The position numbers and the translations under genes were made by a program. From contig NZ_JBBNAC010000001.1 in NCBI RefSeq assembly GCF_037996825.1, positions 3,410,001 through 3,474,000 of the forward strand: 64,000 nucleotides of DNA, read 5' to 3'. Position 1 is the first letter of the stretch, and each line of letters begins with the position of its first letter. Under the pieces are notes generated by a model. That model saw only the letters and a list, made by a program, of their open reading frames with translations. It was not told where the DNA came from and searched no databases. Source of the stretch: Bdellovibrio sp. BCCA (lineage in GTDB: Bacteria; Bdellovibrionota; Bdellovibrionia; Bdellovibrionales; Bdellovibrionaceae). Positions 1 through 64,000 of this stretch are shown in pieces.

Positions 1-820
1 AAGCCAAGCGAGTCGCTTCCCCGGCGAACAATTGCTGACCCACCAAACCGTCGTCGCAAAGATTGAATCCATACTTCAACATGCGCATCGCTGTTGGTGA
101 TTTTGAATTCATTTCGTAAGCCCACTCCAACGCCACTTTCTCAAGATCTTTGTGAGGGATCACAGCATTGACCATGCCCATTTCAAAAGCCTCTTGAGCA
201 GAGTAATTGCGACCTAAGAAGAAAATCTCACGCGCACGCTTTTGCCCAACCATGCGGGCCAAGTAAGCTGAACCGTAACCGCTATCAAAACTTGCGACGT
301 CTGGATCTGTTTGTTTAAAGACCGCGTGCTCTTTACTTGCAAGGGTCAAATCACAAACCACATGAAGTGAGTGACCGCCACCGACAGCCCAACCAGGAAC
401 TACGGCAACCACAATCTTAGGCATAAAACGAATCAAGCGCTGAACTTCCAAAATATGCAAACGACCCAAACGAGCCAAATCCATTTTTCCAACAGCTTCT
501 TTATCTTCGTATTTGTATCCGTCTTTTCCACGAATACGTTGATCACCGCCAGAACAGAAAGCCCATCCACCATCTTTAGGAGAAGGACCATTGCCTGTGA
601 TCAAAACAACACCGACGTCTGCCGTGATACGCGCATGTTCTAAAGCCGTATAAAGTTCATCCACCGTTTGTGGACGAAAAGCATTGCGAACCTCAGGACG
701 ATTAAAAGCAATACGAACAGTTCCCTGATCTTTCGCACGATGATAAGTAATATCCTGAAACTTCACGCCAGGAATTTGAACTTCTGTCCACCACTCTGGA
801 TTAAAAATATCCGAAACCAT
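1..820 (-). CDS. menB: 1,4-dihydroxy-2-naphthoyl-CoA synthase (partial, C-terminus off the window)
   Basis: Crotonase-fold enzyme of menaquinone synthesis that cyclises o-succinylbenzoyl-CoA to 1,4-dihydroxy-2-naphthoyl-CoA in the cytoplasm. Translation from the ATG gives MVSDIFNPEWWTEVQ, then RPEVRNAFRPQTVDEL, an oxyanion-type GDQRIRGKDGY stretch, VVPGWAVGGGHSLHV and DSGYGSAYLARMVG, all characteristic of MenB. About 273 codons are present and the frame is open to the edge at GQQLFAGEATRLA, so probably only some 20 residues are missing. A Shine-Dalgarno AAGAGG lies between the aroC stop and this ATG, 11 bases apart, so it is the last visible gene of the aro operon, drawing on the chorismate that operon makes. 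Confidence 0.95.
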   Translation of the reverse strand, partial: MVSDIFNPEWWTEVQIPGVKFQDITYHRAKDQGTVRIAFNRPEVRNAFRPQTVDELYTALEHARITADVGVVLITGNGPSPKDGGWAFCSGGDQRIRGKDGYKYEDKEAVGKMDLARLGRLHILEVQRLIRFMPKIVVAVVPGWAVGGGHSLHVVCDLTLASKEHAVFKQTDPDVASFDSGYGSAYLARMVGQKRAREIFFLGRNYSAQEAFEMGMVNAVIPHKDLEKVALEWAYEMNSKSPTAMRMLKYGFNLCDDGLVGQQLFAGEATRLA

Positions 821-831
821 TTTATACCTCT

Positions 832-1857
832 TTAGATACGGTCCGTTTTAGACCATAAGTAGTGATCTGCCAACACCAGCCATGTCATAGATTCCAGAAC
901 TGGTATAGCTCTGGTGACAATACAAGGGTCATGACGACCTTTTTTAGCGACATCTAAGATGGAACTTGTCGGTTTAAAAGAAACTCGCAATAAAATGCTT
1001 TCACCCGTTGAAATTCCACCGCGAATACCGCCATAGGCAGTTTGTGAGCCTTGGTGGAAGTCCGTACCCTTTACTGCAACCGCATCAAAACCTAAACCCA
1101 ACTCAAATCCATTCGTGGCACCTACGCTTAAGAAGGCCTGCGCCAAATCAGATTTCAATTTATGAAATACAGGTTGTCCTAAATAACCGGGCGGATTCTG
1201 AATCAGAATTTCAGCGACGCCACCATAGCTGTCTCCCTGCTCTTGCGCCTTCTTTAGCAAAGCATCAACTTCATGATCGCGTGTTGAAGGAAAGCGCGCC
1301 TGGAAAGAATCAATGTTTTTAGATGTGACTTGTTCACGCTCTTCTTGAGACAACGTGAAAGGACCAATTTGTGAAGCATAACCAAGGACCTTTGTTGGTG
1401 CACTTACATGCTTCATCATCATTTGTGCTACGGAACCGGCCATCACACGCGATACGGTTTCGCGACCGGAAGAGCGTCCACCGCCACGATGATCACTGTG
1501 ACCGAATTTATTTTTCCACATGTCATCGGCATGACCTGCGCGAGGACTTGTTTTAATATCTTTATAATCTTGCGAGCGTGCATCTTGATTGCGCACGATC
1601 ATGGCAATCGGAGTTCCTAAAGTTTGCCCTTCAAAAACGCCGCTTAAAATTTCCGGCGTATCTGTCTCTTGGCGGCTTGAAACAATTTGTCCCGAACCAT
1701 GATGACCAGGACGGCGACGCTCCAACTCTTTTTTTAAAAGAGCCTCATCAAACTTCACACCCGCAGGACATCCGTCAATCACGACTCCTAAAGCCGTTCC
1801 ATGACTTTCACCAAAACTTGTTATCACAAAACGGGAACCGATTTGATTTGCGCTCAT
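832..1857 (-). CDS. aroC: Chorismate synthase
   Basis: Catalyses the last common aromatic step, anti-1,4 elimination of phosphate from EPSP to chorismate, using reduced FMN. At 341 residues it is close to the usual bacterial length. Visible signatures are GESHG at 16-20 followed by IDGCPAG, the GGGRSSGRETVSRV segment near 124-137, and GRHDPC at 307-312 followed by RAIPVLESM. The ATG overlaps the stop of the upstream kinase/dehydratase/dehydrogenase fusion in an ATGA junction, indicating translational coupling. menB follows after 11 bases. Confidence 0.97.
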   Translation of the reverse strand: MSANQIGSRFVITSFGESHGTALGVVIDGCPAGVKFDEALLKKELERRRPGHHGSGQIVSSRQETDTPEILSGVFEGQTLGTPIAMIVRNQDARSQDYKDIKTSPRAGHADDMWKNKFGHSDHRGGGRSSGRETVSRVMAGSVAQMMMKHVSAPTKVLGYASQIGPFTLSQEEREQVTSKNIDSFQARFPSTRDHEVDALLKKAQEQGDSYGGVAEILIQNPPGYLGQPVFHKLKSDLAQAFLSVGATNGFELGLGFDAVAVKGTDFHQGSQTAYGGIRGGISTGESILLRVSFKPTSSILDVAKKGRHDPCIVTRAIPVLESMTWLVLADHYLWSKTDRI

Positions 1858-3680
1858 AGCGCCTCCTCACAGTTTTTCCAGAAAATTCTTTGGCCTTGTG
1901 CTTGACCTGTGAACATCACAAGTCCTGACTGATAATTGGCTCCGCACTTTTGTGCGTACTCGCGCCCCAGAGAGTCCTCTTTATAATTTAAATCGAATAC
2001 CATCGCTGGATTCCATGATGCTGGCGGTATCAATGTCTCTGACGAACGAGGAGCAGCCCAGATCAAAATCTTGGGTTGTAGATCTGCAGCATCTTCATTT
2101 CCAACACGAGGTTTTCCTGTGCGCGAGGAAAAATAACTTGCGTGAGGTAAAGCTTTTTGGATCATTTCTAAAACACCGCCGCCACCCCAAACAAATATTT
2201 CTTTTTGCAGCGGCGCGATCATTCCAACACCTTCAATGAGTTCGGCAAAACCTTGATCGTCCGTAGAAGTTCCCATCCACATTTTTTCGTTTTCATTCCA
2301 ATAAAGCGTGTTGAGTGCTTTTAGCTCTAAAGACGGCACGAGCTTCGCAGCATTTTCTTTATGTGGAGATGTCACTGCTGCGTATGAAAGTCCGAGCTTT
2401 CTTAGTATTGGCAAAGCTTCGTTCCATTCATCTCTGTGGATAGAAATAGCAAAGACAGGAAGATTTTTTTTATGAAAGAAATCAGAATGCTCCATAGGAG
2501 TAAAGCTGTGCGCCACGGGATCGCCAAGGACAGCAGCAAATTTCTGCGATTTTTGAGGCGTCATAAGCCAGGCCCACAAAGACGGTTGATCTCCAGCACT
2601 GCCGGTGTCTTCCTTCCAAAAATTAATAAGCTGCTGACCTTTCTTAAAACGGCGATACCATTCCCAACGACCAGAAGAAGAACGTGGCAAAAAACTGCGT
2701 TTTGTCGAAAAGGCTTTCTGCCACTCTTCACCTTGCGATAACTCCTGAAAGTTAGATACTTCAGGGGCATACTTCATATGCGCGACGTTGTCTTCGAAAC
2801 GCCCCCACCCATTAAAATGAGTACGGTCGTGCAATGACAGAATCAGTTTGTCCTTAGGAACCTGATGAAGAATATCTTCAGGTGTTCCCAGTTCCCACGG
2901 CCAATCGATCCAAGTGGATTTTTTTACTATTTCAACATTTGCGGAATCACTCCAAAAAGAATTCCAATCTTGGTTCTTCCTGAAGGAATAAATAAATTTA
3001 TCGTTGGGCAAATCTTGAAGCGCACGCTGAATTTGCTCTGTCGAAAGAAGATCATCACGCAATTCAAAAAAATCCAGCCCACGGCTCGCATAACGGGCTC
3101 TAAAAAGGGACCATCTTTTTTCGCTTGCAAAAAAATCCGGTAGAATCGTGAATCCCCCACCCACGTCTTCAAGCGTGTGTGTCAGAACCATTTTTTCCAT
3201 CGCCATGGCATGATGGCGATTTTCAAACATACCTTCAGGCATCAAATAAACTTCGTCGGCGCGCTCATGATATCTTTGCTCACGCACTTCTGCTCGCTTA
3301 TGAAATTCTTCAAGCGGTGAAAGATCGGGCTCTAAACGTGGCCGATTCAGAAAAATTCTTCCGTCTAGATCTGTTTTTCTTTTCACCCAAAGCACACGGA
3401 CCGTTTCTGGAATCACGGAAAGATCGAACCCGGCTCCAAGAACCAAATAAGCATTTTGATTCGGTCGTTGCAGAATTTCTAAGAAAAGCTGTCTTTCCAT
3501 TTCTCGAAAATAGGTTTCGCCGTGCTCAAGAAATAATTCACGAATGGATTTACCGATCTTTTTTTCGATCTCAATATCCAGATCGATAAAGTCCACGGAC
3601 GAATCCCGAGTGTAAAGCATCAAACGCTTCATCAACTCCGTTTTTCCCGTTCCGCGATGTCCAACAACAGCCGTAATCAT
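1854..3680 (-). CDS. aroKDE: Trifunctional shikimate kinase / 3-dehydroquinate dehydratase-like / shikimate dehydrogenase fusion
   Basis: A single 608-residue protein carrying three shikimate steps. Residues 1-170 are shikimate kinase: P-loop GHRGTGKT at 7-14, DLDIEIEKKIGKSIRELF and HGETYFREME. Residues 175-365 look like a divergent type I dehydroquinase: FELRDDLL, WIDWPWELG, the SLHDRT His (about 284), a candidate Schiff-base Lys in HMKYAPE (about 303) and a terminal GSAGDQPS resembling SAPGQ. Residues 378-608 are shikimate dehydrogenase: VLGDPVAHSFTP, the TSPHKE Lys and STDDQGF. An in-frame start 24 bases further upstream exists, but the ATG used here makes an ATGA overlap with the aroA stop. 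Kinase and dehydrogenase calls are firm; the dehydratase call is inferred from weak motifs plus context. Confidence 0.88.
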   Translation of the reverse strand: MITAVVGHRGTGKTELMKRLMLYTRDSSVDFIDLDIEIEKKIGKSIRELFLEHGETYFREMERQLFLEILQRPNQNAYLVLGAGFDLSVIPETVRVLWVKRKTDLDGRIFLNRPRLEPDLSPLEEFHKRAEVREQRYHERADEVYLMPEGMFENRHHAMAMEKMVLTHTLEDVGGGFTILPDFFASEKRWSLFRARYASRGLDFFELRDDLLSTEQIQRALQDLPNDKFIYSFRKNQDWNSFWSDSANVEIVKKSTWIDWPWELGTPEDILHQVPKDKLILSLHDRTHFNGWGRFEDNVAHMKYAPEVSNFQELSQGEEWQKAFSTKRSFLPRSSSGRWEWYRRFKKGQQLINFWKEDTGSAGDQPSLWAWLMTPQKSQKFAAVLGDPVAHSFTPMEHSDFFHKKNLPVFAISIHRDEWNEALPILRKLGLSYAAVTSPHKENAAKLVPSLELKALNTLYWNENEKMWMGTSTDDQGFAELIEGVGMIAPLQKEIFVWGGGGVLEMIQKALPHASYFSSRTGKPRVGNEDAADLQPKILIWAAPRSSETLIPPASWNPAMVFDLNYKEDSLGREYAQKCGANYQSGLVMFTGQAQGQRIFWKNCEEAL

Positions 3681-4852
3681 GGTTTGATTCCTATCATGTC
3701 CCAAAATTCAGGAAAACTTTTATTGATAACTTGAGGTTCTTCAATGGTGATATCGTGGCCTTTTAATTTCATTAAAGCGGCCGCCATCACCATACGGTGA
3801 TCCTTATCGGGATTGAACTTCACACCCTGCACAGGCTTTTGCTGAGTATTCCCGTGGATAATCATGCCGTCTGGCAAAGACTCATGCCTTACGCCCACTA
3901 AACTCAAAAGATCTGAAACCCGGGCAATACGATTGGATTCTTTACTCACTAAGTGAGGTGCGCCATAAAGTTTTGAAGTCCCTTGAGCCCAACTGCATAG
4001 CACAGCCAGAACTGGGAAAAGATCTGGTGACTGAGAAAGATTGAAATCCAGAGGTTCCAGTGACGTCGTTTCTTTCACAGTTAGTGTCGAACCCTGCACA
4101 GAAAAGTTCACATGCATTTTTTTAAAGACATCTAAAAACACGATATCGGGTTGTGTGCTTTTCTCTGAAAAGTTGGTGATCACGACTTCACCCGCAAGAG
4201 CGCCCGCTGAGGCCATTGTAAACATCGAGCTGACATCGGCTTCGACCGTCCACGACGTTTTGTGAATCTTCTGCCCAGCTGGAATAATATAACCTTGCGA
4301 AGTCTTCTGAATTTGCATTCCTAAAGACTTCACCATTTCTAAGGTCAGCAAGAAATAAGATTCCGAATTTTTTCCGCCTACTAATTCAAATTCCAAATCG
4401 AAATCCAAATTCCAGGAATTTAATACTAAAGCCGAAGCATACTGACTGGATTCCGCCATATCCACACGTAGAGGCGCAGAAGGTTTTTTCCAGCCCTTTC
4501 CTTTTACAGTCATTGTGTCTTCACAAAGTTCGGCTTCAACACCAAGCTGACTTAAAAGATGAACCAAACCTTTTTGCGGTCTTTGCAAAAGACGGCGTGT
4601 AGCCCCTAAGTTGTGCATACCTTGATTACGGGACGCGCGTAATGCCATAAAACGAAATGTCGTCCCACCCTCGCCACAGTCAATAACACTTTGATCACTT
4701 AGGTGTTTTAAGCCTTCGCGCATATGACGAACGTCATCACATTCCGAAAACCCCTGAAGCTTTAAAGACGGAAAATAACTTTGCACAATCAAGGCGCGAT
4801 TGAAAACGGATTTCGATCCAGGTATCTCACCTTGAAAGTGCAGCTTAGCCAT
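3677..4852 (-). CDS. aroA: 3-phosphoshikimate 1-carboxyvinyltransferase (EPSP synthase)
   Basis: Transfers the enolpyruvyl group of PEP to shikimate-3-phosphate. The protein has 391 residues, short for the family (about 430). Recognisable sites are PGSKS at 11-15 with NRA, EGGTTFRFMALRAS, SSQYASALVL, VEADVSSMFTMASAGALAGE, KESNRIARVSDLL and the late DHRMVMAAALM. It overlaps aroB by 8 bases upstream and the fusion gene by ATGA downstream, so all the aro genes are probably translated as one coupled unit. Confidence 0.95.
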   Translation of the reverse strand: MAKLHFQGEIPGSKSVFNRALIVQSYFPSLKLQGFSECDDVRHMREGLKHLSDQSVIDCGEGGTTFRFMALRASRNQGMHNLGATRRLLQRPQKGLVHLLSQLGVEAELCEDTMTVKGKGWKKPSAPLRVDMAESSQYASALVLNSWNLDFDLEFELVGGKNSESYFLLTLEMVKSLGMQIQKTSQGYIIPAGQKIHKTSWTVEADVSSMFTMASAGALAGEVVITNFSEKSTQPDIVFLDVFKKMHVNFSVQGSTLTVKETTSLEPLDFNLSQSPDLFPVLAVLCSWAQGTSKLYGAPHLVSKESNRIARVSDLLSLVGVRHESLPDGMIIHGNTQQKPVQGVKFNPDKDHRMVMAAALMKLKGHDITIEEPQVINKSFPEFWDMIGIKP

Positions 4853-5897
4853 TGAGCTCTTCCTCTTTTTGACGGCAGACTTCCATTAACACTTCATCGA
4901 CCGTGACTTCGCGAATCACGCAGTGACCGGGTTTTTTCAAAAAAACAAAACGCAAAGTTTCAGACCTTGTTTTCTTCTTGTCGCTAAGAAGTAATTTTCT
5001 AAAATCTTTTAAAAGCGAAGCTTTTGTTTGCAGAAGCTCGTCACGCAACGGAGAAAGCAGATATCCCACCACCGGTGAGCGCTGAATTTTTTCATACTCG
5101 CTCACGGTCATGATTTTATTTTCTACACTCCATCGAAGCGCAAAGTCCAAACCGTAATTTATAGCAACACCGTGAGGAAGTTTGTAATACGCCTCTAAGA
5201 CATGCCCCATCGTATGTCCCAGATTCAGTATATGACGATGACCGGATTTTTCTTCAGGATCTTTAGAAACGACTTTGTTTTTAGCATCTATGGATGCCGC
5301 CAAGTATTTCCAAACCGTCGCTGACGTAATTTCATATTCTTTAGAAAGATCCGCCCAAAGTTTGCCACCGGCAATCCAGGAAATTTTCAAAAGCTCCCCG
5401 AAACCTTCAAATGCACGAGCTTCAGGTTGCGCAATAAGAAGCGAACGGACCAATACGATTTTATCCGCAGGATAGAAAGTGCCAATTTGATTTTTAGCCG
5501 ATCCGACATTTAATGCCGTTTTCCCGCCGTGAGCAGAATCAATCGCTGAAAGCCACGTGCTAGGCATTTGCACAAGCTTCACGCCGCGCTTAAGAATGCT
5601 GGCAACAAATCCACCAAAATCCCCAACACTTCCTCCGCCAGCAACCACAAGGGTCAAACGACGGCTGGAGGTGTTTTCGCAAAGCTGAACGATTTTGAAA
5701 ATGTGTGCCGGGAATTTTTCAACAGCTTTCAATTCTTCTCCGGCGCGAACACCGTAAGACAAAGAAAACTGCTTCATCCATTTTTTAAATGCAGGTGATT
5801 TTTTGGGAAGAACTTCGTCGTAAATCAACAGAAGTTCTTCACCTAATTCAGAAACTCGCGGAAGCTCGTTAGAAAAGAGCAAAGAGCTTTTTTTCAT
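4845..5897 (-). CDS. aroB: 3-dehydroquinate synthase
   Basis: Converts DAHP to 3-dehydroquinate with NAD and a divalent metal; first enzyme of the visible pathway. The 350-residue protein shows the NAD-binding GGGSVGDFGGF, LVQMPSTWLSAIDSAHGGK, NVGSAKNQIGTFYPA and the metal-ligand segment LNLGHTMGHVLEAYY followed by LPHGVAINYGLDFA. The ATG overlaps the stop of the preceding exported coiled-coil gene in a TAATG junction, so transcription may start further upstream than aroB itself. No DAHP synthase is present nearby. Confidence 0.95.
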   Translation of the reverse strand: MKKSSLLFSNELPRVSELGEELLLIYDEVLPKKSPAFKKWMKQFSLSYGVRAGEELKAVEKFPAHIFKIVQLCENTSSRRLTLVVAGGGSVGDFGGFVASILKRGVKLVQMPSTWLSAIDSAHGGKTALNVGSAKNQIGTFYPADKIVLVRSLLIAQPEARAFEGFGELLKISWIAGGKLWADLSKEYEITSATVWKYLAASIDAKNKVVSKDPEEKSGHRHILNLGHTMGHVLEAYYKLPHGVAINYGLDFALRWSVENKIMTVSEYEKIQRSPVVGYLLSPLRDELLQTKASLLKDFRKLLLSDKKKTRSETLRFVFLKKPGHCVIREVTVDEVLMEVCRQKEEELNG

Positions 5898-6313
5898 TAT
5901 TTAGATTCTTTGAATTCAGCTTTGGCTTTTTCGTAAGACTCTGACAACGAATCCCAAGCTTTACTCATGCCAGATTTCATTTCGGACCAAGCCTTGCCAG
6001 AGCTTTTTTTAAGTTTAGAAAGATCTTTTTTCATCTCGTCTTGCTTTTTTTCAAGAACGGCGATTTGCGCTTTCATTTCTTTTTTAGCTTCGCCACTTTT
6101 CTCTGAAGCCTTGGCCTTCATTTCAGAAATTTCTTTCTTCAAATCCGCCAACTTGTTTTCCATGTCCTTTTGGAATTGTTCTTTTTGCTCTTTAGTATAA
6201 TCAGCTGCCGCAGAAGCCGCTTCTGTTGTTTTTTGCTGAACGTCTTCTTTTGTCGTTGCTAGTGAAACAGACGAAAATGAAAGAGCAAGAAGGGAAATAA
6301 CTAGGAATTTCAT
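5897..6313 (-). CDS. Exported Lys/Glu-rich coiled-coil protein
   Basis: Unrecognised 138-residue protein. Residues 1-19 form a signal peptide ending SLA. The rest is almost entirely charged alpha-helix rich in Lys, Glu and Ala (for example KKEISEMKAKASEKSGEAKK), with heptad-like spacing that predicts a long coiled coil and a tryptophan-bearing tail (KAWSEMKSG, KAWDSL). It probably resides in the periplasm or on the envelope. Its stop overlaps the aroB start, an odd partnership with aromatic synthesis. Its ribosome site AAAGGAG sits in a perfect hairpin directly 5' of the ATG (see 6314-6339), so expression may be controlled at translation. Confidence 0.8.
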   Translation of the reverse strand: MKFLVISLLALSFSSVSLATTKEDVQQKTTEAASAAADYTKEQKEQFQKDMENKLADLKKEISEMKAKASEKSGEAKKEMKAQIAVLEKKQDEMKKDLSKLKKSSGKAWSEMKSGMSKAWDSLSESYEKAKAEFKESK

Positions 6314-6339
6314 ACTGGTCTCCTTTGACGGAGACCAGT
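6314..6339 (-). promoter_or_regulatory. Hairpin occluding the ribosome binding site of the coiled-coil gene
   Basis: Perfect 10-bp inverted repeat ACTGGTCTCC / GGAGACCAGT with a 6-base loop. In the transcript the downstream arm contains the GGAG of the Shine-Dalgarno sequence and ends exactly against the ATG. There is no T-run, so it is not an ordinary terminator. It could be a thermometer-like or protein-bound translational switch, or an RNA stabiliser between the two exported-protein genes. Confidence 0.6.
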
Positions 6340-6351
6340 TTACAAAGAGGC

Positions 6352-6669
6352 TTATTTTACTTCAAGAATATTGAGCTGAGTCGCCTCTACCGTGACGCTC
6401 ACGGGCTTTTTACCATTCAAACTTTCTTCAAGTTTCTTTTTATAGGCGTCAAACTCTGCCACATCTCGTCGCAAATAATAGGATCCTGAGGTTTTCACAA
6501 AAAGAACCACAAGCCCCTCGTCGTCTTCACGCAATTTTTTAACCACATCATTCACGGATGTACGCTGTTGTTCAGCGCTGGCTGGTTTGCGGGCCTTTGA
6601 ATGGGCCTCCGCTGAGTTCATTCCCATGGTGGCTGCCAAAGTCACTGCTGCTACAAGAATCCACTTCAT
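6352..6669 (-). CDS. Small exported protein, unknown function
   Basis: 105 residues; cleavable signal peptide of about 22 residues ending SAEA, then a Ser/Lys/Ala-rich linker and a compact domain with FVKTSGSYYLRRD and a C-terminal beta-like VTVEATQLNILEVK. No family is recognised. The ATG has a good ribosome site (AAAGGAG). About 30 bases upstream lies an exact sigma-28 minus-10 octamer, suggesting possible expression with flagellar/attack-phase genes. It lies 38 bases upstream of the coiled-coil protein gene, in the same direction. Confidence 0.75.
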   Translation of the reverse strand: MKWILVAAVTLAATMGMNSAEAHSKARKPASAEQQRTSVNDVVKKLREDDEGLVVLFVKTSGSYYLRRDVAEFDAYKKKLEESLNGKKPVSVTVEATQLNILEVK

Positions 6670-6699
6670 GATTCACTCCTTTAAGGTTGAGATATATTC

Positions 6700-6726
6700 T
6701 TATCGGCGACGCCAGGCTCAGCTAGA
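6700..6726 (-). promoter_or_regulatory. Possible sigma-28 (FliA) promoter
   Basis: On the minus strand GCCGATAA, identical to the sigma-28 minus-10 consensus, is preceded after exactly 11 bases by TCTAGCTG, which matches only 4 of 8 positions of TAAAGTTT. It would drive the 105-residue exported protein and possibly the downstream aro cluster. A GGCTC/GAGCC dyad overlaps the minus-35 part. Confidence 0.4.
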
Positions 6727-6771
6727 GCCCGACCTTCGTCCATACCCTCAACGGTTCAAAGTGAGATCATT

Positions 6772-7077
6772 CTAATGGCACTGAATTTCTAGTTTTCCTT
6801 GCGGAAGTGCAATTGTGAAGAAAAATGGACCTTCATTATTTTGCGTAAAGCTATAGCTTCCCGCTTTAATGCTCGTAAAATAAGAAAACTCCACCATCAC
6901 AATTCTTACGTGAAAATTCTCTACATCTTCATCAAATACATAACTTGCAAGATCAGCGTTTGGATGGACCACCGGTAAAAGCTCGACTTTGCTTCCATTC
7001 ACTTCGCAAACTGGGTTGATTGAAGCCCATGTTTGCACTGAAAACGCCATTAAAAATGCCAACAACAAAAATTTCAT
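6772..7077 (-). CDS. Small exported protein, unknown function
   Basis: 101 residues with a signal peptide of about 18 residues (MKFLLLAFLMAFSVQTWA) and a mature part with a cysteine near each end (NPVCEVNGS and LEIQCH) that could form one disulfide. The sequence alternates beta-like segments (FHVRIVMVEFSYF, GPFFFTIALPQGKLEI), suggesting a small periplasmic beta domain. AAGGAG precedes the ATG. Divergent from the LysR gene beginning 87 bases away; the intergenic stretch is AT-rich with no clear terminator. Confidence 0.75.
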   Translation of the reverse strand: MKFLLLAFLMAFSVQTWASINPVCEVNGSKVELLPVVHPNADLASYVFDEDVENFHVRIVMVEFSYFTSIKAGSYSFTQNNEGPFFFTIALPQGKLEIQCH

Positions 7078-7164
7078 ACCGTCTCCTTGTGGCGCGCAAA
7101 ATAATGCACCTCGATAAATTAGTAAAATTCATTATTTTAACTTTAAAAGTAAGTATTATTAATT

Positions 7165-8025
7165 ATGGATTTAAATCTGATTCACCTTCGCTACTTCGTT
7201 TCAGCGGCAAAACTCGGCAGCCTTGCTGCCTCCGCAAAAGAAAATCACGTGACTCAATCTGCAGTGAGCCAGGGGATTCGTAAGTTAGAGGAGGCCTTAG
7301 GTTGCGATCTTCTTATTCATCAAAAAAACCGTTTTAAGCTGACTCAAGAAGGAGAGGCTCTGCTTTCAAAAGCTGAAAGCCTGTTTTTACAGGTCACGGA
7401 ACTTAAAGAACACCTTCGAAGTACGGCGAATGAAATCAGTGGCGACGTTACTTTGGCAACTTCAGCCACCATTGCACAATTTGTTTTACCTTCTGTGATT
7501 AAGAAAGCAAAGGACTCTCATCCCCTTCTTAAGCCTGTCATTCAAATTGGTGATGTCGCTTTTATTCTAAATGAAGTGAAAAAGGGCCGAGCCGAATTAG
7601 GCATTGTGATTGATGACGGAAACGTTCGCGGTGTCGAAAAAAAACTTATTCAGGAAGGCGCTTTTTGCTGTGTTCAATCGAGCAGCCAGAAATATTCAGA
7701 CAAAGCTCCATTTATGGCAACACGCGAGAGTCCCGGCGTTGAGGAATTAAAGAAAATTTATAAAAAGAAATTTTCAAAGCTTCCTGAAATTGCGGTGGAA
7801 GTGGAAAGCTGGGAAGCCATTATTGGTATGGTTCAGCAAGGTCTGGGCGTGGGCTTCGTTCCAGATTTGGTATTATCACAACATCAAAATATCAAAGAGG
7901 TCGCTCACCTTGCGGAACTCGGTCAGAAAATAAAATACAAAACTTACCTCATCCACAAAGGAGAGCAGCAGCTCTCCCGCCAAGGAAAAGTTTTTTATCA
8001 AAAGCTTTTAAGCACTCTAGTTTGA
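7165..8025 (+). CDS. LysR-family transcriptional regulator
   Basis: 286-residue LysR regulator. The N-terminal winged helix-turn-helix is clear (LRYFVSAAKLGSLAASAKEN, TQSAVSQGIRKLEEALG, LLIHQKNRFKLTQEGEALL), followed by a two-lobed effector domain (GDVTLATSATIAQFVLP, GVGFVPDLVLS). The inducer is not evident. No strong ribosome site precedes the ATG. Its 3' end overlaps the convergent MFS gene by 28 bases; the divergent neighbour is the 101-residue exported protein, a possible target. Confidence 0.92.
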   Translation: MDLNLIHLRYFVSAAKLGSLAASAKENHVTQSAVSQGIRKLEEALGCDLLIHQKNRFKLTQEGEALLSKAESLFLQVTELKEHLRSTANEISGDVTLATSATIAQFVLPSVIKKAKDSHPLLKPVIQIGDVAFILNEVKKGRAELGIVIDDGNVRGVEKKLIQEGAFCCVQSSSQKYSDKAPFMATRESPGVEELKKIYKKKFSKLPEIAVEVESWEAIIGMVQQGLGVGFVPDLVLSQHQNIKEVAHLAELGQKIKYKTYLIHKGEQQLSRQGKVFYQKLLSTLV

Positions 8026-9140
8026 GAACGTGTCGCAACAAAAACAACGCAAAGAACAGAAGCCAAACAGCTTACCAGAAATACGGACGGATAACCTTTT
8101 TGAGCTGCGAGCCAACCAAAAAGGAAATTACTTCCTAAAAGTGAGAGATCCCAGAAAGCCGTGTACCAACCAAGTACATTGCCTTGGCGAGCAGGTTCCA
8201 CACCGCGCACAGATTCAATCGCTAGCGCAGGATACATGAGCGCCAAACCAAGTCCTCCCAATAAAGATCCAAACACCGTCAAGAGCCAAAATGGAGACAC
8301 AACCACACAGAGCATTCCTAATGCCGCTAACGACGCGGAACTTGCAGCCACACGCGAACTACTGTAGCGATCAATCCAATGTCCTCCGAAAACTCGCATC
8401 AGAACAAATCCCAAACCGTAAGCCACAACCATCCAGGCGCCATAATTCCAAGAGCGTGAAGAGAAATACAAGGCACCGAATGTAGAAACCGCGACGAAGC
8501 CCGTGGAAGCTAATGCCAAAGTATATCCGGGAGCCAAAGATTCTTTAGGAATCCATTCCACTGATTTATCTTCAGAAGAACCAAGAGGAATGCTTTCCTG
8601 GAAGAATGCAACAACTCCGAAGATGGATGGCGGAAGAATGGCGGCAGCCACCACCGCTAAAAATCCCTGAACACTGTTAATAAATCCGCCGACCATAGGA
8701 CCTATCGTTGCACCCAACCATAAAGAAAGTCCGAAGAGGCTGACCAGTTTTCCTTTTTGCTCTTTAGGTGCTGTCGCAATCACCCAGGTCGTTCCCGCGG
8801 TAAAAGTAAAACCTTCGCCGAAGCCTTGCAGAAAACGAGCGACACCAAAGACCACATCCGAAGCCGGAAGAAGAAAAAGAAGACTGCCTAAAGCACAAAG
8901 ACTTGTTCCAAATGCCAGCGTTCGCCAGATTCCAAATTTAGACGTCGCTCGTCCCACAAGAAGTCGCGATCCCACGGCTCCCGTCGGTTGCAAGCCCATA
9001 ATAACGCCGACAGCGACATCTCCCAAACGAAGCTTTTCATGAATGAACAGCGGAAGAACCGGAATTAAAACTGCAATAGCGAAGAAAACTGAAAACGCAG
9101 CTGCAAAGACAAGCCAGAACTGCCACTTCCACTTGTTCAT
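7998..9140 (-). CDS. Major facilitator superfamily transporter
   Basis: 380 residues with about twelve hydrophobic segments in the inner membrane. Typical elements are an early FAIAVLIPVLPLFI helix, PTGAVGSRLLVGRATSKFG (motif-A-like loop), FLQGFGEGFTFTAGTTWVIA and GLSLWLGATIGPMVGG (motif-C-like, pointing to a drug or metabolite exporter). The start is the ATG preceded by GGAGG at 9 bases; the longer in-frame reading adds 27 basic residues and runs into the divergent promoter. The LysR gene beginning about 100 bases away in the opposite direction is its likely regulator. Substrate unknown. Confidence 0.9.
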   Translation of the reverse strand: MNKWKWQFWLVFAAAFSVFFAIAVLIPVLPLFIHEKLRLGDVAVGVIMGLQPTGAVGSRLLVGRATSKFGIWRTLAFGTSLCALGSLLFLLPASDVVFGVARFLQGFGEGFTFTAGTTWVIATAPKEQKGKLVSLFGLSLWLGATIGPMVGGFINSVQGFLAVVAAAILPPSIFGVVAFFQESIPLGSSEDKSVEWIPKESLAPGYTLALASTGFVAVSTFGALYFSSRSWNYGAWMVVAYGLGFVLMRVFGGHWIDRYSSSRVAASSASLAALGMLCVVVSPFWLLTVFGSLLGGLGLALMYPALAIESVRGVEPARQGNVLGWYTAFWDLSLLGSNFLFGWLAAQKGYPSVFLVSCLASVLCVVFVATRSQTRVLKSF

Positions 9141-9191
9141 AAAAGAACCTCCAAAAGATTTTCCTATTGTGGACCTTCTTTTTGATCTGGT

Positions 9192-9224
9192 AAAATGATT
9201 TATAAATATGGTCTTAATCATTTT
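9192..9224. promoter_or_regulatory. Candidate LysR operator between MFS gene and divergent lysR
   Basis: Inverted repeat AAAATGATT / AATCATTTT with a 15-base AT-rich spacer, inside the 102-base divergent intergenic region. The position and dyad fit a LysR-type site controlling both genes; the exact minus-10 and minus-35 elements are unclear. Confidence 0.45.
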
Positions 9225-9242
9225 TAATGATGAAAGGATTTT

Positions 9243-10112
9243 ATGAACGCTTCAGATCTTCAAGTCTTTAAGGTTGTTGCCCACGAGGGAGGCATGACTA
9301 AAGCCGCCCAGGTCCTTAATACCGTTCAGTCCAACATCACCGCTCGCATCCGCATTCTGGAAGAAGAGCTTGGCGTTCCTCTTTTCTATCGCGACAAGAA
9401 AGGCGTGCGCCTGACCTCCGCTGGAGAACGCCTTATACCCTATGCAGAAAAGATCCACGATCTCTTAGCCGAGGCCAAGGAAATCGTCGCACAGACAGAC
9501 ACTCCTCAAGGAGCTTTGCGCATTGGCTCCCCAGAAACGACAGCGGCTCTTCGCCTTTCCAATATTCTTTCAGATTATGGAAAAAAACATCACGACGTAG
9601 ACTTGTCATTGGTCACGGGAACGACAGAGTTTCTCATTGAAAACGTTCTCGCAAGAAATCTGGAAGGTGCGTTTGTTTCTGGCAATGTCGACGATCCGCT
9701 TTTAGCGTCCTTTCCAGTCTTTGAAGAAGAAATGGTTTTCTATATACCGAAAACAGCCAAAGATCCGTTTTCATTTTTGAGAAATCAAAAAGCCAAAGTA
9801 TATGTCTTTTGCACGGGCTGTTCTTACCGCCGCCGTTTAGAAAAAATTCTGACTGAACACAACATCACACAAGTGAAAGTCATGGAGATGGGATCTTTTG
9901 ACGGCATCTTAGCTTGTGTCGGCGCGGGATTAGGGATCACTCTTTTGCCAAAGGCTTTTAGCGAAGAAAAAACTTGGAAAGCTCGTTGGTCGCACAATAT
10001 CGCAGTCTACGGATTAAAAAAATCAGCGGCGATTGTGCCCACTTATTTTATCCGTCGTAAGGATACATTTCTTTCGCCCGCTTTGAAGTCGTTTATGGAG
10101 ATTATTTCGTGA
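9243..10112 (+). CDS. LysR-family transcriptional regulator
   Basis: 289 residues. N-terminal DNA-binding domain: LQVFKVVAHEGGMTKAAQVL, TVQSNITARIRILEEELG, PLFYRDKKGVRLTSAGERL; C-terminal substrate-binding domain with SPETTAALRLSNIL, FVSGNVDDPLL and an unusual CTGCSYRR cysteine pair. AAAGGA precedes the ATG. Divergent from the MFS transporter, which it probably controls. Its 3' end overlaps convergent ung by 11 bases. Confidence 0.93.
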   Translation: MNASDLQVFKVVAHEGGMTKAAQVLNTVQSNITARIRILEEELGVPLFYRDKKGVRLTSAGERLIPYAEKIHDLLAEAKEIVAQTDTPQGALRIGSPETTAALRLSNILSDYGKKHHDVDLSLVTGTTEFLIENVLARNLEGAFVSGNVDDPLLASFPVFEEEMVFYIPKTAKDPFSFLRNQKAKVYVFCTGCSYRRRLEKILTEHNITQVKVMEMGSFDGILACVGAGLGITLLPKAFSEEKTWKARWSHNIAVYGLKKSAAIVPTYFIRRKDTFLSPALKSFMEIIS

Positions 10113-10791
10113 GATCCCAATTGATCTCAGAAATTCCCTTAGAGCGCAGATACGCATTGGCCTTGGAAAAAGGTTTTGTTCCGAAGAACCCGCGGTGAGC
10201 TGACAAAGGTGACGGATGAACAGCTTCGATCACAAAATGTTTTTTGCGATCTACAAACGAAGCTTTCTTTTGTGCGTAAGAGCCCCACAGGACAAAAACC
10301 AGATTCTCTTTTTGCTCGTTGAGAACATGGATGATTTTATCCGTGAATTCTTCCCATCCTTTGCCTTGATGGGCGGCTGCTTTACCATCTTCTACGGTCA
10401 AAACAGCATTCAAAAGCAAAACACCTTGTTCTGCCCACTTGGTTAATGAACCGCTTTTGGGAATTTGCGCGCCAACGTCGGCTTGTAATTCTTTAAAAAT
10501 ATTTTGCAAAGACGGAGGAAAACGAACTCCATCGCGCACAGAGAAACAAAGCCCATGAGCTTGCCCCGGACCGTGATAAGGATCTTGTCCCACAATCACG
10601 ACTTTGACTTTATCAAAAGGCGTAAGATTCATCGCTGCGAAATATTCTTCGCCGCGAGGATAAATGGTTTTTCCCGCCTTGTATTCTTGCACAAGAAAGG
10701 CGCGCAACTTCTTCATGCGTTCGCTTTCGAACTCATTTTCAAGACGCTCTTTCCAAGATAAATCTAACTTTACTTCGGGTTTTGTTTCCAT
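10102..10791 (-). CDS. ung: Uracil-DNA glycosylase (family 1)
   Basis: Removes uracil from DNA to start base-excision repair. 229 residues from the chosen ATG, the normal length. Catalytic water-activating motif GQDPYHGPGQAHGLCFSV begins near residue 68; LLLNAVLTVE and VFVLWGSYAQKK are the uracil-pocket and beta-strand segments; the DNA-intercalation motif HPSPLSAHRGFFG begins near 192. A longer in-frame reading adds 33 residues unlike the family; the ATG used has AGGA 7 bases upstream. Divergent from the HPF-like gene. Confidence 0.96.
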   Translation of the reverse strand: METKPEVKLDLSWKERLENEFESERMKKLRAFLVQEYKAGKTIYPRGEEYFAAMNLTPFDKVKVVIVGQDPYHGPGQAHGLCFSVRDGVRFPPSLQNIFKELQADVGAQIPKSGSLTKWAEQGVLLLNAVLTVEDGKAAAHQGKGWEEFTDKIIHVLNEQKENLVFVLWGSYAQKKASFVDRKKHFVIEAVHPSPLSAHRGFFGTKPFSKANAYLRSKGISEINWDLTK

Positions 10792-10883
10792 CTCATCCTG
10801 ACACACGACATAGGTCCAGGGAACGGATTCTAATGCAATCCTATTCGTTTTCAAATTATTTTTTGCTTCTTCCCTAACTTGAC

Positions 10884-10912
10884 CAGACAAATTTAGACCC
10901 CATTGTTACAAT
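10884..10912 (+). promoter_or_regulatory. Sigma-70-type promoter of the HPF-like gene
   Basis: CAGACA and TACAAT separated by 17 bases, ending 26 bases before the ATG; minus-10 matches 5 of 6 consensus positions and minus-35 matches 4 of 6. An AAGGAGG ribosome site follows. Confidence 0.45.
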
Positions 10913-10938
10913 AAGACTAGAGGAAAAGGAGGCCGCCT

Positions 10939-11340
10939 ATGACGACTCTTCTAAATCCCACCATACAACTTATTGAACAAAACCCGGAAGTTAAGTCTTT
11001 TATATACCAGCAGATCTCCGAGTTTGAACCCTTTGTTACCCCACAAACTGTCGTGGCTGTCGTGGCAAGAGACCCCAAGAAACTTGCGCTTCAGTATGAA
11101 ACAGATGGCAAGGAGTTTACAAGGGAAGGTCTCAAAAAACTCTACCGCATAGCCATAGTCCTGAACGAAAGTGGGACGACTGTGGAAGCTGAGGGAGTCC
11201 ACCAAGACATCTTCGAGGCCATCAAAGCAGCGAAAGATAATCTTCTGACGAAGCTTGTTGCAATTCAGGATTCTGTTATCAGCCAACAAGATCGGATCAT
11301 TGAGATCAATCATTACTTGCAACATCCAGTTCTTCATTAA
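10939..11340 (+). CDS. HPF/RaiA-like ribosome hibernation family protein
   Basis: 133 residues, soluble. The central part TPQTVVAVVARDPKK and the segment LYRIAIVLNESGTTVEAEGV followed by HQDIFEAIKAAKDNLLTKL have the beta-strand then acidic-helix pattern of the sigma-54 modulation/HPF fold (compare the family's AEAEHEDMYAAID element). The N-terminus is longer than in short HPF and there is no long-HPF dimerisation domain. Would sit on the 30S subunit under starvation if the assignment holds. Strong ribosome site AAGGAGG. Function is inferred from a partial motif. Confidence 0.6.
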   Translation: MTTLLNPTIQLIEQNPEVKSFIYQQISEFEPFVTPQTVVAVVARDPKKLALQYETDGKEFTREGLKKLYRIAIVLNESGTTVEAEGVHQDIFEAIKAAKDNLLTKLVAIQDSVISQQDRIIEINHYLQHPVLH

Positions 11341-11372
11341 GATAATGGGTCTTCTTCCTGAAGGAGGCCCTC

Positions 11373-12329
11373 ATGTTCAATCCAAATATGCCTTACCGCA
11401 GCGCCGGTCGCTGCGGACTTAAACTCAGCTCGTTTTCTTTAGGAGGTTGGACGACCTTCGGCGGTACTGTGAAGGACTTCACATCTGTGCGAAGCATTTT
11501 ACGTCTGGCCTATGAAACAGGAATTAATTTCTTCGATATCGCCGACATTTACGCCAAAGGTGAATCCGAAAGAATCATGGGAGCCGCGCTCAAAGATTTT
11601 CCTCGTCACGAACTGGTTGTGTCGTCCAAAGTCTTTTGGCCCATGAGCGATGACATCAACGACAAAGGCCTTTCTCGCAAACATATTCTTGAATCCGTAA
11701 ACAAAAGTCTTCAGCGCATTGGCACTGATTATTTAGATATTTATTTTTGCCACCGCTACGACCCTGAAACTCCTGTTGAAGAAACTGTGCGTATTATGGA
11801 TGACCTCATTCATCATGGAAAAATTCTGTACTGGGGCACGAGTGAATGGACAGGAGAACAAATTCAAGAAGCGATGGACGTCTGTGAAAAGGGCGGCTAC
11901 TACAAGCCGCAAATCGAACAACCTCAATACAGTCTTCTTGCTCGTGAAAAATTTGAAAAAGATGTTAGACCTAAAGCGAAGGAACACGGCATGGGCCTTG
12001 TGACATGGTCCCCGCTAGCTTCGGGAATGTTGACAGGAAAATATGACGAGGGAGTCAGCGAAGGGCGTCTTTCCCGCATTGATTGGTTGAAGGACACTTT
12101 TTATACCGACAAAAATGTACAAAGAGTGCGCGACATGAAAAAGATCGCCGATGCTTTAGAGTGCACGCGAGGACAATTGGCTTTGGCTTGGTTGGCGGCC
12201 CAAGAAAATCTGACAAGTGTGATTCTTGGAGCCACGAGCATTGAACAATTGCAGGAAAATCTCGGCGCTATTAAGGTGAACATCACGCCTGAGGTTGATA
12301 AAGAACTTAAAAAACTTTTCGCTTATTAG
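11373..12329 (+). CDS. Aldo/keto reductase (voltage-gated K+ channel beta-subunit-like)
   Basis: 318-residue cytosolic NADPH-dependent reductase with TIM-barrel features. The catalytic tetrad is visible: Asp in FFDIADIYAKGESE with its Tyr, Lys in VSSKVFWP and His in IYFCHRYDPETPVEE. GTSEWTGEQIQEA, PQYSLLAREKFEKD and WSPLASGMLTGKYDEG match the Kv-beta/YghZ branch (AKR6/14), suggesting reduction of reactive aldehydes such as methylglyoxal. GAAGGAGG lies 8 bases upstream of the ATG. A solute-binding protein gene follows at once. Confidence 0.93.
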   Translation: MFNPNMPYRSAGRCGLKLSSFSLGGWTTFGGTVKDFTSVRSILRLAYETGINFFDIADIYAKGESERIMGAALKDFPRHELVVSSKVFWPMSDDINDKGLSRKHILESVNKSLQRIGTDYLDIYFCHRYDPETPVEETVRIMDDLIHHGKILYWGTSEWTGEQIQEAMDVCEKGGYYKPQIEQPQYSLLAREKFEKDVRPKAKEHGMGLVTWSPLASGMLTGKYDEGVSEGRLSRIDWLKDTFYTDKNVQRVRDMKKIADALECTRGQLALAWLAAQENLTSVILGATSIEQLQENLGAIKVNITPEVDKELKKLFAY

Positions 12330-12339
12330 GAAGAGCCGC

Positions 12340-13200
12340 TTGCTGATCAAGAATTGCTTTTTGTCTGTTTTGTTGTTTTTGTTTGGATTTGCGAATTTTT
12401 CGCTAGCTACTCCTTTGGAACTCAAACGCGGCGAAAATTATTTTGTAATCGGCGTCGGGGAATACGATTACCTTCCCCACACGGGCTTTGTGAAAGGGCG
12501 CTTTGCCGGATTCGGCGAAGCTGTCCTTACCGCCTTTGCAAAAGCCAAGGGATACACCTTTGAATATAAAGCAGTTTCTATTCCCCGCATGTTTAAGGTT
12601 TTTTTGGAAGATGCCACAGTCGACTTTATGTATCCCAATAATGAATACTGGGATGCGGAACACCAACGCAAAAAAGGAGTTCTTTTCAGCTCACCGGTGG
12701 TCACTTATGTCGACGGTATCGTTGTCCGTCCCGAAAATAAAAAAATTTCTTTAGCTCAGTTAAAATCCATTGGCATTATCAAAGGCTTTGACCCTATTCA
12801 GTACAAAGATTTGGTCAAAGAAAAGAAAATTAAAATGTACGAACACAGTGACGTCGTAGCACTCCTAAAAATGGTACTCAACAAAAGAGTCCAAGGAGCT
12901 TATCTCAATCCTCTGGTCGCCGCCTATTATTTGAAAACCCACGTAAAGTCCGATGAGATGCTTGTTCTTGCCGACAAATTACCTTTCATCAACTCCTCTT
13001 ATTATTTCTCGACAATCAAATATTCCAAGGTGCTCGAAGAGTTCGATGAGTTTCTAAAAAAAGAGCGTTCGTTCTTTCACAAACTCAAAATTCAGTATGG
13101 CGTTCAAGATCCTTTCCTCAAAGACCCTAAAAAATACACGCCTCCCCTTGTCTCTGAGGAGACATCTTTCGTCACCGATCCGTTGTTCGCGGAAAAATAA
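12340..13200 (+). CDS. Periplasmic solute-binding protein (family 3 type)
   Basis: 286 residues, exported: signal peptide around NCFLSVLLFLFGFANFSLA. The mature part has features of extracellular solute-binding family 3: an early YFVIGVGEYDYLP strand, GEAVLTAFAKAKGYTFEYK, a terminal-lobe LKSIGIIKGFD and VQGAYLNPLVAAYYL. The preferred start is a TTG with AGGAAG 6 bases upstream, lying just after the reductase stop; an earlier in-frame TTG would overlap that gene. No permease or ATPase is adjacent, so it may be a sensor or orphan receptor rather than part of a transporter. Confidence 0.75.
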   Translation: MLIKNCFLSVLLFLFGFANFSLATPLELKRGENYFVIGVGEYDYLPHTGFVKGRFAGFGEAVLTAFAKAKGYTFEYKAVSIPRMFKVFLEDATVDFMYPNNEYWDAEHQRKKGVLFSSPVVTYVDGIVVRPENKKISLAQLKSIGIIKGFDPIQYKDLVKEKKIKMYEHSDVVALLKMVLNKRVQGAYLNPLVAAYYLKTHVKSDEMLVLADKLPFINSSYYFSTIKYSKVLEEFDEFLKKERSFFHKLKIQYGVQDPFLKDPKKYTPPLVSEETSFVTDPLFAEK

Positions 13201-13358
13201 AAAACGCCGCTCACTCTTAAAATAGTTAGTATTCATTTTCTATCTTTTTTGAAATTCATGTTCCGTGGGCCTCGTCATTGCATATCTTTTATGTCTGTTA
13301 TTTAACTGTTTATGTTAATTCACAGTTGTTAGCCTTGCGCATCACACAAGGAGATATT

Positions 13359-14684
13359 ATGAAAGCCCTTTCGGCATTTTTAATTTTATGCGCCTCTATC
13401 CCTGCCGCGTACGCCACCAGCACAACAACTTGGGATCTCAACAACCAAGATGCCTACGGCTGCTATGCGCGCAATGGCATCTATTCGGACGGCGTTTGTA
13501 TTGATGCTTCAGCCTCTGCACACGTGGCCGCTATTTTAAGTAATGGCATTCGCAAAGGCGGTGGCAATGAAAGCTCAGTGGGAGACACTGTCGTTGAAGG
13601 AGATGTCAAAGTCACAAAGGCTTACGACAATCCTCATTTTCGAGAAATCTTTATTTCTGTCAGCGCCATTCCTCGCGATGAAGTGTTGAACTACAACGAA
13701 AAGAATGAACAGAATTATCACAACTCCAATCGACTGCGTGCGGATGGATTTGTCGATCGTCCGTGGATCTTAGCTAACATCGGTGCCAACATCGCTGTCA
13801 CAAATTCTCAGGACGTCACCGTTCTTGCAGGAAGTTTTCCGGCAAGTGGCTTGGATCCTTTGAAAGGAAAACCAAGTCGTTACTATATGACAGCCCCTTA
13901 CGGCATCATGGTTCGTTACGACAAAGGGATTCAAATGAACTATCAATTGAAAGAAGAATTAGATCGCGTGATCCTGGCCTCTTTCAGTGTGATTGATGGT
14001 GATGGCCTTAAAGGCGAATCCAATATTGATCCTGCGGACTCGCGTGCCAACTCATATCCTTCTTATGCAGGTACGATGGAACTTCGAATCACCAATGCAC
14101 TTCGCAAGGTTTTTGAAAAATCATCGCCGTACTTAAAGAATCACGATCTTTATATCGGCGTGACTGGAAGTCACGGAGACACGGGCAGCTATGCAGGCCA
14201 AAAAAGATCCCAAGACGATCTTACGACTTATTTGGGTTACATGTTCACTTCCAAATATGGACAAGCCGAAGTTCGCGTCTTCCGTTCTGACTTTAATCGC
14301 AACAAAGCCGGCAACGGTGACGGACGCCACGGCCCTCAAGTGGAATCAAGTGCTCACGGTGTTGAAGTTGCATATCGTGGGTTGGAGTCACGTCTTTGCT
14401 CTTGGGACTTTTATTTGAACAAACATATTTTTGAAAATAACAGCCAAGATCCCGATGGAGAATTCACTTACGACAACGTTCGTGGCGTGAAAGGTTGGAC
14501 TGCGGGAACGAGCTGCCGCAACTTTTGGGGCGTTGATAATTTGGATGTCGGTTTTGAATATGGAAACGTTGAATTAAAGAGCGCACCAGGAACAAAACTT
14601 TCTGGCGCTTATCCTCTAACCTCAAATTTATTCAATCTGACGTTCACGTATCGCTTTGGTTTGCACAAAGCTTATAGAAAATAA
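13359..14684 (+). CDS. Exported protein with beta-barrel-like C-terminal half
   Basis: 441 residues; clear signal peptide (MKALSAFLILCASIPAAYA) after an AAGGAGATATT ribosome site. A longer in-frame reading adds 27 residues ahead of that site and is rejected. The C-terminal half alternates short hydrophobic/aromatic strands (TTYLGYMFTSKYGQAEVRVF, WDFYLNKHIF, LDVGFEYGNVELKS) and closes with NLTFTYRFGLHKAYRK, as in outer-membrane barrels; repeated GSHGDTGSYAGQ and DGRHGPQVESSAHG loops are Gly/His-rich. No family is recognised. Confidence 0.7.
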   Translation: MKALSAFLILCASIPAAYATSTTTWDLNNQDAYGCYARNGIYSDGVCIDASASAHVAAILSNGIRKGGGNESSVGDTVVEGDVKVTKAYDNPHFREIFISVSAIPRDEVLNYNEKNEQNYHNSNRLRADGFVDRPWILANIGANIAVTNSQDVTVLAGSFPASGLDPLKGKPSRYYMTAPYGIMVRYDKGIQMNYQLKEELDRVILASFSVIDGDGLKGESNIDPADSRANSYPSYAGTMELRITNALRKVFEKSSPYLKNHDLYIGVTGSHGDTGSYAGQKRSQDDLTTYLGYMFTSKYGQAEVRVFRSDFNRNKAGNGDGRHGPQVESSAHGVEVAYRGLESRLCSWDFYLNKHIFENNSQDPDGEFTYDNVRGVKGWTAGTSCRNFWGVDNLDVGFEYGNVELKSAPGTKLSGAYPLTSNLFNLTFTYRFGLHKAYRK

Positions 14685-14831
14685 GCAGCGACAAATGACA
14701 AATGTATTTACCAAAGACCGGGAGAAAACGCTGAATTTATGCCTTTATAGAGAAGGTATTTGAGACAGAGTTTTCTCATATAAATGTTGATGCCTTTTGG
14801 CACCCAGTGGTTTCTTTTTTGAAGTTTGGGT

Positions 14832-14837
14832 TATACT
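14832..14837 (+). promoter_or_regulatory. Possible minus-10 element of the candidate RNA gene
   Basis: TATACT, 5 of 6 to consensus, about 50 bases before the folded RNA domain. No convincing minus-35 hexamer lies 16-18 bases upstream (GGTTTC region), so the promoter may need an activator or be spurious. Confidence 0.3.
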
Positions 14838-14843
14838 GAGTTC

Positions 14844-15007
14844 GTAGAGAGAAACAAGAGATTCAGAAAAAGCGGAAAGATAGAAACGAGCTCTCAGGAA
14901 GATAGAAAGCGATGCTTAAGAGAAGTCTTAGATTCGCAATGTTTAGATTCTATGAGAGTCGTCCGAGACGGGACTTGATCGAATGATTGAGCCCCGTTTC
15001 CATTTTT
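14844..15007 (+). ncRNA. Candidate structured small RNA
   Basis: The 326-base gap after the barrel gene holds no ORF but a compact fold. ACGA(G)CTCTCA at 14886-14896 pairs with TGAGAGTCGT at 14953-14962; inside it ATAGAA (14902) pairs with TTCTAT (14948), GCGA (14909) with TCGC (14934), and CTTAAG (14915) with TCTTAG (14926) around a small loop. A purine-rich unpaired 5' tail precedes it and a strong hairpin with T5 follows immediately. The 5' end is a guess placed just after the TATACT element. No known RNA family is recognised. Alternatively this is the structured 3' UTR of the barrel gene. Confidence 0.5.
14965..15007 (+). terminator. Rho-independent terminator
   Basis: GAGACGGG pairs with CCCGTTTC (one G-U) and an inner CTTGATC/GATTGAG helix continues with G-U wobbles to a GAAT loop, giving about 15 pairs with one mismatch, followed by CATTTTT. 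Ends transcription of the candidate RNA or of the upstream barrel gene. Confidence 0.7.
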
Positions 15008-15010
15008 AGA

Positions 15011-15889
15011 TTAATGTTCTAATGCGACAGGAAGAAAGTTCGTGGGAGAAGAAGCGGTTGCCGCCTTCTCTTTTCCAGTCTCCAACTTCACAAGTGAACC
15101 GATGATGTCTTGCAACTTTTCAAACGGCTGTAAATTCGGCGGAAGATTTTCTTTAAGCTCCATTGTCAACACGGGTGTTTTTCTTTCAAGCCACATGTAG
15201 CGTCCCAAGCTGCCCGGATAATTTCCCAAAGATTTCCATGGAAGATAATCAAATTTTGGTGGCGGAGACACTTTCGGTCCGTCGAAATCCAAAACCTTTA
15301 AAGGCGTATGCACTGAAACTACGAAATCCGGTTGGAAATCTTCTAAATGGTGAAGAGCGCATTTTGTTTCAGGTTCACTCGCCGCTTCCGCACCAGGGAA
15401 ACGACGTGGATTCGATTTTGTTGTGCGCTTCCAGTTTTCAATCGCTCCTGTCGTCCAATCTTTTGTTGGGAAGTTGCGATTGATATCAATCTTGTTCGCA
15501 TTCGTGCGAGTTTTGTATTTCACACCGTCAGGATTTAAAACCGGAATCACGCGCCATGAGTTGCGTGGATCAATGCCCTCAAGACGCTCCATCCAATAAC
15601 GCCCCACAGTTCCCGCTGGAGTTTCATCTCCATGGATCAAGCTGAATACCAAAACTTTTTTCGCACCTGGAGTCGCAGAGATTTTATCGTAGTGATAAAT
15701 AGGCCGTCCCTCTGCACTGACACAGATGGAATCGACTTTTACTTTTTCACAAGCTTGTTTGAGCATTTTGTCATCCCAAACACCCGGAAACTTTTTTAGA
15801 TCGTTCAAGCAGTCTTGTGGAACATTAGAAAAATCGGCTCGCGCCGATACGACTGACAAAAACATCAGACTTAATATTAATGTTTTCAT
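15011..15889 (-). CDS. Exported M14-family zinc carboxypeptidase (murein-peptide amidase type)
   Basis: 292 residues with a signal peptide (MKTLILSLMFLSVVSARA); the in-frame ATG 14 codons earlier is rejected for that reason. M14 hallmarks are present: IHGDETPAG with His and Glu zinc ligands, NADH-independent substrate-binding DINRNFP, the third zinc ligand in VSVHTP and the catalytic Glu in TMELKE. The short catalytic domain resembles MpaA-type gamma-D-Glu-DAP amidases, so a role in trimming peptidoglycan peptides, own or prey, is likely but inferred. Its downstream side abuts the plus-strand RNA terminator. Confidence 0.85.
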   Translation of the reverse strand: MKTLILSLMFLSVVSARADFSNVPQDCLNDLKKFPGVWDDKMLKQACEKVKVDSICVSAEGRPIYHYDKISATPGAKKVLVFSLIHGDETPAGTVGRYWMERLEGIDPRNSWRVIPVLNPDGVKYKTRTNANKIDINRNFPTKDWTTGAIENWKRTTKSNPRRFPGAEAASEPETKCALHHLEDFQPDFVVSVHTPLKVLDFDGPKVSPPPKFDYLPWKSLGNYPGSLGRYMWLERKTPVLTMELKENLPPNLQPFEKLQDIIGSLVKLETGKEKAATASSPTNFLPVALEH

Positions 15890-16069
15890 ATACCCCGTCT
15901 TCACATCCCTATTATCCCAGGTCTTTTGCAACTCTCAAGATGAGAAAAGAGCGATTCCTGCATTTTCTCTGCCCCAAGCTGAGAATCCTTACAAACTGAC
16001 TAAAGTCTTAATGCCTTTCGTCCGTAATGTAAAGGGTGTGACCAATAGGACTCAGTGGGAGGATGTATG

Positions 16070-16291
16070 ATGAACCGTGGTAGTTTTAGTTTCGTAGCGA
16101 TGCTAGTGATAAATCCCATCGTGATACTGTTTTATCAGAATTGCTCGATGACCCCGGTAAGTTATGCGAAAAATACAACACCACGTCCGGTCGTATCAAG
16201 ACAGATCGCCTCGGAGGCAAAGCCTGTTGTTGCAGAGGTTGAAAAGCCCGCTTGCCCTGAGAACAAAAAAGAATGTGCTAAAGCGGAATAA
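16070..16291 (+). CDS. Small putative lipoprotein
   Basis: 73 residues. A hydrophobic segment (FVAMLVINPIVILFYQNC) ends in Cys within QNCS, a non-canonical lipobox that I associate with Bdellovibrio lipoproteins; the mature part is short, Pro/Lys/Glu-rich and ends with CPENKKECAKAE. Two adjacent ATGs are possible; the second lies 7 bases after GGGAGG and is preferred. Expected at the membrane as a small anchor. Function unknown. A hairpin follows the stop. Confidence 0.65.
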   Translation: MNRGSFSFVAMLVINPIVILFYQNCSMTPVSYAKNTTPRPVVSRQIASEAKPVVAEVEKPACPENKKECAKAE

Positions 16292-16293
16292 TT

Positions 16294-16316
16294 AGATATT
16301 CATCTTGTGAATATCT
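16294..16316 (+). terminator. Hairpin after the small lipoprotein gene
   Basis: Perfect 9-bp stem AGATATTCA / TGAATATCT with a 5-base loop directly after the stop codon, followed by GAATTCTTTCT. AU-rich and with a weak T-tract, so termination is likely but not strong. Confidence 0.45.
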
Positions 16317-16402
16317 GAATTCTTTCTATGCCTTTTACTTATCATAGGGTCCCTTGCTAGAACTGACTTAACGAAGCGTTAGTTCGAAACAAGGAGGCTT
16401 CT

Positions 16403-16750
16403 ATGAAATCATTTATTCTTTCTCTTACATCCATCCTAGCTTTGGTAAGCTCTCCGGCTCATGCATTTATCTCTTCCCAAGAAGAAACTCTTCTTGTTGA
16501 AGCCATGAACCAAATCAATCCCGCGCAAGTGCATGTAGAGAATGTCCGCTGCTCTTTGCGCAATCGCATGTGCTTAGTCAAAATGGAAGTAGGGTCGCAC
16601 CAGCGCCGTGCCGGTTGCATGATCGAGCGTATTAGTGATGTGGCAGATTTGTATACGGAGAACGTAGACAAGGCGACAGGAAAGACTGTTGTCTCTTTGT
16701 CGCCTTATACTCAGGATTCTTTAGATCGTTGTGTAAGCCAGGTTCTTTAA
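16403..16750 (+). CDS. Small exported cysteine-containing protein
   Basis: 115 residues with a signal peptide (MKSFILSLTSILALVSSPAHA) and a mature domain with four cysteines (VRCSLRNRMCLVKME, RRAGCMIERIS, SLDRCVSQVL) that could make two disulfides in the periplasm. AAGGAGG precedes the ATG. Not recognised as a known family; isolated between the lipoprotein and a convergent NTF2-like gene. Confidence 0.75.
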   Translation: MKSFILSLTSILALVSSPAHAFISSQEETLLVEAMNQINPAQVHVENVRCSLRNRMCLVKMEVGSHQRRAGCMIERISDVADLYTENVDKATGKTVVSLSPYTQDSLDRCVSQVL

Positions 16751-16756
16751 TTTTAT

Positions 16757-16791
16757 AGGAAGAGTTTTTTATTGGTAGAAAAACTCTTCCT
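16757..16791. terminator. Convergent hairpin between two genes
   Basis: 13-bp perfect inverted repeat AGGAAGAGTTTTT / AAAAACTCTTCCT with a 9-base loop. It includes the last codons of the minus-strand NTF2-like gene and lies 7 bases after the plus-strand stop. The T-stretch is inside the stem rather than after it, so it is an atypical terminator serving both directions. Confidence 0.5.
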
Positions 16792-17131
16792 TCACGATCT
16801 TGTCGTCTTTAACCGTGTAAAGACCGATCTCTTCCATCTTAGAGCGTTTGCCGGTTTTCTTGTGTGTGACGTCGTAATTGTAATGAACCGTAAAGCGATC
16901 CCCGTGCACCATAGGTTCAGAGACGGAGCCGCCGTGGTATTCCATATTCTCAAGCCACCATTGATTTTTTTTGCGGACGCCTTCGATGCCTTTGATTTCG
17001 CGAGGAGCCTCGGGCATATCGACGGCCTCAATACTCTGAATATCTTTTGAATAGAGTTTTTCTAAAGCATCCAGGTTTTTGCCTTGGCGACAGAATTCAA
17101 CCAACTTTTTTGCAACTTCCGTTGTAGACAT
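16769..17131 (-). CDS. SnoaL/NTF2-like domain protein
   Basis: 120 residues, cytosolic, with the cone-fold pattern of NTF2-like proteins: an N-terminal helix VAKKLVEFCRQGKNLDALEKL, then YSKDIQSIEAVDMP, a helix GIEGVRKKNQWWLEN and strands HGDRFTVHYNYDV, MEEIGLYTVKDDKIVKEEFF. These fold around a small pocket and may be enzymes (isomerase, hydrolase) or binding proteins. No catalytic set can be chosen from sequence alone. AAAGGAGG precedes the ATG. Close to lexA but divergent from it. Confidence 0.75.
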   Translation of the reverse strand: MSTTEVAKKLVEFCRQGKNLDALEKLYSKDIQSIEAVDMPEAPREIKGIEGVRKKNQWWLENMEYHGGSVSEPMVHGDRFTVHYNYDVTHKKTGKRSKMEEIGLYTVKDDKIVKEEFFYQ

Positions 17132-17242
17132 GGGACCTCCTTTTTAGATGAGAGGATTATCGAAGCTCGGAAAATGGATGTCAGTATGACTTCCCACAGC
17201 GGAGAACCTGGACCTGCTAAAATATTTTAAAAAAGGCTATTG

Positions 17243-17280
17243 ACTTACATATTATTTACACTGTAAGTTCATATGTAAGT
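17243..17280 (+). promoter_or_regulatory. LexA operator in a nested dyad at lexA
   Basis: TTACACTGTAA at 17256-17266 fits the TTAC-N3-GTAA LexA box I recall for Bdellovibrio. It is framed by a perfect 10-base inverted repeat ACTTACATAT (17243) / ATATGTAAGT (17271) that carries a second TTAC...GTAA pair one helical turn out on each side. A TTGACT minus-35-like hexamer overlaps the left arm. The whole dyad ends one base before the ATG, consistent with autorepression. Confidence 0.75.
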
Positions 17281-17281
17281 T

Positions 17282-18004
17282 ATGACAAAGAAACAGCCCC
17301 TCCCACCACTGACACCTAAAGAAAAATCGGTCCTCGAATTTATCGAGAACCATATCTTAAGTTCAGGAGTTTCTCCGTCATATCAAGAAATTAAGGATCA
17401 CTTCGGTCTGGCTTCGTTTAATTCGGTTCAGAATTATCTGAAGCAGTTAACTAACAAAGGATATATTGAAAATCCTTTGGGCCAGAAAAGAGCGATCCAG
17501 GTGTTGCACTCGGCTTCAACAATCCAAGAGCAGCTCCAATCAAAATCAGTCTCGACGAAGACAGGGTCTCCTCGCTCTCAGCTCCTCCAGGCTCGTGACG
17601 AGATCCTGTCCCTTCCCCTTCTTGGGAAAGTGGCGGCGGGTCAACCTATTGAGGCTTTAAAACACGATGAGTTCGTGGATGTCCCTCCTTCCATGGTTCG
17701 AAATCCTTCCAAGTCTTTTGCACTTAAAGTGCAAGGGGACTCCATGATTGAAGATGGCATTTTTGATGAAGATATTATTCTTGTGCAAAAACAAGAATCC
17801 GCAAGCAATGGCGATATTATTGTGGCCACCGTTGATAACGAAGCCACGGTAAAACGTTTATATTTGCGCGCACGTCCGGACAGTGGCTCTAACGAAAAAA
17901 TGGTGGAGCTTCGCCCATCCAATTCAACAATGAAATCCATGTGGTATTCTCCTGAAGAAGTTTCCATTCGTGGAATTGTTGTGGGACTTATTCGCAAGTT
18001 CTAA
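17282..18004 (+). CDS. lexA: LexA repressor
   Basis: Repressor and autoprotease of the DNA-damage response. 240 residues, about 35-40 longer than the E. coli protein because of a Ser/Gln-rich hinge (residues 75-105). N-terminal winged helix: LTPKEKSVLEFIENHIL, SPSYQEIKDHFGLAS, NSVQNYLKQLTNKGYIE. The C-terminal S24 domain has the Ala119-Gly120 self-cleavage site in KVAAGQP, catalytic Ser154 in QGDSMIEDGI and Lys191 in EATVKRLY. The ATG has no clear Shine-Dalgarno and lies next to the operator, so the transcript may have a very short leader. Confidence 0.97.
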   Translation: MTKKQPLPPLTPKEKSVLEFIENHILSSGVSPSYQEIKDHFGLASFNSVQNYLKQLTNKGYIENPLGQKRAIQVLHSASTIQEQLQSKSVSTKTGSPRSQLLQARDEILSLPLLGKVAAGQPIEALKHDEFVDVPPSMVRNPSKSFALKVQGDSMIEDGIFDEDIILVQKQESASNGDIIVATVDNEATVKRLYLRARPDSGSNEKMVELRPSNSTMKSMWYSPEEVSIRGIVVGLIRKF

Positions 18005-18027
18005 GATTTTGTGATACCTCTAAGCGC

Positions 18028-18528
18028 ATGCAAACGACACATGCGCGAATCAGCTATAAAGATAAATCTAAATTCTACAAAGAACTTCATTCGGAAGCTG
18101 CTGGCATTCTTGAAAAAGAATGGTTTGTGAATCTTGCGAATATTTCAGCACTGCTCAATCAACATCTTCCTGACATCAACTGGGTGGGTTTTTATCTTTT
18201 GCATAAGAACGAACTTCTTTTAAGTTCTTTTCAAGGACTTCCTGCGTGCACACGCATTGCCTTAGGTAAAGGTGTCTGCGGAACGGCAGCAAAAACTTTG
18301 CAAACCCAGCTTGTACCTGATGTTGATCAATTCCCAGGACACATTGCGTGCGACAGCGCTTCCCGTTCAGAGATTGTGATTCCACTGATTCATAACGGAA
18401 AATTGCTAGGCGTCTTAGATATCGATGCACCGATTTTAAATCGTTTTGACGAAGCCGATAAAACAGGTCTGGAAAAGATTGTGGATATCGTCCTTCAGGG
18501 AACTCAATGGCCCGAGACGTTTGCGTAA
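18028..18528 (+). CDS. msrC: Free methionine-(R)-sulfoxide reductase (GAF-type)
   Basis: Reduces free Met-R-sulfoxide using thioredoxin. 166 residues, a single GAF domain: INWVGFYLLHKNELLLSSFQ, then the three conserved cysteines in GLPACTRI, GKGVCGTAA and HIACDSASRSEIV, followed by VIPLIHNGKLLGVLDIDAP. Only 23 bases after lexA and possibly co-transcribed with it, giving a stress-response pair. Its 3' end overlaps the convergent membrane-protein gene by 25 bases. Confidence 0.95.
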   Translation: MQTTHARISYKDKSKFYKELHSEAAGILEKEWFVNLANISALLNQHLPDINWVGFYLLHKNELLLSSFQGLPACTRIALGKGVCGTAAKTLQTQLVPDVDQFPGHIACDSASRSEIVIPLIHNGKLLGVLDIDAPILNRFDEADKTGLEKIVDIVLQGTQWPETFA

Positions 18529-19487
18529 ATCTTGATACTCTCCGGATGTGTCTTCTTCCATAGAAAAGCATCAAAGTAGTAATGACAAAAAAGAGGCGTG
18601 AGATAGAGCGCAATCAAAGGTGCCAGCGTCGCATTTGATAAATCCAGATAATACTCTTCAAATACACCTTCGATAGCCCCAAACCCCAACGCCGTTAGCA
18701 AAACGACGGCTGTTCCTATTTGTAAATTGCTAAAACGTTTTTGCGTCTTAGAAAGGGCTAGCGACATCAGTCCGAAATAAGATACTCCGTGCGCAATCAC
18801 GAGCGGAAAAACAATCTCTGCAGCCGTTCTGCCGCATATAAAACACACACCGTAAAGAACTGTGGGAAAAGCTATAGATAGAAAACGATTTCCTTCACGG
18901 CGTTTTGCAAATAACAAAATTTCGTAAACCAACCAGGATGTGATGCCGACAAAGTAGAAAATCAAAAAAGTTTTATAGATAACTTCATTCGGGAAACGGA
19001 AAATGTCTTGCTCGGAATAATCATAATTCCATACGGGCCCTGTGCGAAAGTGCGCGATTACAAACGGCATAAAACAATTAAAGTACAAAAAATAATCCGC
19101 CCACTTTACGTGATTTCCATTGAGACGCTGATACCATTTATGAATACCAAAAAACTGCCGTACATTGTGAAAGATGGTGGCATAAATTATACAAGCCGCA
19201 AGGCCCGGCATCTGAAAGTAGGCCCAAGCCCAAAATAGCAAAAAGAAAAAGACGGGCGCAAAGATATAGGCACGACGACGACGGCGCTCTTCAGGATTTA
19301 AATACGTCCGCCACAGAGTCGTGTAGACATGTCCTGAATCAAAAAACTGCAAAGCGACGAAAGTGTAAATCCAAAATGCCGTTGATGGAGAGGGCATAAT
19401 GACGAAGAAACTTAAAACCAGCGCCGCCAATCCCGGAAAATAAAGCCACAAAAAATCCTTGCGGAAAGTTCCCAAAATCCACGTCAT
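18504..19487 (-). CDS. Polytopic membrane protein with conserved-looking His motifs
   Basis: 327 residues with about nine hydrophobic spans. His/Tyr/Arg clusters sit at predicted membrane edges: FDSGHVYTTLWRTY, FHNVRQFFGIHKWYQR, VIAHGVSYFG and the C-terminal FCHYYFDAFLWKKTHPE. Such spacing is reminiscent of membrane enzymes that bind metal through histidines, but I do not recognise the family. Last gene of a six-gene overlapping operon; its start overlaps the acyltransferase-like gene in an ATGA junction. A catalytic role in that pathway is inference. Confidence 0.75.
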   Translation of the reverse strand: MTWILGTFRKDFLWLYFPGLAALVLSFFVIMPSPSTAFWIYTFVALQFFDSGHVYTTLWRTYLNPEERRRRRAYIFAPVFFFLLFWAWAYFQMPGLAACIIYATIFHNVRQFFGIHKWYQRLNGNHVKWADYFLYFNCFMPFVIAHFRTGPVWNYDYSEQDIFRFPNEVIYKTFLIFYFVGITSWLVYEILLFAKRREGNRFLSIAFPTVLYGVCFICGRTAAEIVFPLVIAHGVSYFGLMSLALSKTQKRFSNLQIGTAVVLLTALGFGAIEGVFEEYYLDLSNATLAPLIALYLTPLFCHYYFDAFLWKKTHPESIKIYANVSGH

Positions 19488-20563
19488 GCTGTTTCACCTT
19501 TGAGTTCCCGCTGACGACGTAAGACGGAAACTGCTTTTAAGAAAAAGCGTGTCCCCCCTTCAGTCACTGGTAGAATGGACAAAGTAAACACAGTGTAAAT
19601 GACAGGATGATCGGTAAAATCGTCAGAAAAATACGATCCGACAAATAAATACAAGAGCTGAATCAAATAACAAAGGCCAAAGTGCGTGGAAAGTTTTAGA
19701 CCGCTTATCCAGCGCACGAAAGAAAAACTGTGAAGTCTGTCGTTAAGTGCATCTATTAAAGAGACCCGCATTAAGAAGAAAATCCAAATCAGGTGAGACC
19801 ACCACACGATGGGTTCTTGCCTAAAGACGAAACAATAAAAATTTTGATTCAGAGGAACAGAATAAAAAGCGCCCCAACAAAAAAGACTTCCAATTAAAGT
19901 CGGCGACCAAAAGAAGATTTCATTTTTCAAAAAACCTTTCTTCAATTCGGGCTGCAGGGACGACTTCGATAAAGATCCAAGATAAAAGCAGAACCACGTG
20001 AGGCCTATCCAAGGAAGCAAAGCCCAACCGCCTCGCCCTTCGTTATCGCACACTCCAAAAAGGATCGAACGAATCACAAGGGGAATGCTTTCATTTTCTG
20101 CTAAATGAAAAAACGAAATCCACGTCAAAAAAAATCCGAAAATGCCGAGAGCTTTTAAAGCTTTCGGATAGCGCTGCAACACCAGAACGGAAGCAACCGA
20201 GACAAGCAAAAATTCGTAGATGTCCCACTCCCAAAAAATTCCGGAGAAAAAACCTCCAAGACCAGTGAAGAGCAGAAAGAGCGTTCCAACGCCAATTAAA
20301 AGCCCCAGTCGACGCGTTTTTTCTGTCGAAAGATTTTGCCGACCAAAAAGAAAGAACGACAAAATGACGATACTAAATCCTGAAAACGAAAGCGGCTTGC
20401 AGATTTCAACTATGAAATCAAACAAGGTGCCCTTATGAAGGCTTACGTTGTAAGGCTCCGCATAAGTATCCGTGTAGACCTGGCTGATGGCGTGATACTG
20501 CACAATCGGGATGAACGACAGCAATCTCACAATATCAATAAGGTGCAGCCGTTGTTTATTCAT
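19484..20563 (-). CDS. Acyltransferase-3-like integral membrane protein
   Basis: 359 residues with roughly ten membrane spans. The N-terminus LHLIDIVRLLSFIPIVQYHA has the Arg and His arrangement (R..S...IVxxHA) of acyltransferase-3 and heparan N-acetyltransferase-like proteins, which move acyl groups onto envelope polysaccharide or lipids. The rest is divergent, ending in a basic tail (VLRRQRELKGE). ATG overlaps at both ends tie it to the spermidine-synthase-like operon. Family assignment is tentative. Confidence 0.6.
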   Translation of the reverse strand: MNKQRLHLIDIVRLLSFIPIVQYHAISQVYTDTYAEPYNVSLHKGTLFDFIVEICKPLSFSGFSIVILSFFLFGRQNLSTEKTRRLGLLIGVGTLFLLFTGLGGFFSGIFWEWDIYEFLLVSVASVLVLQRYPKALKALGIFGFFLTWISFFHLAENESIPLVIRSILFGVCDNEGRGGWALLPWIGLTWFCFYLGSLSKSSLQPELKKGFLKNEIFFWSPTLIGSLFCWGAFYSVPLNQNFYCFVFRQEPIVWWSHLIWIFFLMRVSLIDALNDRLHSFSFVRWISGLKLSTHFGLCYLIQLLYLFVGSYFSDDFTDHPVIYTVFTLSILPVTEGGTRFFLKAVSVLRRQRELKGETA

Positions 20564-21396
20564 GGATAATACAGCTCCATGTCTTCGGAGGACCGATAGA
20601 GCATTGAGTCCGCTGGCATATTAAACTCGCCTAAAATGGCGTCAGCCAAAGCGGCAATGGGTCCTTTCATAAAGCGATCATCAAAAGATCGAAGCTCTAA
20701 AATTCGCGCTTCCCTTTTGCCGTCGGCAATAACATCTACTGTTTGCATGACCCGAGAAGAAAAGATCACTTCATGTTTCAGCTCTTCAGGATTCTTCTTG
20801 TAAGAGACAAAAAACTTTTCAGCCGTTTGTTTATTGTTGCGATAGAAAACTCCACGCAAAGCTTTTTCCTCATAAAGCTCAGGATGAGGAATAGATGTCC
20901 TTATGTCAGAAAGAGATTCTTTATAATAAACTGCAAAGACATTTTCATCGAGATTCCATTCCAGCCACAAAAGATCAGATGCTTTTTTTCCTTTTAAGAG
21001 ATGAATATTTCTTTTACGAAAAATAGCTTCCGCCATTTTTTCGGCCTCACTGTTCCAAGCCGTGGGACCGATCGCAAGTCGGCGGGTTTTTAGTTTGCCA
21101 TTATCAGAAGATGCCGTCAGACGAAAATAATTCCAGGAGGAGTTTGGCGACACTTGATAACCCCAATCGGACATATGCTCAAGACAGTACTGGACGTACT
21201 TGCGTTCTTCAGGTGAAAGCTTTTCGACAATCGGTGCCCCCGTTTTTTGTTCGTACCATTGCAAAAGGCGACTGAGCACAAGCTTGTAATAGCCCGGTGT
21301 CGATGGGTCCATGTACATAGAGATTGGCACTGCCACAACCTGAGAGCTTAGCAATAGACAAAATGCGATAAGAAGACGCTGAAGACATTTTACCAT
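20560..21396 (-). CDS. Exported protein of the spermidine-synthase-like operon
   Basis: 278 residues from an ATG with GGAGG 7 bases upstream; a longer in-frame reading would run over 100 bases into the upstream gene. Signal peptide CLQRLLIAFCLLLSSQVVAV, then a soluble domain with no motif I recognise (TPGYYKLVLSRLLQWYEQK, KTRRLAIGPTAWNSEAE, FRKRNIHLLKGKKASD, ILELRSFDDRFMKGPIAALA). Probably periplasmic or membrane-tethered. Starts 7 bases inside the end of the spermidine-synthase-like gene and ends in an ATGA overlap, so it is a fixed member of that operon. Confidence 0.75.
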   Translation of the reverse strand: MVKCLQRLLIAFCLLLSSQVVAVPISMYMDPSTPGYYKLVLSRLLQWYEQKTGAPIVEKLSPEERKYVQYCLEHMSDWGYQVSPNSSWNYFRLTASSDNGKLKTRRLAIGPTAWNSEAEKMAEAIFRKRNIHLLKGKKASDLLWLEWNLDENVFAVYYKESLSDIRTSIPHPELYEEKALRGVFYRNNKQTAEKFFVSYKKNPEELKHEVIFSSRVMQTVDVIADGKREARILELRSFDDRFMKGPIAALADAILGEFNMPADSMLYRSSEDMELYYP

Positions 21397-23009
21397 CGGA
21401 ACCTCCTCGGACGGTAAATACTGTTCACGTTCTTCTCTGAAACATCTGCTTTGTCTGTAACAGAAGTTAAGATCGTCAAATTTAACAGCGTCGCATTTGA
21501 TAACCACGGCGACAATGAATCGTAATTAAACACGGGCTTTTGAGACTTCTTTGAAACAAACATAAAAGCTTCAATAGGCCCATAAACTACAGCGTTATTA
21601 AAACCCGCTGCGCGCAAAGAGCTCAGCACAATATCTTGAGGAGCAGGACGAGGTCTTTGGTCAGCGGCATTTATCCCTCGCCAAATCGGAACATCAGCCA
21701 CAAAAAAACCTTGAGGAGAAATCACGGCACTTAAGGCCGAATAAAATTCAACGCTAAAAAGTTTGCCCAACTCATAGCTGACCGGAAATGGAAAATCAAC
21801 GAACACGCCATCAAAGACTTTTTTCGTTCTACGAATGTAATTAAAGGCGTCACCAATAATTACTTCCACGCGCGGGTCGTAAAGAGATCCACGATTGAGT
21901 TCTTTGATATCCTTATGCTCTTTTGCCAGACGAATCATAAAAGGATCTAACTCGACAAGAATGATTTTTTCGATGTCGGTATGTTTTAATAATTCCGCGA
22001 CCAGCAGACCATCACCGGCACCAAGAACAAGCACCTCTTTAGGATGAGTGTTAGAAAGATTAATAGCCCCTTCAACCATAGACTCGTGATAAGTTCGCTG
22101 CGTAAGACGACTAAATTGCGGTTGCATGTTCAAATAAAGAGAGAAGTCACCTATATCCTCACCAGACTTCATAAACTTATCAGGAACCGTATCTATAATC
22201 TGATAAGGGGTGACGTAACGGTCGACATCAGCAAAGTCATCCATGTAGAGAAAAAAGTTTTTCACAGCTCTCACGGAAATTTCTGGCACCCGAGTTTCTG
22301 AATAAAAGCTTTTGATATAAGCCTGCTCAATAACATCCGTGTACTTCAATGTCTGCGCAGCGCTTATAAAGAACAGGGCTGAGGCCACAACCGTGGCTCC
22401 CCATCGCCAGAGAGCTTTTCGTGCTCCGAATGCGATAATAACAGTCGCGATAAAATTTAAAATAGCAACTAGGACTGAACTTCGCGCTAAATCCAAAAGG
22501 GGAATAAGATAAAGCGAGACGGCAAATGATCCGACCAAAGCACCCAGATAATTGATTCCTAAAATGCGATTGAAGGAACTCTTACCGGTATTCTTTTCGT
22601 GCAGCTTGATAAGCAAAGGCAACTCCATGCCCGTTAAAAAACCGACAAGCAAAGTGCAGCCCTGTAAAAGAAAAACTTTTTCCGCCCCTTGTCCCCACCC
22701 CGTCCAAAAAGGCAGATAGTGATACAAAAACACAGATAAAAATGTGTAAGACAAATAAAGAAGAGGCACGAGGAAAAGTCCTACCAATGCCAATGCCATT
22801 TCCAACATAAACAGTGTATGGCGTTCACTTTTCTTTTTTAAAAACCCCGCCGCTTGAGATCCCAATCCCATCGCGACTAAATAAAATCCCAACGTGATGG
22901 ACTGACTTAAAATTTCATCATTGGAAAACTGCATAAGCACGCGAGCAATTACAAATTGATAGCTGATACTGCAAAAAGAAAGAAGAAAGGAAAGGAGGTA
23001 GATGATCAC
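21390..23009 (-). CDS. Membrane-anchored spermidine-synthase-like aminopropyltransferase
   Basis: 539 residues in two parts. Residues 1-220 hold about eight membrane spans (start IIYLLSFLLSFCSISYQFVI, later LVGFLTGMELPLLIKLHEKN). Residues 290-480 are a Rossmann methyltransferase/spermidine-synthase fold: TQRTYHESMVEGAI, VLVLGAGDGLLVAELLK, ILVELDPFMIRLAKEH, VIIGDAFNYIRR and GVFVDFPFPVS (catalytic-position Asp). The fold class is clear, but whether it makes a polyamine or modifies another acceptor at the membrane is not. Central gene of the six-gene operon. Confidence 0.85.
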   Translation of the reverse strand: MIIYLLSFLLSFCSISYQFVIARVLMQFSNDEILSQSITLGFYLVAMGLGSQAAGFLKKKSERHTLFMLEMALALVGLFLVPLLYLSYTFLSVFLYHYLPFWTGWGQGAEKVFLLQGCTLLVGFLTGMELPLLIKLHEKNTGKSSFNRILGINYLGALVGSFAVSLYLIPLLDLARSSVLVAILNFIATVIIAFGARKALWRWGATVVASALFFISAAQTLKYTDVIEQAYIKSFYSETRVPEISVRAVKNFFLYMDDFADVDRYVTPYQIIDTVPDKFMKSGEDIGDFSLYLNMQPQFSRLTQRTYHESMVEGAINLSNTHPKEVLVLGAGDGLLVAELLKHTDIEKIILVELDPFMIRLAKEHKDIKELNRGSLYDPRVEVIIGDAFNYIRRTKKVFDGVFVDFPFPVSYELGKLFSVEFYSALSAVISPQGFFVADVPIWRGINAADQRPRPAPQDIVLSSLRAAGFNNAVVYGPIEAFMFVSKKSQKPVFNYDSLSPWLSNATLLNLTILTSVTDKADVSEKNVNSIYRPRRFRW

Positions 23010-23596
23010 GTCTTAACCTCCGGCTTTGCAAATATATAGAAGAACGCAATGGCGTTTAAGATCGCGCAAAAATAAAGACTGTTTGCCACACCCCACATTG
23101 GCAAAAGGACTAAAGGAAAAATCAAAGTCCCTATAAACATTCCGAAATAATCCCAAGCGAGAATAAAAGATTTACGGTTGGACGGCACATTGTCCATGAG
23201 ATAAGGCAACTCAAAACCTGAGATCAATCCCGCGGCAATAATAGGAAGATAACTTAAAATTTCAGCCGCAAAATAAAAAGACTCCGGAAAATTCTTTGGA
23301 TCTGTCGCCATGATCCACCACGGTCCTACAACTCCGACGGCAACAAGAGAGATTTGCAAATATGAAAGAGCGATCTTCCAACGATCATACAATAAAGAAG
23401 ACACGCCGAGAGTGAGGGTGAAAAGTCCGATCGTCGTGGCATAGCGAAGAGCTGTATTACCCAATGTCGCCGAAAGCATTTGCGCAAAACTGAGCTCATA
23501 GACAACACCGACGAATGCCAACAAAAAAGAAAATAGCTGTCGTTCAAGATAATTAAAATTAAGGATTCGCTTTAATCTGGTTGTAGATGGCATCAT
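23006..23596 (-). CDS. Membrane-only paralogue of the spermidine-synthase-like protein
   Basis: 196 residues, about seven spans, no catalytic domain. It resembles the membrane half of the adjacent gene: YLERQLFSFLLAFVGVVYEL aligns with that protein's N-terminus and GLISGFELPYLMDN with GFLTGMELPLLIKL, each followed by a DYFGMFIGTLIFPLVLLP-type helix. It ends in an ATGA overlap with the full-length copy. Start is one of two adjacent ATGs lying inside the previous gene; no good ribosome site is seen. Possibly the two proteins form a heterodimeric membrane unit. Confidence 0.75.
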   Translation of the reverse strand: MMPSTTRLKRILNFNYLERQLFSFLLAFVGVVYELSFAQMLSATLGNTALRYATTIGLFTLTLGVSSLLYDRWKIALSYLQISLVAVGVVGPWWIMATDPKNFPESFYFAAEILSYLPIIAAGLISGFELPYLMDNVPSNRKSFILAWDYFGMFIGTLIFPLVLLPMWGVANSLYFCAILNAIAFFYIFAKPEVKT

Positions 23597-24611
23597 ACTT
23601 GTCTTCGTTGTTATCAATGTAAGAAGTCGGCCCAGAAAGAACAGCAAGGTAAGTTCCTTGGCCATCCTCTCTTTGAACAAGCGCCACTGTCAAAGTATTG
23701 CTTCCCAGTTGCATCGACCAAAGATAAGGAGGCTTTAACCCGCTTCCTGACTGCGCGGGCGGACGGTCTGCCGAACTCTCAGAAATATTATCTATAATAG
23801 CTGATTTAAATCCAGGTATGGCGGAACCATACTCCTCCAAAAATCCTTGCAGTTCTGTGGGCCCGTAGGTTCCTGCTTTGGCCATTAAACTGAGATTCAC
23901 TTGTGTTTGTGTGTTGTACCCATGAATGGCAGCAACACCATCTTCAATGTCCAACGGACGATAATTCAAATCGTTGGGATACGGAACCGCAAGATGCGAT
24001 TCTGAAGTAAAATTATTTTTTGCTTGTTCAGACGCGACTTGAATAGGATCCGGAAGTGGCTGATTGCCAGGCATTGAAGAGGGATCGTCCTCATCATCGT
24101 CTTCATCGTCATCACCTTTTTGAGTGTCACCGCCAGAGCCACCACTAGGTTTTGAAGCAGAACTTCCTCCACCGCCGCCGCCTTTGTTTCCAGATTTTTT
24201 TCCGCCCTCGTCGGAGCCACCGCCGGCACCAGCTCCTCCTCCGCCACCGCCGCCCGCACCGCCGCGTCCACTTCCCCCTCCAGAAATATCAGCAGCAGAC
24301 GAAGAGCTCGACGAAAGAGAAGAAGATTTCGATGCATTTTCAAAACCAAGAAAATCTGCGACACGGGCATAAGCTGCTTCAAAGAAACTCATTTGTGAAC
24401 GTGAAGATGAGGTTGAGGAGGGAGACCATGAGGAGGAACTCTCGAATGAAGAGTCGCTATGTTCGCTAGGTGTTCCTCGGCGAAAATCGAATGCAGATTC
24501 TTTCCGCTCATTTTGAGAATGAGAAAATGAGATTGAATGCTTCTTGAAGCTAGCGATTCCCGCTAAGATTATTAAACCCAACAGAACGTACAAAAAGGTT
24601 TTTTGTTTCAT
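23559..24611 (-). CDS. Membrane-anchored Ser/Gly/Asp-rich low-complexity protein
   Basis: 350 residues. An N-terminal helix (FLYVLLGLIILAGIA) anchors or exports it; then come a Ser-rich tract (residues 50-110), a Gly-rich tract (about 110-165) and an acidic tract (DDDEDDDEDD) before a globular C-terminal domain with LAVPYPNDLNYRPLDIEDGV, LQGFLEEYGSAIPGFKS and LWSMQLGSNTLTVALVQRED. The tracts look like a flexible spacer projecting the C-terminal domain. First gene of the operon, with a sigma-28-like minus-10 upstream. Function unknown. Confidence 0.8.
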   Translation of the reverse strand: MKQKTFLYVLLGLIILAGIASFKKHSISFSHSQNERKESAFDFRRGTPSEHSDSSFESSSSWSPSSTSSSRSQMSFFEAAYARVADFLGFENASKSSSLSSSSSSAADISGGGSGRGGAGGGGGGGAGAGGGSDEGGKKSGNKGGGGGGSSASKPSGGSGGDTQKGDDDEDDDEDDPSSMPGNQPLPDPIQVASEQAKNNFTSESHLAVPYPNDLNYRPLDIEDGVAAIHGYNTQTQVNLSLMAKAGTYGPTELQGFLEEYGSAIPGFKSAIIDNISESSADRPPAQSGSGLKPPYLWSMQLGSNTLTVALVQREDGQGTYLAVLSGPTSYIDNNEDKYDAIYNQIKANP

Positions 24612-24662
24612 GTCGTTTTAATTTTACCAAACATGTGCTGAAATGATAGTACGTAGATGAAA

Positions 24663-24690
24663 ATATCGGTCGCTCGAAGATCTAACTGTT
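24663..24690 (-). promoter_or_regulatory. Possible sigma-28-like promoter of the six-gene operon
   Basis: Minus strand ACCGATAT (7 of 8 apart from the last base variation to GCCGATAA-type minus-10) preceded by AACAGTTA after 12 bases, one more than the ideal 11. It lies in the 101-base region shared with the divergent pilin genes. Suggestive only. Confidence 0.35.
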
Positions 24691-24712
24691 TTTAATTTTT
24701 ACTGGAACGTAT

Positions 24713-25552
24713 ATGTATCAAAATAAGAATGGTTTTACCCTTGTTGAAATTCTTGTGAGCTTAGCCATACTCGCAACAGTCTCAATAGGAGTTGGTGCCA
24801 TCATCCAAGTGGTATTCAAACGCCAAGCAAATATCGTGAATAAAACAGAGTCCAATGAATTCATGAATTCCCTTGGAAAGTGGTTGCAAAGCGCTGCGGG
24901 CTGCAGTGCTGCTCTAATGAATCTACCTGCACCTACCGCGAGCGAAACTCCTCTGACGATTAACGGCTACAACGGCTACGGCGGAAACAATCTTCCTATT
25001 GCCGACAATTTCCGAATCAACAATCAACTGCTGATTAAAAATGTGACGATCAAAGATAAAGGTGCTGCACCTTCCACTTTGCAAATCGGTACGAACATCT
25101 ACACACGCAAAGTCGCACAAATCAAAATCGGTTTCGAAGAGCAAACAGCCGGGACTAACGTGGAAATGAGAACGCGCTTTATTGAAGTGCCTATCCTTAT
25201 TGGCCCTACGAACACAATCGCACAATGTCACATCGAAACTTCATTGGCAGATGCATGTACGGCTATGGGAGGTACTTACGTTGCCTCTTCGAACACATGT
25301 AAACCTGCGACGAATTGCCAGATGAAGGGAACTTATATTGTGCTTACTTGCTCGCCAAGTGACAGTGGTTGCGATCCTTCGTTTAGTGGAGACTATAGAA
25401 ATCCTATCACGAATACGACCTCGTGTCCTTCCGGAGCAACGCCCTCCATTCTGGGAAGATTCATTCATACTCATGAAGTCAGCTGCGGAAAAAAATGTAC
25501 AACGACCATCACAAACCAGGAGGACTTTTACATTTGCATGCAATGCAGTTAA
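24713..25552 (+). CDS. Type IV minor pilin / pseudopilin (PilV/GspI-like) with Cys-rich tip
   Basis: 279 residues. A prepilin leader MYQNKNG is followed by FTLVEILVSLAILATVSIGV, with the Glu5 needed for assembly, so a prepilin peptidase would cut after Gly7. The C-terminal third is unusually rich in cysteines (SLADACTAMGGTY, TNCQMKG, CSPSDSGCDPSF, SCGKKC, YICMQC) and shares the LA.AC.A.GG element with the next gene. Likely a minor pilin placed at a pilus or secretion-pseudopilus tip. It is divergent from the spermidine-synthase-like operon. Confidence 0.88.
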   Translation: MYQNKNGFTLVEILVSLAILATVSIGVGAIIQVVFKRQANIVNKTESNEFMNSLGKWLQSAAGCSAALMNLPAPTASETPLTINGYNGYGGNNLPIADNFRINNQLLIKNVTIKDKGAAPSTLQIGTNIYTRKVAQIKIGFEEQTAGTNVEMRTRFIEVPILIGPTNTIAQCHIETSLADACTAMGGTYVASSNTCKPATNCQMKGTYIVLTCSPSDSGCDPSFSGDYRNPITNTTSCPSGATPSILGRFIHTHEVSCGKKCTTTITNQEDFYICMQCS

Positions 25553-26334
25553 ACAAAAAGGGCTCCGCCTTCATTATAACTTTAAGCATTGTGGCACTTG
25601 TGGCGGTGCTTTTTCCTATCTTAGTGCAATACTTAAAAACTTCTGATGAATCTGCGGCAACACGCAGACGCCAGCAAGAGTTCCAAGCGATGATCACAGC
25701 GCTTCGTCTTGAAATTAACGACGGAGTCTCGTGCGCTCGCGTTCTTGGTTCTTTGCCTCAAACAATCAATCCCACACTTATCAATGTCGAGCAGCCTTTA
25801 CGAATCAATACGAATTACGCAGGTGATCCGGGTCCGTTGCAAGATGGCTGGAGAAGTGCTCAGTCCGATATCACCATAGAAACAGTTCGAATCATCGTTA
25901 AAAAAAGATCCTTAGACCAAAACGGCAACCCGCGGGTTGTGACTTTGGATTGGCCTCCCTTCATTGGAGGTCTCAATAAGTATGAAGCCGAAATTATTCT
26001 TACTCCGAAAGACGTTTCTTGGAATCCCCAACCAGCCGAACGCAGAATTCCTATTTACATCAATGTTCTTCCGATAAGCTCGACAGCGGCGCGCATTCAG
26101 CAATGCTTCGGGCCTGGCTCATTGGCGGAGGCCTGCGAAGCTGTCGGCGGCGCTTTTGATGGCATTAATTCTCCAGTGAGTTTGCGATGCAATCCCGATC
26201 TTCGTTGCATAAATAGCAACCAAGGTATTGTAACTTCTCCTGCGGCCTGCACAGCTCCCTATATTGCTAACTACGTCGGAAACTTTAGCGGAACTCAGAA
26301 ATATATTTGCACTTGGTGCAATAGAAACCATTAA
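25534..26334 (+). CDS. Minor pilin (PilX/GspK-like) with matching Cys-rich tip
   Basis: 266 residues. Leader LNKKG then SAFIITLSIVALVAVLFPIL; Glu5 is absent, as in GspK-type tip pilins. C-terminal part has SLAEACEAVGGAF, SLRCNPDLRCIN, PAACTAPY and YICTWCNRNH, the same layout as the preceding pilin. The start chosen is TTG 10 bases after AGGAGG; the next in-frame ATG (25543) would be 19 bases from it. Overlaps the previous gene by 19 bases, so the two are coupled and probably interact. Confidence 0.82.
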   Translation: MHAMQLNKKGSAFIITLSIVALVAVLFPILVQYLKTSDESAATRRRQQEFQAMITALRLEINDGVSCARVLGSLPQTINPTLINVEQPLRINTNYAGDPGPLQDGWRSAQSDITIETVRIIVKKRSLDQNGNPRVVTLDWPPFIGGLNKYEAEIILTPKDVSWNPQPAERRIPIYINVLPISSTAARIQQCFGPGSLAEACEAVGGAFDGINSPVSLRCNPDLRCINSNQGIVTSPAACTAPYIANYVGNFSGTQKYICTWCNRNH

Positions 26335-26409
26335 TTCTTCCCCGCCTTTAGTTTGTCTTTCGGGAAATGGCTCGCTCTAAAAATCCTCCTTCGAGTATCC
26401 TAGTGACGA

Positions 26410-26985
26410 ATGAAAGACGATGTCCTCCTTAAAAAAATTCGAAAATGCACACTTTGTCGCAAAGATTTGCCCTTAGAGCCGCGCCCTATTTTGAATTTTT
26501 CAGCATCATCAAAAATTCTAATCACAGGACAAGCGCCAGGGATCAAAGCTCACGACAGCGAAACCCCGTGGAATGATGCCAGTGGCGATCGCCTTCGTCA
26601 GTGGCTTGGAATTTCCAAAGAAGACTTCTATGACGCCAATAAAATTGCGATCGTGCCAATGGGTTTTTGTTATCCCGGAAAAGGAACATCCGGCGACCTT
26701 CCTCCCCGTCCTGAATGCGCGAAGAAATGGATGACGCAAATTCGTGAGCATCTCACAGAGATAGAACTGCACATTCTTGTCGGCGGCTATGCGATCGACC
26801 ACTTCCTGCCGTCTCATGCAAAAGATCTCACGGCAACAGTGAAAAACTGGGAAAAGTTCTATCCGCAGTTTATTCCCATGCCACATCCGTCTCCGCGAAA
26901 TAATATTTGGCTCAAAAAAAATCCCTGGTTTGAAAAAGAACTCGTCCCCGAAATGCGGAAACTCGTACAAAAGGCACTCAAATAA
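26410..26985 (+). CDS. Uracil-DNA glycosylase superfamily protein (HI_0220.2-like)
   Basis: 191 residues. Cys pair near the start (KCTLCRKDLPLEPRP), then ILITGQAPGIKAHDSETPWN in the position of the glycosylase water-activating loop, WLGISKEDFYD, MGFCYPGKGTSGD and a terminal MPHPSPRNNIWLKKNPWFE that corresponds to the HPS loop. The family shares the UDG fold but its substrate is not settled, so a role in DNA or nucleotide repair is only likely. It is followed by a minus-strand terminator; a separate canonical ung exists elsewhere in this window. Confidence 0.82.
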   Translation: MKDDVLLKKIRKCTLCRKDLPLEPRPILNFSASSKILITGQAPGIKAHDSETPWNDASGDRLRQWLGISKEDFYDANKIAIVPMGFCYPGKGTSGDLPPRPECAKKWMTQIREHLTEIELHILVGGYAIDHFLPSHAKDLTATVKNWEKFYPQFIPMPHPSPRNNIWLKKNPWFEKELVPEMRKLVQKALK

Positions 26986-26992
26986 AAAAACA

Positions 26993-27025
26993 AAGGGGAT
27001 GCACGCAATGAAGCCGCATCCCCTT
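26993..27025 (-). terminator. Rho-independent terminator of the DksA-like gene
   Basis: Perfect 10-bp stem AAGGGGATGC / GCATCCCCTT with a 13-base loop; reading the minus strand it is followed by TTTGTTTTTTTATTT. The plus-strand side lacks a T-run. Confidence 0.85.
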
Positions 27026-27069
27026 AAATCCCCTCGAGATGATATCTATATATAAAGTACGCTGTAGAT

Positions 27070-27441
27070 TTAGCCGCGAGCGTAGCGTTTGTTCATGGAT
27101 TCGCGAATTTCAGCACCCTCGATGCTAAGACGAGTCCAAGGAATCGCGCGAAGTCTCTCCGGTTCGATTTCCTCTTCTGTCTCTTCGCAGTAACCGAAAG
27201 AACCGCTCTCGATGCGAGCCAAAGCGCTTTCGATTTCCATCAATTGTGAGCGGAGTCTTTCGTGCATGCTGAGGAATTCTTGTTCAGCCAACACACGAAC
27301 GGTTTGATCACCTTCGTCTCCACCCTTTTCCTCGTTCTGGTCCAAGTTCAATCGAGCCTCTTTCACTCTGTTGAGGATGTCTTGCTTCGATTGCAAAAGC
27401 TTTTGTCTGCATTCAGCGACGAGCTTTTCAGAGATAGCCAT
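27070..27441 (-). CDS. DksA/TraR-family protein with degenerate zinc finger
   Basis: 123 residues: a long coiled-coil hairpin with acidic tip (DEGDQT, Asp42 and Asp45, matching the D..D.A tip that enters the RNA polymerase secondary channel) followed by a C-terminal module GSFGYCEETEEEIEPERLR. In classical DksA four cysteines bind zinc; here only Cys85 remains, the partners being Thr88 and Ser/Gly positions, so zinc binding is probably lost, as in cysteine-poor DksA paralogues. Would modulate transcription initiation with ppGpp. Has its own strong terminator and a long untranslated leader region upstream. Confidence 0.88.
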   Translation of the reverse strand: MAISEKLVAECRQKLLQSKQDILNRVKEARLNLDQNEEKGGDEGDQTVRVLAEQEFLSMHERLRSQLMEIESALARIESGSFGYCEETEEEIEPERLRAIPWTRLSIEGAEIRESMNKRYARG

Positions 27442-27658
27442 ATTGCCCCCCTGTTCCTTCCAGCTTAAGTGCCAATTTGGAACTGACCTATTAAGTTCTA
27501 CCTATGTAAATTTTGCAACTAAAAAATCTTACATTAACTTAAAATTAAACAAATCTATGAAAATCTTGATGAATCCCTGAATGTGGCCATAGATGCGCCG
27601 ACCCAGAAGTCCTCAGAGGAGGATTTCCTCGTCAGTTTCTTAAAATTATAACCAACTT

Positions 27659-27682
27659 CTTGATTAGAACCCCACAATCAAG
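27659..27682 (-). promoter_or_regulatory. Dyad next to the TATAAT promoter element of the DksA-like gene
   Basis: CTTGATT and AATCAAG, perfect 7-bp arms around 10 bases, ending 9 bases upstream of a minus-strand TATAAT. The arrangement fits an operator for a dimeric regulator. The TTGAT/ATCAA arms resemble FNR half-sites but the spacing (FNR uses 4) does not fit. Confidence 0.4.
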
Positions 27683-27822
27683 CGCAGCGCGTTAGAAATT
27701 CTAGCCCTTGGCTGAGAGAAAAGAAACGTAGAAAGCAGTTTATCCCTGCTAAATCTCATTATGAAACAGTTCGAATTGATAGATGACAGAAAGAAAGCTG
27801 ATGAAGAGGCTTAAACGAAAAT

Positions 27823-27888
27823 GAAGGCGACCTAGAACGGCCGCCTTCCCAATACGCTCGCTTGTATCTTCCCCCGAAGAAGCGAGCG
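27823..27888 (-). terminator. Tandem hairpins after the exported helical protein gene
   Basis: Reading the minus strand, a 9-bp stem CGCTCGCTT/AAGCGAGCG with an inner CTTC/GAAG helix comes first, then a 7-bp GAAGGCG/CGCCTTC stem followed by ATTTTCGTTT. The second resembles a Rho-independent terminator with an imperfect T-tract. Confidence 0.5.
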
Positions 27889-27902
27889 CAAGCTGAGGCA
27901 GA

Positions 27903-28247
27903 TTACTTAAGACAAGAAGCTACACGCGCCAACAAGTCCCCCGTGGCATCGTTGAGTTTGGCAGCCATTTTTTTCCCCTGAACACCGCGAGAGCGGAAGG
28001 CCTGCGCTGATTCGTCCATTTGTGAAGAAACGGCTTTAACTGAAGACCCTTTGGCCGTTTTCACAACAGTGGAATACTCCTCCAAAGAAGAAGCAAAAGT
28101 TTCGTGATTATTGATAAGGCTCGCCACCACCTGCTGTTGAGCAGCTTGCATGGCTTTCAGTTCTTGTTTGAGTTCCGCACACGGAGTGGCTGAATAAGAA
28201 TTGGCAGCAAAAAGAACGGTAGAGAAAAACGCAACGATAGTTTTCAT
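27903..28247 (-). CDS. Small exported alpha-helical protein
   Basis: 114 residues; signal peptide MKTIVAFFSTVLFAANSYSA, then a helical mature domain with one Cys near each end (TPCAELKQELKAMQ and RVASCLK) and repeated Ala/Gln/Lys heptads. The pair of cysteines could clip a helical hairpin. Upstream initiation 10 codons earlier (GTG) is possible but would spoil the signal peptide. Lies downstream of a TetR regulator gene, separated by a CACCTGA/TCAGGTG repeat that may be an operator. Function unknown. Confidence 0.7.
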   Translation of the reverse strand: MKTIVAFFSTVLFAANSYSATPCAELKQELKAMQAAQQQVVASLINNHETFASSLEEYSTVVKTAKGSSVKAVSSQMDESAQAFRSRGVQGKKMAAKLNDATGDLLARVASCLK

Positions 28248-28294
28248 TTTGGGGGAGCCTTTCGTTATGGCTCCCACTAAAGCAACGATCTTGC

Positions 28295-28327
28295 CACCTG
28301 AAAGGGCGTTAAATTACACCTCAGGTG
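28295..28327. promoter_or_regulatory. Possible TetR operator ahead of the small exported protein gene
   Basis: CACCTGA (28295) and TCAGGTG (28321) form inverted 7-base arms; the right half is itself palindromic (CACCTCAGGTG, 28317-28327). Located at the tetR stop and upstream of the next gene in the same direction. Confidence 0.35.
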
Positions 28328-28946
28328 ACGTTTTTGGCTTGGACTTGAGAAATTTTTCAAACTCGTTCTTTGTTTCGCCAGAAGTGTACGGCAAAAGAAG
28401 ACGTGCTACGTGATGCTTACCACGCTCAATACTGCGCTTGCCGGGTTGTTTTTCAGCGGATTCAAAGAACTGCAAGAACGTGGTCGCCATTGCGAGCAAA
28501 GACTCGGCAATGTACTGCATTTCAGAAACTTCGTCGATCTTCGCCATCTTTCCGTCCTTCACCCATTGGCGGTAAAGGATGACCATCAACTTCATCATTT
28601 TTTGGATGTGGGCTCTCCACATTTTCGCAAGCTGCTGATCACGACGACGTAGAGCGTACATCTCACGGTGGAAGAAGCGGTAGCGCCAGTACAGTTCAAA
28701 GTTCTGGTTGATGAATTCCAAAGGGCTTGCTTTTTTCGTGCGACGAGGACGCCAAACATCGTAGGTGTCCTTTGCCATACGCTTAAAAAGCTCCACCAAG
28801 ATTTCTTCCTTATTGTCATAGTGGAAATAAAGGTTTCCAGGGCTGATATCCATCGCCTTTGCGATGTGATTGGTCGTGATAGCCACGACGCCGCTGCGAT
28901 TGAAGAGTTCGATGGAAGTAAGGAGGATGCGTTCTTTGGTCTTCAT
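28314..28946 (-). CDS. TetR-family transcriptional regulator
   Basis: 210 residues. The N-terminal TetR helix-turn-helix is clear: KERILLTSIELFNRSGVVAI then TTNHIAKAMDISPGNLYFHY and DNKEEILVELF. The C-terminal ligand-binding domain is helical and aromatic-rich (LYWRYRFFHREMYALRRRDQ), in the style of regulators that sense hydrophobic ligands. No ligand can be deduced. Divergent from the penicillin-binding protein gene with about 135 bases between. Confidence 0.92.
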   Translation of the reverse strand: MKTKERILLTSIELFNRSGVVAITTNHIAKAMDISPGNLYFHYDNKEEILVELFKRMAKDTYDVWRPRRTKKASPLEFINQNFELYWRYRFFHREMYALRRRDQQLAKMWRAHIQKMMKLMVILYRQWVKDGKMAKIDEVSEMQYIAESLLAMATTFLQFFESAEKQPGKRSIERGKHHVARLLLPYTSGETKNEFEKFLKSKPKTSPEV

Positions 28947-29082
28947 GTAAATTAGTCTTTAGTCCAAGTCCCTCTGAGAGTCACGTAAGAACAGCCCGAA
29001 AAGCGCACGAGATATGGGTTTCCGGCGTCTTCTTTCGAGATTAGCCTTGTAAGCGTTTATTTCTTGGTGCTACCATAAAATA

Positions 29083-30369
29083 ATGCGTTCTAAAAACAAA
29101 TATAAGTTGTTAAAACTATTCGCATTTTCAGGTGCCTGCCTTTGTGGCCTTTATTCTCTCATGGGCTTCACGGCTTCCGAAAGCCAAGAAGCTCAAGTGC
29201 ACAAGAAAATTCAAACTCAACTCGATCAGCGCGTTCAAATCGCCAAAGCTCTTGGCGACAAAGTTCGTTCGAATCAATTTCCTGAAAAGGCGGCGCTTCC
29301 ATGGAATGGTGAAGATCACACTGTGACCTTAAGCTATACGCTGGATGAAGATCTTCAGCGCGAAGCCGATCGCCTTTTGAAATCTTATAAGCCTGACTAC
29401 GGTGCGATCTTTATGATTGATGCTTCCACCGGTGAGGTTTTAGCGATGTCGAGTTTTCAGCGCGACAATCCGCAAGCCACTAACTTAAACCTGCAAGCGA
29501 CCTTTCCAGCTGCTTCCGTTTTCAAAGTTGTGACTGCAACGGCAGCGGTCGACAAAGCCGGTGTGACTCCCGAGCATAAGATCCGCTACAACGGTGGCGC
29601 GTACACTCTTTATAAGAAAAATGTTCTTTCAGATAAAGTCACTCGTTGGACGAATGTCATTACTTTGAAAGACGCTTTTGCAAGATCCATCAATACAGCG
29701 TTTGGACGCTTAAGCATTGAGAATCTTCACCCTGAAGATCTAAATGAATACGCGAACCGTTTCATGTTCAATCAAGAAATCCCTGCGGACTTCCCCGTGG
29801 ATATGGGTGTTGCCTACATTCCTCCAGGAAAAGGTTTTGAATTGGCAGAGGCCGCTTCCGGCTATAACAAAACAAATCGCATGAGCCCTGTACAAGGTGC
29901 GATGATCGCAGCGTCGGTTGCTAACGACGGTCAAGTTGTGATCCCTTACCTTATTGATTCTGTAAAAGACGAAAACGGCGAAACTCTTTATGAAGGTGCC
30001 ACACTTACCAATGGCAACATCATGACGAAAGAGTCGGCTGCAAAAGTTCGCGAGTTGATGGAGCAAACCGTGGCTTCGGGAACATCTCGCCGCTCGTTCC
30101 GTCCGATCATGAAAGACCGCAAGTTCCGCGAAATTGAAATGGGTGGAAAAACCGGTCACCTTACGGGCGACAACCCTCGTGGCCGTGTCGACTGGTTCGT
30201 GGGTTACGCTTTAGACAATGAACGCAAGATCGCCGTTGCTGCGATCACTGTGAATAAAAAATTCTGGACAGTGAAGTCAGCTCACCTTGGGCAAAGCATG
30301 TTCAGAAAGTATTTCGGTCCTATCGTGGCTGACAATAAAAAAGGCCGCGTGATTTCTTCTGCGAAATAA
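29083..30369 (+). CDS. Monofunctional penicillin-binding protein transpeptidase
   Basis: 428 residues, one N-terminal membrane anchor (LLKLFAFSGACLCGLYSLMG) and a periplasmic transpeptidase domain. Active-site motifs: Ser145 in FPAASVFKVV (SxxK), SIN at 202-204 and KTG in GGKTGHLTG, followed by WFVGYA. There is no glycosyltransferase or long pedestal domain, so it is smaller than FtsI/PBP2 types. It would cross-link or remodel peptidoglycan, perhaps during growth within prey, which is inference. A repeated KpnI-type hairpin follows the stop. Confidence 0.93.
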   Translation: MRSKNKYKLLKLFAFSGACLCGLYSLMGFTASESQEAQVHKKIQTQLDQRVQIAKALGDKVRSNQFPEKAALPWNGEDHTVTLSYTLDEDLQREADRLLKSYKPDYGAIFMIDASTGEVLAMSSFQRDNPQATNLNLQATFPAASVFKVVTATAAVDKAGVTPEHKIRYNGGAYTLYKKNVLSDKVTRWTNVITLKDAFARSINTAFGRLSIENLHPEDLNEYANRFMFNQEIPADFPVDMGVAYIPPGKGFELAEAASGYNKTNRMSPVQGAMIAASVANDGQVVIPYLIDSVKDENGETLYEGATLTNGNIMTKESAAKVRELMEQTVASGTSRRSFRPIMKDRKFREIEMGGKTGHLTGDNPRGRVDWFVGYALDNERKIAVAAITVNKKFWTVKSAHLGQSMFRKYFGPIVADNKKGRVISSAK

Positions 30370-30370
30370 G

Positions 30371-30393
30371 AAAAAGGTACCTGGTACCTTTTT
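30371..30393. terminator. KpnI-type palindromic repeat, copy 1 (bidirectional terminator)
   Basis: Arms AAAAAGGTACC and its reverse complement around a single T, giving an A-run, a GGTACC-containing stem and a T-run on both strands. It sits between two convergent genes. Near-identical copies occur at 61365-61391 and 62316-62339, so it is a dispersed family. Confidence 0.8.
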
Positions 30394-30397
30394 TCCG

Positions 30398-30982
30398 TTA
30401 GCTTTTTGAGTCCTCACCGTTTCCTGAATCTTCTTTTTTCTCGTGAACAATTTTTAAAGGCGTAACGTCCAAGACATTGGATTCGAAAACCTCGCGCTCT
30501 TCGGGAGTTTGATCGAATCCTGTTCCGTCACTGCGGTATTCATAATAACGAAAACCTCCGCCGCCCATATTGCCCATGCCAAAACCGAAAGGTCCACCGC
30601 TACCACCGAAGTTAAAGTTCGCAGAGCCTTTTGCGATTTGTTTTGCCATGTACGCTTTAAATCTCCACACAGCAATGTGCCGAAGACCTGGCAAAAATAA
30701 AACCAAGGCCAAGACACGTGCAAAGAATGAAGGAATTAAAAACAACAAGCCCGAAAGAAAGATCGCGCCCGAGTGCAAGATGCGTGACGCCGGAAGCTGA
30801 CCGCGCATCACCGTTGATTGCAACGTCATCACGGCCATGCGTCCTACTGTTGCCACGATAAAAAATCCCAAAAGACACGGCAGCAGATAAAAACCTAACG
30901 TGTTCAGAAAGCCCCACTCTTGCACAGCCAAAAAGAAAATCACGATTTCAGCAATGACCAAGGGAAAGGGAATAAAAAACAC
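30398..30982 (-). CDS. fxsA: FxsA-family membrane protein
   Basis: 194 residues. The FxsA domain (residues 1-110) has three or four spans: FPLVIAEIVIFFLAVQEWG, LLPCLLGFFIVATVGRMAV, FLSGLLFLIPSFFARVLALV and LFLPGLRHIAVWRFKAYM. A Gly/Phe-rich segment (SGGPFGFGMGNMGGGGFRYY) and an acidic cytoplasmic tail follow. In E. coli FxsA modulates exclusion of phage T7 by the F plasmid; its cellular job is otherwise unclear. GTG start with TAAGGAG 6 bases upstream, overlapping the xthA stop, so the two form an operon. Confidence 0.88.
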   Translation of the reverse strand: MFFIPFPLVIAEIVIFFLAVQEWGFLNTLGFYLLPCLLGFFIVATVGRMAVMTLQSTVMRGQLPASRILHSGAIFLSGLLFLIPSFFARVLALVLFLPGLRHIAVWRFKAYMAKQIAKGSANFNFGGSGGPFGFGMGNMGGGGFRYYEYRSDGTGFDQTPEEREVFESNVLDVTPLKIVHEKKEDSGNGEDSKS

Positions 30983-30991
30983 AAGGGCTCC

Positions 30992-31762
30992 TTACAGATC
31001 CAACGTTGCCACCACAGGGCAATGATCGGATCCTTCAATTTGTTCGAGAATATCTGCTGAAGACAGATATTTCTCAAGGCCTTTTGAAATACAAATGTAG
31101 TCGATACGCCAGCCGCGATTTGAAATGCGCCCAAACGTGCGCATATCCCACCACGAGTAACGCTTTGCTTCGGTGGGTTTAAAATAACGGAAGGTGTCGA
31201 TGAATCCCAGTTCAAGAAACTGATCCATCCACACGCGTTCCTCCGGCAAAAAACCGCTTTCTTTCGACAAACCCACAGGGTCAAAAACGTCGATGTTCTC
31301 GTGAGCCACGTTGTAGTCTCCGACAACAATGACCTGCCTTCCGGTTTTTAGTTTTTCTTTTAGATGGATATTAAGATCTTTCAAAAACTGTTGTTTGAAG
31401 TTGTGACGCTCAACTCCTGATCCACCGTTAGGAAAATAAATATTGTAAAGATCAAACGCGCCATGATCAGACATCACGATACGTCCTTCAGATTCATAAT
31501 CAGGAATTTCGTTGAAATGATACTGCACGCTTTTGGGTTCTACATGAGTGAAAGTCGCCACGCCTGAATAACCTTTACGTTTCGCTGACGACCAATAAGA
31601 GTGCTCCCAACGTAAGTTTCGTGCCTCTTCCTCGATTTGATCAATATGAGCTTTTGTCTCTTGAACGCAAAAAATATCAGGCTTCTCCGCTCCCACAAAA
31701 TCCATGAGACCTTTTTTGTAACAAGCTCTAATTCCATTCACATTCCAAGAGATGATTTTCAC
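30992..31762 (-). CDS. xthA: Exodeoxyribonuclease III (AP endonuclease)
   Basis: 256 residues; cleaves DNA at abasic sites and trims 3' blocked ends. Motifs of the family are present: ISWNVNGIRA, FCVQETKA, GYSGVATFT, GDYNVAHENIDVF, RRYSWWDMRT-like YSWWDMRTFGR and GSDHCPVVATL at the end. The start is GTG with AAGGAG 5 bases upstream; an extension of 23 residues in frame is unlike the family and would overlap the peroxiredoxin promoter. Head-to-head with that peroxiredoxin gene, a reasonable pairing for oxidative DNA damage. Confidence 0.95.
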   Translation of the reverse strand: MKIISWNVNGIRACYKKGLMDFVGAEKPDIFCVQETKAHIDQIEEEARNLRWEHSYWSSAKRKGYSGVATFTHVEPKSVQYHFNEIPDYESEGRIVMSDHGAFDLYNIYFPNGGSGVERHNFKQQFLKDLNIHLKEKLKTGRQVIVVGDYNVAHENIDVFDPVGLSKESGFLPEERVWMDQFLELGFIDTFRYFKPTEAKRYSWWDMRTFGRISNRGWRIDYICISKGLEKYLSSADILEQIEGSDHCPVVATLDL

Positions 31763-31829
31763 AGTTTCTCCTTGTGTTTCCGCTCTATCGGAGGCATCTA
31801 TAAATAGCAGATACAAGGAGTTAGTGTCC

Positions 31830-32357
31830 ATGCCAATGATTAACCAACCAGCACCTCATTTTTCAGCTCAAGCGGTTTTCGACGCCGGTGAAGTTAAAGA
31901 TATCTCTTTGAATGACTATAAAGGAAAATGGCTCATTTTATTTTTCTATCCACTGGACTTCACATTCGTATGTCCTACGGAGCTGACTCAATTCCGCGAA
32001 CATTTACGCGATTTTGAAGCGGCAGGAGCTTCTGTTGTTGGTTGCAGTGTGGACTCCGTTCACTCTCACAAACGTTGGTTGCGCGACGATCTTGGCAATT
32101 TGGGTTACCCTTTGGTTGCTGATTTAACAAAACGCATGGCCCGTGATTATGGGGTTCTTATCGAAGACCGTGGCATTGCGACTCGCGGAACTTTCATTAT
32201 CGATCCTGATCAAAAACTTCAGTACATAGGAATTCACAACACGTCTGTAGGCCGTGACGCTAAAGAAATTTTACGCGTTCTTCAAGGCTGCCAATCCGGT
32301 GAGCTTTGCCAAGCGGGCTGGAAAAAGGGCGATCAGCACATCACGCCGCTAAAATAA
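31830..32357 (+). CDS. 2-Cys peroxiredoxin (AhpC/Prx1 type)
   Basis: 175 residues; reduces hydrogen peroxide and organic peroxides. The peroxidatic Cys is in YPLDFTFVCPTELTQF and the resolving Cys in GELCQAGWKKGD; GKWLILFFYP and GVLIEDRGIATRGTFIIDP are further family markers. ATG follows AAGGAG by 9 bases; a longer reading upstream would cross the xthA start. The stop overlaps the ATP-grasp gene (TAATG), which suggests a shared function in thiol or peroxide metabolism. Confidence 0.95.
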   Translation: MPMINQPAPHFSAQAVFDAGEVKDISLNDYKGKWLILFFYPLDFTFVCPTELTQFREHLRDFEAAGASVVGCSVDSVHSHKRWLRDDLGNLGYPLVADLTKRMARDYGVLIEDRGIATRGTFIIDPDQKLQYIGIHNTSVGRDAKEILRVLQGCQSGELCQAGWKKGDQHITPLK

Positions 32358-33526
32358 TGAAAGACATTAAATCAGAATACATCCGACAATTAAGAACTTC
32401 TTTCCCGGGGCTAGATAAACAGCCTCTGGAAAATCTTGTCGCTGAAAATCTGATTTCACCGTTCGCAATTGAACTTCCCAAATCCGTTCTTGAACAAGCA
32501 CAGAAAATCATCTCTTTGCTTTTTTCTTTGCGTGAAAAGCCCTCTTATCTGAATCACTACAAAGAGCTTATTGCGGAAAAAGGTCTTAAAGACCCGGGAA
32601 ATAAATCGATCATGATGAGTTACGATTTTCACGTCGATGAAAATCAAAATTTGAAACTCATTGAAATCAATACGAATGCCGCGTTTCTGGTTTTAGGCCA
32701 TCAAATGTATCAGATGAAAGGCCACCCACTGCCTATTTCTGATTTTTCCCTGGCAGAAATTGGCGACAGCATTCGTACGGAGTTGCGATTGCAGGGTAAG
32801 AACATCGCCGACGCTCTAAAAATCGCCATCACCGATGAAGCGCCTTCTGAGCAACGACTGTTTGTGGAGTTCCTGGTTTACAACGAACTTTTCAAATCAT
32901 GGGGATGGGATTCTCACATCCAGGATTACCGTGAGCTGTTCCAGAATTTCTATCCCGAATTTATCTACAATCGCTACACGGATTTCTTTCTTACAGAGCC
33001 CAGCAGCCAAACATTGCGTGAAAAGTTTTTGAATCGCGAAGTCTGTTTGTCACCAAATCCTTTTGAATATTTGTTATTGGCTGACAAGCAACGCTTGATT
33101 GACTGGGGAGTTCCCGGCTTCTTAGAGTCACAAGGCCTCGTTGGAGAAGATCTTCAATTGATTCGCCAAACAGTTCCCCTTTCCTATGACATCTGCCCCG
33201 CAATGGCCGATAAGATTTGGACAGAAAGAAAGAAATTATTCTTCAAACCGAAGAACGCTTTTGGCTCAAAGCAATCTTACAAAGGAGCTTCGGTCAGCAA
33301 AAAAACTTTTGATGAGATCATGAATGCCGACATGATTGCTCAAGAGTACGTTCCAGCGCCGGAAGTGAATTTGACAACACCTGACGGCGAACAAAAATTC
33401 AAATATGACCTTCGTTGTTATGCCTATCAAGGTCGACTACAGCTTGTGTTGGCTCGCATTTATCAGGGGCAAGTCACGAATTTGCGCACCCCTTACGGCG
33501 GATTTGCTACTACACTCTTTAAATAA
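32357..33526 (+). CDS. ATP-grasp-like ligase, apparently circularly permuted
   Basis: 389 residues. ATP-grasp elements are recognisable but shuffled: the metal-binding E-x-N motif (LKLIEINTNAAF, Glu103-Asn105) precedes the nucleotide-binding part, where one sees the Lys motif LFFKPKNAFGSKQSYKG (Lys297), the adenine-hinge acidic QEYVPAPE, KYDLRCYAY (Asp351, Arg353) and ARIYQGQVTNLR at the end. In ordinary ATP-grasp enzymes E-x-N comes last. It would join a carboxylate to an amine or thiol at ATP cost; substrate unknown. Coupled to the peroxiredoxin on one side and a broken solute-binding gene on the other. Confidence 0.7.
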   Translation: MKDIKSEYIRQLRTSFPGLDKQPLENLVAENLISPFAIELPKSVLEQAQKIISLLFSLREKPSYLNHYKELIAEKGLKDPGNKSIMMSYDFHVDENQNLKLIEINTNAAFLVLGHQMYQMKGHPLPISDFSLAEIGDSIRTELRLQGKNIADALKIAITDEAPSEQRLFVEFLVYNELFKSWGWDSHIQDYRELFQNFYPEFIYNRYTDFFLTEPSSQTLREKFLNREVCLSPNPFEYLLLADKQRLIDWGVPGFLESQGLVGEDLQLIRQTVPLSYDICPAMADKIWTERKKLFFKPKNAFGSKQSYKGASVSKKTFDEIMNADMIAQEYVPAPEVNLTTPDGEQKFKYDLRCYAYQGRLQLVLARIYQGQVTNLRTPYGGFATTLFK

Positions 33527-34073
33527 TGCATTTACTGTTAGTCCTTTTCTTTTTATTCCCGGTTTTTACAGAAGCTTCGAACAAGGCTCCCTTGCGCGCG
33601 GGCGTTCCGATCACGCTGCCGCCACCTTTGCTTTTTTTAGATCAGAACACGCCACAAGGAATTTTGCCTGAATTCATTTCAAGTCTTGCGCAAATCCTGG
33701 GACGAGAGCATTCCGTGCTTGCGTTGGCCCGGCTCCTCTGCCGAAATCATTGGATGAGCTTAAGGGGGTCGTCATCGGAACGTCCCTGGATTACACTTAT
33801 CCAAACTTAAATCCGTACTTTCAAGATAAGTCCCTCGTGCGCGAAGACGCACCCACCGACGAAGTGTTTTTCGATTACTTTAAAAGCAATCATCCTGAAA
33901 TTGAAGAAAAGCGCCAGCGTCTCTTAGTGCAAGAGTATCCTATTGCCTGCGCCATCAGCCCGCATAGCAAACTCACAAAAAAAGAATTCGATGGTGCGGT
34001 TCAAAAATTAAAAACCTCCAAAAAGTTGGAGGCTCTCTTTAAAAAATACAATTTATCCGTTCAAGTACTTTAG
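33526..34073 (+). pseudogene. Disrupted periplasmic solute-binding protein gene
   Basis: The first part (signal peptide MHLLLVLFFLFPVFTEA, then LRAGVPITLPPPLLFL and GILPEFISSLAQILGRE) reads in one frame and stops after 94 codons. The second part (SLDELKGVVIGTSLDYTYPN, IEEKRQRLLVQEYPIACAIS) continues in another frame. Together they match the start and second half of a family-3 solute-binding protein, but the joint near 33705-33745 both shifts frame and lacks roughly 50 residues expected of the first lobe. Hence a deletion plus frameshift rather than a single sequencing slip. Starts in a TAATG overlap with the ATP-grasp gene. Confidence 0.65.
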
Positions 34074-34699
34074 TTATTGCGCATATCCGGAATTGAATCG
34101 TAGCGAATGGAAAGATACTGCGTCACCTCGCGCTCTTTTTTTACCAGCATGAGCTCAAACTCTGTGTGCGAGCGCTGATAGATCTTGTATTGAGCGCCGG
34201 AACTCTTAAGCCACTTTTCCAGATCCGTTTTATTTTTTAAGGCTGGGCTCTTTAAATTCCAGAAAGAGTACTTATTTCCTTCCGTCATGAGCTGAAATTG
34301 CCACAGACTTTGGCCTATTTTTGGTTGCTTCCTAGTGTCGATCAAAGTGGGCGCCAGCAAAGAAAAGCGCTCTTTACCAGCTTGTGGAGTGCTTCCACAA
34401 AGAATTTGCGACGCCGCTGTTTGCTGCAAAAAAGACTGATAACCATAAAGCTTCACCGCTTCGTCCCCATGCTTGCCTTCAATATAATATTCGACATCTC
34501 TTGCCACCAAAACCGCTTCTGGCAAGCGAGACACGGTGCCGACGAAATCGTTACGAATCTCCGTAAGGAACTCCGGACGCTCTTCACATGCCGGCGCCGA
34601 AGCGAAAGAAGGTTGAATCAAACGGCCGGAAATGTCCTTGTTAACGGCAAATGAACTTGTGGAAAGTAGCGCTAGAAGCAGAAATCCAGGTGTCTTCAT
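34070..34699 (-). CDS. Exported protein of unknown function
   Basis: 209 residues; signal peptide MKTPGFLLLALLSTSSFAV. The mature domain has two cysteines (APACEERPEF and SQILCGSTPQ) that may pair, and alternating strand/helix segments (WQFQLMTEGNKYSFWNLKSP, YKIYQRSHTEFELMLVKK). No family recognised. AGGGGAC precedes the ATG. Its 3' end overlaps the broken solute-binding gene convergently by 4 bases. Confidence 0.75.
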   Translation of the reverse strand: MKTPGFLLLALLSTSSFAVNKDISGRLIQPSFASAPACEERPEFLTEIRNDFVGTVSRLPEAVLVARDVEYYIEGKHGDEAVKLYGYQSFLQQTAASQILCGSTPQAGKERFSLLAPTLIDTRKQPKIGQSLWQFQLMTEGNKYSFWNLKSPALKNKTDLEKWLKSSGAQYKIYQRSHTEFELMLVKKEREVTQYLSIRYDSIPDMRNN

Positions 34700-34757
34700 G
34701 AAGTCCCCTTATTTTGTCCAGTCCAGTATTCGGAAGAATTTTTTTAGGGCTTAATAT

Positions 34758-34784
34758 TAAAGTGCAGGCCTGGCCTGCCGATAT
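34758..34784 (+). promoter_or_regulatory. Near-consensus sigma-28 (FliA) promoter of the SelO-like gene
   Basis: TAAAGTGC, exactly 11 bases, then GCCGATAT: 6 of 8 and 7 of 8 matches to TAAAGTTT-N11-GCCGATAA with ideal spacing. Transcription would start near 34791, which fixes the downstream ATG as the true start of the gene. Confidence 0.75.
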
Positions 34785-34824
34785 GAAGAGTGTCTCATTT
34801 TTCTACAAGGAGTGTGGAAGCATC

Positions 34825-36681
34825 ATGACGATGAAACATAGCGGCGCTCGAAAGCTCAAGGAACTGTCGAACTTTTATTCTTCCTTTGATCAACTCAATG
34901 GTGTTCACCCTTGGATGGATGCTGTTAAGGATGGCTATGTCTCGTACAAGGTGCGAGAACTTCAAACAGGAAAAGTCGCCTACTTCAACTTCATACTCGC
35001 AAAAGAAATGGGCCTGATCGCTCCCGATCATCCTCATCAGATGACGGAAGAGCTTGAAAAGAAACTTATTGAAACTTTCTCTTTGCAAATCATCAATGAA
35101 TACGACGAACTCACTCACCGTCGCGTTGATCCTGAAACGATTCGTCCTCACCGCTATATGGCGACTCGTTATTTGCAACTGCAACACGCTAACAAACAAG
35201 GTAAAACTTCCGGCGATGGTAGGGGTATCTGGAACGGCACTGTTTATCACCGTGGAATGACATGGGACGTGTCCAGCCGTGGTACGGGTGTCACTTGCTT
35301 GGCGCCAGGCGCTGTTGAAGCACAGAAGCCTTTAAAAACCGGTGGCACTGAGTTTGGTTATGGTTGTGGTTTAGCGGAAATTGACGAGCTTTTAGCGGCC
35401 TCAATCCTTGCCGAGGTTATGCATCTGCAGGGGCTTCGCACAGAGCGTGTTCTTTGTGTGATTGATCTTGGAAAAGGTTACGGCATCGGTGTTCGCGCGG
35501 CTCCAAACTTAATTCGTCCAGCGCACTTATTCCTTTATTTAAAACAAGAAAAATATGAAGCCCTTAAAGCCGCGACAGATTATCTGATCGATAGACAGAC
35601 GGATAATAAAGTGTGGGATATCACAGCGAAGGGCAACGCAAAATACGATGAACTTCTGGCTCATGTTTGCAAATCATTCGCAGACTTCACCGCACAAATG
35701 GATATCGATTATATTTTTGCGTGGCTTGACTGGGATGGTGACAACGTTTTAGCGGATGCCGGAATTATTGATTACGGCAGCGTTCGCCAATTTGGAATTC
35801 GTCACGACAAATATCGTTATGATGACGTTGAAAGATTCTCGACAAATTTGAATGAACAAAAACAAAAAGCCCGTTTGATCGTGCAAGTGTTTGCGCAAAT
35901 GGTGGATTATCTTAAAACAAAAAAGAAAAAACCATTGCGTGTTTTTTCACGCCATCCTCAGGTTGAAAAATTCAATCAGCTTTTTGACGAGAAACGTGCA
36001 GAACGCATTTTGTACCGCATGGGTTTCAATGCAAGCCAAAGAAATCATATCTTTGCTCAGAAAAATCTTTTTGAGCGCTTTGATAAAGAATTTTCGTTCT
36101 TTGAACGCGCTAAGATCAGTGGTAGCAGTGAAAAAGTCGCTGACGGCATCAACCATCCGGCCCTTTACAATATGCGCTCTATATTACGTGAATTGCCGCG
36201 CTTTTTGATGGAAAGTCCATTGCCATTTGAAAAACGCTGGATGACAGAAAACGTGTTTTTTAAAACAATCCTTTCGGGTTTCGCCAAAGTACGTGATGCC
36301 CGCATGGGTGAAAAACAGCGACGTCATATACAATCTTTCCAAGAGCTGTACCGTGAACTCGTCACAGTTGCAGCAGGAAAACAAAAACCAGAAACAATTT
36401 TGAAGGGCATTTGTGAACGAGCCGACAAGCTCAATTCAGATAAGCGCATCACAGGAAACGCCTTGATTGAAATGGTGGAAGAAATTATCACCGAAAAGAA
36501 AAAAGGTCTTTCGATGGATCAAATTCAAAAGATCGTCGATCGTTTGGTGTTTGAAAACAACGGTGCTCCTGAAGTTCCTGTCAGTCGTTTTTACCGTGAC
36601 CTGCAAGCCACTCCTGCGGTGAAGATGGATCTGTATGCGAAACTCTTAAGCCTCGTTGAAGAACATAGCGAGTCTATTTAG
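34825..36681 (+). CDS. SelO/YdiU-like pseudokinase (protein adenylyltransferase family)
   Basis: 618 residues. The kinase-like core resembles SelO: GGTEFGYGCGLAEIDELLAA and SILAEVMHLQGLRTERVLCV (active-site Glu region), VRAAPNLIRPAHLFLYLKQ, and the metal-binding DGDNVLADAGIIDYGSVRQF (Asn and Asp equivalent to the DFG site). SelO proteins transfer AMP to Ser/Thr/Tyr of target proteins. About 100 extra residues lie at the C-terminus and 150 at the N-terminus (NQ-poor, basic), so family membership is good but function is inferred. An upstream in-frame ATG overlaps the promoter and is rejected; GGAAG/AAGGAG precede the ATG used. Confidence 0.78.
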   Translation: MTMKHSGARKLKELSNFYSSFDQLNGVHPWMDAVKDGYVSYKVRELQTGKVAYFNFILAKEMGLIAPDHPHQMTEELEKKLIETFSLQIINEYDELTHRRVDPETIRPHRYMATRYLQLQHANKQGKTSGDGRGIWNGTVYHRGMTWDVSSRGTGVTCLAPGAVEAQKPLKTGGTEFGYGCGLAEIDELLAASILAEVMHLQGLRTERVLCVIDLGKGYGIGVRAAPNLIRPAHLFLYLKQEKYEALKAATDYLIDRQTDNKVWDITAKGNAKYDELLAHVCKSFADFTAQMDIDYIFAWLDWDGDNVLADAGIIDYGSVRQFGIRHDKYRYDDVERFSTNLNEQKQKARLIVQVFAQMVDYLKTKKKKPLRVFSRHPQVEKFNQLFDEKRAERILYRMGFNASQRNHIFAQKNLFERFDKEFSFFERAKISGSSEKVADGINHPALYNMRSILRELPRFLMESPLPFEKRWMTENVFFKTILSGFAKVRDARMGEKQRRHIQSFQELYRELVTVAAGKQKPETILKGICERADKLNSDKRITGNALIEMVEEIITEKKKGLSMDQIQKIVDRLVFENNGAPEVPVSRFYRDLQATPAVKMDLYAKLLSLVEEHSESI

Positions 36682-36702
36682 GTGTTCTTCTTGGGAACAC
36701 CT
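36680..36702 (+). terminator. Hairpin at the end of the SelO-like gene
   Basis: AGGTGTTC / GAACACCT, perfect 8-bp stem with a 7-base loop, beginning inside the stop codon. No T-run follows (CAACCTTAAATTT), so it is a weak terminator or RNA end-protection structure. Confidence 0.45.
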
Positions 36703-36868
36703 CAACCTTAAATTTCAGAAATTTTTCTGTCTCATCAAGAGACCTTATGTCTTGGATGATTTTGTCTAGAGAGTGAGCGATGTCTATTCTCTCAACGTCG
36801 CTTTATTACTAAATTTATTTTCGAACATGGCATGACCTTGCATATCTCCATTCCATGGGGATAGAGAT

Positions 36869-37120
36869 ATGAAGAAAAAAGTTTTGATCGCATCATTAGT
36901 ATGTGCTTCTTTGATAGTCGTTGCTTGGGGATTCAACTCTCTCAGAAAACTTCCAGCCTTCGGTGGCACGGTCTCGGAAAAAGTCGAAAAAGTTTATATC
37001 TCCGTTCCGAAACCAGAGAAAGAGTCCGTCGAAATCAACGATAGCCGCCTGAGTATCGATGCCAGTAGCGGAGCCGTCGTTGAAAGATGGAAGAGTCTAT
37101 TGAAATCACCAACGCATTAG
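36869..37120 (+). CDS. Small membrane-anchored protein
   Basis: 83 residues: basic start, one hydrophobic segment (KVLIASLVCASLIVVAWGF), then a hydrophilic tail with SEKVEKVYISVPKPEKESVE and ERWKSLLKSPTH. Probably a single-span inner-membrane protein with a periplasmic tail, or a secreted one. GGGGATAGAG precedes the ATG. Ends 4 bases inside the convergent hemerythrin gene. No family recognised. Confidence 0.65.
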   Translation: MKKKVLIASLVCASLIVVAWGFNSLRKLPAFGGTVSEKVEKVYISVPKPEKESVEINDSRLSIDASSGAVVERWKSLLKSPTH

Positions 37121-37527
37121 CCAGCTTGTTTCACGGCGATCTCTCCGTATTTCGTATCAATTCCCATAATGTGTGCTGTTAGCCATGTCTTAAGAAATTG
37201 AAAGAACGCCGGAGTAAGAACACCCGTTTTTTCAAACTCAGCCTGATGCCCTTTGAGTCTTTCAATCAAATCTTTATGGATCTTTTTGTGAACGGCCGCA
37301 TGAGAATACGGAAGAGTATCAAAAAATTTCTCTTCATGCTCGAAGTGTGTGATCGTCCAAGCGGCAAGCTCACGAATGATCGAGTTCAGTTCAATCTTTG
37401 ACGCCTTGGCCTCGTGGCGCTCATAGAGGCGGTTCATAATATCAACAAGCTTCTTGTGTTCGTTGTCCATTGCCTCAACATGAGTCGATAACTTCTGTTG
37501 GTCCCATTTAAAGAATGTGTCTGCCAT
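37117..37527 (-). CDS. Bacteriohemerythrin
   Basis: 136-residue four-helix-bundle protein that binds O2 reversibly at a di-iron site. Ligand positions are visible: His in LSTHVEAMDNEHKKL (first and second helices), HFEHEEKFF (His and bridging Glu), HAAVHKKIHKDL, and HIMGIDTKYGE with the His and bridging Asp. Length and Trp-rich N-terminus (FFKWDQQ) are normal. AAAGGGAG precedes the ATG. Upstream are a sigma-28-like octamer and two palindromes. It may serve oxygen sensing or supply in a motile attack phase, an inference from context. Confidence 0.93.
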   Translation of the reverse strand: MADTFFKWDQQKLSTHVEAMDNEHKKLVDIMNRLYERHEAKASKIELNSIIRELAAWTITHFEHEEKFFDTLPYSHAAVHKKIHKDLIERLKGHQAEFEKTGVLTPAFFQFLKTWLTAHIMGIDTKYGEIAVKQAG

Positions 37528-37544
37528 AACTTAGCTCCCTTTGT

Positions 37545-37601
37545 ATTGCATTCACGCAATATATCGGGTGGCGTTGGAGACTTCTATATGATGGCCATCA
37601 T
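37545..37601 (-). promoter_or_regulatory. Dyads and possible sigma-28 element upstream of hemerythrin
   Basis: Perfect palindrome ATGATGGCCATCAT at 37588-37601, a CCCGATAT octamer (minus strand, 37561-37568) preceded by TAGAAGTC after 10 bases, and a TATTGC/GCAATA dyad near 37545-37562. The combination suggests a regulated promoter; each element alone is weak. Confidence 0.4.
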
Positions 37602-37614
37602 GTCTGACAAAAAT

Positions 37615-38253
37615 TTATTTTAAATCGGCGAGTTGATCGCGGACCCAACGTCGAATAATAGGATATTCCTCGTCTTTAAGAGAGTGGTCTTTCTCCATTT
37701 CAACCCAATCCACACGAAGGCCTGCGTCTTTGAGTTTATCCACCCCGTATTTAGTTTCTTCAAGAGGAAGAATGTCGTCCTGGTGTCCGTGCGTGAAGAT
37801 CCATGGGGTTTGGCGAGCTTCCTGCGAAAGGTTTGCTCTCCAACGAGGGTAGAAATTAAAGTAGCCGCTAATACCGACGATGCCGCCTAATTTTTTTGGA
37901 TAATTCAAACCGATATCAGCACTGATCAAACAACCTTGCGAAAATCCAAAGAGGAAAATCTTTTCGCTTTTCCAACCTTGATTTTCTAAGTCGTTCAGAA
38001 GATCAAAAAGTTTTTCGCGAATTTTAAGAACGCCTTTACCTTGAAAAGGAGGCTCTCCATACCAAGTGTAACCGTCCATAAAGCGACGAGGAGCGTTCAG
38101 CAAAAGATAATTCATCTCGGGAAGATTGAGCTCTTCGTTAAAAGAGAAAAACGGCTTAATGCTGTCACCGCGGCCATGCAGAACAATCATTAAATTGTCC
38201 GACTTCTTTTTTGCCGGAATAAATTTATGTTTAAATAAATCTGTCGTAATCAT
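37615..38253 (-). CDS. Alpha/beta-hydrolase (carboxylesterase/phospholipase type)
   Basis: 212 residues, cytosolic. Catalytic triad of the carboxylesterase/phospholipase branch: Ser in FLFGFSQGCLIS, Asp in THGHQDDILP and His in MEKDHSLKDEEY; the oxyanion region is VLHGRGDSIKPFF. Likely hydrolyses short acyl esters or lysophospholipids. The ATG overlaps the stop of the S41 peptidase gene (ATGA), so the two are translated together; the longer in-frame reading lies inside that gene and is rejected. Confidence 0.9.
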   Translation of the reverse strand: MITTDLFKHKFIPAKKKSDNLMIVLHGRGDSIKPFFSFNEELNLPEMNYLLLNAPRRFMDGYTWYGEPPFQGKGVLKIREKLFDLLNDLENQGWKSEKIFLFGFSQGCLISADIGLNYPKKLGGIVGISGYFNFYPRWRANLSQEARQTPWIFTHGHQDDILPLEETKYGVDKLKDAGLRVDWVEMEKDHSLKDEEYPIIRRWVRDQLADLK

Positions 38254-39803
38254 AGCCCCGCTCTTGCCACTGTGCTTGCACAGAATAAAACCTGACGCGC
38301 TTTTGAGAGTTGAAGATCTTCGCCCGTCGCACTTTCCTCTATATCCAAACATGAATCCGAAGAATAGGGTTTTCCTGCATTGAGAATTTGTTTCTCAGGC
38401 GCACGCAATGGATTGATAAATTGATCGCTTTCGCGTCCTACCCAGATATTATCAAAACTCACTGTCACGTCAGGAGTCAGCCCTTTCATTTGCGGAGAGC
38501 GCCCTGACGGCAGATAGTAAAATCCTTTGGTTTCAAAAAGAGCGATCTTTTTATTTTGTGACCAGTACTCGCCTTCCTGGAAGGAACCCTTACCGAAAGT
38601 TCTTTCGCCAACAAGAACCGCGCGATTTAAGTCACGCAAAGCTCCCGCAACGATTTCAGAAGCACTTGCAGAGGCTCCGTTGATAAGAACGGCCACCGGA
38701 AGATCAAAGATTTTTTCTTCTCCACCAAAATATTCTTCCGCTTTTTTACCTGGATCAAGATAACGAACTTCGAAGATTTTCTTTTCAGATCCGACAAACA
38801 AGCTCGTGATACAAGCCGCTTCTTCCATCTGTCCGCCTGGATTGTCACGCAGGTCTAACAACAATCCGCGGACGTGTGCTTTTTTAACAATCTCCAAAGA
38901 CTCTTTTACTTTTTCACAAGCACCTTTAGCGAATTTGTTAATACCGACAACGCCGATAGGCTTGATACCGTCAATCACGCGTGTGGAAACAGTGGCCACC
39001 GTGATTTCGGTGCGACGAAGTTTATATTTTTTCTCGTTCCCGTCGTGACTGATCAAAAGAGTACTGGCCTCACCCACTTCGCCTTTTAAAAGCTCAGACA
39101 CGCGCGCTTGCAAAAGGCCTTTGAGCTTATGACCGTTGATCTCTAAAAGGACGTCGCCTTTTTTAAGGCCCGCGAGTTTTGCAGGACTACCTTCTGTCAC
39201 TTTGCGAATTACGTACTGACCACCAGAAAGTCCCAGCACGACTCCCAAAGCTGTAGAGCGGTTGTCGGCTTTTGAAACGACTTCTTTAAACTGAGAGACC
39301 GGCATCAAGTACGTGTGTGGATCACGAAACACAGAGATGAATCCGTTTAAACCCAAACCCACCATCATCGATTTTTGCGAGGAAGAGATGTAACGGGATT
39401 CAAGTTCTTTCCAGGCTTTCATGAAAGAGATCTTCACGGCTTTGTCCGTGTTGTTCGTAAAGAAATCTCTCCATGGCTCAAGCTGTTTTTTCTCGGAACT
39501 CATGTCGCTAGACAAAGCTTCATGAACGGGAACCAAGTTTCCATCGGTATTGAGACTTAAATTAAAACGATTTGCAATTGTGAGAACGGAGTTTGTGCAG
39601 GCCAAGAAATAACGCTCGGAGCTTCCACACGTTTGGTCTTGCAGAAGATCTTCCAAGGCAGCTGGGCCGAGCCCCGTCTCAGCCCAGTAGTCCTCAACGG
39701 ACTTAACCTTGGAAGTGCCACTGTTTGAACGTGACAAGGACAGACTGACCCCCACGGCCAATACAAACAATGAGAATATGAACATGCGTGGTGAACTGAG
39801 CAC
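38250..39803 (-). CDS. S41-family C-terminal processing peptidase with PDZ domain
   Basis: 517 residues; N-terminal hydrophobic export segment (MFIFSLFVLAVGVSLSLS), a helical region with an early Cys pair (DQTCGSSERYFLACTNS), a PDZ domain (RKVTEGSPAKLAGLKKGDVL) and the tail-specific peptidase core with nucleophile Ser in NGASASASEIVAGALRD and Lys in ERTFGKGSFQEGEYW. LLLDLRDNPGG is another family marker. Acts on exported or envelope proteins. GTG start with GGGAGG 7 bases upstream. Followed by the coupled hydrolase. Confidence 0.94.
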   Translation of the reverse strand: MLSSPRMFIFSLFVLAVGVSLSLSRSNSGTSKVKSVEDYWAETGLGPAALEDLLQDQTCGSSERYFLACTNSVLTIANRFNLSLNTDGNLVPVHEALSSDMSSEKKQLEPWRDFFTNNTDKAVKISFMKAWKELESRYISSSQKSMMVGLGLNGFISVFRDPHTYLMPVSQFKEVVSKADNRSTALGVVLGLSGGQYVIRKVTEGSPAKLAGLKKGDVLLEINGHKLKGLLQARVSELLKGEVGEASTLLISHDGNEKKYKLRRTEITVATVSTRVIDGIKPIGVVGINKFAKGACEKVKESLEIVKKAHVRGLLLDLRDNPGGQMEEAACITSLFVGSEKKIFEVRYLDPGKKAEEYFGGEEKIFDLPVAVLINGASASASEIVAGALRDLNRAVLVGERTFGKGSFQEGEYWSQNKKIALFETKGFYYLPSGRSPQMKGLTPDVTVSFDNIWVGRESDQFINPLRAPEKQILNAGKPYSSDSCLDIEESATGEDLQLSKARQVLFCASTVARAGL

Positions 39804-40001
39804 TCATCGCCTCCCGATTAGTGACAATCCTGAGCAATGGATGTGCCTGCTCAGATCGAATTGGTTCCCTTTTGAGGGGCTTTTTCAGTATTTTTTTCTG
39901 GGTTGAACAGGCCCTCAACAGAGGTCCTTTTTGCCGCCCCTTTCCTTGAGAAAAAGCCCTTCCTGTAATAGGTTCAAAGGACTAAGAAGGACTGGATTTT
40001 T

Positions 40002-40970
40002 ATGATTATTGTTACTGGTGCAAATGGCTTTATTGGCAGTGTGATGGTGTGGGAACTCAACCAGAGAGGTCATACCGATATCGTTGCCGTAGACTCTGTC
40101 GGTCTTTCCGAACGCAATCTTTTAAGCAAAAGAAAAATCAGTCAGTTCCTTTTGAAAGACGAACTTTGGGCTTTCTTAAATACCGACAAAGCAAAAAAAG
40201 AAGTCACGTGGATCATCCACATGGGTGCTTGTTCTTCGACGACAGAAACCAACAAAGAGTTTCTTTGGGAGAACAACACTTACTACACGCAAAGAATTTT
40301 TGAATGGTGTGCGGAATACAAGAAAGACATGATCTATGCTTCTAGTGCTGCGACCTATGGCGCTGGTGAACTTGGTTTTGACGACACCACAGATCCAGAG
40401 AAACTTCGTCCGCTTAATTTGTATGGCGAATCCAAAGTTCTTTTTGATCGTTGGGCTTTAAAGCAAACAAAAACTCCGCCGCACTGGTATGGTTTGAAAT
40501 TCTTTAATGTCTTTGGGCCGAATGAATATCACAAAGAAGCGATGTCCAGCGTAGCGTTTAAAGCCTACAACCAAATCAAGGCCAATGGCTCTTTGGGACT
40601 TTTTAAATCGGCGGATCCAAAATACAAAGACGGCGAATTCATGCGCGACTTTGTGTACGTGAAAGACGTCACGGGTTGGATGGCGGAACTCATGGAGAAA
40701 AAGCCGACAAACGGTATTTACAACATGGGCTTCGGAAAACCACGCACATGGCTTGATCTTGCAAGTTCTGTTTTCTCTGCCATGAGTAAAGAGATGAAAA
40801 TCAACTGGCTTGAAATGCCTGAAAATATTCGTGGTCAATATCAGTACTTCACAGAAGCAAAAACAGACAAATGGTCGGCAGCCGGCATGAGTGCAGCGAA
40901 ATGGCCTTTGGAAAAAGCTGTGGCTGATTACGTGCAAAACTATCTTTCTAAAGACGATCCTTCACTGTAA
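40002..40970 (+). CDS. hldD: ADP-L-glycero-D-manno-heptose-6-epimerase
   Basis: 322 residues; makes the heptose donor for the lipopolysaccharide inner core. Extended SDR with NADP-binding GANGFIGSVMVWELNQRG, HMGACSSTTETN, active-site SSAATYGAGE and YGESKVLFD (Tyr-x-x-x-Lys), and KFFNVFGPNEYHKEAMSSV. Length is normal. GAAGGA precedes the ATG. The phenylalanine hydroxylase gene follows after 10 bases, an operon partner without obvious metabolic link. Confidence 0.96.
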   Translation: MIIVTGANGFIGSVMVWELNQRGHTDIVAVDSVGLSERNLLSKRKISQFLLKDELWAFLNTDKAKKEVTWIIHMGACSSTTETNKEFLWENNTYYTQRIFEWCAEYKKDMIYASSAATYGAGELGFDDTTDPEKLRPLNLYGESKVLFDRWALKQTKTPPHWYGLKFFNVFGPNEYHKEAMSSVAFKAYNQIKANGSLGLFKSADPKYKDGEFMRDFVYVKDVTGWMAELMEKKPTNGIYNMGFGKPRTWLDLASSVFSAMSKEMKINWLEMPENIRGQYQYFTEAKTDKWSAAGMSAAKWPLEKAVADYVQNYLSKDDPSL

Positions 40971-40980
40971 GCGAGACAAC

Positions 40981-42723
40981 ATGGAGACGGACTTTTTACC
41001 CCCGCACTTAAGAAAATACGTTGTAGAACAACACTACGAAAAGTACACTCCCGTGGATCAAGCTGTATGGCGCTATATCTTGCGCCAACTCAAAGCTTTT
41101 CTTTCAAAGCATGCCCACGAATGTTATGTCGAGGGTTTACAAAAAACAGGCATCGACATCGAACGCATTCCGCGCATTGATGACATTAGTAAAAAACTGC
41201 AAGCCTTCGGTTGGCGAGCTTTGCCAGTCAGCGGATTTATCCCACCGGCGGCTTTCATGGAGTTGCAGTCTTTAGGTGTTTTGCCCATCGCTTCGGATAT
41301 GCGCAGCCTTGATCATCTCCTGTACACGCCAGCTCCTGACATCGTTCACGAGGCTGCAGGACATGCGCCGATTTTAATTCATCCTGAATTTTCTGAATAT
41401 CTTCGTCAGTATGCTCAAATCGCCAAGAAAGCGATCATCAGCAAAGAAGATTTGGATTTGTACGAAGCCATTCGTGAACTTTCCGACATCAAAGAAAATC
41501 CGAGCTCAACACCAGAACAAATTAAAAACGCCGAAGAAACTTTAGAAAAAGTTGGAAAAAGTATTTCCCATATTTCTGAAGCCTCTGAATTATCTCGTAT
41601 GAACTGGTGGACGGCGGAATATGGCCTTATCGGTAAACTTGATAATCCAAAAATCTTTGGCGCTGGTTTGCTTTCCAGTGTTGGCGAATCCAAATGGTGT
41701 CTCAGCGATAAAGTTAAAAAAATTCCTCTCACGGTCGACTGTATTAAGACAGGCTACGATATCACCGAGCCACAACCTCAATTGTTTGTTGCTTCTGATT
41801 TCAAAAACCTTTCTCAAGTTCTTGAAGAAATGGCGTCGCAGATGGCCTTCCGCTTGGGCGGACTTAAAGGTTTAGAAAAAGCTATTCAAGCTCAGTCTGT
41901 GAATACGGCAGAACTTAATTCAGGAATTCAAATCTCGGGCCAAATCGTTGAAGCGATCACGGATGACGGCGGAAAACTTGCTTACTTGCGTTTGCAAGGT
42001 CCGTCACAGCTTGCTTATGCTGATCACGAATTATCAGGTCATGATAAGAAATATCACTCTCACGGATTTGGAACTCCGGTTGGTTATTTAAAAGTTCATC
42101 CTGAAAAATGTCCTTCGACTTTCACAGAAAATGAATGGGCAGCTCTTCATGTAGAGCCAGGAAAGAACACTCGTCTTGAATACACTTCCGGTGTTGTCGT
42201 TACTGGAACCGTACAAAGTCGTTTAACTAAAGACGGAAAAACTGTGTTCATCACGCTTTCTGACGCGAAAGCAGAATTTAAAGGTCGCGTTTTGTTTGCT
42301 CCTGAATGGGGGACGTTCGATATTGCGATTGGTTCTTCCGTAACGTCTGTTTTTGGTGGTCCTGCGGACCGTGAAGCTTATGGTGAAACTTCAGACTTTG
42401 TTGCTAAGCGCGTTCCGATTCCCAAGTATTCAGGCGCTGAATTAACTCGTCACGACCATTACGGCACTGTCCGTAAAATTCGTGAAAATAAAATCGCCGG
42501 CAAGGAGCTAACAACAGCTTTGGAAAAAGTGGTTTCTGCTCATCGCATGCATTTCCCGAATGATTGGCTGTTATTTATGGAAGCTCTTGAAATCGTCAAT
42601 GCAAGAGCACCCCAATCTCCTTTAAAAAAACAGTTGGAATTGGATTTAGCAAGCCTTTCAGGAAAAGACGAAAAAACAAAAGGCCTTATTCACGACGGCC
42701 TTACGCTGGCGGGAGCCCTTTAA
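40981..42723 (+). CDS. phhA: Long phenylalanine 4-hydroxylase (aromatic amino acid hydroxylase)
   Basis: 580 residues, twice the usual bacterial length. The N-terminal half is a pterin-dependent, non-haem iron hydroxylase: PVSGFIPPAAFMELQSL, SLDHLLYTPAPDIVHEAAGH with the two His ligands (HEAAGH), and WWTAEYGLIG with the Glu ligand, then GAGLLSSVGESKW. The C-terminal half (about residues 310-580) has ISGQIVEAITDDGGKLAYLR, HGFGTPVGYLK and TSGVVVTGTVQSRLTKDG and is not a domain I recognise. Converts Phe to Tyr, feeding the HPPD encoded 8 kb away. No obvious ribosome site at the ATG. Confidence 0.92.
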   Translation: METDFLPPHLRKYVVEQHYEKYTPVDQAVWRYILRQLKAFLSKHAHECYVEGLQKTGIDIERIPRIDDISKKLQAFGWRALPVSGFIPPAAFMELQSLGVLPIASDMRSLDHLLYTPAPDIVHEAAGHAPILIHPEFSEYLRQYAQIAKKAIISKEDLDLYEAIRELSDIKENPSSTPEQIKNAEETLEKVGKSISHISEASELSRMNWWTAEYGLIGKLDNPKIFGAGLLSSVGESKWCLSDKVKKIPLTVDCIKTGYDITEPQPQLFVASDFKNLSQVLEEMASQMAFRLGGLKGLEKAIQAQSVNTAELNSGIQISGQIVEAITDDGGKLAYLRLQGPSQLAYADHELSGHDKKYHSHGFGTPVGYLKVHPEKCPSTFTENEWAALHVEPGKNTRLEYTSGVVVTGTVQSRLTKDGKTVFITLSDAKAEFKGRVLFAPEWGTFDIAIGSSVTSVFGGPADREAYGETSDFVAKRVPIPKYSGAELTRHDHYGTVRKIRENKIAGKELTTALEKVVSAHRMHFPNDWLLFMEALEIVNARAPQSPLKKQLELDLASLSGKDEKTKGLIHDGLTLAGAL

Positions 42724-43505
42724 TGAAACGTCCCTTTGAAGTGCGCATTGTTCTAGTGCGCACTATTTACGAAAGAAATATCGGAGCGACTTCGCGCGCG
42801 ATGAGCAACATGGGAATTGATAAACTCGTGCTCGTAGCTCCGGCTTGTGAAATCACTTATGAAGCCCAGCAAACGGCGGCCACAGGTCAAACGGGTCTGC
42901 AAAACCGCACGACATATGCTTCGTGGGATGAATTCTTAGAAAAAGAACCTGAAAGTATTAAGATTTGTTTTACGGCTCGTGATGGAAAAGGTCGCCAAGT
43001 GCGTGACATTGACGATGTTCTTACCGATATCGCCGATCATGCTCCCCAATTTCAAACACAGAGTGATATTCCCGTCGTCGTCCATTTGGTTTTCGGTCCT
43101 GAAGATTGGGGATTGTCTGCCGAAGACTTAGAGCATGCGAATTTCTGCGCGTGCCTTCCAACGTTTGGTGAAAACTGGAGTTTAAATCTTGCACAAGCCA
43201 CGCTTCTGGGAATGTTCTCTCTTCGCAAAAAATGGGGCGGCGAGCGTACAAAACTTGACGGCGGAAAACTTCGTCGTGCCCCTCAAGGAATCAAAGGCAT
43301 TGATCCAGATCAGACCTTAAAAACTTGGCTTGAAGAAATGGGTTTTGATCTGACTCGCCAAAGAAAGATCAACGTCTACACGGTTCTACGCCGAATGCTT
43401 TTGCAAAACACACCAACAAAAAAAGAATTGGTGGTTCTAGAAACCGTTCTGCAACAAAGCATCCGCAAACTCCGCGAATGGAAGGCCTTCCAAAAAAGAG
43501 ATTAG
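42723..43505 (+). CDS. SPOUT RNA methyltransferase (TrmH/TrmJ type)
   Basis: 260 residues. The SPOUT knot domain is clear: IVLVRTIYERNIGATSRAMS, MGIDKLVLVAPAC, LVFGPEDWGLSAEDLEHANF and SLNLAQATLLGMFSLRKKW. TrmJ-type proteins 2'-O-methylate the tRNA wobble region; a 90-residue C-terminal helical extension (TRQRKINVYTVLRRMLLQ, LETVLQQSIRKLREW) agrees with that. The ATG overlaps the hydroxylase stop (TAATG). A terminator follows. Confidence 0.88.
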   Translation: MKRPFEVRIVLVRTIYERNIGATSRAMSNMGIDKLVLVAPACEITYEAQQTAATGQTGLQNRTTYASWDEFLEKEPESIKICFTARDGKGRQVRDIDDVLTDIADHAPQFQTQSDIPVVVHLVFGPEDWGLSAEDLEHANFCACLPTFGENWSLNLAQATLLGMFSLRKKWGGERTKLDGGKLRRAPQGIKGIDPDQTLKTWLEEMGFDLTRQRKINVYTVLRRMLLQNTPTKKELVVLETVLQQSIRKLREWKAFQKRD

Positions 43506-43535
43506 AAAAAGGGTCCACAAGGACCTTTTCTTCTT
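43506..43535. terminator. Bidirectional terminator
   Basis: AAAAAGGGTCC / GGACCTTTTC stem (one G-U) around ACAA, with A-rich left flank and T-rich right flank, between the convergent methyltransferase and ABC genes. The layout is like the KpnI repeats but the stem sequence differs. Confidence 0.75.
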
Positions 43536-44529
43536 ACAACTCTTTGGATTTAATTTCTTTGGGAATAAAACTGCGATCGACCAATTGAGAAAGTTCGATG
43601 GGTTTTACGAGAAGTCCGGCTTCGATAGCCATGTCGTGAATGACTTTGATGTCGGCATCTTCAGGAGTCAGCATACGGTAGCTCACGCGATCTTTTGGAG
43701 TTGTTAGAACATAGCGAAGAAGTTTTTCGTCTTGGCGATAGTAAGGAGCTGCGACAGCTGCCGCTTTTTCACGGTGGGTTTCTGCCCATTCTCCGCTTTC
43801 AGCAATGCCTGCGACAAGTTCCTTTACAATATCAGGGTCGCTTGCCATTAAATCTTCGCTCACGATGAGGACACAAGAAATGAACTTAGGCCAAATGTCT
43901 TTGGCGTGATACAAAACTCGTCCCACTCCATTCAATTCTGATTTAGCCGCATGAGGCTCTCCGATAAAGTAAGCATCAATGCTTGAATTCGCCAAAGCTG
44001 CCGGCATTTCTGGTGGAGGAATTTCAACGAACTGAATTTTTTCTGGCGAGACTCCTTGGTCTTTCATTAATTTACGAATCACCAAGTATTGATTGCTGTA
44101 ACGGCTTGGGATCGCAAACTTTTTTCCTTCCAAATCACGCAAATTGTGAATCGGTGACTCTTTTTTCACCATCACTGTGGAGCCATCACGGTGCCCAAGA
44201 TAAACGATCTTGGCTTTTACACCTTGCTCGCGAAGCTTCATTGCCATGGGTGCAATAAAGAACGCAGCCTTTAGGCGGCCCGCTTTAAAAGCTTCTGCCA
44301 TTGTCGGAAAATCTGTAAAGCGCTGGGACACAAAACGATAATCAGGATTGCGGCTTGTCGCAAAGTCCGTCACGGGACAAGTGAGGTGGCAAGTTACCGG
44401 AAGAAAACCGACATCTAAAACTTTTTTTGCCGTTTCAGATTTTTTCTTAAAATGATTTCTCATCACCCCAAGGCCACCTAAAACAATCACAGCCAAGACA
44501 ATTGAAACAATCCACTTTTTATTTTTCAA
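43534..44529 (-). CDS. ABC transporter substrate-binding protein (NrtA/SsuA/TauA type)
   Basis: 331 residues. N-terminal membrane anchor rather than a lipobox (WIVSIVLAVIVLGGLGVMRN), then LDVGFLPVTCHLTCPVTDFA with a CHLTC pair, AFKAGRLKAAFFIAPMAMK, VYLGHRDGSTVMVKKESP, KKFAIPSRYSNQYLVIRKLM and IDAYFIGEPHAAKSE, as in the nitrate/sulfonate/taurine family. TTG start 3 bases after GGTGGTAG, overlapping the ATPase gene. Ligand unknown. Last of three transporter genes. Confidence 0.88.
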   Translation of the reverse strand: MKNKKWIVSIVLAVIVLGGLGVMRNHFKKKSETAKKVLDVGFLPVTCHLTCPVTDFATSRNPDYRFVSQRFTDFPTMAEAFKAGRLKAAFFIAPMAMKLREQGVKAKIVYLGHRDGSTVMVKKESPIHNLRDLEGKKFAIPSRYSNQYLVIRKLMKDQGVSPEKIQFVEIPPPEMPAALANSSIDAYFIGEPHAAKSELNGVGRVLYHAKDIWPKFISCVLIVSEDLMASDPDIVKELVAGIAESGEWAETHREKAAAVAAPYYRQDEKLLRYVLTTPKDRVSYRMLTPEDADIKVIHDMAIEAGLLVKPIELSQLVDRSFIPKEIKSKEL

Positions 44530-45229
44530 TTTCTACCACCTGTTCCGATTCAAATTTTAAATCCTGCCAAATTTGTTCCACCAGATTTTCTTTGCTCTGA
44601 TGACTTTCATAAGATTTTTGGAAAGTCGCAGGACGTCCATTCATAATATAAATTTTCTGAGTTAAAGAAAGGGCCTCGGGAATATCGTGAGTAACCAAAA
44701 CCACAGCAATCGGAAATTCTTTTAAAAGCTCCGACATGTACTCACGAGTTTCACGGCGGATTAAATAATCCAATGACGAAAAAGGTTCATCTAAAAGCAA
44801 ACCATCAGGACGACCGATCAACGCGCGCGCAATTTCGGATCTCTGTCTTAAACCGCCTGAAAGCTGGCGTGGATAAAAATTTAAAACACGTTTTAAGTCT
44901 AAAAGATTTACTAATTTTTCAAAATCGAGGCTGCGTGAAGAATCAATTCCACGAAGACCCAACCGAATATTTTCTTCAACTGTGAGCCAAGGAAATAAAG
45001 CATTACTTTGATGCACTCTTCGCCAGAGTCCTTGTTTTTGAATAGTCCCGCCAGAAGGAGCATAATCTCCAGCAATTAAATGAAGCAAGGTCGTTTTACC
45101 ACAACCACTAGGACCAATAAGGCTTAACGTCTCCCCTTCTGCAACTTGAAAACTGATGTCTTGCAGAACAGTATGCTGAGGATAAGAAAAACTGATGTTT
45201 TTTAGATCAAGAAGAATTTTACTGCTCAT
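44519..45229 (-). CDS. ABC transporter ATPase (SsuB/TauB type)
   Basis: 236 residues. Walker A LIGPSGCGKTTLLHLIAG, Q-loop region AWLTVEEN-like PWLTVEENIRLGL, signature QLSGGLRQRSEIARALIG, Walker B GLLLDEPFSSLD and switch His in VLVTHDIPEALSL, all intact. Cytoplasmic energy unit for the adjacent permease and binding protein. Overlaps both neighbours by 11 bases, so the three are translationally coupled. Confidence 0.95.
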   Translation of the reverse strand: MSSKILLDLKNISFSYPQHTVLQDISFQVAEGETLSLIGPSGCGKTTLLHLIAGDYAPSGGTIQKQGLWRRVHQSNALFPWLTVEENIRLGLRGIDSSRSLDFEKLVNLLDLKRVLNFYPRQLSGGLRQRSEIARALIGRPDGLLLDEPFSSLDYLIRRETREYMSELLKEFPIAVVLVTHDIPEALSLTQKIYIMNGRPATFQKSYESHQSKENLVEQIWQDLKFESEQVVEIEK

Positions 45230-45974
45230 AACTCCATCTCACGTGGGATTTGCGATTGAGTCTTTGCAGACCGTAGTCAATGAAGTGAGCTATGACCGCG
45301 ATGACGATCATATTTAAAACTAACAGATCCGTGCGCATGCCGTTTCTTGCATCGGAAATGGCGAAGCCTACGCCTTCTTTGCCTGCAAGCATTTCGGCGG
45401 GAACCAGAACAATCCACGCAAGGCCTGAAACTAAACGCAAAGAAGATACGATCTGCGGCAGAACAGCAGGAAAAAGAATTTCAAAGAAATACTCCGCACC
45501 ACTAAAATGATAATCACGGGCCAATTGATCGTAAACTTTTGGCACATGAAAGACAGCGTTCATCGTTGCAAACAACAATGGGAAGACACAGCCTAAGAAA
45601 ATCAAAAAGATCACTGGCATATCGCCAATTCCAAACCAAATCACGGCAAAAGGAATCCACGCTAGCGGAGAAAGACTGCGGAAAAAATTTAAGTAAGGAG
45701 AAATAAACTGACGAAAAGATTCACTACGGCCCAACAAAAGGCCCACGGGAATTCCCACTAGAGCCGAAAGTAAAAATCCACAAACCCAACGATAAAGGGA
45801 CGCCATCAAATCAACCAAAAGGCGGCCACTTGAAATTTCGTGTGTCGTTGCTTCAATGAATGTCTTTAAATAAGGAAAGAAGTCTTCGCGATAAACCTGC
45901 AGGCGGGACAAAACCTCCCACAACACGACAAGAACCACTAAGAAAAAAATCGAACAAACGCGAGACCACTTCAT
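45219..45974 (-). CDS. ABC transporter permease (SsuC/TauC type)
   Basis: 251 residues with six or seven spans. The EAA-loop that docks the ATPase is GAEYFFEILFPAVLPQIVSS. LSPLAWIPFAVIWFGIGDMP and GLAWIVLVPAEMLAGKEGVG are typical of SsuC/TauC permeases. The start is uncertain: an in-frame TTG 12 codons upstream is also possible; neither has a good ribosome site. First gene of the transporter set, 73 bases downstream of the small exported-protein gene. Confidence 0.88.
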   Translation of the reverse strand: MKWSRVCSIFFLVVLVVLWEVLSRLQVYREDFFPYLKTFIEATTHEISSGRLLVDLMASLYRWVCGFLLSALVGIPVGLLLGRSESFRQFISPYLNFFRSLSPLAWIPFAVIWFGIGDMPVIFLIFLGCVFPLLFATMNAVFHVPKVYDQLARDYHFSGAEYFFEILFPAVLPQIVSSLRLVSGLAWIVLVPAEMLAGKEGVGFAISDARNGMRTDLLVLNMIVIAVIAHFIDYGLQRLNRKSHVRWSYEQ

Positions 45975-46046
45975 GTCAGTGATCACAACACTATCGCTAG
46001 GGAAACTCAATTCGTAGTTCTAATTTTTCTGATCTTAATGCGACTT

Positions 46047-46298
46047 TTAAAGAAGATTCCCGCAAGCGCGGATTTTTAAAGTCTTCGGATCGAATGAAAA
46101 CACAACGTTTTCTTGGGAGCTCAATTTGTTCTTTAAGCAGTAATACAAAGGCCCGCGGTCCACTTCCAAAGTTTCCGAAACAGTATCAAAGCGAACTAAA
46201 AAAGAATTCTTTAAAGAATTCTTTTGCAGGCTTAGGACCTTGCCGCTCAAAGCAAGATCCGCGGACGCCAACAAGGGAAGAAAAAGAAAGGACATCAT
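46047..46298 (-). CDS. Small exported or membrane protein
   Basis: 83 residues with a short signal-like N-terminus (MMSFLFLPLLASADLA) and a beta-rich mature part carrying two cysteines (GPLYYCLKNKLS and IRACGNLL). The ATG overlaps the stop of the upstream coiled-coil gene in TAATG. No family recognised; function unknown. Confidence 0.6.
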   Translation of the reverse strand: MMSFLFLPLLASADLALSGKVLSLQKNSLKNSFLVRFDTVSETLEVDRGPLYYCLKNKLSSQENVVFSFDPKTLKIRACGNLL

Positions 46299-46699
46299 TA
46301 CGAAGAGATCAAAGCCTCTTGAATTTTGTTTTCTTGTTCACGAATTTCACGAAGGCGGTGATCCAGGCGCGACAACGTCTGAGCCATGGTCTGTCCTAAG
46401 TCGTTAAGTTCATGAATGCGTTTCAGCGTGATATCTTCTTCGCCCCCGACCAAACGGAGACTTTCAAGCTTTGCGGAATTCAAATCGATCTCTTTTGAAA
46501 GAGACTCTAATTTTTGATTGATCTTCTTGCGGTCCTCGACCAGCGCCTTTGTCATCTCACGGATTTCATCAAGGCTTAGAACTTCGAGTTTTCCAGTTTC
46601 AAAGGCATCTTCTTCTTTATCACCTTGGAAGGCTTCCAAGAAAAGAGACCATTCATTTTTGAGGGCTTTTATGATCGACCTACTACTGTCATCACCCAT
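46298..46699 (-). CDS. Coiled-coil protein
   Basis: 133 residues, soluble and highly charged, helical throughout: KALKNEWSLFLEAFQGDKEE, DRKKINQKLESLSKEIDLNS, then TLSRLDHRLREIREQENKIQ. Predicted coiled coil, perhaps a partner of the PspC protein encoded 5 bases upstream. No family recognised. GGAG lies 13 bases before the ATG, a little far. Confidence 0.65.
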   Translation of the reverse strand: MGDDSSRSIIKALKNEWSLFLEAFQGDKEEDAFETGKLEVLSLDEIREMTKALVEDRKKINQKLESLSKEIDLNSAKLESLRLVGGEEDITLKRIHELNDLGQTMAQTLSRLDHRLREIREQENKIQEALISS

Positions 46700-46704
46700 A
46701 AATA

Positions 46705-47124
46705 TTAAAATACTCCTGCGCTCTTCGAGCGACTTGCGGGTTCGTCGGCCTTAGGAACTAAGAAATAACAGAGGCCGTAACCCAGGATCGCAACACCGAA
46801 AGTTATTAGGGCTAACAGGACAAAGCCTGTTCTTACTAGGCCCACTTCGATGCGATACCTTTTAGCTATTCTAGCACAGACGCCAAGAAGCTTTCTATCT
46901 AGAGCTTGGTCCAGTCTATCGACGCGGGGCAAGCAAACTGCCAGGATCAAATAAAACACGACTCCAGTGCCGAACCAGAGGACTGCAATCAACCAAATGA
47001 CGCGCAATATCCAAGTTTCGATACCCAAAGCATCAGCTAGACCCTTACAAACCCCGGCCAAAGCCCCGTCGCTCGCGCGAGTCCATCTATAATTTGCAGT
47101 TGCGGAAGAAGAGGAAGTCATCAA
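46705..47124 (-). CDS. Tandem PspC-domain membrane protein
   Basis: 139 residues. Two PspC-like modules: RASDGALAGVCKGLADALG with WILRVIWLIAVLWFGTGVVF, then DRKLLGVCARIAKRYRIEVG with LVRTGFVLLALITFGVAILG. PspC proteins sense inner-membrane stress. Usually one module occurs per protein; here two appear, the second less canonical (Tyr/Arg-rich loop). AAGGAGG before the ATG. Downstream of ribD in the hpd operon. Confidence 0.88.
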   Translation of the reverse strand: MMTSSSSATANYRWTRASDGALAGVCKGLADALGIETWILRVIWLIAVLWFGTGVVFYLILAVCLPRVDRLDQALDRKLLGVCARIAKRYRIEVGLVRTGFVLLALITFGVAILGYGLCYFLVPKADEPASRSKSAGVF

Positions 47125-47131
47125 GGCCTCC

Positions 47132-48316
47132 TTAAAAAGTTCCTGTGATCATGAAGTCACTCCCGAATGTCAAATATCGAGGATTCTTCACATGAATCTT
47201 ATCTTTCATTGTCGGCACTCGCACGGTTTCAGTCCATGAACGAGACCCACCCGAGCCCATAATGATCGGAGCTTGGAACATGTAGATGCGGTTCACTAGT
47301 CCCTGATCGATAAACGAACTCGCCGTAAAAGCACCGCCCTCAACCATCACGGAACGAAGTCCCTTGAGATGAAGTTGAGCCAAAAGATCTTCAAGATTCA
47401 GATCTCCACCGACGTTGGTTTTTACGTAAATAATCTGTGGCGCTATTGAAAGAGTTTTTAAAGTCTTTTCGACGTTCTCTTTCATATCCTCCGCTACACA
47501 CCAGAAGACGTCTGAAGCGGCGTGAATTTGCGCAAGTTTTAAATCTGTAAAACGATGCAGAAGCTCCGCCTCGCCATCAATCACAACCACTTTGTTTTTT
47601 TTATTTATTTCGGGATGGCGCACGTTGAGTGAAGGATTATCAAAATCAATTGTGCCTTTTCCAACTAAGATCGCGTCGTAACAAGCACGCAGATAATGAA
47701 CGTATTCGCGCGATTCAGGTCCCGTGATCCACTGACTTTCACCAGAGCGTAAAGCCACTTGGCCGTCGAGACTGGATGCCATTTTTAAAGCGACAAAAAC
47801 TTTTTTCTCACGGAAATTCCACAGGAACGCTTCACAGACTTCTTCAAGCAGAGTTTTGATTTCACGATCTTCCTTGGGATCAGCACTCGAAAAGACTTCG
47901 GCGTCAATTCCAGCATTGCGAAGAATGTCGGCTCCTTGACCTGCCACCAAAGGATTTGGATCAATCAAGCCGAATGTGACTTTCTTAAGAGGCAACTTCG
48001 CCATCATCTTTGCACACGAAGGAGTTTTTCCCTCGTGAGCGCAAGGTTCGAGCGTCACAAAAACATGGGCGTCTTTTAGTTCAGCAGAAGAAAGATTTTT
48101 AAGAGCATTCACTTCGGCATGAGGGCCGCCATAAAATTCATGGTGCCCACAAGCCAAAAATCCACCTTGCGCATCCAAAACAACAGAGCCGACTAAAGGA
48201 TTGGGGCTGACTCGCGTCGCCCCTTTGTAAGCCTCACTGATAGCAAGTTTCATTGCTTGCTCTTCAGTGAGTTTTGTTCCGCGCTCTGGAAGTGGAATGT
48301 GCTTAATGGATTCCAT
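47132..48316 (-). CDS. ribD: Riboflavin biosynthesis deaminase/reductase
   Basis: 394 residues, bifunctional: an N-terminal pyrimidine deaminase zinc domain (YGGPHAEVNALKN, TLEPCAHEGKTPSCAKMM) and a C-terminal reductase domain (LKMASSLDGQVALRSGES, WITGPESREYVHYLRACYDA, LVGKGTIDFDNPSLNVR, VMVEGGAFTASSFIDQGLV). Converts the GTP-cyclohydrolase product to ribitylamino-pyrimidine for flavin synthesis. AAGGGTGC lies just before the ATG. Nine bases after hpd, so co-transcribed; no other rib genes are present. Confidence 0.96.
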   Translation of the reverse strand: MESIKHIPLPERGTKLTEEQAMKLAISEAYKGATRVSPNPLVGSVVLDAQGGFLACGHHEFYGGPHAEVNALKNLSSAELKDAHVFVTLEPCAHEGKTPSCAKMMAKLPLKKVTFGLIDPNPLVAGQGADILRNAGIDAEVFSSADPKEDREIKTLLEEVCEAFLWNFREKKVFVALKMASSLDGQVALRSGESQWITGPESREYVHYLRACYDAILVGKGTIDFDNPSLNVRHPEINKKNKVVVIDGEAELLHRFTDLKLAQIHAASDVFWCVAEDMKENVEKTLKTLSIAPQIIYVKTNVGGDLNLEDLLAQLHLKGLRSVMVEGGAFTASSFIDQGLVNRIYMFQAPIIMGSGGSRSWTETVRVPTMKDKIHVKNPRYLTFGSDFMITGTF

Positions 48317-48325
48317 GCACCCTTA

Positions 48326-49381
48326 CTATGTTAAGTAACCGCGTTCTTTTTGATCGCGTTCAATCGCATCAAAAAGAGCTTGGAAGTTTCCGTCACCAAA
48401 ACCGTCGTGACCTTTACGTTGAATCACTTCGTAGAAAATCGGGCCGAAAGTGTTCTTCGTAAAGATTTGCAACAAGTAACCGTGCTTATCACCATCGACA
48501 AGAATCGCATTCTTTTCAAGGCGACCCAAATCTTCAGTTACGTTCGGCACGCGGTTCGACAACATCTCATAATACGAATGAGGTGGCGGAGTGAGGAATT
48601 GAATGTCGCTGTTTTTTAACTTCTCAAGTGTTGAAAGAATGTCGTTCGTCAACAAAGCCACGTGTTGAATGCCAGAACCTTTATATTCATCCAGGTACTC
48701 TTGAATTTGTGATTTAGATTCTGTCGGTTCGTTGATAGGCACAGAGAATTTTCCGCAAGGCGAACGCATTGCTCTAGAAAGAAGACCTGTTTTTGAACCA
48801 CGAATATCGAAATAGTGCGCTTCATAGAAGTTGAAGATTTTGACATAGAACTCGTACCACTTATCCATCTCGCCTTTTGGAACGTTGTTCGTGAAATGGT
48901 CGATCACTTTAAAACCAACTCCCTCTGGAGCTTTGTCTTCCGGTTTTACTTGGAAGATTTCGTTGTAAAGCTTGTCTTGGTTCTTATCGTCCATGAAGTA
49001 AATCAAAGAGTCGCCGATACCGTAGACAGCCGGGAATGGCGTTGCGCCTTTTTGATGATCGTTGCCTTCATAAGGACGAGCACCGCGAGCAACAGCTTCT
49101 TTGAAAGCGTGTTGCGCATCCACAACACGGAAACCCGTTGCGCAAATGCAATTGCCGTGAAGTTTTGCAAAGTCGGTCGCGAAAGTTTGTGGTTCGCAGT
49201 TCAAGATGTAGTTGATATCGCCTTGACGATACAATCTGATATTTTTGCCATGAACTTGTCCCACTTCTTTAAACGCATAACGCTTAAAAACTTGTTCGAA
49301 ATAATGAGCATCGGGACCGGAGTATTCGATGAAATCAACTCCATTAAGTCCAATTGGATTTTTCTCTGTAATCTGAGCCAT
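48326..49381 (-). CDS. hpd: 4-hydroxyphenylpyruvate dioxygenase
   Basis: 351 residues; converts 4-hydroxyphenylpyruvate to homogentisate with Fe(II) and O2. Iron ligands: His in VIDHFTNNVPKG, His in IQHVALLTND and Glu in PIFYEVIQRKG. GYLLQIFTKNTFGP and the terminal FQALFDAIERDQKERGYL are typical. GGGGGAACC precedes the ATG. With phenylalanine hydroxylase it gives two steps of Phe/Tyr catabolism; the later enzymes are absent here. Confidence 0.97.
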   Translation of the reverse strand: MAQITEKNPIGLNGVDFIEYSGPDAHYFEQVFKRYAFKEVGQVHGKNIRLYRQGDINYILNCEPQTFATDFAKLHGNCICATGFRVVDAQHAFKEAVARGARPYEGNDHQKGATPFPAVYGIGDSLIYFMDDKNQDKLYNEIFQVKPEDKAPEGVGFKVIDHFTNNVPKGEMDKWYEFYVKIFNFYEAHYFDIRGSKTGLLSRAMRSPCGKFSVPINEPTESKSQIQEYLDEYKGSGIQHVALLTNDILSTLEKLKNSDIQFLTPPPHSYYEMLSNRVPNVTEDLGRLEKNAILVDGDKHGYLLQIFTKNTFGPIFYEVIQRKGHDGFGDGNFQALFDAIERDQKERGYLT

Positions 49382-49615
49382 GGTTCCCCCTAAGTCAGAG
49401 TAATCACTGAGGTTATTTTAATCAAAACAGACTGACAGTAGCCCCATTTTGGGCGTTATTCAAGCATGAATAAACTAAGGAATATCAAGAGCTTATGACG
49501 GCAAAACTGGTCCTGCTCTGACCTGTATGGGCGATTGCAAATTAAAGGTGGGCAATAATAATAGAATTAACTTCATATTTGTTTATAAACTCCGATTCCT
49601 AAATCAGAGGGTAGA

Positions 49616-49732
49616 ATGTCCAAACAGAGCACAGAAAAAACACCAGCGTGGTTCTATATTGCTCTGGCTATTCAGACTCTGCTCACCATTATTTTGATTG
49701 GACTGCTTAAAGATCTGATGTGGATCTACTAG
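49616..49732 (+). CDS. 38-residue single-span membrane protein
   Basis: Translation is MSKQSTEKTPAWFYIALAIQ followed by TLLTIILIGLLKDLMWIY. A short Lys/Thr/Ser-rich head precedes one hydrophobic helix of about 22 residues, with an aromatic end. AGAGGG lies 4-9 bases before the ATG, supporting translation. It ends 4 bases inside the convergent barrel gene. Too short to assign; a membrane micropeptide that might modulate a larger membrane partner. Confidence 0.55.
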   Translation: MSKQSTEKTPAWFYIALAIQTLLTIILIGLLKDLMWIY

Positions 49733-50862
49733 TATTCAACGTTCGACGAAAATAAAATTCCGTAAGAATTGTAACCGCTCGAAGCTGCATCTTTTGGAGT
49801 GTTTGAAAGATAATAACCCCCCACAATGAATTCGTTGTTTCGGCGATTCATCGAAAGACCTGCTGAAATCATATTGAAATCCGCACTCTGAGATTGCGTG
49901 TAAGCGTATCCGGTTAACAATTCGTATGAGCCGGAAAGGCTGTGACGATATCCCAAAGAGCCTTCCCAAACTTCATCGTTTAAATATTTTTCGTTGTTGG
50001 AGTTGTAAGCGGAAGTCGCACTGACATAGACAATATCAAAGTACAAAGAATTCGCGGGAGAAAAAATAAACTCTTGTCCTAACCGATACGCAAAAGGATT
50101 TGTTCCGTTGGGATCAAAGGACCTATCCGTTTCTTCCACTGTTGTTGGAGAACTGGAGCTTGTGGCAAATCGTTGAGTATTCGCCGTTGAAGAAATATCC
50201 GCTAAGGTTTTCATCGAAAGACCAATGTGCCAGAAGTCTGCCGCTTTATAAAGAAGCCCCGGAGTCACAAACAAAGAAATCGTTTTTTGTTCCGTTAAAT
50301 TAAATGACGTCGCTGCAGTGACTCCTGTTTGAAAAGCTCGCGTATATCCGTAACTTTTCTGCGTCTCCATCGAAACACCCGCAGAAACGCCCCAAGCAAG
50401 ATCTGAATTTACCGTGTTTGCAAAAGTGACTCCTGTCGCGAGTTCCTGATAATCAACACGCAACAATGTTTTTACAGCTACACCTGAAGTCGTGTATTCA
50501 GATCCACCATAAATTCTAAAAGCCGTTGGATTTGCCAGAAACACGGCCATTGTTCCATACTGAGTTGGAAAAACGCTTGCCGCTAGAAGCGGACGGACTG
50601 TCATCTCTTCTGGATCAACAGAATATTGAGAAACATTAAACTCCTGACGAGCAACAGCGTTTCCACTGACACTCAAGGCGGTTTCTTTGTTTTGGCGAAA
50701 TCCCAAACCTGCCGGATTCAGCAAAACATTTCCGGGAGAATCAATCATCGCTCCACCGGAGTTTGCCAAAAAAGCTTCGCGATGACCCACGGGACCCGTG
50801 TAATTCACAGCGCTCGCAGAAGAACCGAGGAGCAGAAGAAAAGAGATTATTTTCAGCAGCAC
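49729..50862 (-). CDS. Outer-membrane beta-barrel protein (FadL/OMPP1-like)
   Basis: 377 residues; signal peptide MLLKIISFLLLLGSSASA, then DSPGNVLLNPAGLGFRQNKE, the N-terminal NPAGL motif of FadL/TodX-type transporters of hydrophobic compounds. The rest is a run of amphipathic strands (MAVFLANPTAFRIYGGSEYT, LLTGYAYTQSQSADFNMISA) ending SYGILFSSNVEY with an aromatic terminus suited to the BAM machinery. GTG start after GGAAAG. Overlaps the convergent micropeptide gene by 4 bases and directly follows the helicase gene. Confidence 0.82.
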   Translation of the reverse strand: MLLKIISFLLLLGSSASAVNYTGPVGHREAFLANSGGAMIDSPGNVLLNPAGLGFRQNKETALSVSGNAVARQEFNVSQYSVDPEEMTVRPLLAASVFPTQYGTMAVFLANPTAFRIYGGSEYTTSGVAVKTLLRVDYQELATGVTFANTVNSDLAWGVSAGVSMETQKSYGYTRAFQTGVTAATSFNLTEQKTISLFVTPGLLYKAADFWHIGLSMKTLADISSTANTQRFATSSSSPTTVEETDRSFDPNGTNPFAYRLGQEFIFSPANSLYFDIVYVSATSAYNSNNEKYLNDEVWEGSLGYRHSLSGSYELLTGYAYTQSQSADFNMISAGLSMNRRNNEFIVGGYYLSNTPKDAASSGYNSYGILFSSNVEY

Positions 50863-50863
50863 T

Positions 50864-52120
50864 TTATCTTTCCATTCGTTTGTAAAAATCCAATACCTTT
50901 GGATCTACAATAATGGAACGAGGACTCCAACCGATCAAGTGCAAACCTTCTGACGAACGCAAGCGACTTAACGCTACATACGCGTGCCCTGGTTCCCACA
51001 AAGAACTCAGATCGCACCACAAATCATCCAATGTGGCTCCCTGACTTTTATGAATCGTGGTTGCATAAGCCAATGTCAAAGGGAATTGAATAACAGACGC
51101 CATGACATTGCCTTCAGCGTCTTGCAGAGCAAAAGAAGCTTTATCGACTTGCACCTCACGGCCGTTGTCTTTTTTCACGATGATTTTATCAGTGGCAATA
51201 TCCGTGATCACACCGCGCGTTCCGTTCACCCAACGCTTCTGCGGATCGTTTTGCAAGAACATCACTCGGCAGCCCAGTTTTAAAATCAACTTCACAGGCA
51301 CCGGAGCTGTTTTCATTAACAGCTCAACATGTTTTTCAGAACCAAAGTAAATCGAATCAATCGTAACTTCTTCTTCGTTAAGCTCGTTGAGTTTTTTCTC
51401 GTTGAACTTTTCAGCGTACATTTTACGTCCGAAAAGACGCGTCCCTGGATGATCCTCATCGTGTTCTTGGATGTGCTCATTTAAAAAATCGCGCACTCTC
51501 TCACTGGAAAGTCCGTGACGAACGTCGCTTAAAACATCGAGGAATAAATTATCAGAAACTCTTTGATTGTGGGAAAGCATCGATGTTTGAAACCCGCTTT
51601 GATTCCAAACCATATTCAAAAAACACCAGTCACGCTGTCCGGTTTGTGTTACCGGAGGAAGTTGCGCAAAATCCCCCACAGAAATAATACGCATGCCGCC
51701 CCAAGGAAGTTTGGATTCGCGCGCTCTTTGCGCTAAAGCTTCGGCGATCATGAGCGCTTGGCCAGGGATCATCGAAATCTCATCGATGATAACGCCTTCG
51801 ACTTTACGAAGGCGCGACATCAAACGCGTGTCTTTGCTCGCACGCTGATAAGTCGCATCAGGTCCGCCCTCCATAATTCCTAAACCGAAGAAACTATGAA
51901 AAGTTCTTCCGCCCAAAAGAACGGCCGCCGCTCCTGTGCTTGCAAGGATCGGCATTTCTTTGGGATCAAGTTCCTTCATAAAATGACGGATAAGAAAACT
52001 CTTCCCGCTACCGGCTCCGCCAGTCAGGAAAACATTTTCGCCGGAACGAAGAAGTTCCAGGGCGTCAGCTTGTTCAGGAGAAAGATCAATCGGAGTTCGT
52101 GTCATGAATGGAACGATCAT
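50864..52120 (-). CDS. Pif1/RecD-like superfamily 1 DNA helicase
   Basis: 418 residues. Motifs in order: Walker A FLTGGAGSGKSFLIRHF, STGAAAVLLGGRTFHSFF, Walker B IIDEISMIPG, GDFAQLPPVTQTG, and near the end ATTIHKSQGATLDD and AYVALSRLRSSEGLHL. Sequence and size fit the bacterial Pif1-like group, 5'-3' helicases in genome maintenance. Start uncertain: the first ATG lies in a perfect dyad and another in-frame ATG is 5 codons on; neither has a ribosome site. The barrel gene follows two bases after its stop. Confidence 0.93.
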   Translation of the reverse strand: MIVPFMTRTPIDLSPEQADALELLRSGENVFLTGGAGSGKSFLIRHFMKELDPKEMPILASTGAAAVLLGGRTFHSFFGLGIMEGGPDATYQRASKDTRLMSRLRKVEGVIIDEISMIPGQALMIAEALAQRARESKLPWGGMRIISVGDFAQLPPVTQTGQRDWCFLNMVWNQSGFQTSMLSHNQRVSDNLFLDVLSDVRHGLSSERVRDFLNEHIQEHDEDHPGTRLFGRKMYAEKFNEKKLNELNEEEVTIDSIYFGSEKHVELLMKTAPVPVKLILKLGCRVMFLQNDPQKRWVNGTRGVITDIATDKIIVKKDNGREVQVDKASFALQDAEGNVMASVIQFPLTLAYATTIHKSQGATLDDLWCDLSSLWEPGHAYVALSRLRSSEGLHLIGWSPRSIIVDPKVLDFYKRMER

Positions 52121-52136
52121 GCCATTTCATGATCGT
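52113..52136. promoter_or_regulatory. Dyad at the start of the Pif1-like gene
   Basis: ACGATCATG (52113) / CATGATCGT (52128), 9-bp arms with a 6-base spacer; the first candidate ATG of the gene lies in the left arm. It could be an operator or a translational hairpin; no T-run. Confidence 0.45.
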
Positions 52137-52172
52137 CCCTACAAATGAAATTGAAGCAGATAGCCTCAACGA

Positions 52173-52688
52173 TTAGCGAGAAAATTTACCGTTCAAAGTC
52201 ATATCGCGCTGAACGATTTCGCAGATTTCTTGCGGGCCACGACGTGGGTCTGTTACTTCCCAACGACAGCGACGGTCGTAAACACGGCGGTCTAAAAGAC
52301 TCACACGGATCGTGTTGTAATCATCAGCGAAAGACAAGACAACCTCACGTCCATCGATCATGCAAACGCCCGGATCAAAATAGAAACCAGCCGATTCAAC
52401 AGCACCTTTGCGAGTCACGTAAACCCATTTAAGGTCATTCATAGAAGACCGGCACTCTGGCATCACCAAGCTGTCGCCGCGAGCATCTTTATAAAGTAAA
52501 ACAGGCTTATTGCCTTGGAATGTGATCGTCAATTGGCCACGGCGGCCTTCAAAAGATCCTGAGTACACGCCTTCTAATTTTTTAGCGCGAGAAAGATACT
52601 CATCAGGAACTTCACCGTTTTCAATTTTAACAGTTTTACAAGCGGCCAAAGCCATCGTTGCCAACAAAAGCAAAACAAAACGTTTCAT
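52173..52688 (-). CDS. Lipoprotein of unknown function
   Basis: 171 residues with a canonical signal sequence and lipobox (LLLLATMALAACKTVKIEN; Cys17 would be lipidated). The mature domain is beta-rich (GVYSGSFEGRRGQLTITFQG, LLYKDARGDSLVMPECRSS, GRREVVL-like DGREVVLSFADDYNTIRVSL) with four further cysteines that could pair, resembling lipid- or ligand-binding barrels but not matching a family I know. The chosen ATG follows GGGGGA; an upstream in-frame extension of 26 residues lacks a signal peptide. Confidence 0.8.
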   Translation of the reverse strand: MKRFVLLLLATMALAACKTVKIENGEVPDEYLSRAKKLEGVYSGSFEGRRGQLTITFQGNKPVLLYKDARGDSLVMPECRSSMNDLKWVYVTRKGAVESAGFYFDPGVCMIDGREVVLSFADDYNTIRVSLLDRRVYDRRCRWEVTDPRRGPQEICEIVQRDMTLNGKFSR

Positions 52689-52847
52689 AAAAAATCCCCC
52701 TTCTGTTCGATTATCCTGGAAGAATACCGATGACAACTTTTCTAGACCCTTAACGCCCTCGATCATAGTCTCAAAGGCCTTTAAAATGAATTAGAGCAGG
52801 ATTACCATCTTAAAACGATTAACCAACATAATGGAAAACACACCACC

Positions 52848-54836
52848 ATGCTTAAACTACTTTTGATCTCCAGTTTGGCGCTTTCCGCTCAAGCGAAAAC
52901 GGCAAAGCCTGTTGTTCCTTCTTCTGCGATTCCAGAAAAAAGAGAATTCCCTCTTAATACGGACGTGAACCCTTGTGATGACTTTCACAAATACGTTTGT
53001 TCAAAAGCTGAAGCGGCGTTCAAGTTGCGCGACGACCGCAGCATTCACTTGTTTGCGTTCAGCGACTCTCGCGAGCGTCTTTTAGAAGTGAAAAAGAAAT
53101 TCATGAAAGAACTTCCTCTAAAAAAAGATTTAGATCCGCGCACGGAACAAATTCGCGGCATGTATCTTTCTTGCATGAATGCTCCGGAAAGAGCGAAAGA
53201 CGAAAAAGCCGTCGTCACAAAAATCACTCAGGAAGTTGAGAAAATTAAAACTCCTGAAGAGTTGATCCGCTACTCTCACGCCAATATGCCAAGGGGCTTG
53301 GGCAATATGGTTTCGCTTTGGGCGTCTCCGAACTTGGATGATCCAAAGAAAATGGATTCCATGCTTTATGCGAATTTCATGCTTCTTCCAGATCACAAAT
53401 ATTATGAACAACCGGAATTGCTGAAAGAGTATGAAAATCTTCTGACTGTATTCTTCCGAAATATTTATCCGCATATTAAAAAATCCGAAGCAAAAACCAA
53501 AGCGCAAAGCGTGATTGCTTTAGAAAAAGAGTTTATTAAAACATATCCTGTGACGGCAGTTCGCCACCAACGTTGGAGCGAAAAGCGAGTGAGCACGCAA
53601 GCAGACCTAGTAAAGAAATATCCAAATCTTCAACTGGGTTTGATCTTTGAGAAAGTTCCGCCGGAACTTGTTATCAACACTCCAATTCCAGAGGCTTTTG
53701 ATTTCGTGAATGCGCAAATCACGACTCGTCCGTTGGAGGTTTGGAAAGATATTTATCTGTACAAAGCGTTGCAAGATCAGATGGACGACGCTTACCAAAA
53801 GTTTTTCAAAACAGGATTTAACTTTGAAAAGAAATTCTTTGGTGGCCCGCAAAAACGTCCGGATCGTCAAGAGCGCTGCACGAACGTCGCTACAGATCAT
53901 TTTATGAAGGAACTTGATGCTGCTTTGGTTGATAAGGTGTTTCCGAACTTTGACGAAACAAAAATCAATGAAGTGGCTTCTCGCATCCGTCAAAGCATCT
54001 TGGATGGCTTGAGTGCAAACACATGGCTTTCTAAAGAAGGCAAAAAAGAAGCGATTGCAAAAATCAAAACAGCTCGCTTGCAACTCGTGAAACCTCATAC
54101 AGACAAAGAGTGGGATTTCATGCCTCTTCGTACGTACTCGAAAAACAATTATGTGCAAAACGTGATGAAGTACAACGAAGCTCGCTGGGAAAAGACGATG
54201 AAAGAAGTCCGCGAACCTGCCAACCAAGATTCTTGGGGTATGGGACCGTTGACTGTGAATGCGTACTACAGCAGCAACGAAAACAAATTCGTTTTGCCTA
54301 TCGGAATTTTGCAATATCCATTCTATGACAAAGACGGATCCGTGATTGAAAACCTAGGTGCTGTTGGTGCGGTGATCGGTCATGAATTGGGCCACAGTAT
54401 TGATGACAGCGGCTCTAAATACGACTCTCAAGGTCGCTTGAAACAATGGATGACGACAAAAGACATCATGGAGTTCAATCTGCGCGGTCAAAAAATGATC
54501 GATCAATTCGCGAAGGCGGATCACGACGGAAAACTGACTTTGGGTGAAAACGTGGCGGATCTTGTAGGCCTCACGTTCGCTTACAATGCGGCTTTCCCGC
54601 AAGGTAAAGGCAGCATAGAAGATAAGAAAAAATTCTTCGTGGCTTACGGCAGACTATGGTGTTCCGTGACTCGCCCGGATTTCGATAAGCTGATGAGAAA
54701 AACCGATCCGCATGCCGCTGGTTGGGCTCGCATCAATGAGCAGGTGAAACATCAAGCCGCTTTCTCTGAAACATTCCAGTGCAAAGAAGGCGACAAAATG
54801 ACCTTGCCTGAGAGCGAACGCGTCCACATTTGGTAA
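52848..54836 (+). CDS. M13-family zinc metallopeptidase (neprilysin/PepO-like)
   Basis: 662 residues with a signal peptide (MLKLLLISSLALSAQAKTA). The neprilysin layout is complete: NPCDDFHKYVCSKAE near the start, VNAYYSSNENKFVLPIGIL, zinc motif HELGHS at about 511-516 and the third zinc ligand in GENVADLVGLTF near 567, ending with LPESERVHIW. It would degrade small peptides in the periplasm or outside the cell, in keeping with a proteolytic predator. No ribosome site is obvious at the ATG. Confidence 0.96.
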   Translation: MLKLLLISSLALSAQAKTAKPVVPSSAIPEKREFPLNTDVNPCDDFHKYVCSKAEAAFKLRDDRSIHLFAFSDSRERLLEVKKKFMKELPLKKDLDPRTEQIRGMYLSCMNAPERAKDEKAVVTKITQEVEKIKTPEELIRYSHANMPRGLGNMVSLWASPNLDDPKKMDSMLYANFMLLPDHKYYEQPELLKEYENLLTVFFRNIYPHIKKSEAKTKAQSVIALEKEFIKTYPVTAVRHQRWSEKRVSTQADLVKKYPNLQLGLIFEKVPPELVINTPIPEAFDFVNAQITTRPLEVWKDIYLYKALQDQMDDAYQKFFKTGFNFEKKFFGGPQKRPDRQERCTNVATDHFMKELDAALVDKVFPNFDETKINEVASRIRQSILDGLSANTWLSKEGKKEAIAKIKTARLQLVKPHTDKEWDFMPLRTYSKNNYVQNVMKYNEARWEKTMKEVREPANQDSWGMGPLTVNAYYSSNENKFVLPIGILQYPFYDKDGSVIENLGAVGAVIGHELGHSIDDSGSKYDSQGRLKQWMTTKDIMEFNLRGQKMIDQFAKADHDGKLTLGENVADLVGLTFAYNAAFPQGKGSIEDKKKFFVAYGRLWCSVTRPDFDKLMRKTDPHAAGWARINEQVKHQAAFSETFQCKEGDKMTLPESERVHIW

Positions 54837-55009
54837 TTTCCTTCCGAGGGACGCTCCTATTCAAGCGTCCCTCAAATCTTGGGCCTGGGCGGCATAAGTC
54901 CAGCTCCATTGCTTCGCAATTGCACCTCCTGCGCCTGGCGCGCATTTCCTTGCTGTCAATGCCTGCAAATGTTATGGTTAGTCTCTTGGCTGTGACGCAG
55001 GAGGAATCT

Positions 55010-55375
55010 GTGACAGTGAAGTTAGTAAACTTCGAATCAAAAACTGAAAACCCTCATTATGAGGGAGTCTACGACATTGCTCCCGTGGAGCTGCAAAAAA
55101 TGATGACGAACGTAAAAATGATCGATGTTCGTCAACCGGAAGAATACGTCGGTGAGTTGGGTCACGTGCCTGGATCTGAACTTATCGTGCTGGACACTCT
55201 TCCCGATCACCTTTCTAAACTTCCCAAAGACCAAACGGTCGTCTTCATCTGCCGTAGCGGCGGTCGCTCTGCCAAAGCAACGGCTTATGCGATGATGAAT
55301 GGACTGACTCACGTTTATAATATGCAAGGCGGAATGCTGCTATGGAATGACCTTCAGCTTCCGGTTGAAAGATAA
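55010..55375 (+). CDS. Rhodanese-like sulfurtransferase domain protein
   Basis: 121 residues from a GTG with AGGAGG 5 bases upstream; the open frame extends further back but without a site. Single rhodanese domain: VKMIDVRQPEEYVGELGHVP, then active-site Cys loop VFICRSGGRSAKATAYAMM and GLTHVYNMQGGMLLWNDLQL. Carries persulfide sulfur between thiols or acts as a redox/ion-responsive protein. Followed after 7 bases by the HAD nucleotidase. Confidence 0.92.
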   Translation: MTVKLVNFESKTENPHYEGVYDIAPVELQKMMTNVKMIDVRQPEEYVGELGHVPGSELIVLDTLPDHLSKLPKDQTVVFICRSGGRSAKATAYAMMNGLTHVYNMQGGMLLWNDLQLPVER

Positions 55376-55382
55376 GAGAACT

Positions 55383-56756
55383 ATGCCTGGAAAAGTATTT
55401 GTAAATAGAACGTTGAATCTAAAAAAGATTCGCTACATCGGCGTCGACATGGACCACACTTTGGTTCGTTATAACAGTGAAAACTTTGAACGCCTTTCTC
55501 ACACGACAATGATCGAAAAGTTGATCAAGCGCGGTTATCCTGAAGCTTTGCGCAAGCTCACTTTTGATTATAACTATGCGATCCGCGGACTTGTGATCGA
55601 CCGTAAGATGGGAAATCTTTTGAAACTCAATCGCTACACGGCGATTCGTGCGAGCTACCATGGTTTAAAACCATTGGATTTCAAAAGCCATCAGAAGCTA
55701 TACAAGTCGACTTACATTGATTTGAGTAACTCAGATTATTTGGCTGTCGATACGTCTTTCTCGATTTCTTTGGCGAACTTGATCGCGCAAATCGTTGAAT
55801 TGAAAGATACGGATCTTGCGAACAAGTATCCTGAGTATTCGCAAATTGCGGATGACGTCTTGGATGCTTTGGATGAAGCTCACCGCGATGGCTCACTGAA
55901 AGAAGTCGTTAAAAAGAATTTGGATCATTACATCATCAAAGATCCACAATTGGTGGCAGGTCTTGAAAAGTTCCGTCGTCATGGGAAAAAGATTTTCGTG
56001 TTAACGAACTCTGATTTCCACTACACGAAATTGCTTTTGGATTACGCGATTCAACCTTTCTTGAAAGAGCACAAATCTTGGCAAGATCTGTTTGAGATCG
56101 TGATCACTTTTGCTTCTAAGCCTAAGTTCTTCTATGAAAATCAAAAATATCTTCGCGTGAATCCTGCCGATGGCACGATGACGAATATGGAAGGCAAGCT
56201 GACTCCGGGGATCTATCAAGGCGGAAACGCAAAGAAATTCACGAACGATCTTGATTTGGCTGGGGACGACATCCTGTACATCGGCGACCATATCTACGGC
56301 GACATCCTGCGCTTGAAAAAGGATTGTAACTGGAGAACCGCGATGGTGATCGAAGAACTCGACATCGAGGTGGACAACAACAAAAAGGCTGAGCCTATCA
56401 ATCAGGAAATCGAAGTCTTGATGAAAAAGAAAGAGCCTCTTGAAGACGAACTGACTGAGATCATGACCCGCAAAATTGAAAAAGCAGCGGATATTAATGA
56501 GTCACAAATCGAAACTCTGCAAAAATCAATTTCAGAGATTGATGCGCAAATCAGTCAGCTTATTAAAAAGCAACAGTCGATGTACAACGGCAACTGGGGT
56601 CAGTTGATGAGAGCCGGTAATGAAGAAAGTTATTTCGCTTATCAATTAGACCGCTACGCTTGTGTGTATATGGAAAAATTGGCAGATCTTTTGGATCTTT
56701 CGCCAAGAACTTACTTCCGTGCGCCTCGCCGACCGTTGGCTCACGAAATTTACTGA
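55383..56756 (+). CDS. HAD-superfamily 5'-nucleotidase (HAD-IG type)
   Basis: 457 residues. HAD motifs: IGVDMDHTLVRYNSENF (nucleophile and acid Asp), FVLTNSDFHYT (motif II) and the motif IV GDDILYIGDHIYGDILRLKK; LTFDYNYAIRGLVIDRKMGN and the C-terminal SPRTYFRAPRRPLAHE fit the purine 5'-nucleotidase (cN-II/NT5C2-like) group. A coiled insert with KKKEPLEDELTEIMTRKIEK follows motif IV. Hydrolyses nucleoside monophosphates in the cytosol, useful for salvaging prey nucleotides (inference). AAGAGA precedes the ATG. Confidence 0.92.
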   Translation: MPGKVFVNRTLNLKKIRYIGVDMDHTLVRYNSENFERLSHTTMIEKLIKRGYPEALRKLTFDYNYAIRGLVIDRKMGNLLKLNRYTAIRASYHGLKPLDFKSHQKLYKSTYIDLSNSDYLAVDTSFSISLANLIAQIVELKDTDLANKYPEYSQIADDVLDALDEAHRDGSLKEVVKKNLDHYIIKDPQLVAGLEKFRRHGKKIFVLTNSDFHYTKLLLDYAIQPFLKEHKSWQDLFEIVITFASKPKFFYENQKYLRVNPADGTMTNMEGKLTPGIYQGGNAKKFTNDLDLAGDDILYIGDHIYGDILRLKKDCNWRTAMVIEELDIEVDNNKKAEPINQEIEVLMKKKEPLEDELTEIMTRKIEKAADINESQIETLQKSISEIDAQISQLIKKQQSMYNGNWGQLMRAGNEESYFAYQLDRYACVYMEKLADLLDLSPRTYFRAPRRPLAHEIY

Positions 56757-56779
56757 CATCCATTTTATTTAAGTTAGTT

Positions 56780-56810
56780 AAAAAGAGGGGCTGATGCCCC
56801 TCTTTTTTTT
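56780..56810. terminator. Bidirectional Rho-independent terminator
   Basis: Perfect 12-bp stem AAAAAGAGGGGC / GCCCCTCTTTTT with a TGAT loop, flanked by further T residues, between the convergent nucleotidase and exported-protein genes. Confidence 0.95.
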
Positions 56811-57786
56811 ATTCATTCGGAGACTGCGCTCGTACTTTTAAGATATTTGGAACTTCCGGCGCCCAATTTTTTACGTCACAGAACGTAGGTTTAATCTGAA
56901 CACCTGTATAAACGTGACGACCTTTCGAGGCTTCCCCTCCTAAGAAAAGAGCGCGATCTAAATCACAAAGCACCTGAACCTTTTCTAGAGCAAAAGTAAG
57001 CTGAAGTGCTTTGCCTGAATACTTCGGAGACGCCATAGTTATATCAACGATTTTTGAAGATTCTGGTTGCGCATTTCCGCGCCCAAACTTGATGCTATCA
57101 ATCCGAATGTCTTCAATCTTAATGTCATTGTCTTCAAGCAAAAGAACATCAATCTTTCCTTTTGCCATTGGATCAATTGCTTGAAGTGCATCATGCGAAG
57201 TCTCTAAAGAACCCGTCCAAGCTTGATCGGCTTTTAAGCGGTACAATGCTGTAGGACTTACTTGATTACTTGGAATTGGCCCAAGCACCATCACTGAAGC
57301 GCGAGAGTCCTCAACGCCACGACTTCCATAATCCCAAAATCCCGGACATGCCGTATCTTTGCCTCGGTTAATCTTTGTATAAATAACGCCAGTGATAGAG
57401 TTGCTTCCCAAAAATGACGCCTTCACGATTCCAGGTCTGCCCTTAGAAGTAAGAGAAAATCCTGAAACTGATTCCCCCGGCTTGATGCCTTTCGATAAAC
57501 CTTTGGGACTCCAACCAAAGAAAGTACTGCGGGAAAAAAAGTGCGGTTCCTTCCACCCTACAGGCGATCGTGGTGTGCTTTTTTCGTTAGGCTTAAGAAA
57601 AAAATTCCTAACAGGTATTACACTGTCTTTAGAATTCGATACTGAGTATTCGTAACTGTACCCATCATCAATATTTTGAGCCTTGCTAGTTACTTCAATA
57701 TCAAAACTGTTATGTGAGTATGGACAAGTATCGGCCCAACTCGAGAGCGCTATGCAATTGAATAGAATGATCGCGAGATATTTCAT
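56809..57786 (-). CDS. Exported protein of unknown function
   Basis: 325 residues; signal peptide MKYLAIILFNCIALSSWA, mature start DTCPYSHNSFDIEVTSKA. The first half looks like an Ig/fibronectin-like beta domain with long loops (PKGLSKGIKPGESVSGFSLT, GSNSITGVIYTKINRG), the second half contains LLLEDNDIKIEDIRIDSIKF and CDLDRALFLGGEASKGRHVY. Five cysteines in the mature part. No family recognised. GGAG precedes the ATG. A perfect hairpin lies in the leader. Confidence 0.75.
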   Translation of the reverse strand: MKYLAIILFNCIALSSWADTCPYSHNSFDIEVTSKAQNIDDGYSYEYSVSNSKDSVIPVRNFFLKPNEKSTPRSPVGWKEPHFFSRSTFFGWSPKGLSKGIKPGESVSGFSLTSKGRPGIVKASFLGSNSITGVIYTKINRGKDTACPGFWDYGSRGVEDSRASVMVLGPIPSNQVSPTALYRLKADQAWTGSLETSHDALQAIDPMAKGKIDVLLLEDNDIKIEDIRIDSIKFGRGNAQPESSKIVDITMASPKYSGKALQLTFALEKVQVLCDLDRALFLGGEASKGRHVYTGVQIKPTFCDVKNWAPEVPNILKVRAQSPNE

Positions 57787-57827
57787 AAATTTCTCCTAGC
57801 ATAATGTCTTTTTGTCCGTCGCCGTTT

Positions 57828-57853
57828 ATCGCTGCCTCGCCAAAGGCAGCGAT
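57828..57853. promoter_or_regulatory. Leader hairpin upstream of the exported protein gene
   Basis: ATCGCTGCCT / AGGCAGCGAT, perfect 10-bp stem with a 6-base loop, 42 bases upstream of the start codon on the minus strand and not followed by a T-run. Possible regulatory leader element or processed RNA. Confidence 0.45.
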
Positions 57854-57952
57854 CAGACCGGCCAATTAAAATTAGAATGCAAATTGATATTTGATTGAAG
57901 AAAAAACATCAAATGACACGATAAACTAATAACTGTTTTAAGTATAGATCTG

Positions 57953-57973
57953 ATCGCTCTAGAGCGATTTTTT
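57953..57973 (+). terminator. Palindrome with T-run
   Basis: ATCGCTCTAGAGCGAT palindrome followed by T6 on the plus strand. No plus-strand gene is visible just upstream, so either it ends an unrecognised transcript or it is an operator for the minus-strand gene. Confidence 0.4.
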
Positions 57974-57986
57974 GTATATTGAAAAA

Positions 57987-58024
57987 GAAAAAGGGGAAAG
58001 GCTTTAAGTCCTTTCCCCTTTTTC
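57987..58024. terminator. Strong terminator after the trypsin gene
   Basis: 15-bp perfect stem beginning GAAAAAGGGGAAAGG (57987-58001) with its reverse complement at 58010-58024 and an 8-base loop; T-rich flanks on both strands. It follows the minus-strand protease stop. Confidence 0.92.
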
Positions 58025-58044
58025 TTTTCTAACTTTTTATTTCA

Positions 58045-58827
58045 TTAGCGAGCTGTTTGCTCAATCCAAGTTGTGGCTTCGTTTACTTTTGCGTAAACGC
58101 CTGGTTGGCCTGCGCGAGCGCAGCCGTTACCCCAGCTTACAACGCCGATCAAAAGATTCTGACCGTTGACTGTTTTTGCAACAAGCGGTCCACCGCTGTC
58201 ACCTTGGCAAGAGTCTTTGCCACCTTGTGCGTAGCCAGCACAAAGCATGCGGTCTGTGATTGTGTTCTTATAACTTTGATTGCACGAATCGTGAGAAATC
58301 AACGGCACATCTACTTTTTGCAAACGGCTTGGCAATGAGTAAGAGTTTTCATTCGTCACTCCCCAACCCGCCACTGTCGCCATGATCTGATCGCCAGAAT
58401 CAGGGATTGCGATTTCAGTCGTGTTGATTTCAATAGGTTCGTACTGAGAATCTTTTGAAAGCTCAATCAATGCGAAATCGAAGTCCGCGCTGTTGTCATC
58501 GTATTGTGGATGAACGATCACGCGCTTAGGACGGATCGTTTCTGCCTTAGAAGCATTTCTTTGATCGTGCAAACCAATCACGACATTTTTAATTGTCGAA
58601 CCTTTTGCACAGTGAGCTGCTGTCAAAACCCAGTTCTTCTTAATAAGTGAGGCTCCACAGAAGTGACCGCCGTAGGAACCATGCAAAGACACGATGAACG
58701 GAAATTCACCCGGAGTGGCTTCTACGCCGCCTACGATTTTTGTGTGAAAATCGCCGCTTGGTTTTGCAAAAGATGTTGCCGACAAACAAATAAGACCGAC
58801 CATCAAAAGATGATTCATTAGCTTCAT
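58045..58827 (-). CDS. Trypsin-like serine protease (S1A), exported
   Basis: 260 residues with signal peptide and short pro-segment; the mature end would be IVGG at 31-34. Catalytic triad His72 in LTAAHCAKG, Asp117 in DFDFALIELS and Ser211 in CQGDSGGPLV; Asp205, six residues before the serine, predicts cleavage after Lys/Arg. SWGNGCARAGQPGVYAKV completes the fold. Cysteine pairs (HFCGAS/AAHC, LCAGYA/SCQGDS) fit disulfides. Secreted digestive-type enzyme, common in predatory bacteria. AGGGGGAA precedes the ATG. Confidence 0.97.
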   Translation of the reverse strand: MKLMNHLLMVGLICLSATSFAKPSGDFHTKIVGGVEATPGEFPFIVSLHGSYGGHFCGASLIKKNWVLTAAHCAKGSTIKNVVIGLHDQRNASKAETIRPKRVIVHPQYDDNSADFDFALIELSKDSQYEPIEINTTEIAIPDSGDQIMATVAGWGVTNENSYSLPSRLQKVDVPLISHDSCNQSYKNTITDRMLCAGYAQGGKDSCQGDSGGPLVAKTVNGQNLLIGVVSWGNGCARAGQPGVYAKVNEATTWIEQTAR

Positions 58828-59014
58828 AAACGTTCCCCCTCGAAACTTTTAGAAAGTGCCTTTGTCAATTTCACTCCAGGTATGTGTGACTCGACAAAGG
58901 AAAGAAGAGGAACTCGACGTTGGTCGACCTCGAAACCGCGCCGCAGGAATATAATTTATCTAGAATTTCAATTACTTAGGTGCGGTTTTGCAATTCTTCT
59001 ACTGTACATCACTT

Positions 59015-59054
59015 GGTACTTTACATTACACAGTACCTAGCATAATTTAGTACC
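59015..59054 (+). promoter_or_regulatory. Candidate PadR operator
   Basis: GGTACT (59015) and AGTACC (59032) make an inverted repeat with an 11-base spacer, and a third AGTACC lies at 59049. They end 16 bases before the padR ATG, so autorepression of the padR-DUF1700-DUF4097 operon is likely. Confidence 0.5.
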
Positions 59055-59069
59055 GAAAGGTTCAACGGT

Positions 59070-59387
59070 ATGAATGCGCAATTTAAAAAAGGAGTCCTAG
59101 AACTGTGTGTGCTCACGATGATTGGGCGCAAGGACTACTACGGCTACGAGCTGGTCGAAGAAATTTCTAAAATTTTGGAAATTTCTGAGGGCACTCTTTA
59201 CCCGATTCTTCGTCGTTTGACGGAAGAAAAATATTTCGAGACCTATTTGCAAGAATCTTCGGAAGGCCCTCCCCGCAAATACTATCGAATTACGAAACTG
59301 GGAAAAGAGTTTCAAAAAGATCAGTTCAAGCAATGGATGGAATTTAATAATCAAATCGAAACGCTTATTGGCAGGGAAATCACATGA
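59070..59387 (+). CDS. PadR-family transcriptional regulator
   Basis: 105 residues, minimal PadR: FKKGVLELCVLTMIGRKDYY, GYELVEEISKILEISEGTLY, PILRRLTEEKYFETYLQESS and PRKYYRITKLGKEFQKDQ, a winged helix-turn-helix plus one dimerisation helix. AAAGG precedes the ATG. ATGA overlap with the next gene. PadR-DUF1700-DUF4097 is a familiar gene triplet; PadR represses it until a signal, often an envelope stress or antibiotic, is bound. Confidence 0.95.
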   Translation: MNAQFKKGVLELCVLTMIGRKDYYGYELVEEISKILEISEGTLYPILRRLTEEKYFETYLQESSEGPPRKYYRITKLGKEFQKDQFKQWMEFNNQIETLIGREIT

Positions 59388-59956
59388 ATAAACAAGAGTT
59401 CTTAAAAACACTGCAGGAAGAACTTGAACGTCATCAGGTTCCAAATGTGCAGGACATTCTTTCTGACTATGAAGAACATTTCAATCACGGTTTGAGCAAA
59501 AGAAAAACCGAAGAAGAAATTTCTGAAAGCTTGGGATTTCCTCCGACCATCGCAAAGGCTCATAAAACAGAAAGCCTTATCAGCGAAATCAAAAATCCTG
59601 AAAAAGGATTTCAATGGAGTTTGGCTTTCAATGTGATCGGTCGCCTTTTGGTGATCGCGCCGTTTAATTTTATTGTTTTATTTATTCCGGGAGTTGTTGT
59701 GCTGTCCCTCCTTGCATCCGGTTGGGCAGTGGCATTGGCTATTGGCGCTGTAAGCTTAGCCCTTCTCTCGCTGCTACCCACGCTCGGCACCCTTTCCGCC
59801 AATGCGTGGGCGTGGGTGGCAGGCATTTCTTCCAGCATGGGGCTTTTTGGCATGGCCGCTTTGGGTTGCATGGTGATGTTCCTTATCACCAAGTACATCA
59901 TCATGGCCTTGATCAATTACCTTCAGTGGAATCTTAAATTCGTTTTACAAAAGTAG
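59384..59956 (+). CDS. DUF1700 (HAAS-type) membrane protein
   Basis: 190 residues. The N-terminal helical module MNKQEFLKTLQEELERHQVP, DILSDYEEHFNHGLSKRKTE and EEISESLGFPPTIAKAH is the HAAS/DUF1700 signature, followed by about four membrane spans (APFNFIVLFIPGVVVLSLLA and others). Its function is not known; it probably works with the neighbouring DUF4097 protein in the envelope. Confidence 0.9.
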   Translation: MNKQEFLKTLQEELERHQVPNVQDILSDYEEHFNHGLSKRKTEEEISESLGFPPTIAKAHKTESLISEIKNPEKGFQWSLAFNVIGRLLVIAPFNFIVLFIPGVVVLSLLASGWAVALAIGAVSLALLSLLPTLGTLSANAWAWVAGISSSMGLFGMAALGCMVMFLITKYIIMALINYLQWNLKFVLQK

Positions 59957-59965
59957 GAGTATACA

Positions 59966-60817
59966 ATGAATCTCTTTACGAAATTTTTCATCGCGTTCTC
60001 TGTATGGACCGTGGCCTTTTTAAGTCTCGCGACCTACGCCGGAGGAAAAGCCTTTGAAACGGATCCTCACCTGGTTTCTAAGCTTGAAGATAAAATGAAT
60101 GTTTCAATTCGAGTGGGTGGAGTTTCAAAAAGATTTCACAGCGATTCAGAAATGGTTAACACGCAAGACACTTGGAACTTCGCCCCTCCCGCAGAAAAAA
60201 TGAAGATCAAGTTGTTTACCGGAAATGTCTCCATCAAAAAATCCAGCGGAAGTGAAATAAAAATCACCGCAACCGGAGATATAGATAAGAGCCGAGCTCC
60301 CCGCCTTCTTGAAGCAGAAACCACAGGAAATGAACTCAAGATCAGTGAACCTGAAGGAGACGTCGTTAAAAAACTCGACGTGCATATCGAGGTTCCTGCT
60401 TCATTTGCTCAGGAGCTTGACGTCGTTACTGTCAGTGGAAATGTGACAGTGGAAAATTTAAATGTGGACGAGTTGGAACTTAAAACTGTTTCTGGCGACA
60501 TCGCTTTAAATCAAGTCTCTGCTAACAAAATAGAGATGAAATCTGTATCCGGAAATCTGAATGCCGAAGGCGCATCCATTAAGAAAATTGAAGGCAAATC
60601 CGTGAGCGGCAACTTGGCTTTTGCAAATTCGCTTCCCGCGGACATTGACCTGACTTCTGTTTCCGGCGACGTCAAAATGAAACTCGTTAAAAACGATAAA
60701 ACGCAATTTGCTTTAAAATCTGTTTCTGGTGATATTAAAAACGCTCACGGCAGCAACAAAAACGGGAATTACAACGTTAAAGTGTCTACCACAAGCGGTG
60801 ATATTGAGATTGAATAA
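59966..60817 (+). CDS. DUF4097-family exported beta-solenoid protein
   Basis: 283 residues; signal or anchor segment (FFIAFSVWTVAFLSLATYAG), then about seven repeats of 19-22 residues centred on VSG(D/N), for example VSGNVTVENLNVDELELKT and VSGDIALNQVSANKIEMKS, ending TTSGDIEIE. The repeats predict a right-handed or layered beta-solenoid. AGGAG precedes the ATG. Third member of the padR operon; role likely in the periplasm. Confidence 0.92.
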   Translation: MNLFTKFFIAFSVWTVAFLSLATYAGGKAFETDPHLVSKLEDKMNVSIRVGGVSKRFHSDSEMVNTQDTWNFAPPAEKMKIKLFTGNVSIKKSSGSEIKITATGDIDKSRAPRLLEAETTGNELKISEPEGDVVKKLDVHIEVPASFAQELDVVTVSGNVTVENLNVDELELKTVSGDIALNQVSANKIEMKSVSGNLNAEGASIKKIEGKSVSGNLAFANSLPADIDLTSVSGDVKMKLVKNDKTQFALKSVSGDIKNAHGSNKNGNYNVKVSTTSGDIEIE

Positions 60818-60838
60818 TAAAGGCCGAGGAGGCTTCCC

Positions 60839-61342
60839 ATGCTAAGAATATTTGTCTTTATGACCGTCGTATTATTGGCTGCTGCCTATGCAGGCGCTGA
60901 GTCTCAAGTGGGTTTTGTTGATATTCCCAAGGCGGTTCAAGCGACTTCTGCTGGGAAAAAGGCGAAAGCAGAACTGGAAGTTCAGTTTAACAAAAAGAAA
61001 AAAGAACTGGATCAAAAGGAAGCTCAAATCAAAAAACTTCGCGAAGATTTGGATAAGAAAAAATCCGTTCTTTCAGCAGCAGCACTAAAGGAAAAGCAGA
61101 CGGAAATTCAGAATGAAATGCTGAAATTCCGCGAAGACCTTGGACAAAGTCAGGCGGATATCCAAAAAAAGAATGACGATCTGACAAAACCCGTGATGGA
61201 GAAATTGCAGCGAGTGATCGCCAAAGTTTCCAAGGACAAGGGGTTTTCCATCGTCTTCCAAGGCACTCCTGATATTTTGTATGCAAATCCTGCCGTCGAT
61301 CTCACTGACGATGTCGTTAAAGAATTTGAAAAAGAAAAATAG
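60839..61342 (+). CDS. skp: OmpH/Skp periplasmic chaperone
   Basis: 167 residues; signal peptide MLRIFVFMTVVLLAAAYAGA then VGFVDIPKAVQATSAGKKAK, the trimerisation strand, long coiled tentacle helices (NKKKKELDQKEAQIKKLRED to GQSQADIQKKNDDLTK) and a closing strand FSIVFQGTPDILYANPAVDL. Holds unfolded outer-membrane proteins in the periplasm. GAGGAGG precedes the ATG. Followed by the KpnI-type hairpin repeat. Confidence 0.93.
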   Translation: MLRIFVFMTVVLLAAAYAGAESQVGFVDIPKAVQATSAGKKAKAELEVQFNKKKKELDQKEAQIKKLREDLDKKKSVLSAAALKEKQTEIQNEMLKFREDLGQSQADIQKKNDDLTKPVMEKLQRVIAKVSKDKGFSIVFQGTPDILYANPAVDLTDDVVKEFEKEK

Positions 61343-61364
61343 TCCTTCGAAAAAGACTTCCATG

Positions 61365-61391
61365 GGAAAAAGGTACCTGGTACCTTTTTCC
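61365..61391. terminator. KpnI-type palindromic repeat, copy 2 (directly before an ATG)
   Basis: Arms GGAAAAAGGTACC and its reverse complement around one T: 13-bp stem, A-run before and T-run after. It ends skp but also lies immediately 5' of the ATG of the next gene, one base away, replacing a normal ribosome binding site. Confidence 0.85.
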
Positions 61392-61392
61392 T

Positions 61393-62310
61393 ATGACAAA
61401 GTGGATCTTAAGTCTTGTAGTTTTACTCACGGTTAGTTTTGTCTCCTATAAAGCTGGGCAACGTTCCGTTCCTGCCGCACAAAATGCCGAACAAATCGAA
61501 GAAAAAATTAAAGAAAATCTAGTGGAGCTGACTCGCCAGGATTTTGAAGAATATCAAAATTTAAAATCCTTGGAAGATCGTTATAAAAAAGCCGATGAGA
61601 TCTTGGGAAAAATCGTCACTGTTTTCTTGGCTGATCTCGGTTTAAAGCTTGGATACAAACCGACCAATCCAGCACTTTTAGATGCCGCTTGTTCTATTGC
61701 TACTCCCACAGTAACTCCTGTTCCGGCGACTGAGCCGACACCACAAATGATGTCGCAAGAAACTCCGCAACCAACACCGACTCCCACCTCTAAGGCAAGT
61801 TGGACTCGCAGTGAATACAAAGTACGCCAAGCTCGTGATGAGGCGGAAGCTCTTGAAGAAGCACGCAAGCTTGAGATTCCGGATTTCTTTGACGCCATTA
61901 AAGGTTCTGGGGCCATCAGCAATCAAGAAGCGCAAGCCGTCAGCGGTCACTTCCAAGGTGAGATTACTTTTTTTGATCGCAAGACTCACAAGAGTGACTG
62001 GTTTATTGAATGGGAAATTCCCTACAATAAAAACTCCAAAGACGACACTTTCATCACATTAACCGACAAAAGAAACGGCAAAACATTTAGTCGCACGCGC
62101 ACTGGCAGCAGCAAATCAATGCTTTCCGGAAATTTCTCAAGTCCTGCAGGCAGCAAGGCTGTGATCGTCAATGTGTACGGTGATGATGGATACATCCAGA
62201 TTTATCCTCGTGACAATCGAGGTGCGGCTTGGGTTGGTAACTACTACGAAAAAGAAAAACTAGGCCAATACAAAATGGTGGGCCAAGTCACCTTAAATAG
62301 AACTGAGTAA
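61393..62310 (+). CDS. Single-span envelope protein bracketed by KpnI-type hairpins
   Basis: 305 residues: one N-terminal membrane span (WILSLVVLLTVSFVSYKAG), a helical region (EEKIKENLVELTRQDFEEYQ), a Pro/Thr linker (TPTVTPVPATEPTPQMMSQE), a short coiled segment and a beta-rich C-terminal domain (GHFQGEITFFDRKTHKSDWF, KAVIVNVYGDDGYIQIYPRD). No family recognised. The ATG directly abuts the T-run of a terminator-like hairpin and no Shine-Dalgarno is possible there, so translation may be leaderless or start elsewhere. Another copy of the hairpin follows the stop. Confidence 0.78.
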   Translation: MTKWILSLVVLLTVSFVSYKAGQRSVPAAQNAEQIEEKIKENLVELTRQDFEEYQNLKSLEDRYKKADEILGKIVTVFLADLGLKLGYKPTNPALLDAACSIATPTVTPVPATEPTPQMMSQETPQPTPTPTSKASWTRSEYKVRQARDEAEALEEARKLEIPDFFDAIKGSGAISNQEAQAVSGHFQGEITFFDRKTHKSDWFIEWEIPYNKNSKDDTFITLTDKRNGKTFSRTRTGSSKSMLSGNFSSPAGSKAVIVNVYGDDGYIQIYPRDNRGAAWVGNYYEKEKLGQYKMVGQVTLNRTE

Positions 62311-62315
62311 GCAGG

Positions 62316-62339
62316 GAAAAAGGTAACTGGTACCTTTTA
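62316..62339. terminator. KpnI-type palindromic repeat, copy 3 (imperfect)
   Basis: AAAAAGGTA / TACCTTTT stem with ACTGG loop; one base differs from the other copies (GGTAAC for GGTACC). It lies after the envelope-protein stop and covers the stop of the convergent response-regulator gene. Confidence 0.75.
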
Positions 62340-63095
62340 TTCTACTTTGACGGTCTTTTCTTCGTTGGAGTTTTTCAAACGCTGTGAAAGTGTTTTTACC
62401 AAAGCTTTCGACCATGCGGGTTTTGAAAATAGTACGACATCAAAATAGCTGCTGGGAATTTCGATCAGTTCGCAATCGGTGACACTCATAACGAAAGCCG
62501 ACCTGGCTTCGCCGTTGATATAGGACATTTCTCCGACAAATTCACCGGCCTGAATATGGCCCAAAAGAACTTCTTGTCCCTGTTCTTCACGATAAGCTTT
62601 GAGTTTTCCTGACTTCACTAAATAAATGAAATCACCTTTGTCACCCTGACGAATCAAAACCTCATTCGCTGCTAAGAAACGTAAATGATAGTGAGAGTTT
62701 TCAACGTACGAAATCCAATTCAATGCTCTGGTGAAGGCCTTAACGAGCGCCCCTTCTTTTAAAGGCCTCTCTAAAAACTGCACTTGGCCTGTCACGACTT
62801 GATCCACGAAGCGTTCAGGCTCGAAAGGTTCTGTCGAAAGAATAACAGCAATACGTTCCTTGCGATGAAGAATCTTTTCTGTCAGATCAAATGCGCTTAA
62901 CTTTTGCAAATTCGTATCCAGAAAAACCACGTGAGGAGTCACGTTTTCACTCTTAAAAAGCGCTTCTATACCATCTGTCGCCGTAAAAATGGTGGCGTTT
63001 TGAAAATGGTTTTTGATGAGATTTTCCAAAGCTTCAATCTCTTTGGGAGTGCTTGAGGCAATAAGAAAAACTTTTTTGTTTTCAAGGTCAGACAT
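62337..63095 (-). CDS. Pseudo-receiver and cyclic-nucleotide-binding domain protein
   Basis: 252 residues. Residues 1-125 have a CheY-like fold (KVFLIASSTPKEIEALENL, PHVVFLDTNLQKLSAFDLTE, AVILSTEPFEPERFV, FLERPLKEGALVKAF) but the paired N-terminal acidic residues are replaced (IASS) and the conserved Lys is Arg, so phosphorylation is doubtful although an Asp remains. Residues 135-245 are a cNMP-binding domain with phosphate cassette GEFVGEMSYINGEARSAFV. No DNA-binding domain, so it probably acts through protein partners. AGAAGGA precedes the ATG. Confidence 0.9.
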   Translation of the reverse strand: MSDLENKKVFLIASSTPKEIEALENLIKNHFQNATIFTATDGIEALFKSENVTPHVVFLDTNLQKLSAFDLTEKILHRKERIAVILSTEPFEPERFVDQVVTGQVQFLERPLKEGALVKAFTRALNWISYVENSHYHLRFLAANEVLIRQGDKGDFIYLVKSGKLKAYREEQGQEVLLGHIQAGEFVGEMSYINGEARSAFVMSVTDCELIEIPSSYFDVVLFSKPAWSKALVKTLSQRLKNSNEEKTVKVE

Positions 63096-63187
63096 AGAGG
63101 AATCCTTCTACTACGCAGACCTTAATAATAAGTTTTAATCAAAATTTATCAAAGATTAGATTTGCTCTTGGACTTTTGAAGAGAACA

Positions 63188-63898
63188 TTACCAAGTTAGA
63201 GGTTCACCGTCGCGGAAGAACCCACCATTGGGGCCACCTTTTGGTAAAGTCGCTGCCCACAATATCCCTTTGATCCCTTGCTCTACGGAACGATCCGCAT
63301 TGGGACCACCCATATCAGTGCGCACCCAACCCGGAGAAACGGAATTCACGCAGATGTCAGCATCACCGACTTCAGAGGCAAAAAGATTTGTGACCATATT
63401 CAATGCTGTTTTGGAGAGACGGTAAGAAGCCGACGCCACTTGGGCTTGAGACAACTGCGCCATGCCACTAGAGACATTCACGATACGACCGTAACCTTCT
63501 TGTTTCATCAAAGGAAAAATCTTTTGCGTTAATAAGAAAGGCCCCAGCGTGTTTGTCGTAAAAGTTTTTAAAACCGTCGAAGCTTTCGTTTTAAAGACGG
63601 AAGAGTTTCCACCGTCCTCGCTGTCGATCAAAATTCCGGCGTTATTCACCAACACATCGACAAAACCATACTCTTGACGAATTTGATTTACGAAATCCGT
63701 GATGCTTTTTTCTGAAGACTGATCCAGCTTCATCGCAACCACATCCAGATCTTTCATCTTTAAAGCATTGACCTGCTTTTGCGCTTTATCCGGGTTGCGC
63801 ATCGCCATGATAACTTTGTAGCCTCTTTGTGCTAAAGCCTCGCTTGTCGCAAGACCCAATCCACGATTTGCTCCGGTTACAATGGCGATTTTTTTCAT
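63188..63898 (-). CDS. Short-chain dehydrogenase/reductase
   Basis: 236 residues, classical SDR: NAD(P)-binding IVTGANRGLGLATSEALAQR, DVLVNNAGILID, catalytic Ser in VNVSSGMAQLSQAQ and the YRLSKTALN Tyr-x-x-x-Lys, then NSVSPGWVRTDMGGPNADRS. Carbonyl-reductase-like; substrate unknown. TAAGGAG precedes the ATG and overlaps the stop of the upstream partial gene, so the two are co-transcribed. Confidence 0.95.
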   Translation of the reverse strand: MKKIAIVTGANRGLGLATSEALAQRGYKVIMAMRNPDKAQKQVNALKMKDLDVVAMKLDQSSEKSITDFVNQIRQEYGFVDVLVNNAGILIDSEDGGNSSVFKTKASTVLKTFTTNTLGPFLLTQKIFPLMKQEGYGRIVNVSSGMAQLSQAQVASASYRLSKTALNMVTNLFASEVGDADICVNSVSPGWVRTDMGGPNADRSVEQGIKGILWAATLPKGGPNGGFFRDGEPLTW

Positions 63899-63910
63899 AA
63901 AGGAAACTCC

Positions 63911-64000
63911 TTAGTTTGGACGAGGCGGAACTGGGATCTCTAAACCACCGCGAACTAAAACTCCCGTGGACCAATTTTTTGCATCGACCACACACTCAGA
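63911..64000 (-). CDS. C-terminal fragment of a gene running off the window
   Basis: The last 29 codons of a minus-strand gene: SECVVDAKNWSTGVLV, RGGLEIPVPPRPN and stop. Too short to identify with any confidence. Its TAA overlaps the ribosome site of the SDR gene, so it probably shares that operon. Confidence 0.55.
   Translation of the reverse strand, partial: SECVVDAKNWSTGVLVRGGLEIPVPPRPN

Follow-up and report, generated by a model that had tools for sequence, protein, structure and literature searches.

A candidate RNA gene in an intergenic gap

Does a non-coding gap in the genome of Bdellovibrio sp. BCCA hold a gene for a structured RNA, and does such a gene serve its neighbours or stand alone? 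The window analysed here, a stretch of 64,000 nucleotides (contig NZ_JBBNAC010000001.1, positions 3,410,001 to 3,474,000 of the forward strand; positions given below are those of the window unless another genome is named), contains in its map of open reading frames a gap at 14685-15010, the 326 non-coding bases named in a preliminary description made from the letters alone, and this gap holds the candidate RNA. On its 5' side lies an open frame of 468 aa (13278-14684, +) with no Pfam match, and on its 3' side an M14-type zinc carboxypeptidase (15011-15931, −; Pfam PF00246), which is convergent to the RNA gene and not part of it (4 nt separate the peptidase stop from the terminator tail in the window).

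The candidate gene is read from the forward strand. A −10 element, TATACT (14832-14837), is found without a −35 hexamer at 17 nt (GGTTTC stands there), and further upstream the dyad TGCCTTTTGGCA (14791-14802; family pattern TGY-N6-RCA), centred near −48, may be the site of an activator. The 5' end, placed by the −10 element, is predicted at 14844 and begins an unpaired, purine-rich tail (14844-14885), the length of which is lineage-specific. The most conserved block of the 5' part, GAAACGA (14883-14889), overlaps the end of this tail, its ACGA forming the outer 5' arm of helix 1. Domain 1 (14886-14962) is predicted to fold into a nested imperfect hairpin with a closing helix (14886-14889/14959-14962 and 14891-14900/14948-14958) and an apical module GCGA...GAUUCGC (14909-14937; helix 14909-14912/14934-14937, inner hairpin 14915-14931) that is present only in part of the genus. 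The predicted fold agrees exactly with the 77-base domain of nested helices in the preliminary description, and the T-tailed hairpin that was said to follow at once does so after a linker of 2 nt (CC, 14963-14964): the terminator hairpin occupies 14965-15007, with the stem 14965-14972/14993-15000 and 14974-14980/14985-14991 and the tail CAUUUUU (15001-15007). This hairpin was not flagged by a simple terminator scan, and a tRNA/tmRNA scan returned no candidate.

The minimum-energy fold of 14844-15010 has −47.6 kcal/mol (shuffles: mean −34.0, sd 3.7; z −3.7), and none of 200 shuffled sequences folded as well. For the domain without the terminator, z was −2.9 and two of 200 shuffles were as good; taken by itself, domain 1 has a moderate excess of energy. 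Fold energy on its own would be no more than suggestive; it is conservation and covariation that decide whether the structured RNA is real.

Distribution of the RNA in the genus Bdellovibrio

In a DNA search, 13 genus genomes, that of the window among them, gave matches, mainly to the terminator half. With a covariance model of this half (R1, the 3' module), the RNA was found in 15 of the 24 genus genomes, as a single copy in each, and no match was obtained in any other genus among 60 sampled in the order. A full-length model built from six genomes (R2) added G013 and G021; the copy in G013, a genome that was not in the training set, adjoins the M14 peptidase, as in the window. The third model, R3, for which just three distant members (G010, G011 and G021) were used, recovered G012 and G022 at E values of about 1e-26 and also the window copy at its exact position (E 3.7e-6), the window being absent from its training.

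Over all three models, the covariance search in relatives that had been proposed in the preliminary description recovered the RNA in 19 of the 24 genus genomes, one copy per genome. The description had held that lack of helix conservation in close relatives would speak against the RNA; instead, the helices are conserved in these genomes and show compensatory changes. No match to the models was obtained in G004, G005, G015, G017 and G020, nor was the RNA seen beside the peptidase, MutS-V or transglutaminase genes of genomes without a model match. Because the genomes that carry the RNA fall on both sides of the midpoint root in a rough tree of the peptidase, the RNA is most simply regarded as ancestral to the genus, with later losses or divergence beyond detection in some lineages.

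Several weaker matches were rejected. In G107, a genome outside the genus, two models matched weakly at different places, and the one inspected lacked the motifs; weak extra matches in G000 (the genome of the window), G003, G017 and G023 had neither the GAAACG block nor the conserved promoter. A pattern of the terminator core, run against about 85,000 species genomes, gave 20 matches, of which four were in Bdellovibrio; the remainder were scattered over unrelated phyla and were taken as chance. Phage and plasmid records were searched, with no match to the RNA. None of the copies proposed outside Bdellovibrio appears convincing.

Covariation and conserved sequence blocks

Base pairs were counted in 18 sequences after removal of the unalignable middle of domain 1, which left the outer nine pairs and the terminator. 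Compensatory double changes were seen in 17 of the 24 pairs (six of the nine in helix 1, in which 90% of the cells are paired, and 11 of the 15 in the terminator). Standard pairs filled 91% of the cells; shuffles reached 83%, and with slid partners the share was 52% or less. The covariation score was 0.41 versus 0.26 in shuffles, and none of 500 shuffles scored as high. Since related sequences can exceed such shuffles without any structure, the slid control and the independent recoveries by the models weigh more. Within the subgroup of the window, the inner GCGA/UCGC helix shows a double change from G-C to A-U in two of six genomes. The middle helices cannot be aligned genus-wide; the covariation analysis therefore extends only to helix 1 and the terminator, plus the apical helix within a single subgroup. 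The preliminary description had looked to compensatory substitutions in the four helices of the domain. Such changes were seen there in the closing helix and in the inner GCGA/UCGC helix, and also in the terminator that follows.

All homologues are predicted to form the same two hairpins, mostly 2 nt apart. What is kept among them is this two-hairpin shape, the bases of the stems, GAAAC at the foot of hairpin 1 (invariant in the 18 aligned homologues) and UUCCAUUU at the 3' end. The apical module, in the form GCGAUG...GAUUCGC, is strongly conserved in the window, G003, G014, G007, G018, G008 and G013 (with similar letters in G013); elsewhere other sequence takes its place. The module may serve as a binding site particular to this lineage.

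The purine-rich 5' tail, 42 nt in the window, is long only there and in G007, and the predicted start of most homologues is 3-6 nt ahead of GAAAC. Its interpretation as a region for target pairing or protein binding is thus not supported. Binding loops of the CsrA type were considered as well and rejected (GGA occurs in the tail and in a helix of the window and is not retained in relatives).

Promoter and genomic neighbourhoods

Of 17 homologues to which a script was applied, 14 have TATACT, TATAAT or TATAGT as their −10 element; in the 17 the predicted start lies 3-8 nt past it and a −35 hexamer was found in none. The dyad TGY-N6-RCA (often TGCTTNTTGGCA) ends 27-30 nt upstream of the −10 element in 14 homologues, mostly at 29 nt, as in the window. 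It was placed by eye in G008, G013 and G021, where the script had picked another position, and also in G012 and G022, and its fit is imperfect in G003 and G014. Among the genomes scanned, the combination of dyad, spacing and −10 element was found at the RNA locus only. A conserved dyad upstream of a −10 element that has no −35 hexamer suggests that the promoter is under the control of an activator.

The RNA occurs at four kinds of genomic address. It adjoins the M14 peptidase in ten genomes, including that of the window, a MutS-V gene in four (strain kdesi, G016, and G006, whose coordinates are those of HD100, are among them) and a UDP-sugar dehydrogenase gene in G010. The remaining neighbour is a TgpA/transglutaminase gene, which is close to the RNA in G011 and G021 and about 1 kb more distant in G012 and G022. 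The dyad, the −10 element, the body and the terminator are retained at all four addresses. As promoter, body and terminator move as a unit, they would constitute a gene rather than an element of one neighbour, and the RNA gene is probably free-standing and independent of any one neighbour. The gene unit, the fold, the covariation and the conservation of the promoter are established by computation, and we consider it very likely that the locus is an RNA gene.

Comparison with known RNAs

A search against Rfam 15, one of the checks proposed in the preliminary description, gave no match in the window at the gathering threshold and only chance-level matches at E values up to 10. The assignment made there, a structured RNA of no assigned family with its own terminator, has been borne out by this search, by the recovery of the RNA across the genus and by the compensatory changes. 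A resemblance to Y RNA (GUCCGA) had no support from Rfam and was set aside. The RNA is not 6S RNA: it does not match RF00013, and the sole 6S RNA match of the genome is a separate gene (G000:C1:172865-173038). 6S RNA is likewise autonomous, structured and of similar length, and it binds protein, which for the candidate is a proposal only; 6S RNA, however, is one long rod with a central bubble, whereas the candidate consists of two hairpins side by side.

In B. bacteriovorus HD100, the homologue lies at 2,821,979-2,822,108 (−). The aptamer of class c-di-GMP-I that belongs to merRNA was found inside merRNA in G006 (1,073,741-1,074,185, −), which confirms the HD100 coordinate frame and makes positions comparable. 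Karunker 2013 (PMC3627812) describes eight attack-phase RNAs of this strain (APsRNA1-7 and merRNA), none of which, as located in the main text of that paper, maps to the position of the homologue. Like the candidate, they are intergenic in Bdellovibrio, some are of similar size and most are described there as structured; the attack-phase sRNAs, however, are reported in the same text to have no homologues outside B. bacteriovorus, whereas the candidate spans the genus. As the list comprises phase-enriched RNAs only, an RNA that is constitutive or belongs to the growth phase would be missed, and the candidate, given its absence from the main-text list, may be weakly expressed, constitutive or confined to growth. 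The sRNA of the hit locus, another intergenic sRNA of Bdellovibrio, is placed by PMC3818213 between bd0103 and bd0108 (HD100 96,455-96,716), a different position from that of the homologue, so that an identity of the two was rejected on the coordinates of that source. No other paper describing the RNA was found in the literature. It would be a real genus-wide sRNA family, uncatalogued as far as the sources examined show, of an ordinary kind in general and useful in Bdellovibrio.

One of the published attack-phase RNAs calls for a separate remark. APsRNA7, given as HD100 3,416,607-3,416,881 (+) in the main text of PMC3627812, encloses an open frame, about 73 aa long and conserved (MNRGSFSFVAMLVINPIVILFYQNCSM...), which is located at 16055-16291 (+) in the window and at L041:2549-2782 (HD100 about 3,416,628-3,416,861). 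The frame is present in the window and in 22 loci of the genus, with base changes mostly at third codon positions. The most likely reading of APsRNA7 is a messenger for a small lipoprotein or membrane protein, not a non-coding RNA.

Possible modes of action

In the mechanism that we propose, binding of an activator to the dyad, near −48, would turn on the −35-less promoter, and RNA polymerase would yield a transcript about 110-165 nt long that has a short 5' end free of pairing, a long imperfect hairpin and, about 2 nt on, the terminator hairpin. This RNA would act in trans: its two-hairpin fold would be recognised by structure, and it would bind, carry or titrate a protein, the protein partner being the least certain part. 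We infer the transcription, the activator and the action in trans from the conserved features described above. No consistent open frame was found across the homologues. Hfq (PF17209) was not found in 24 genomes of Bdellovibrionales (16 of the genus, G000-G015, and eight of the order; five of 14 controls were positive). In fold predictions, the longest stretches that are commonly accessible are the CAUUUU tail and some 6 nt at the 5' end, compared with the 7 nt or more that would be expected of a conserved, open seed in an Hfq-dependent sRNA. A kept shape, kept stems, GAAAC and UUCCAUUU, together with the lack of a long open seed and of a detected Hfq, make an RNA that is recognised by its structure likelier than an Hfq-dependent antisense RNA. 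Overall, we think it probable that the gene encodes an autonomous, activator-controlled sRNA which acts in trans, is recognised by structure and likely binds a protein (an estimate that also takes in other ways of acting in trans through the structure). Protein binding as the main mode of action would have somewhat less than an even chance.

The alternative that survives best, although we regard it as rather unlikely, is an sRNA that pairs with targets in trans through a short open stretch (AAUGAA/GAAAC at the 5' end or the CAUUUUU tail), with a chaperone other than Hfq or with none. In its favour are the gene's own promoter and terminator, its intergenic position, an RNA of sRNA size, a 5' end that is predicted to be open, and GAAAC, which does not vary among 18 homologues. 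With the Hfq-dependent sRNAs of enterobacteria the candidate shares its own promoter, a T-tailed terminator and the absence of a consistent open frame. Against this reading stand the absence of detected Hfq in the 16 genus genomes searched, shared open stretches of just about 6 nt rather than a long conserved seed, and the fact that in the lineage of the window the conserved block is no longer 5'-terminal.

Translation of a leaderless mini-ORF, NTG-AAA-CGN, from the 5' end (MKR...), which would make the RNA an mRNA or a translation-sensing leader, is improbable. ATG, GTG or TTG precedes AAACG in 14 of 19 homologues, shortly after the −10 element; the NTG start is, however, absent in the window, G007, G016, G018 and G013, the peptides have 5-18 residues with ends that are not shared, terminator lengths vary by 1-6 bases and not by threes, and base changes track pairing. 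One of the 5' ends readable in this way as a leaderless mini-peptide lies at G006:C1 near 2,822,108 (−).

Even less credible is a conditional terminator, in which GAAACG of the 5' part would pair with CGUUUC of the terminator and toggle termination in a leader-like RNA. The two are complementary in 96.7% of the cells in 15 homologues and in 91.7% in 18, but this pairing shows no double change at all; the terminator arm has changed in G010, G011, G012, G021 and G022 with GAAACG unchanged, which breaks the pairing in at least five genomes, and because the next gene is convergent in the window there is no same-strand gene past the terminator. That the RNA is a cis element of the M14 peptidase, as an antisense RNA or a 3' UTR regulator, is the least probable of all: in the window, 4 nt lie between the end of the terminator and the stop of the peptidase, and this neighbour is common to ten RNA-bearing genomes, but nine others carry the RNA elsewhere with promoter and fold intact and have the peptidase as well.

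Significance for Bdellovibrio

Returning to the structure-recognised sRNA that we favour, a more far-reaching version can be offered only tentatively: a genus-wide, activator-switched RNA that titrates or scaffolds a protein would be a predator-specific, Hfq-independent regulator and a new structural class, possibly active during growth or across the two phases of the predatory cycle. Since no Hfq was detected in the genus, the mode of action of such an RNA is a tractable question. The RNA is common to most of the genus and comes with testable predictions of structure and promoter, and its defined position in HD100 makes it directly testable in the model strain.
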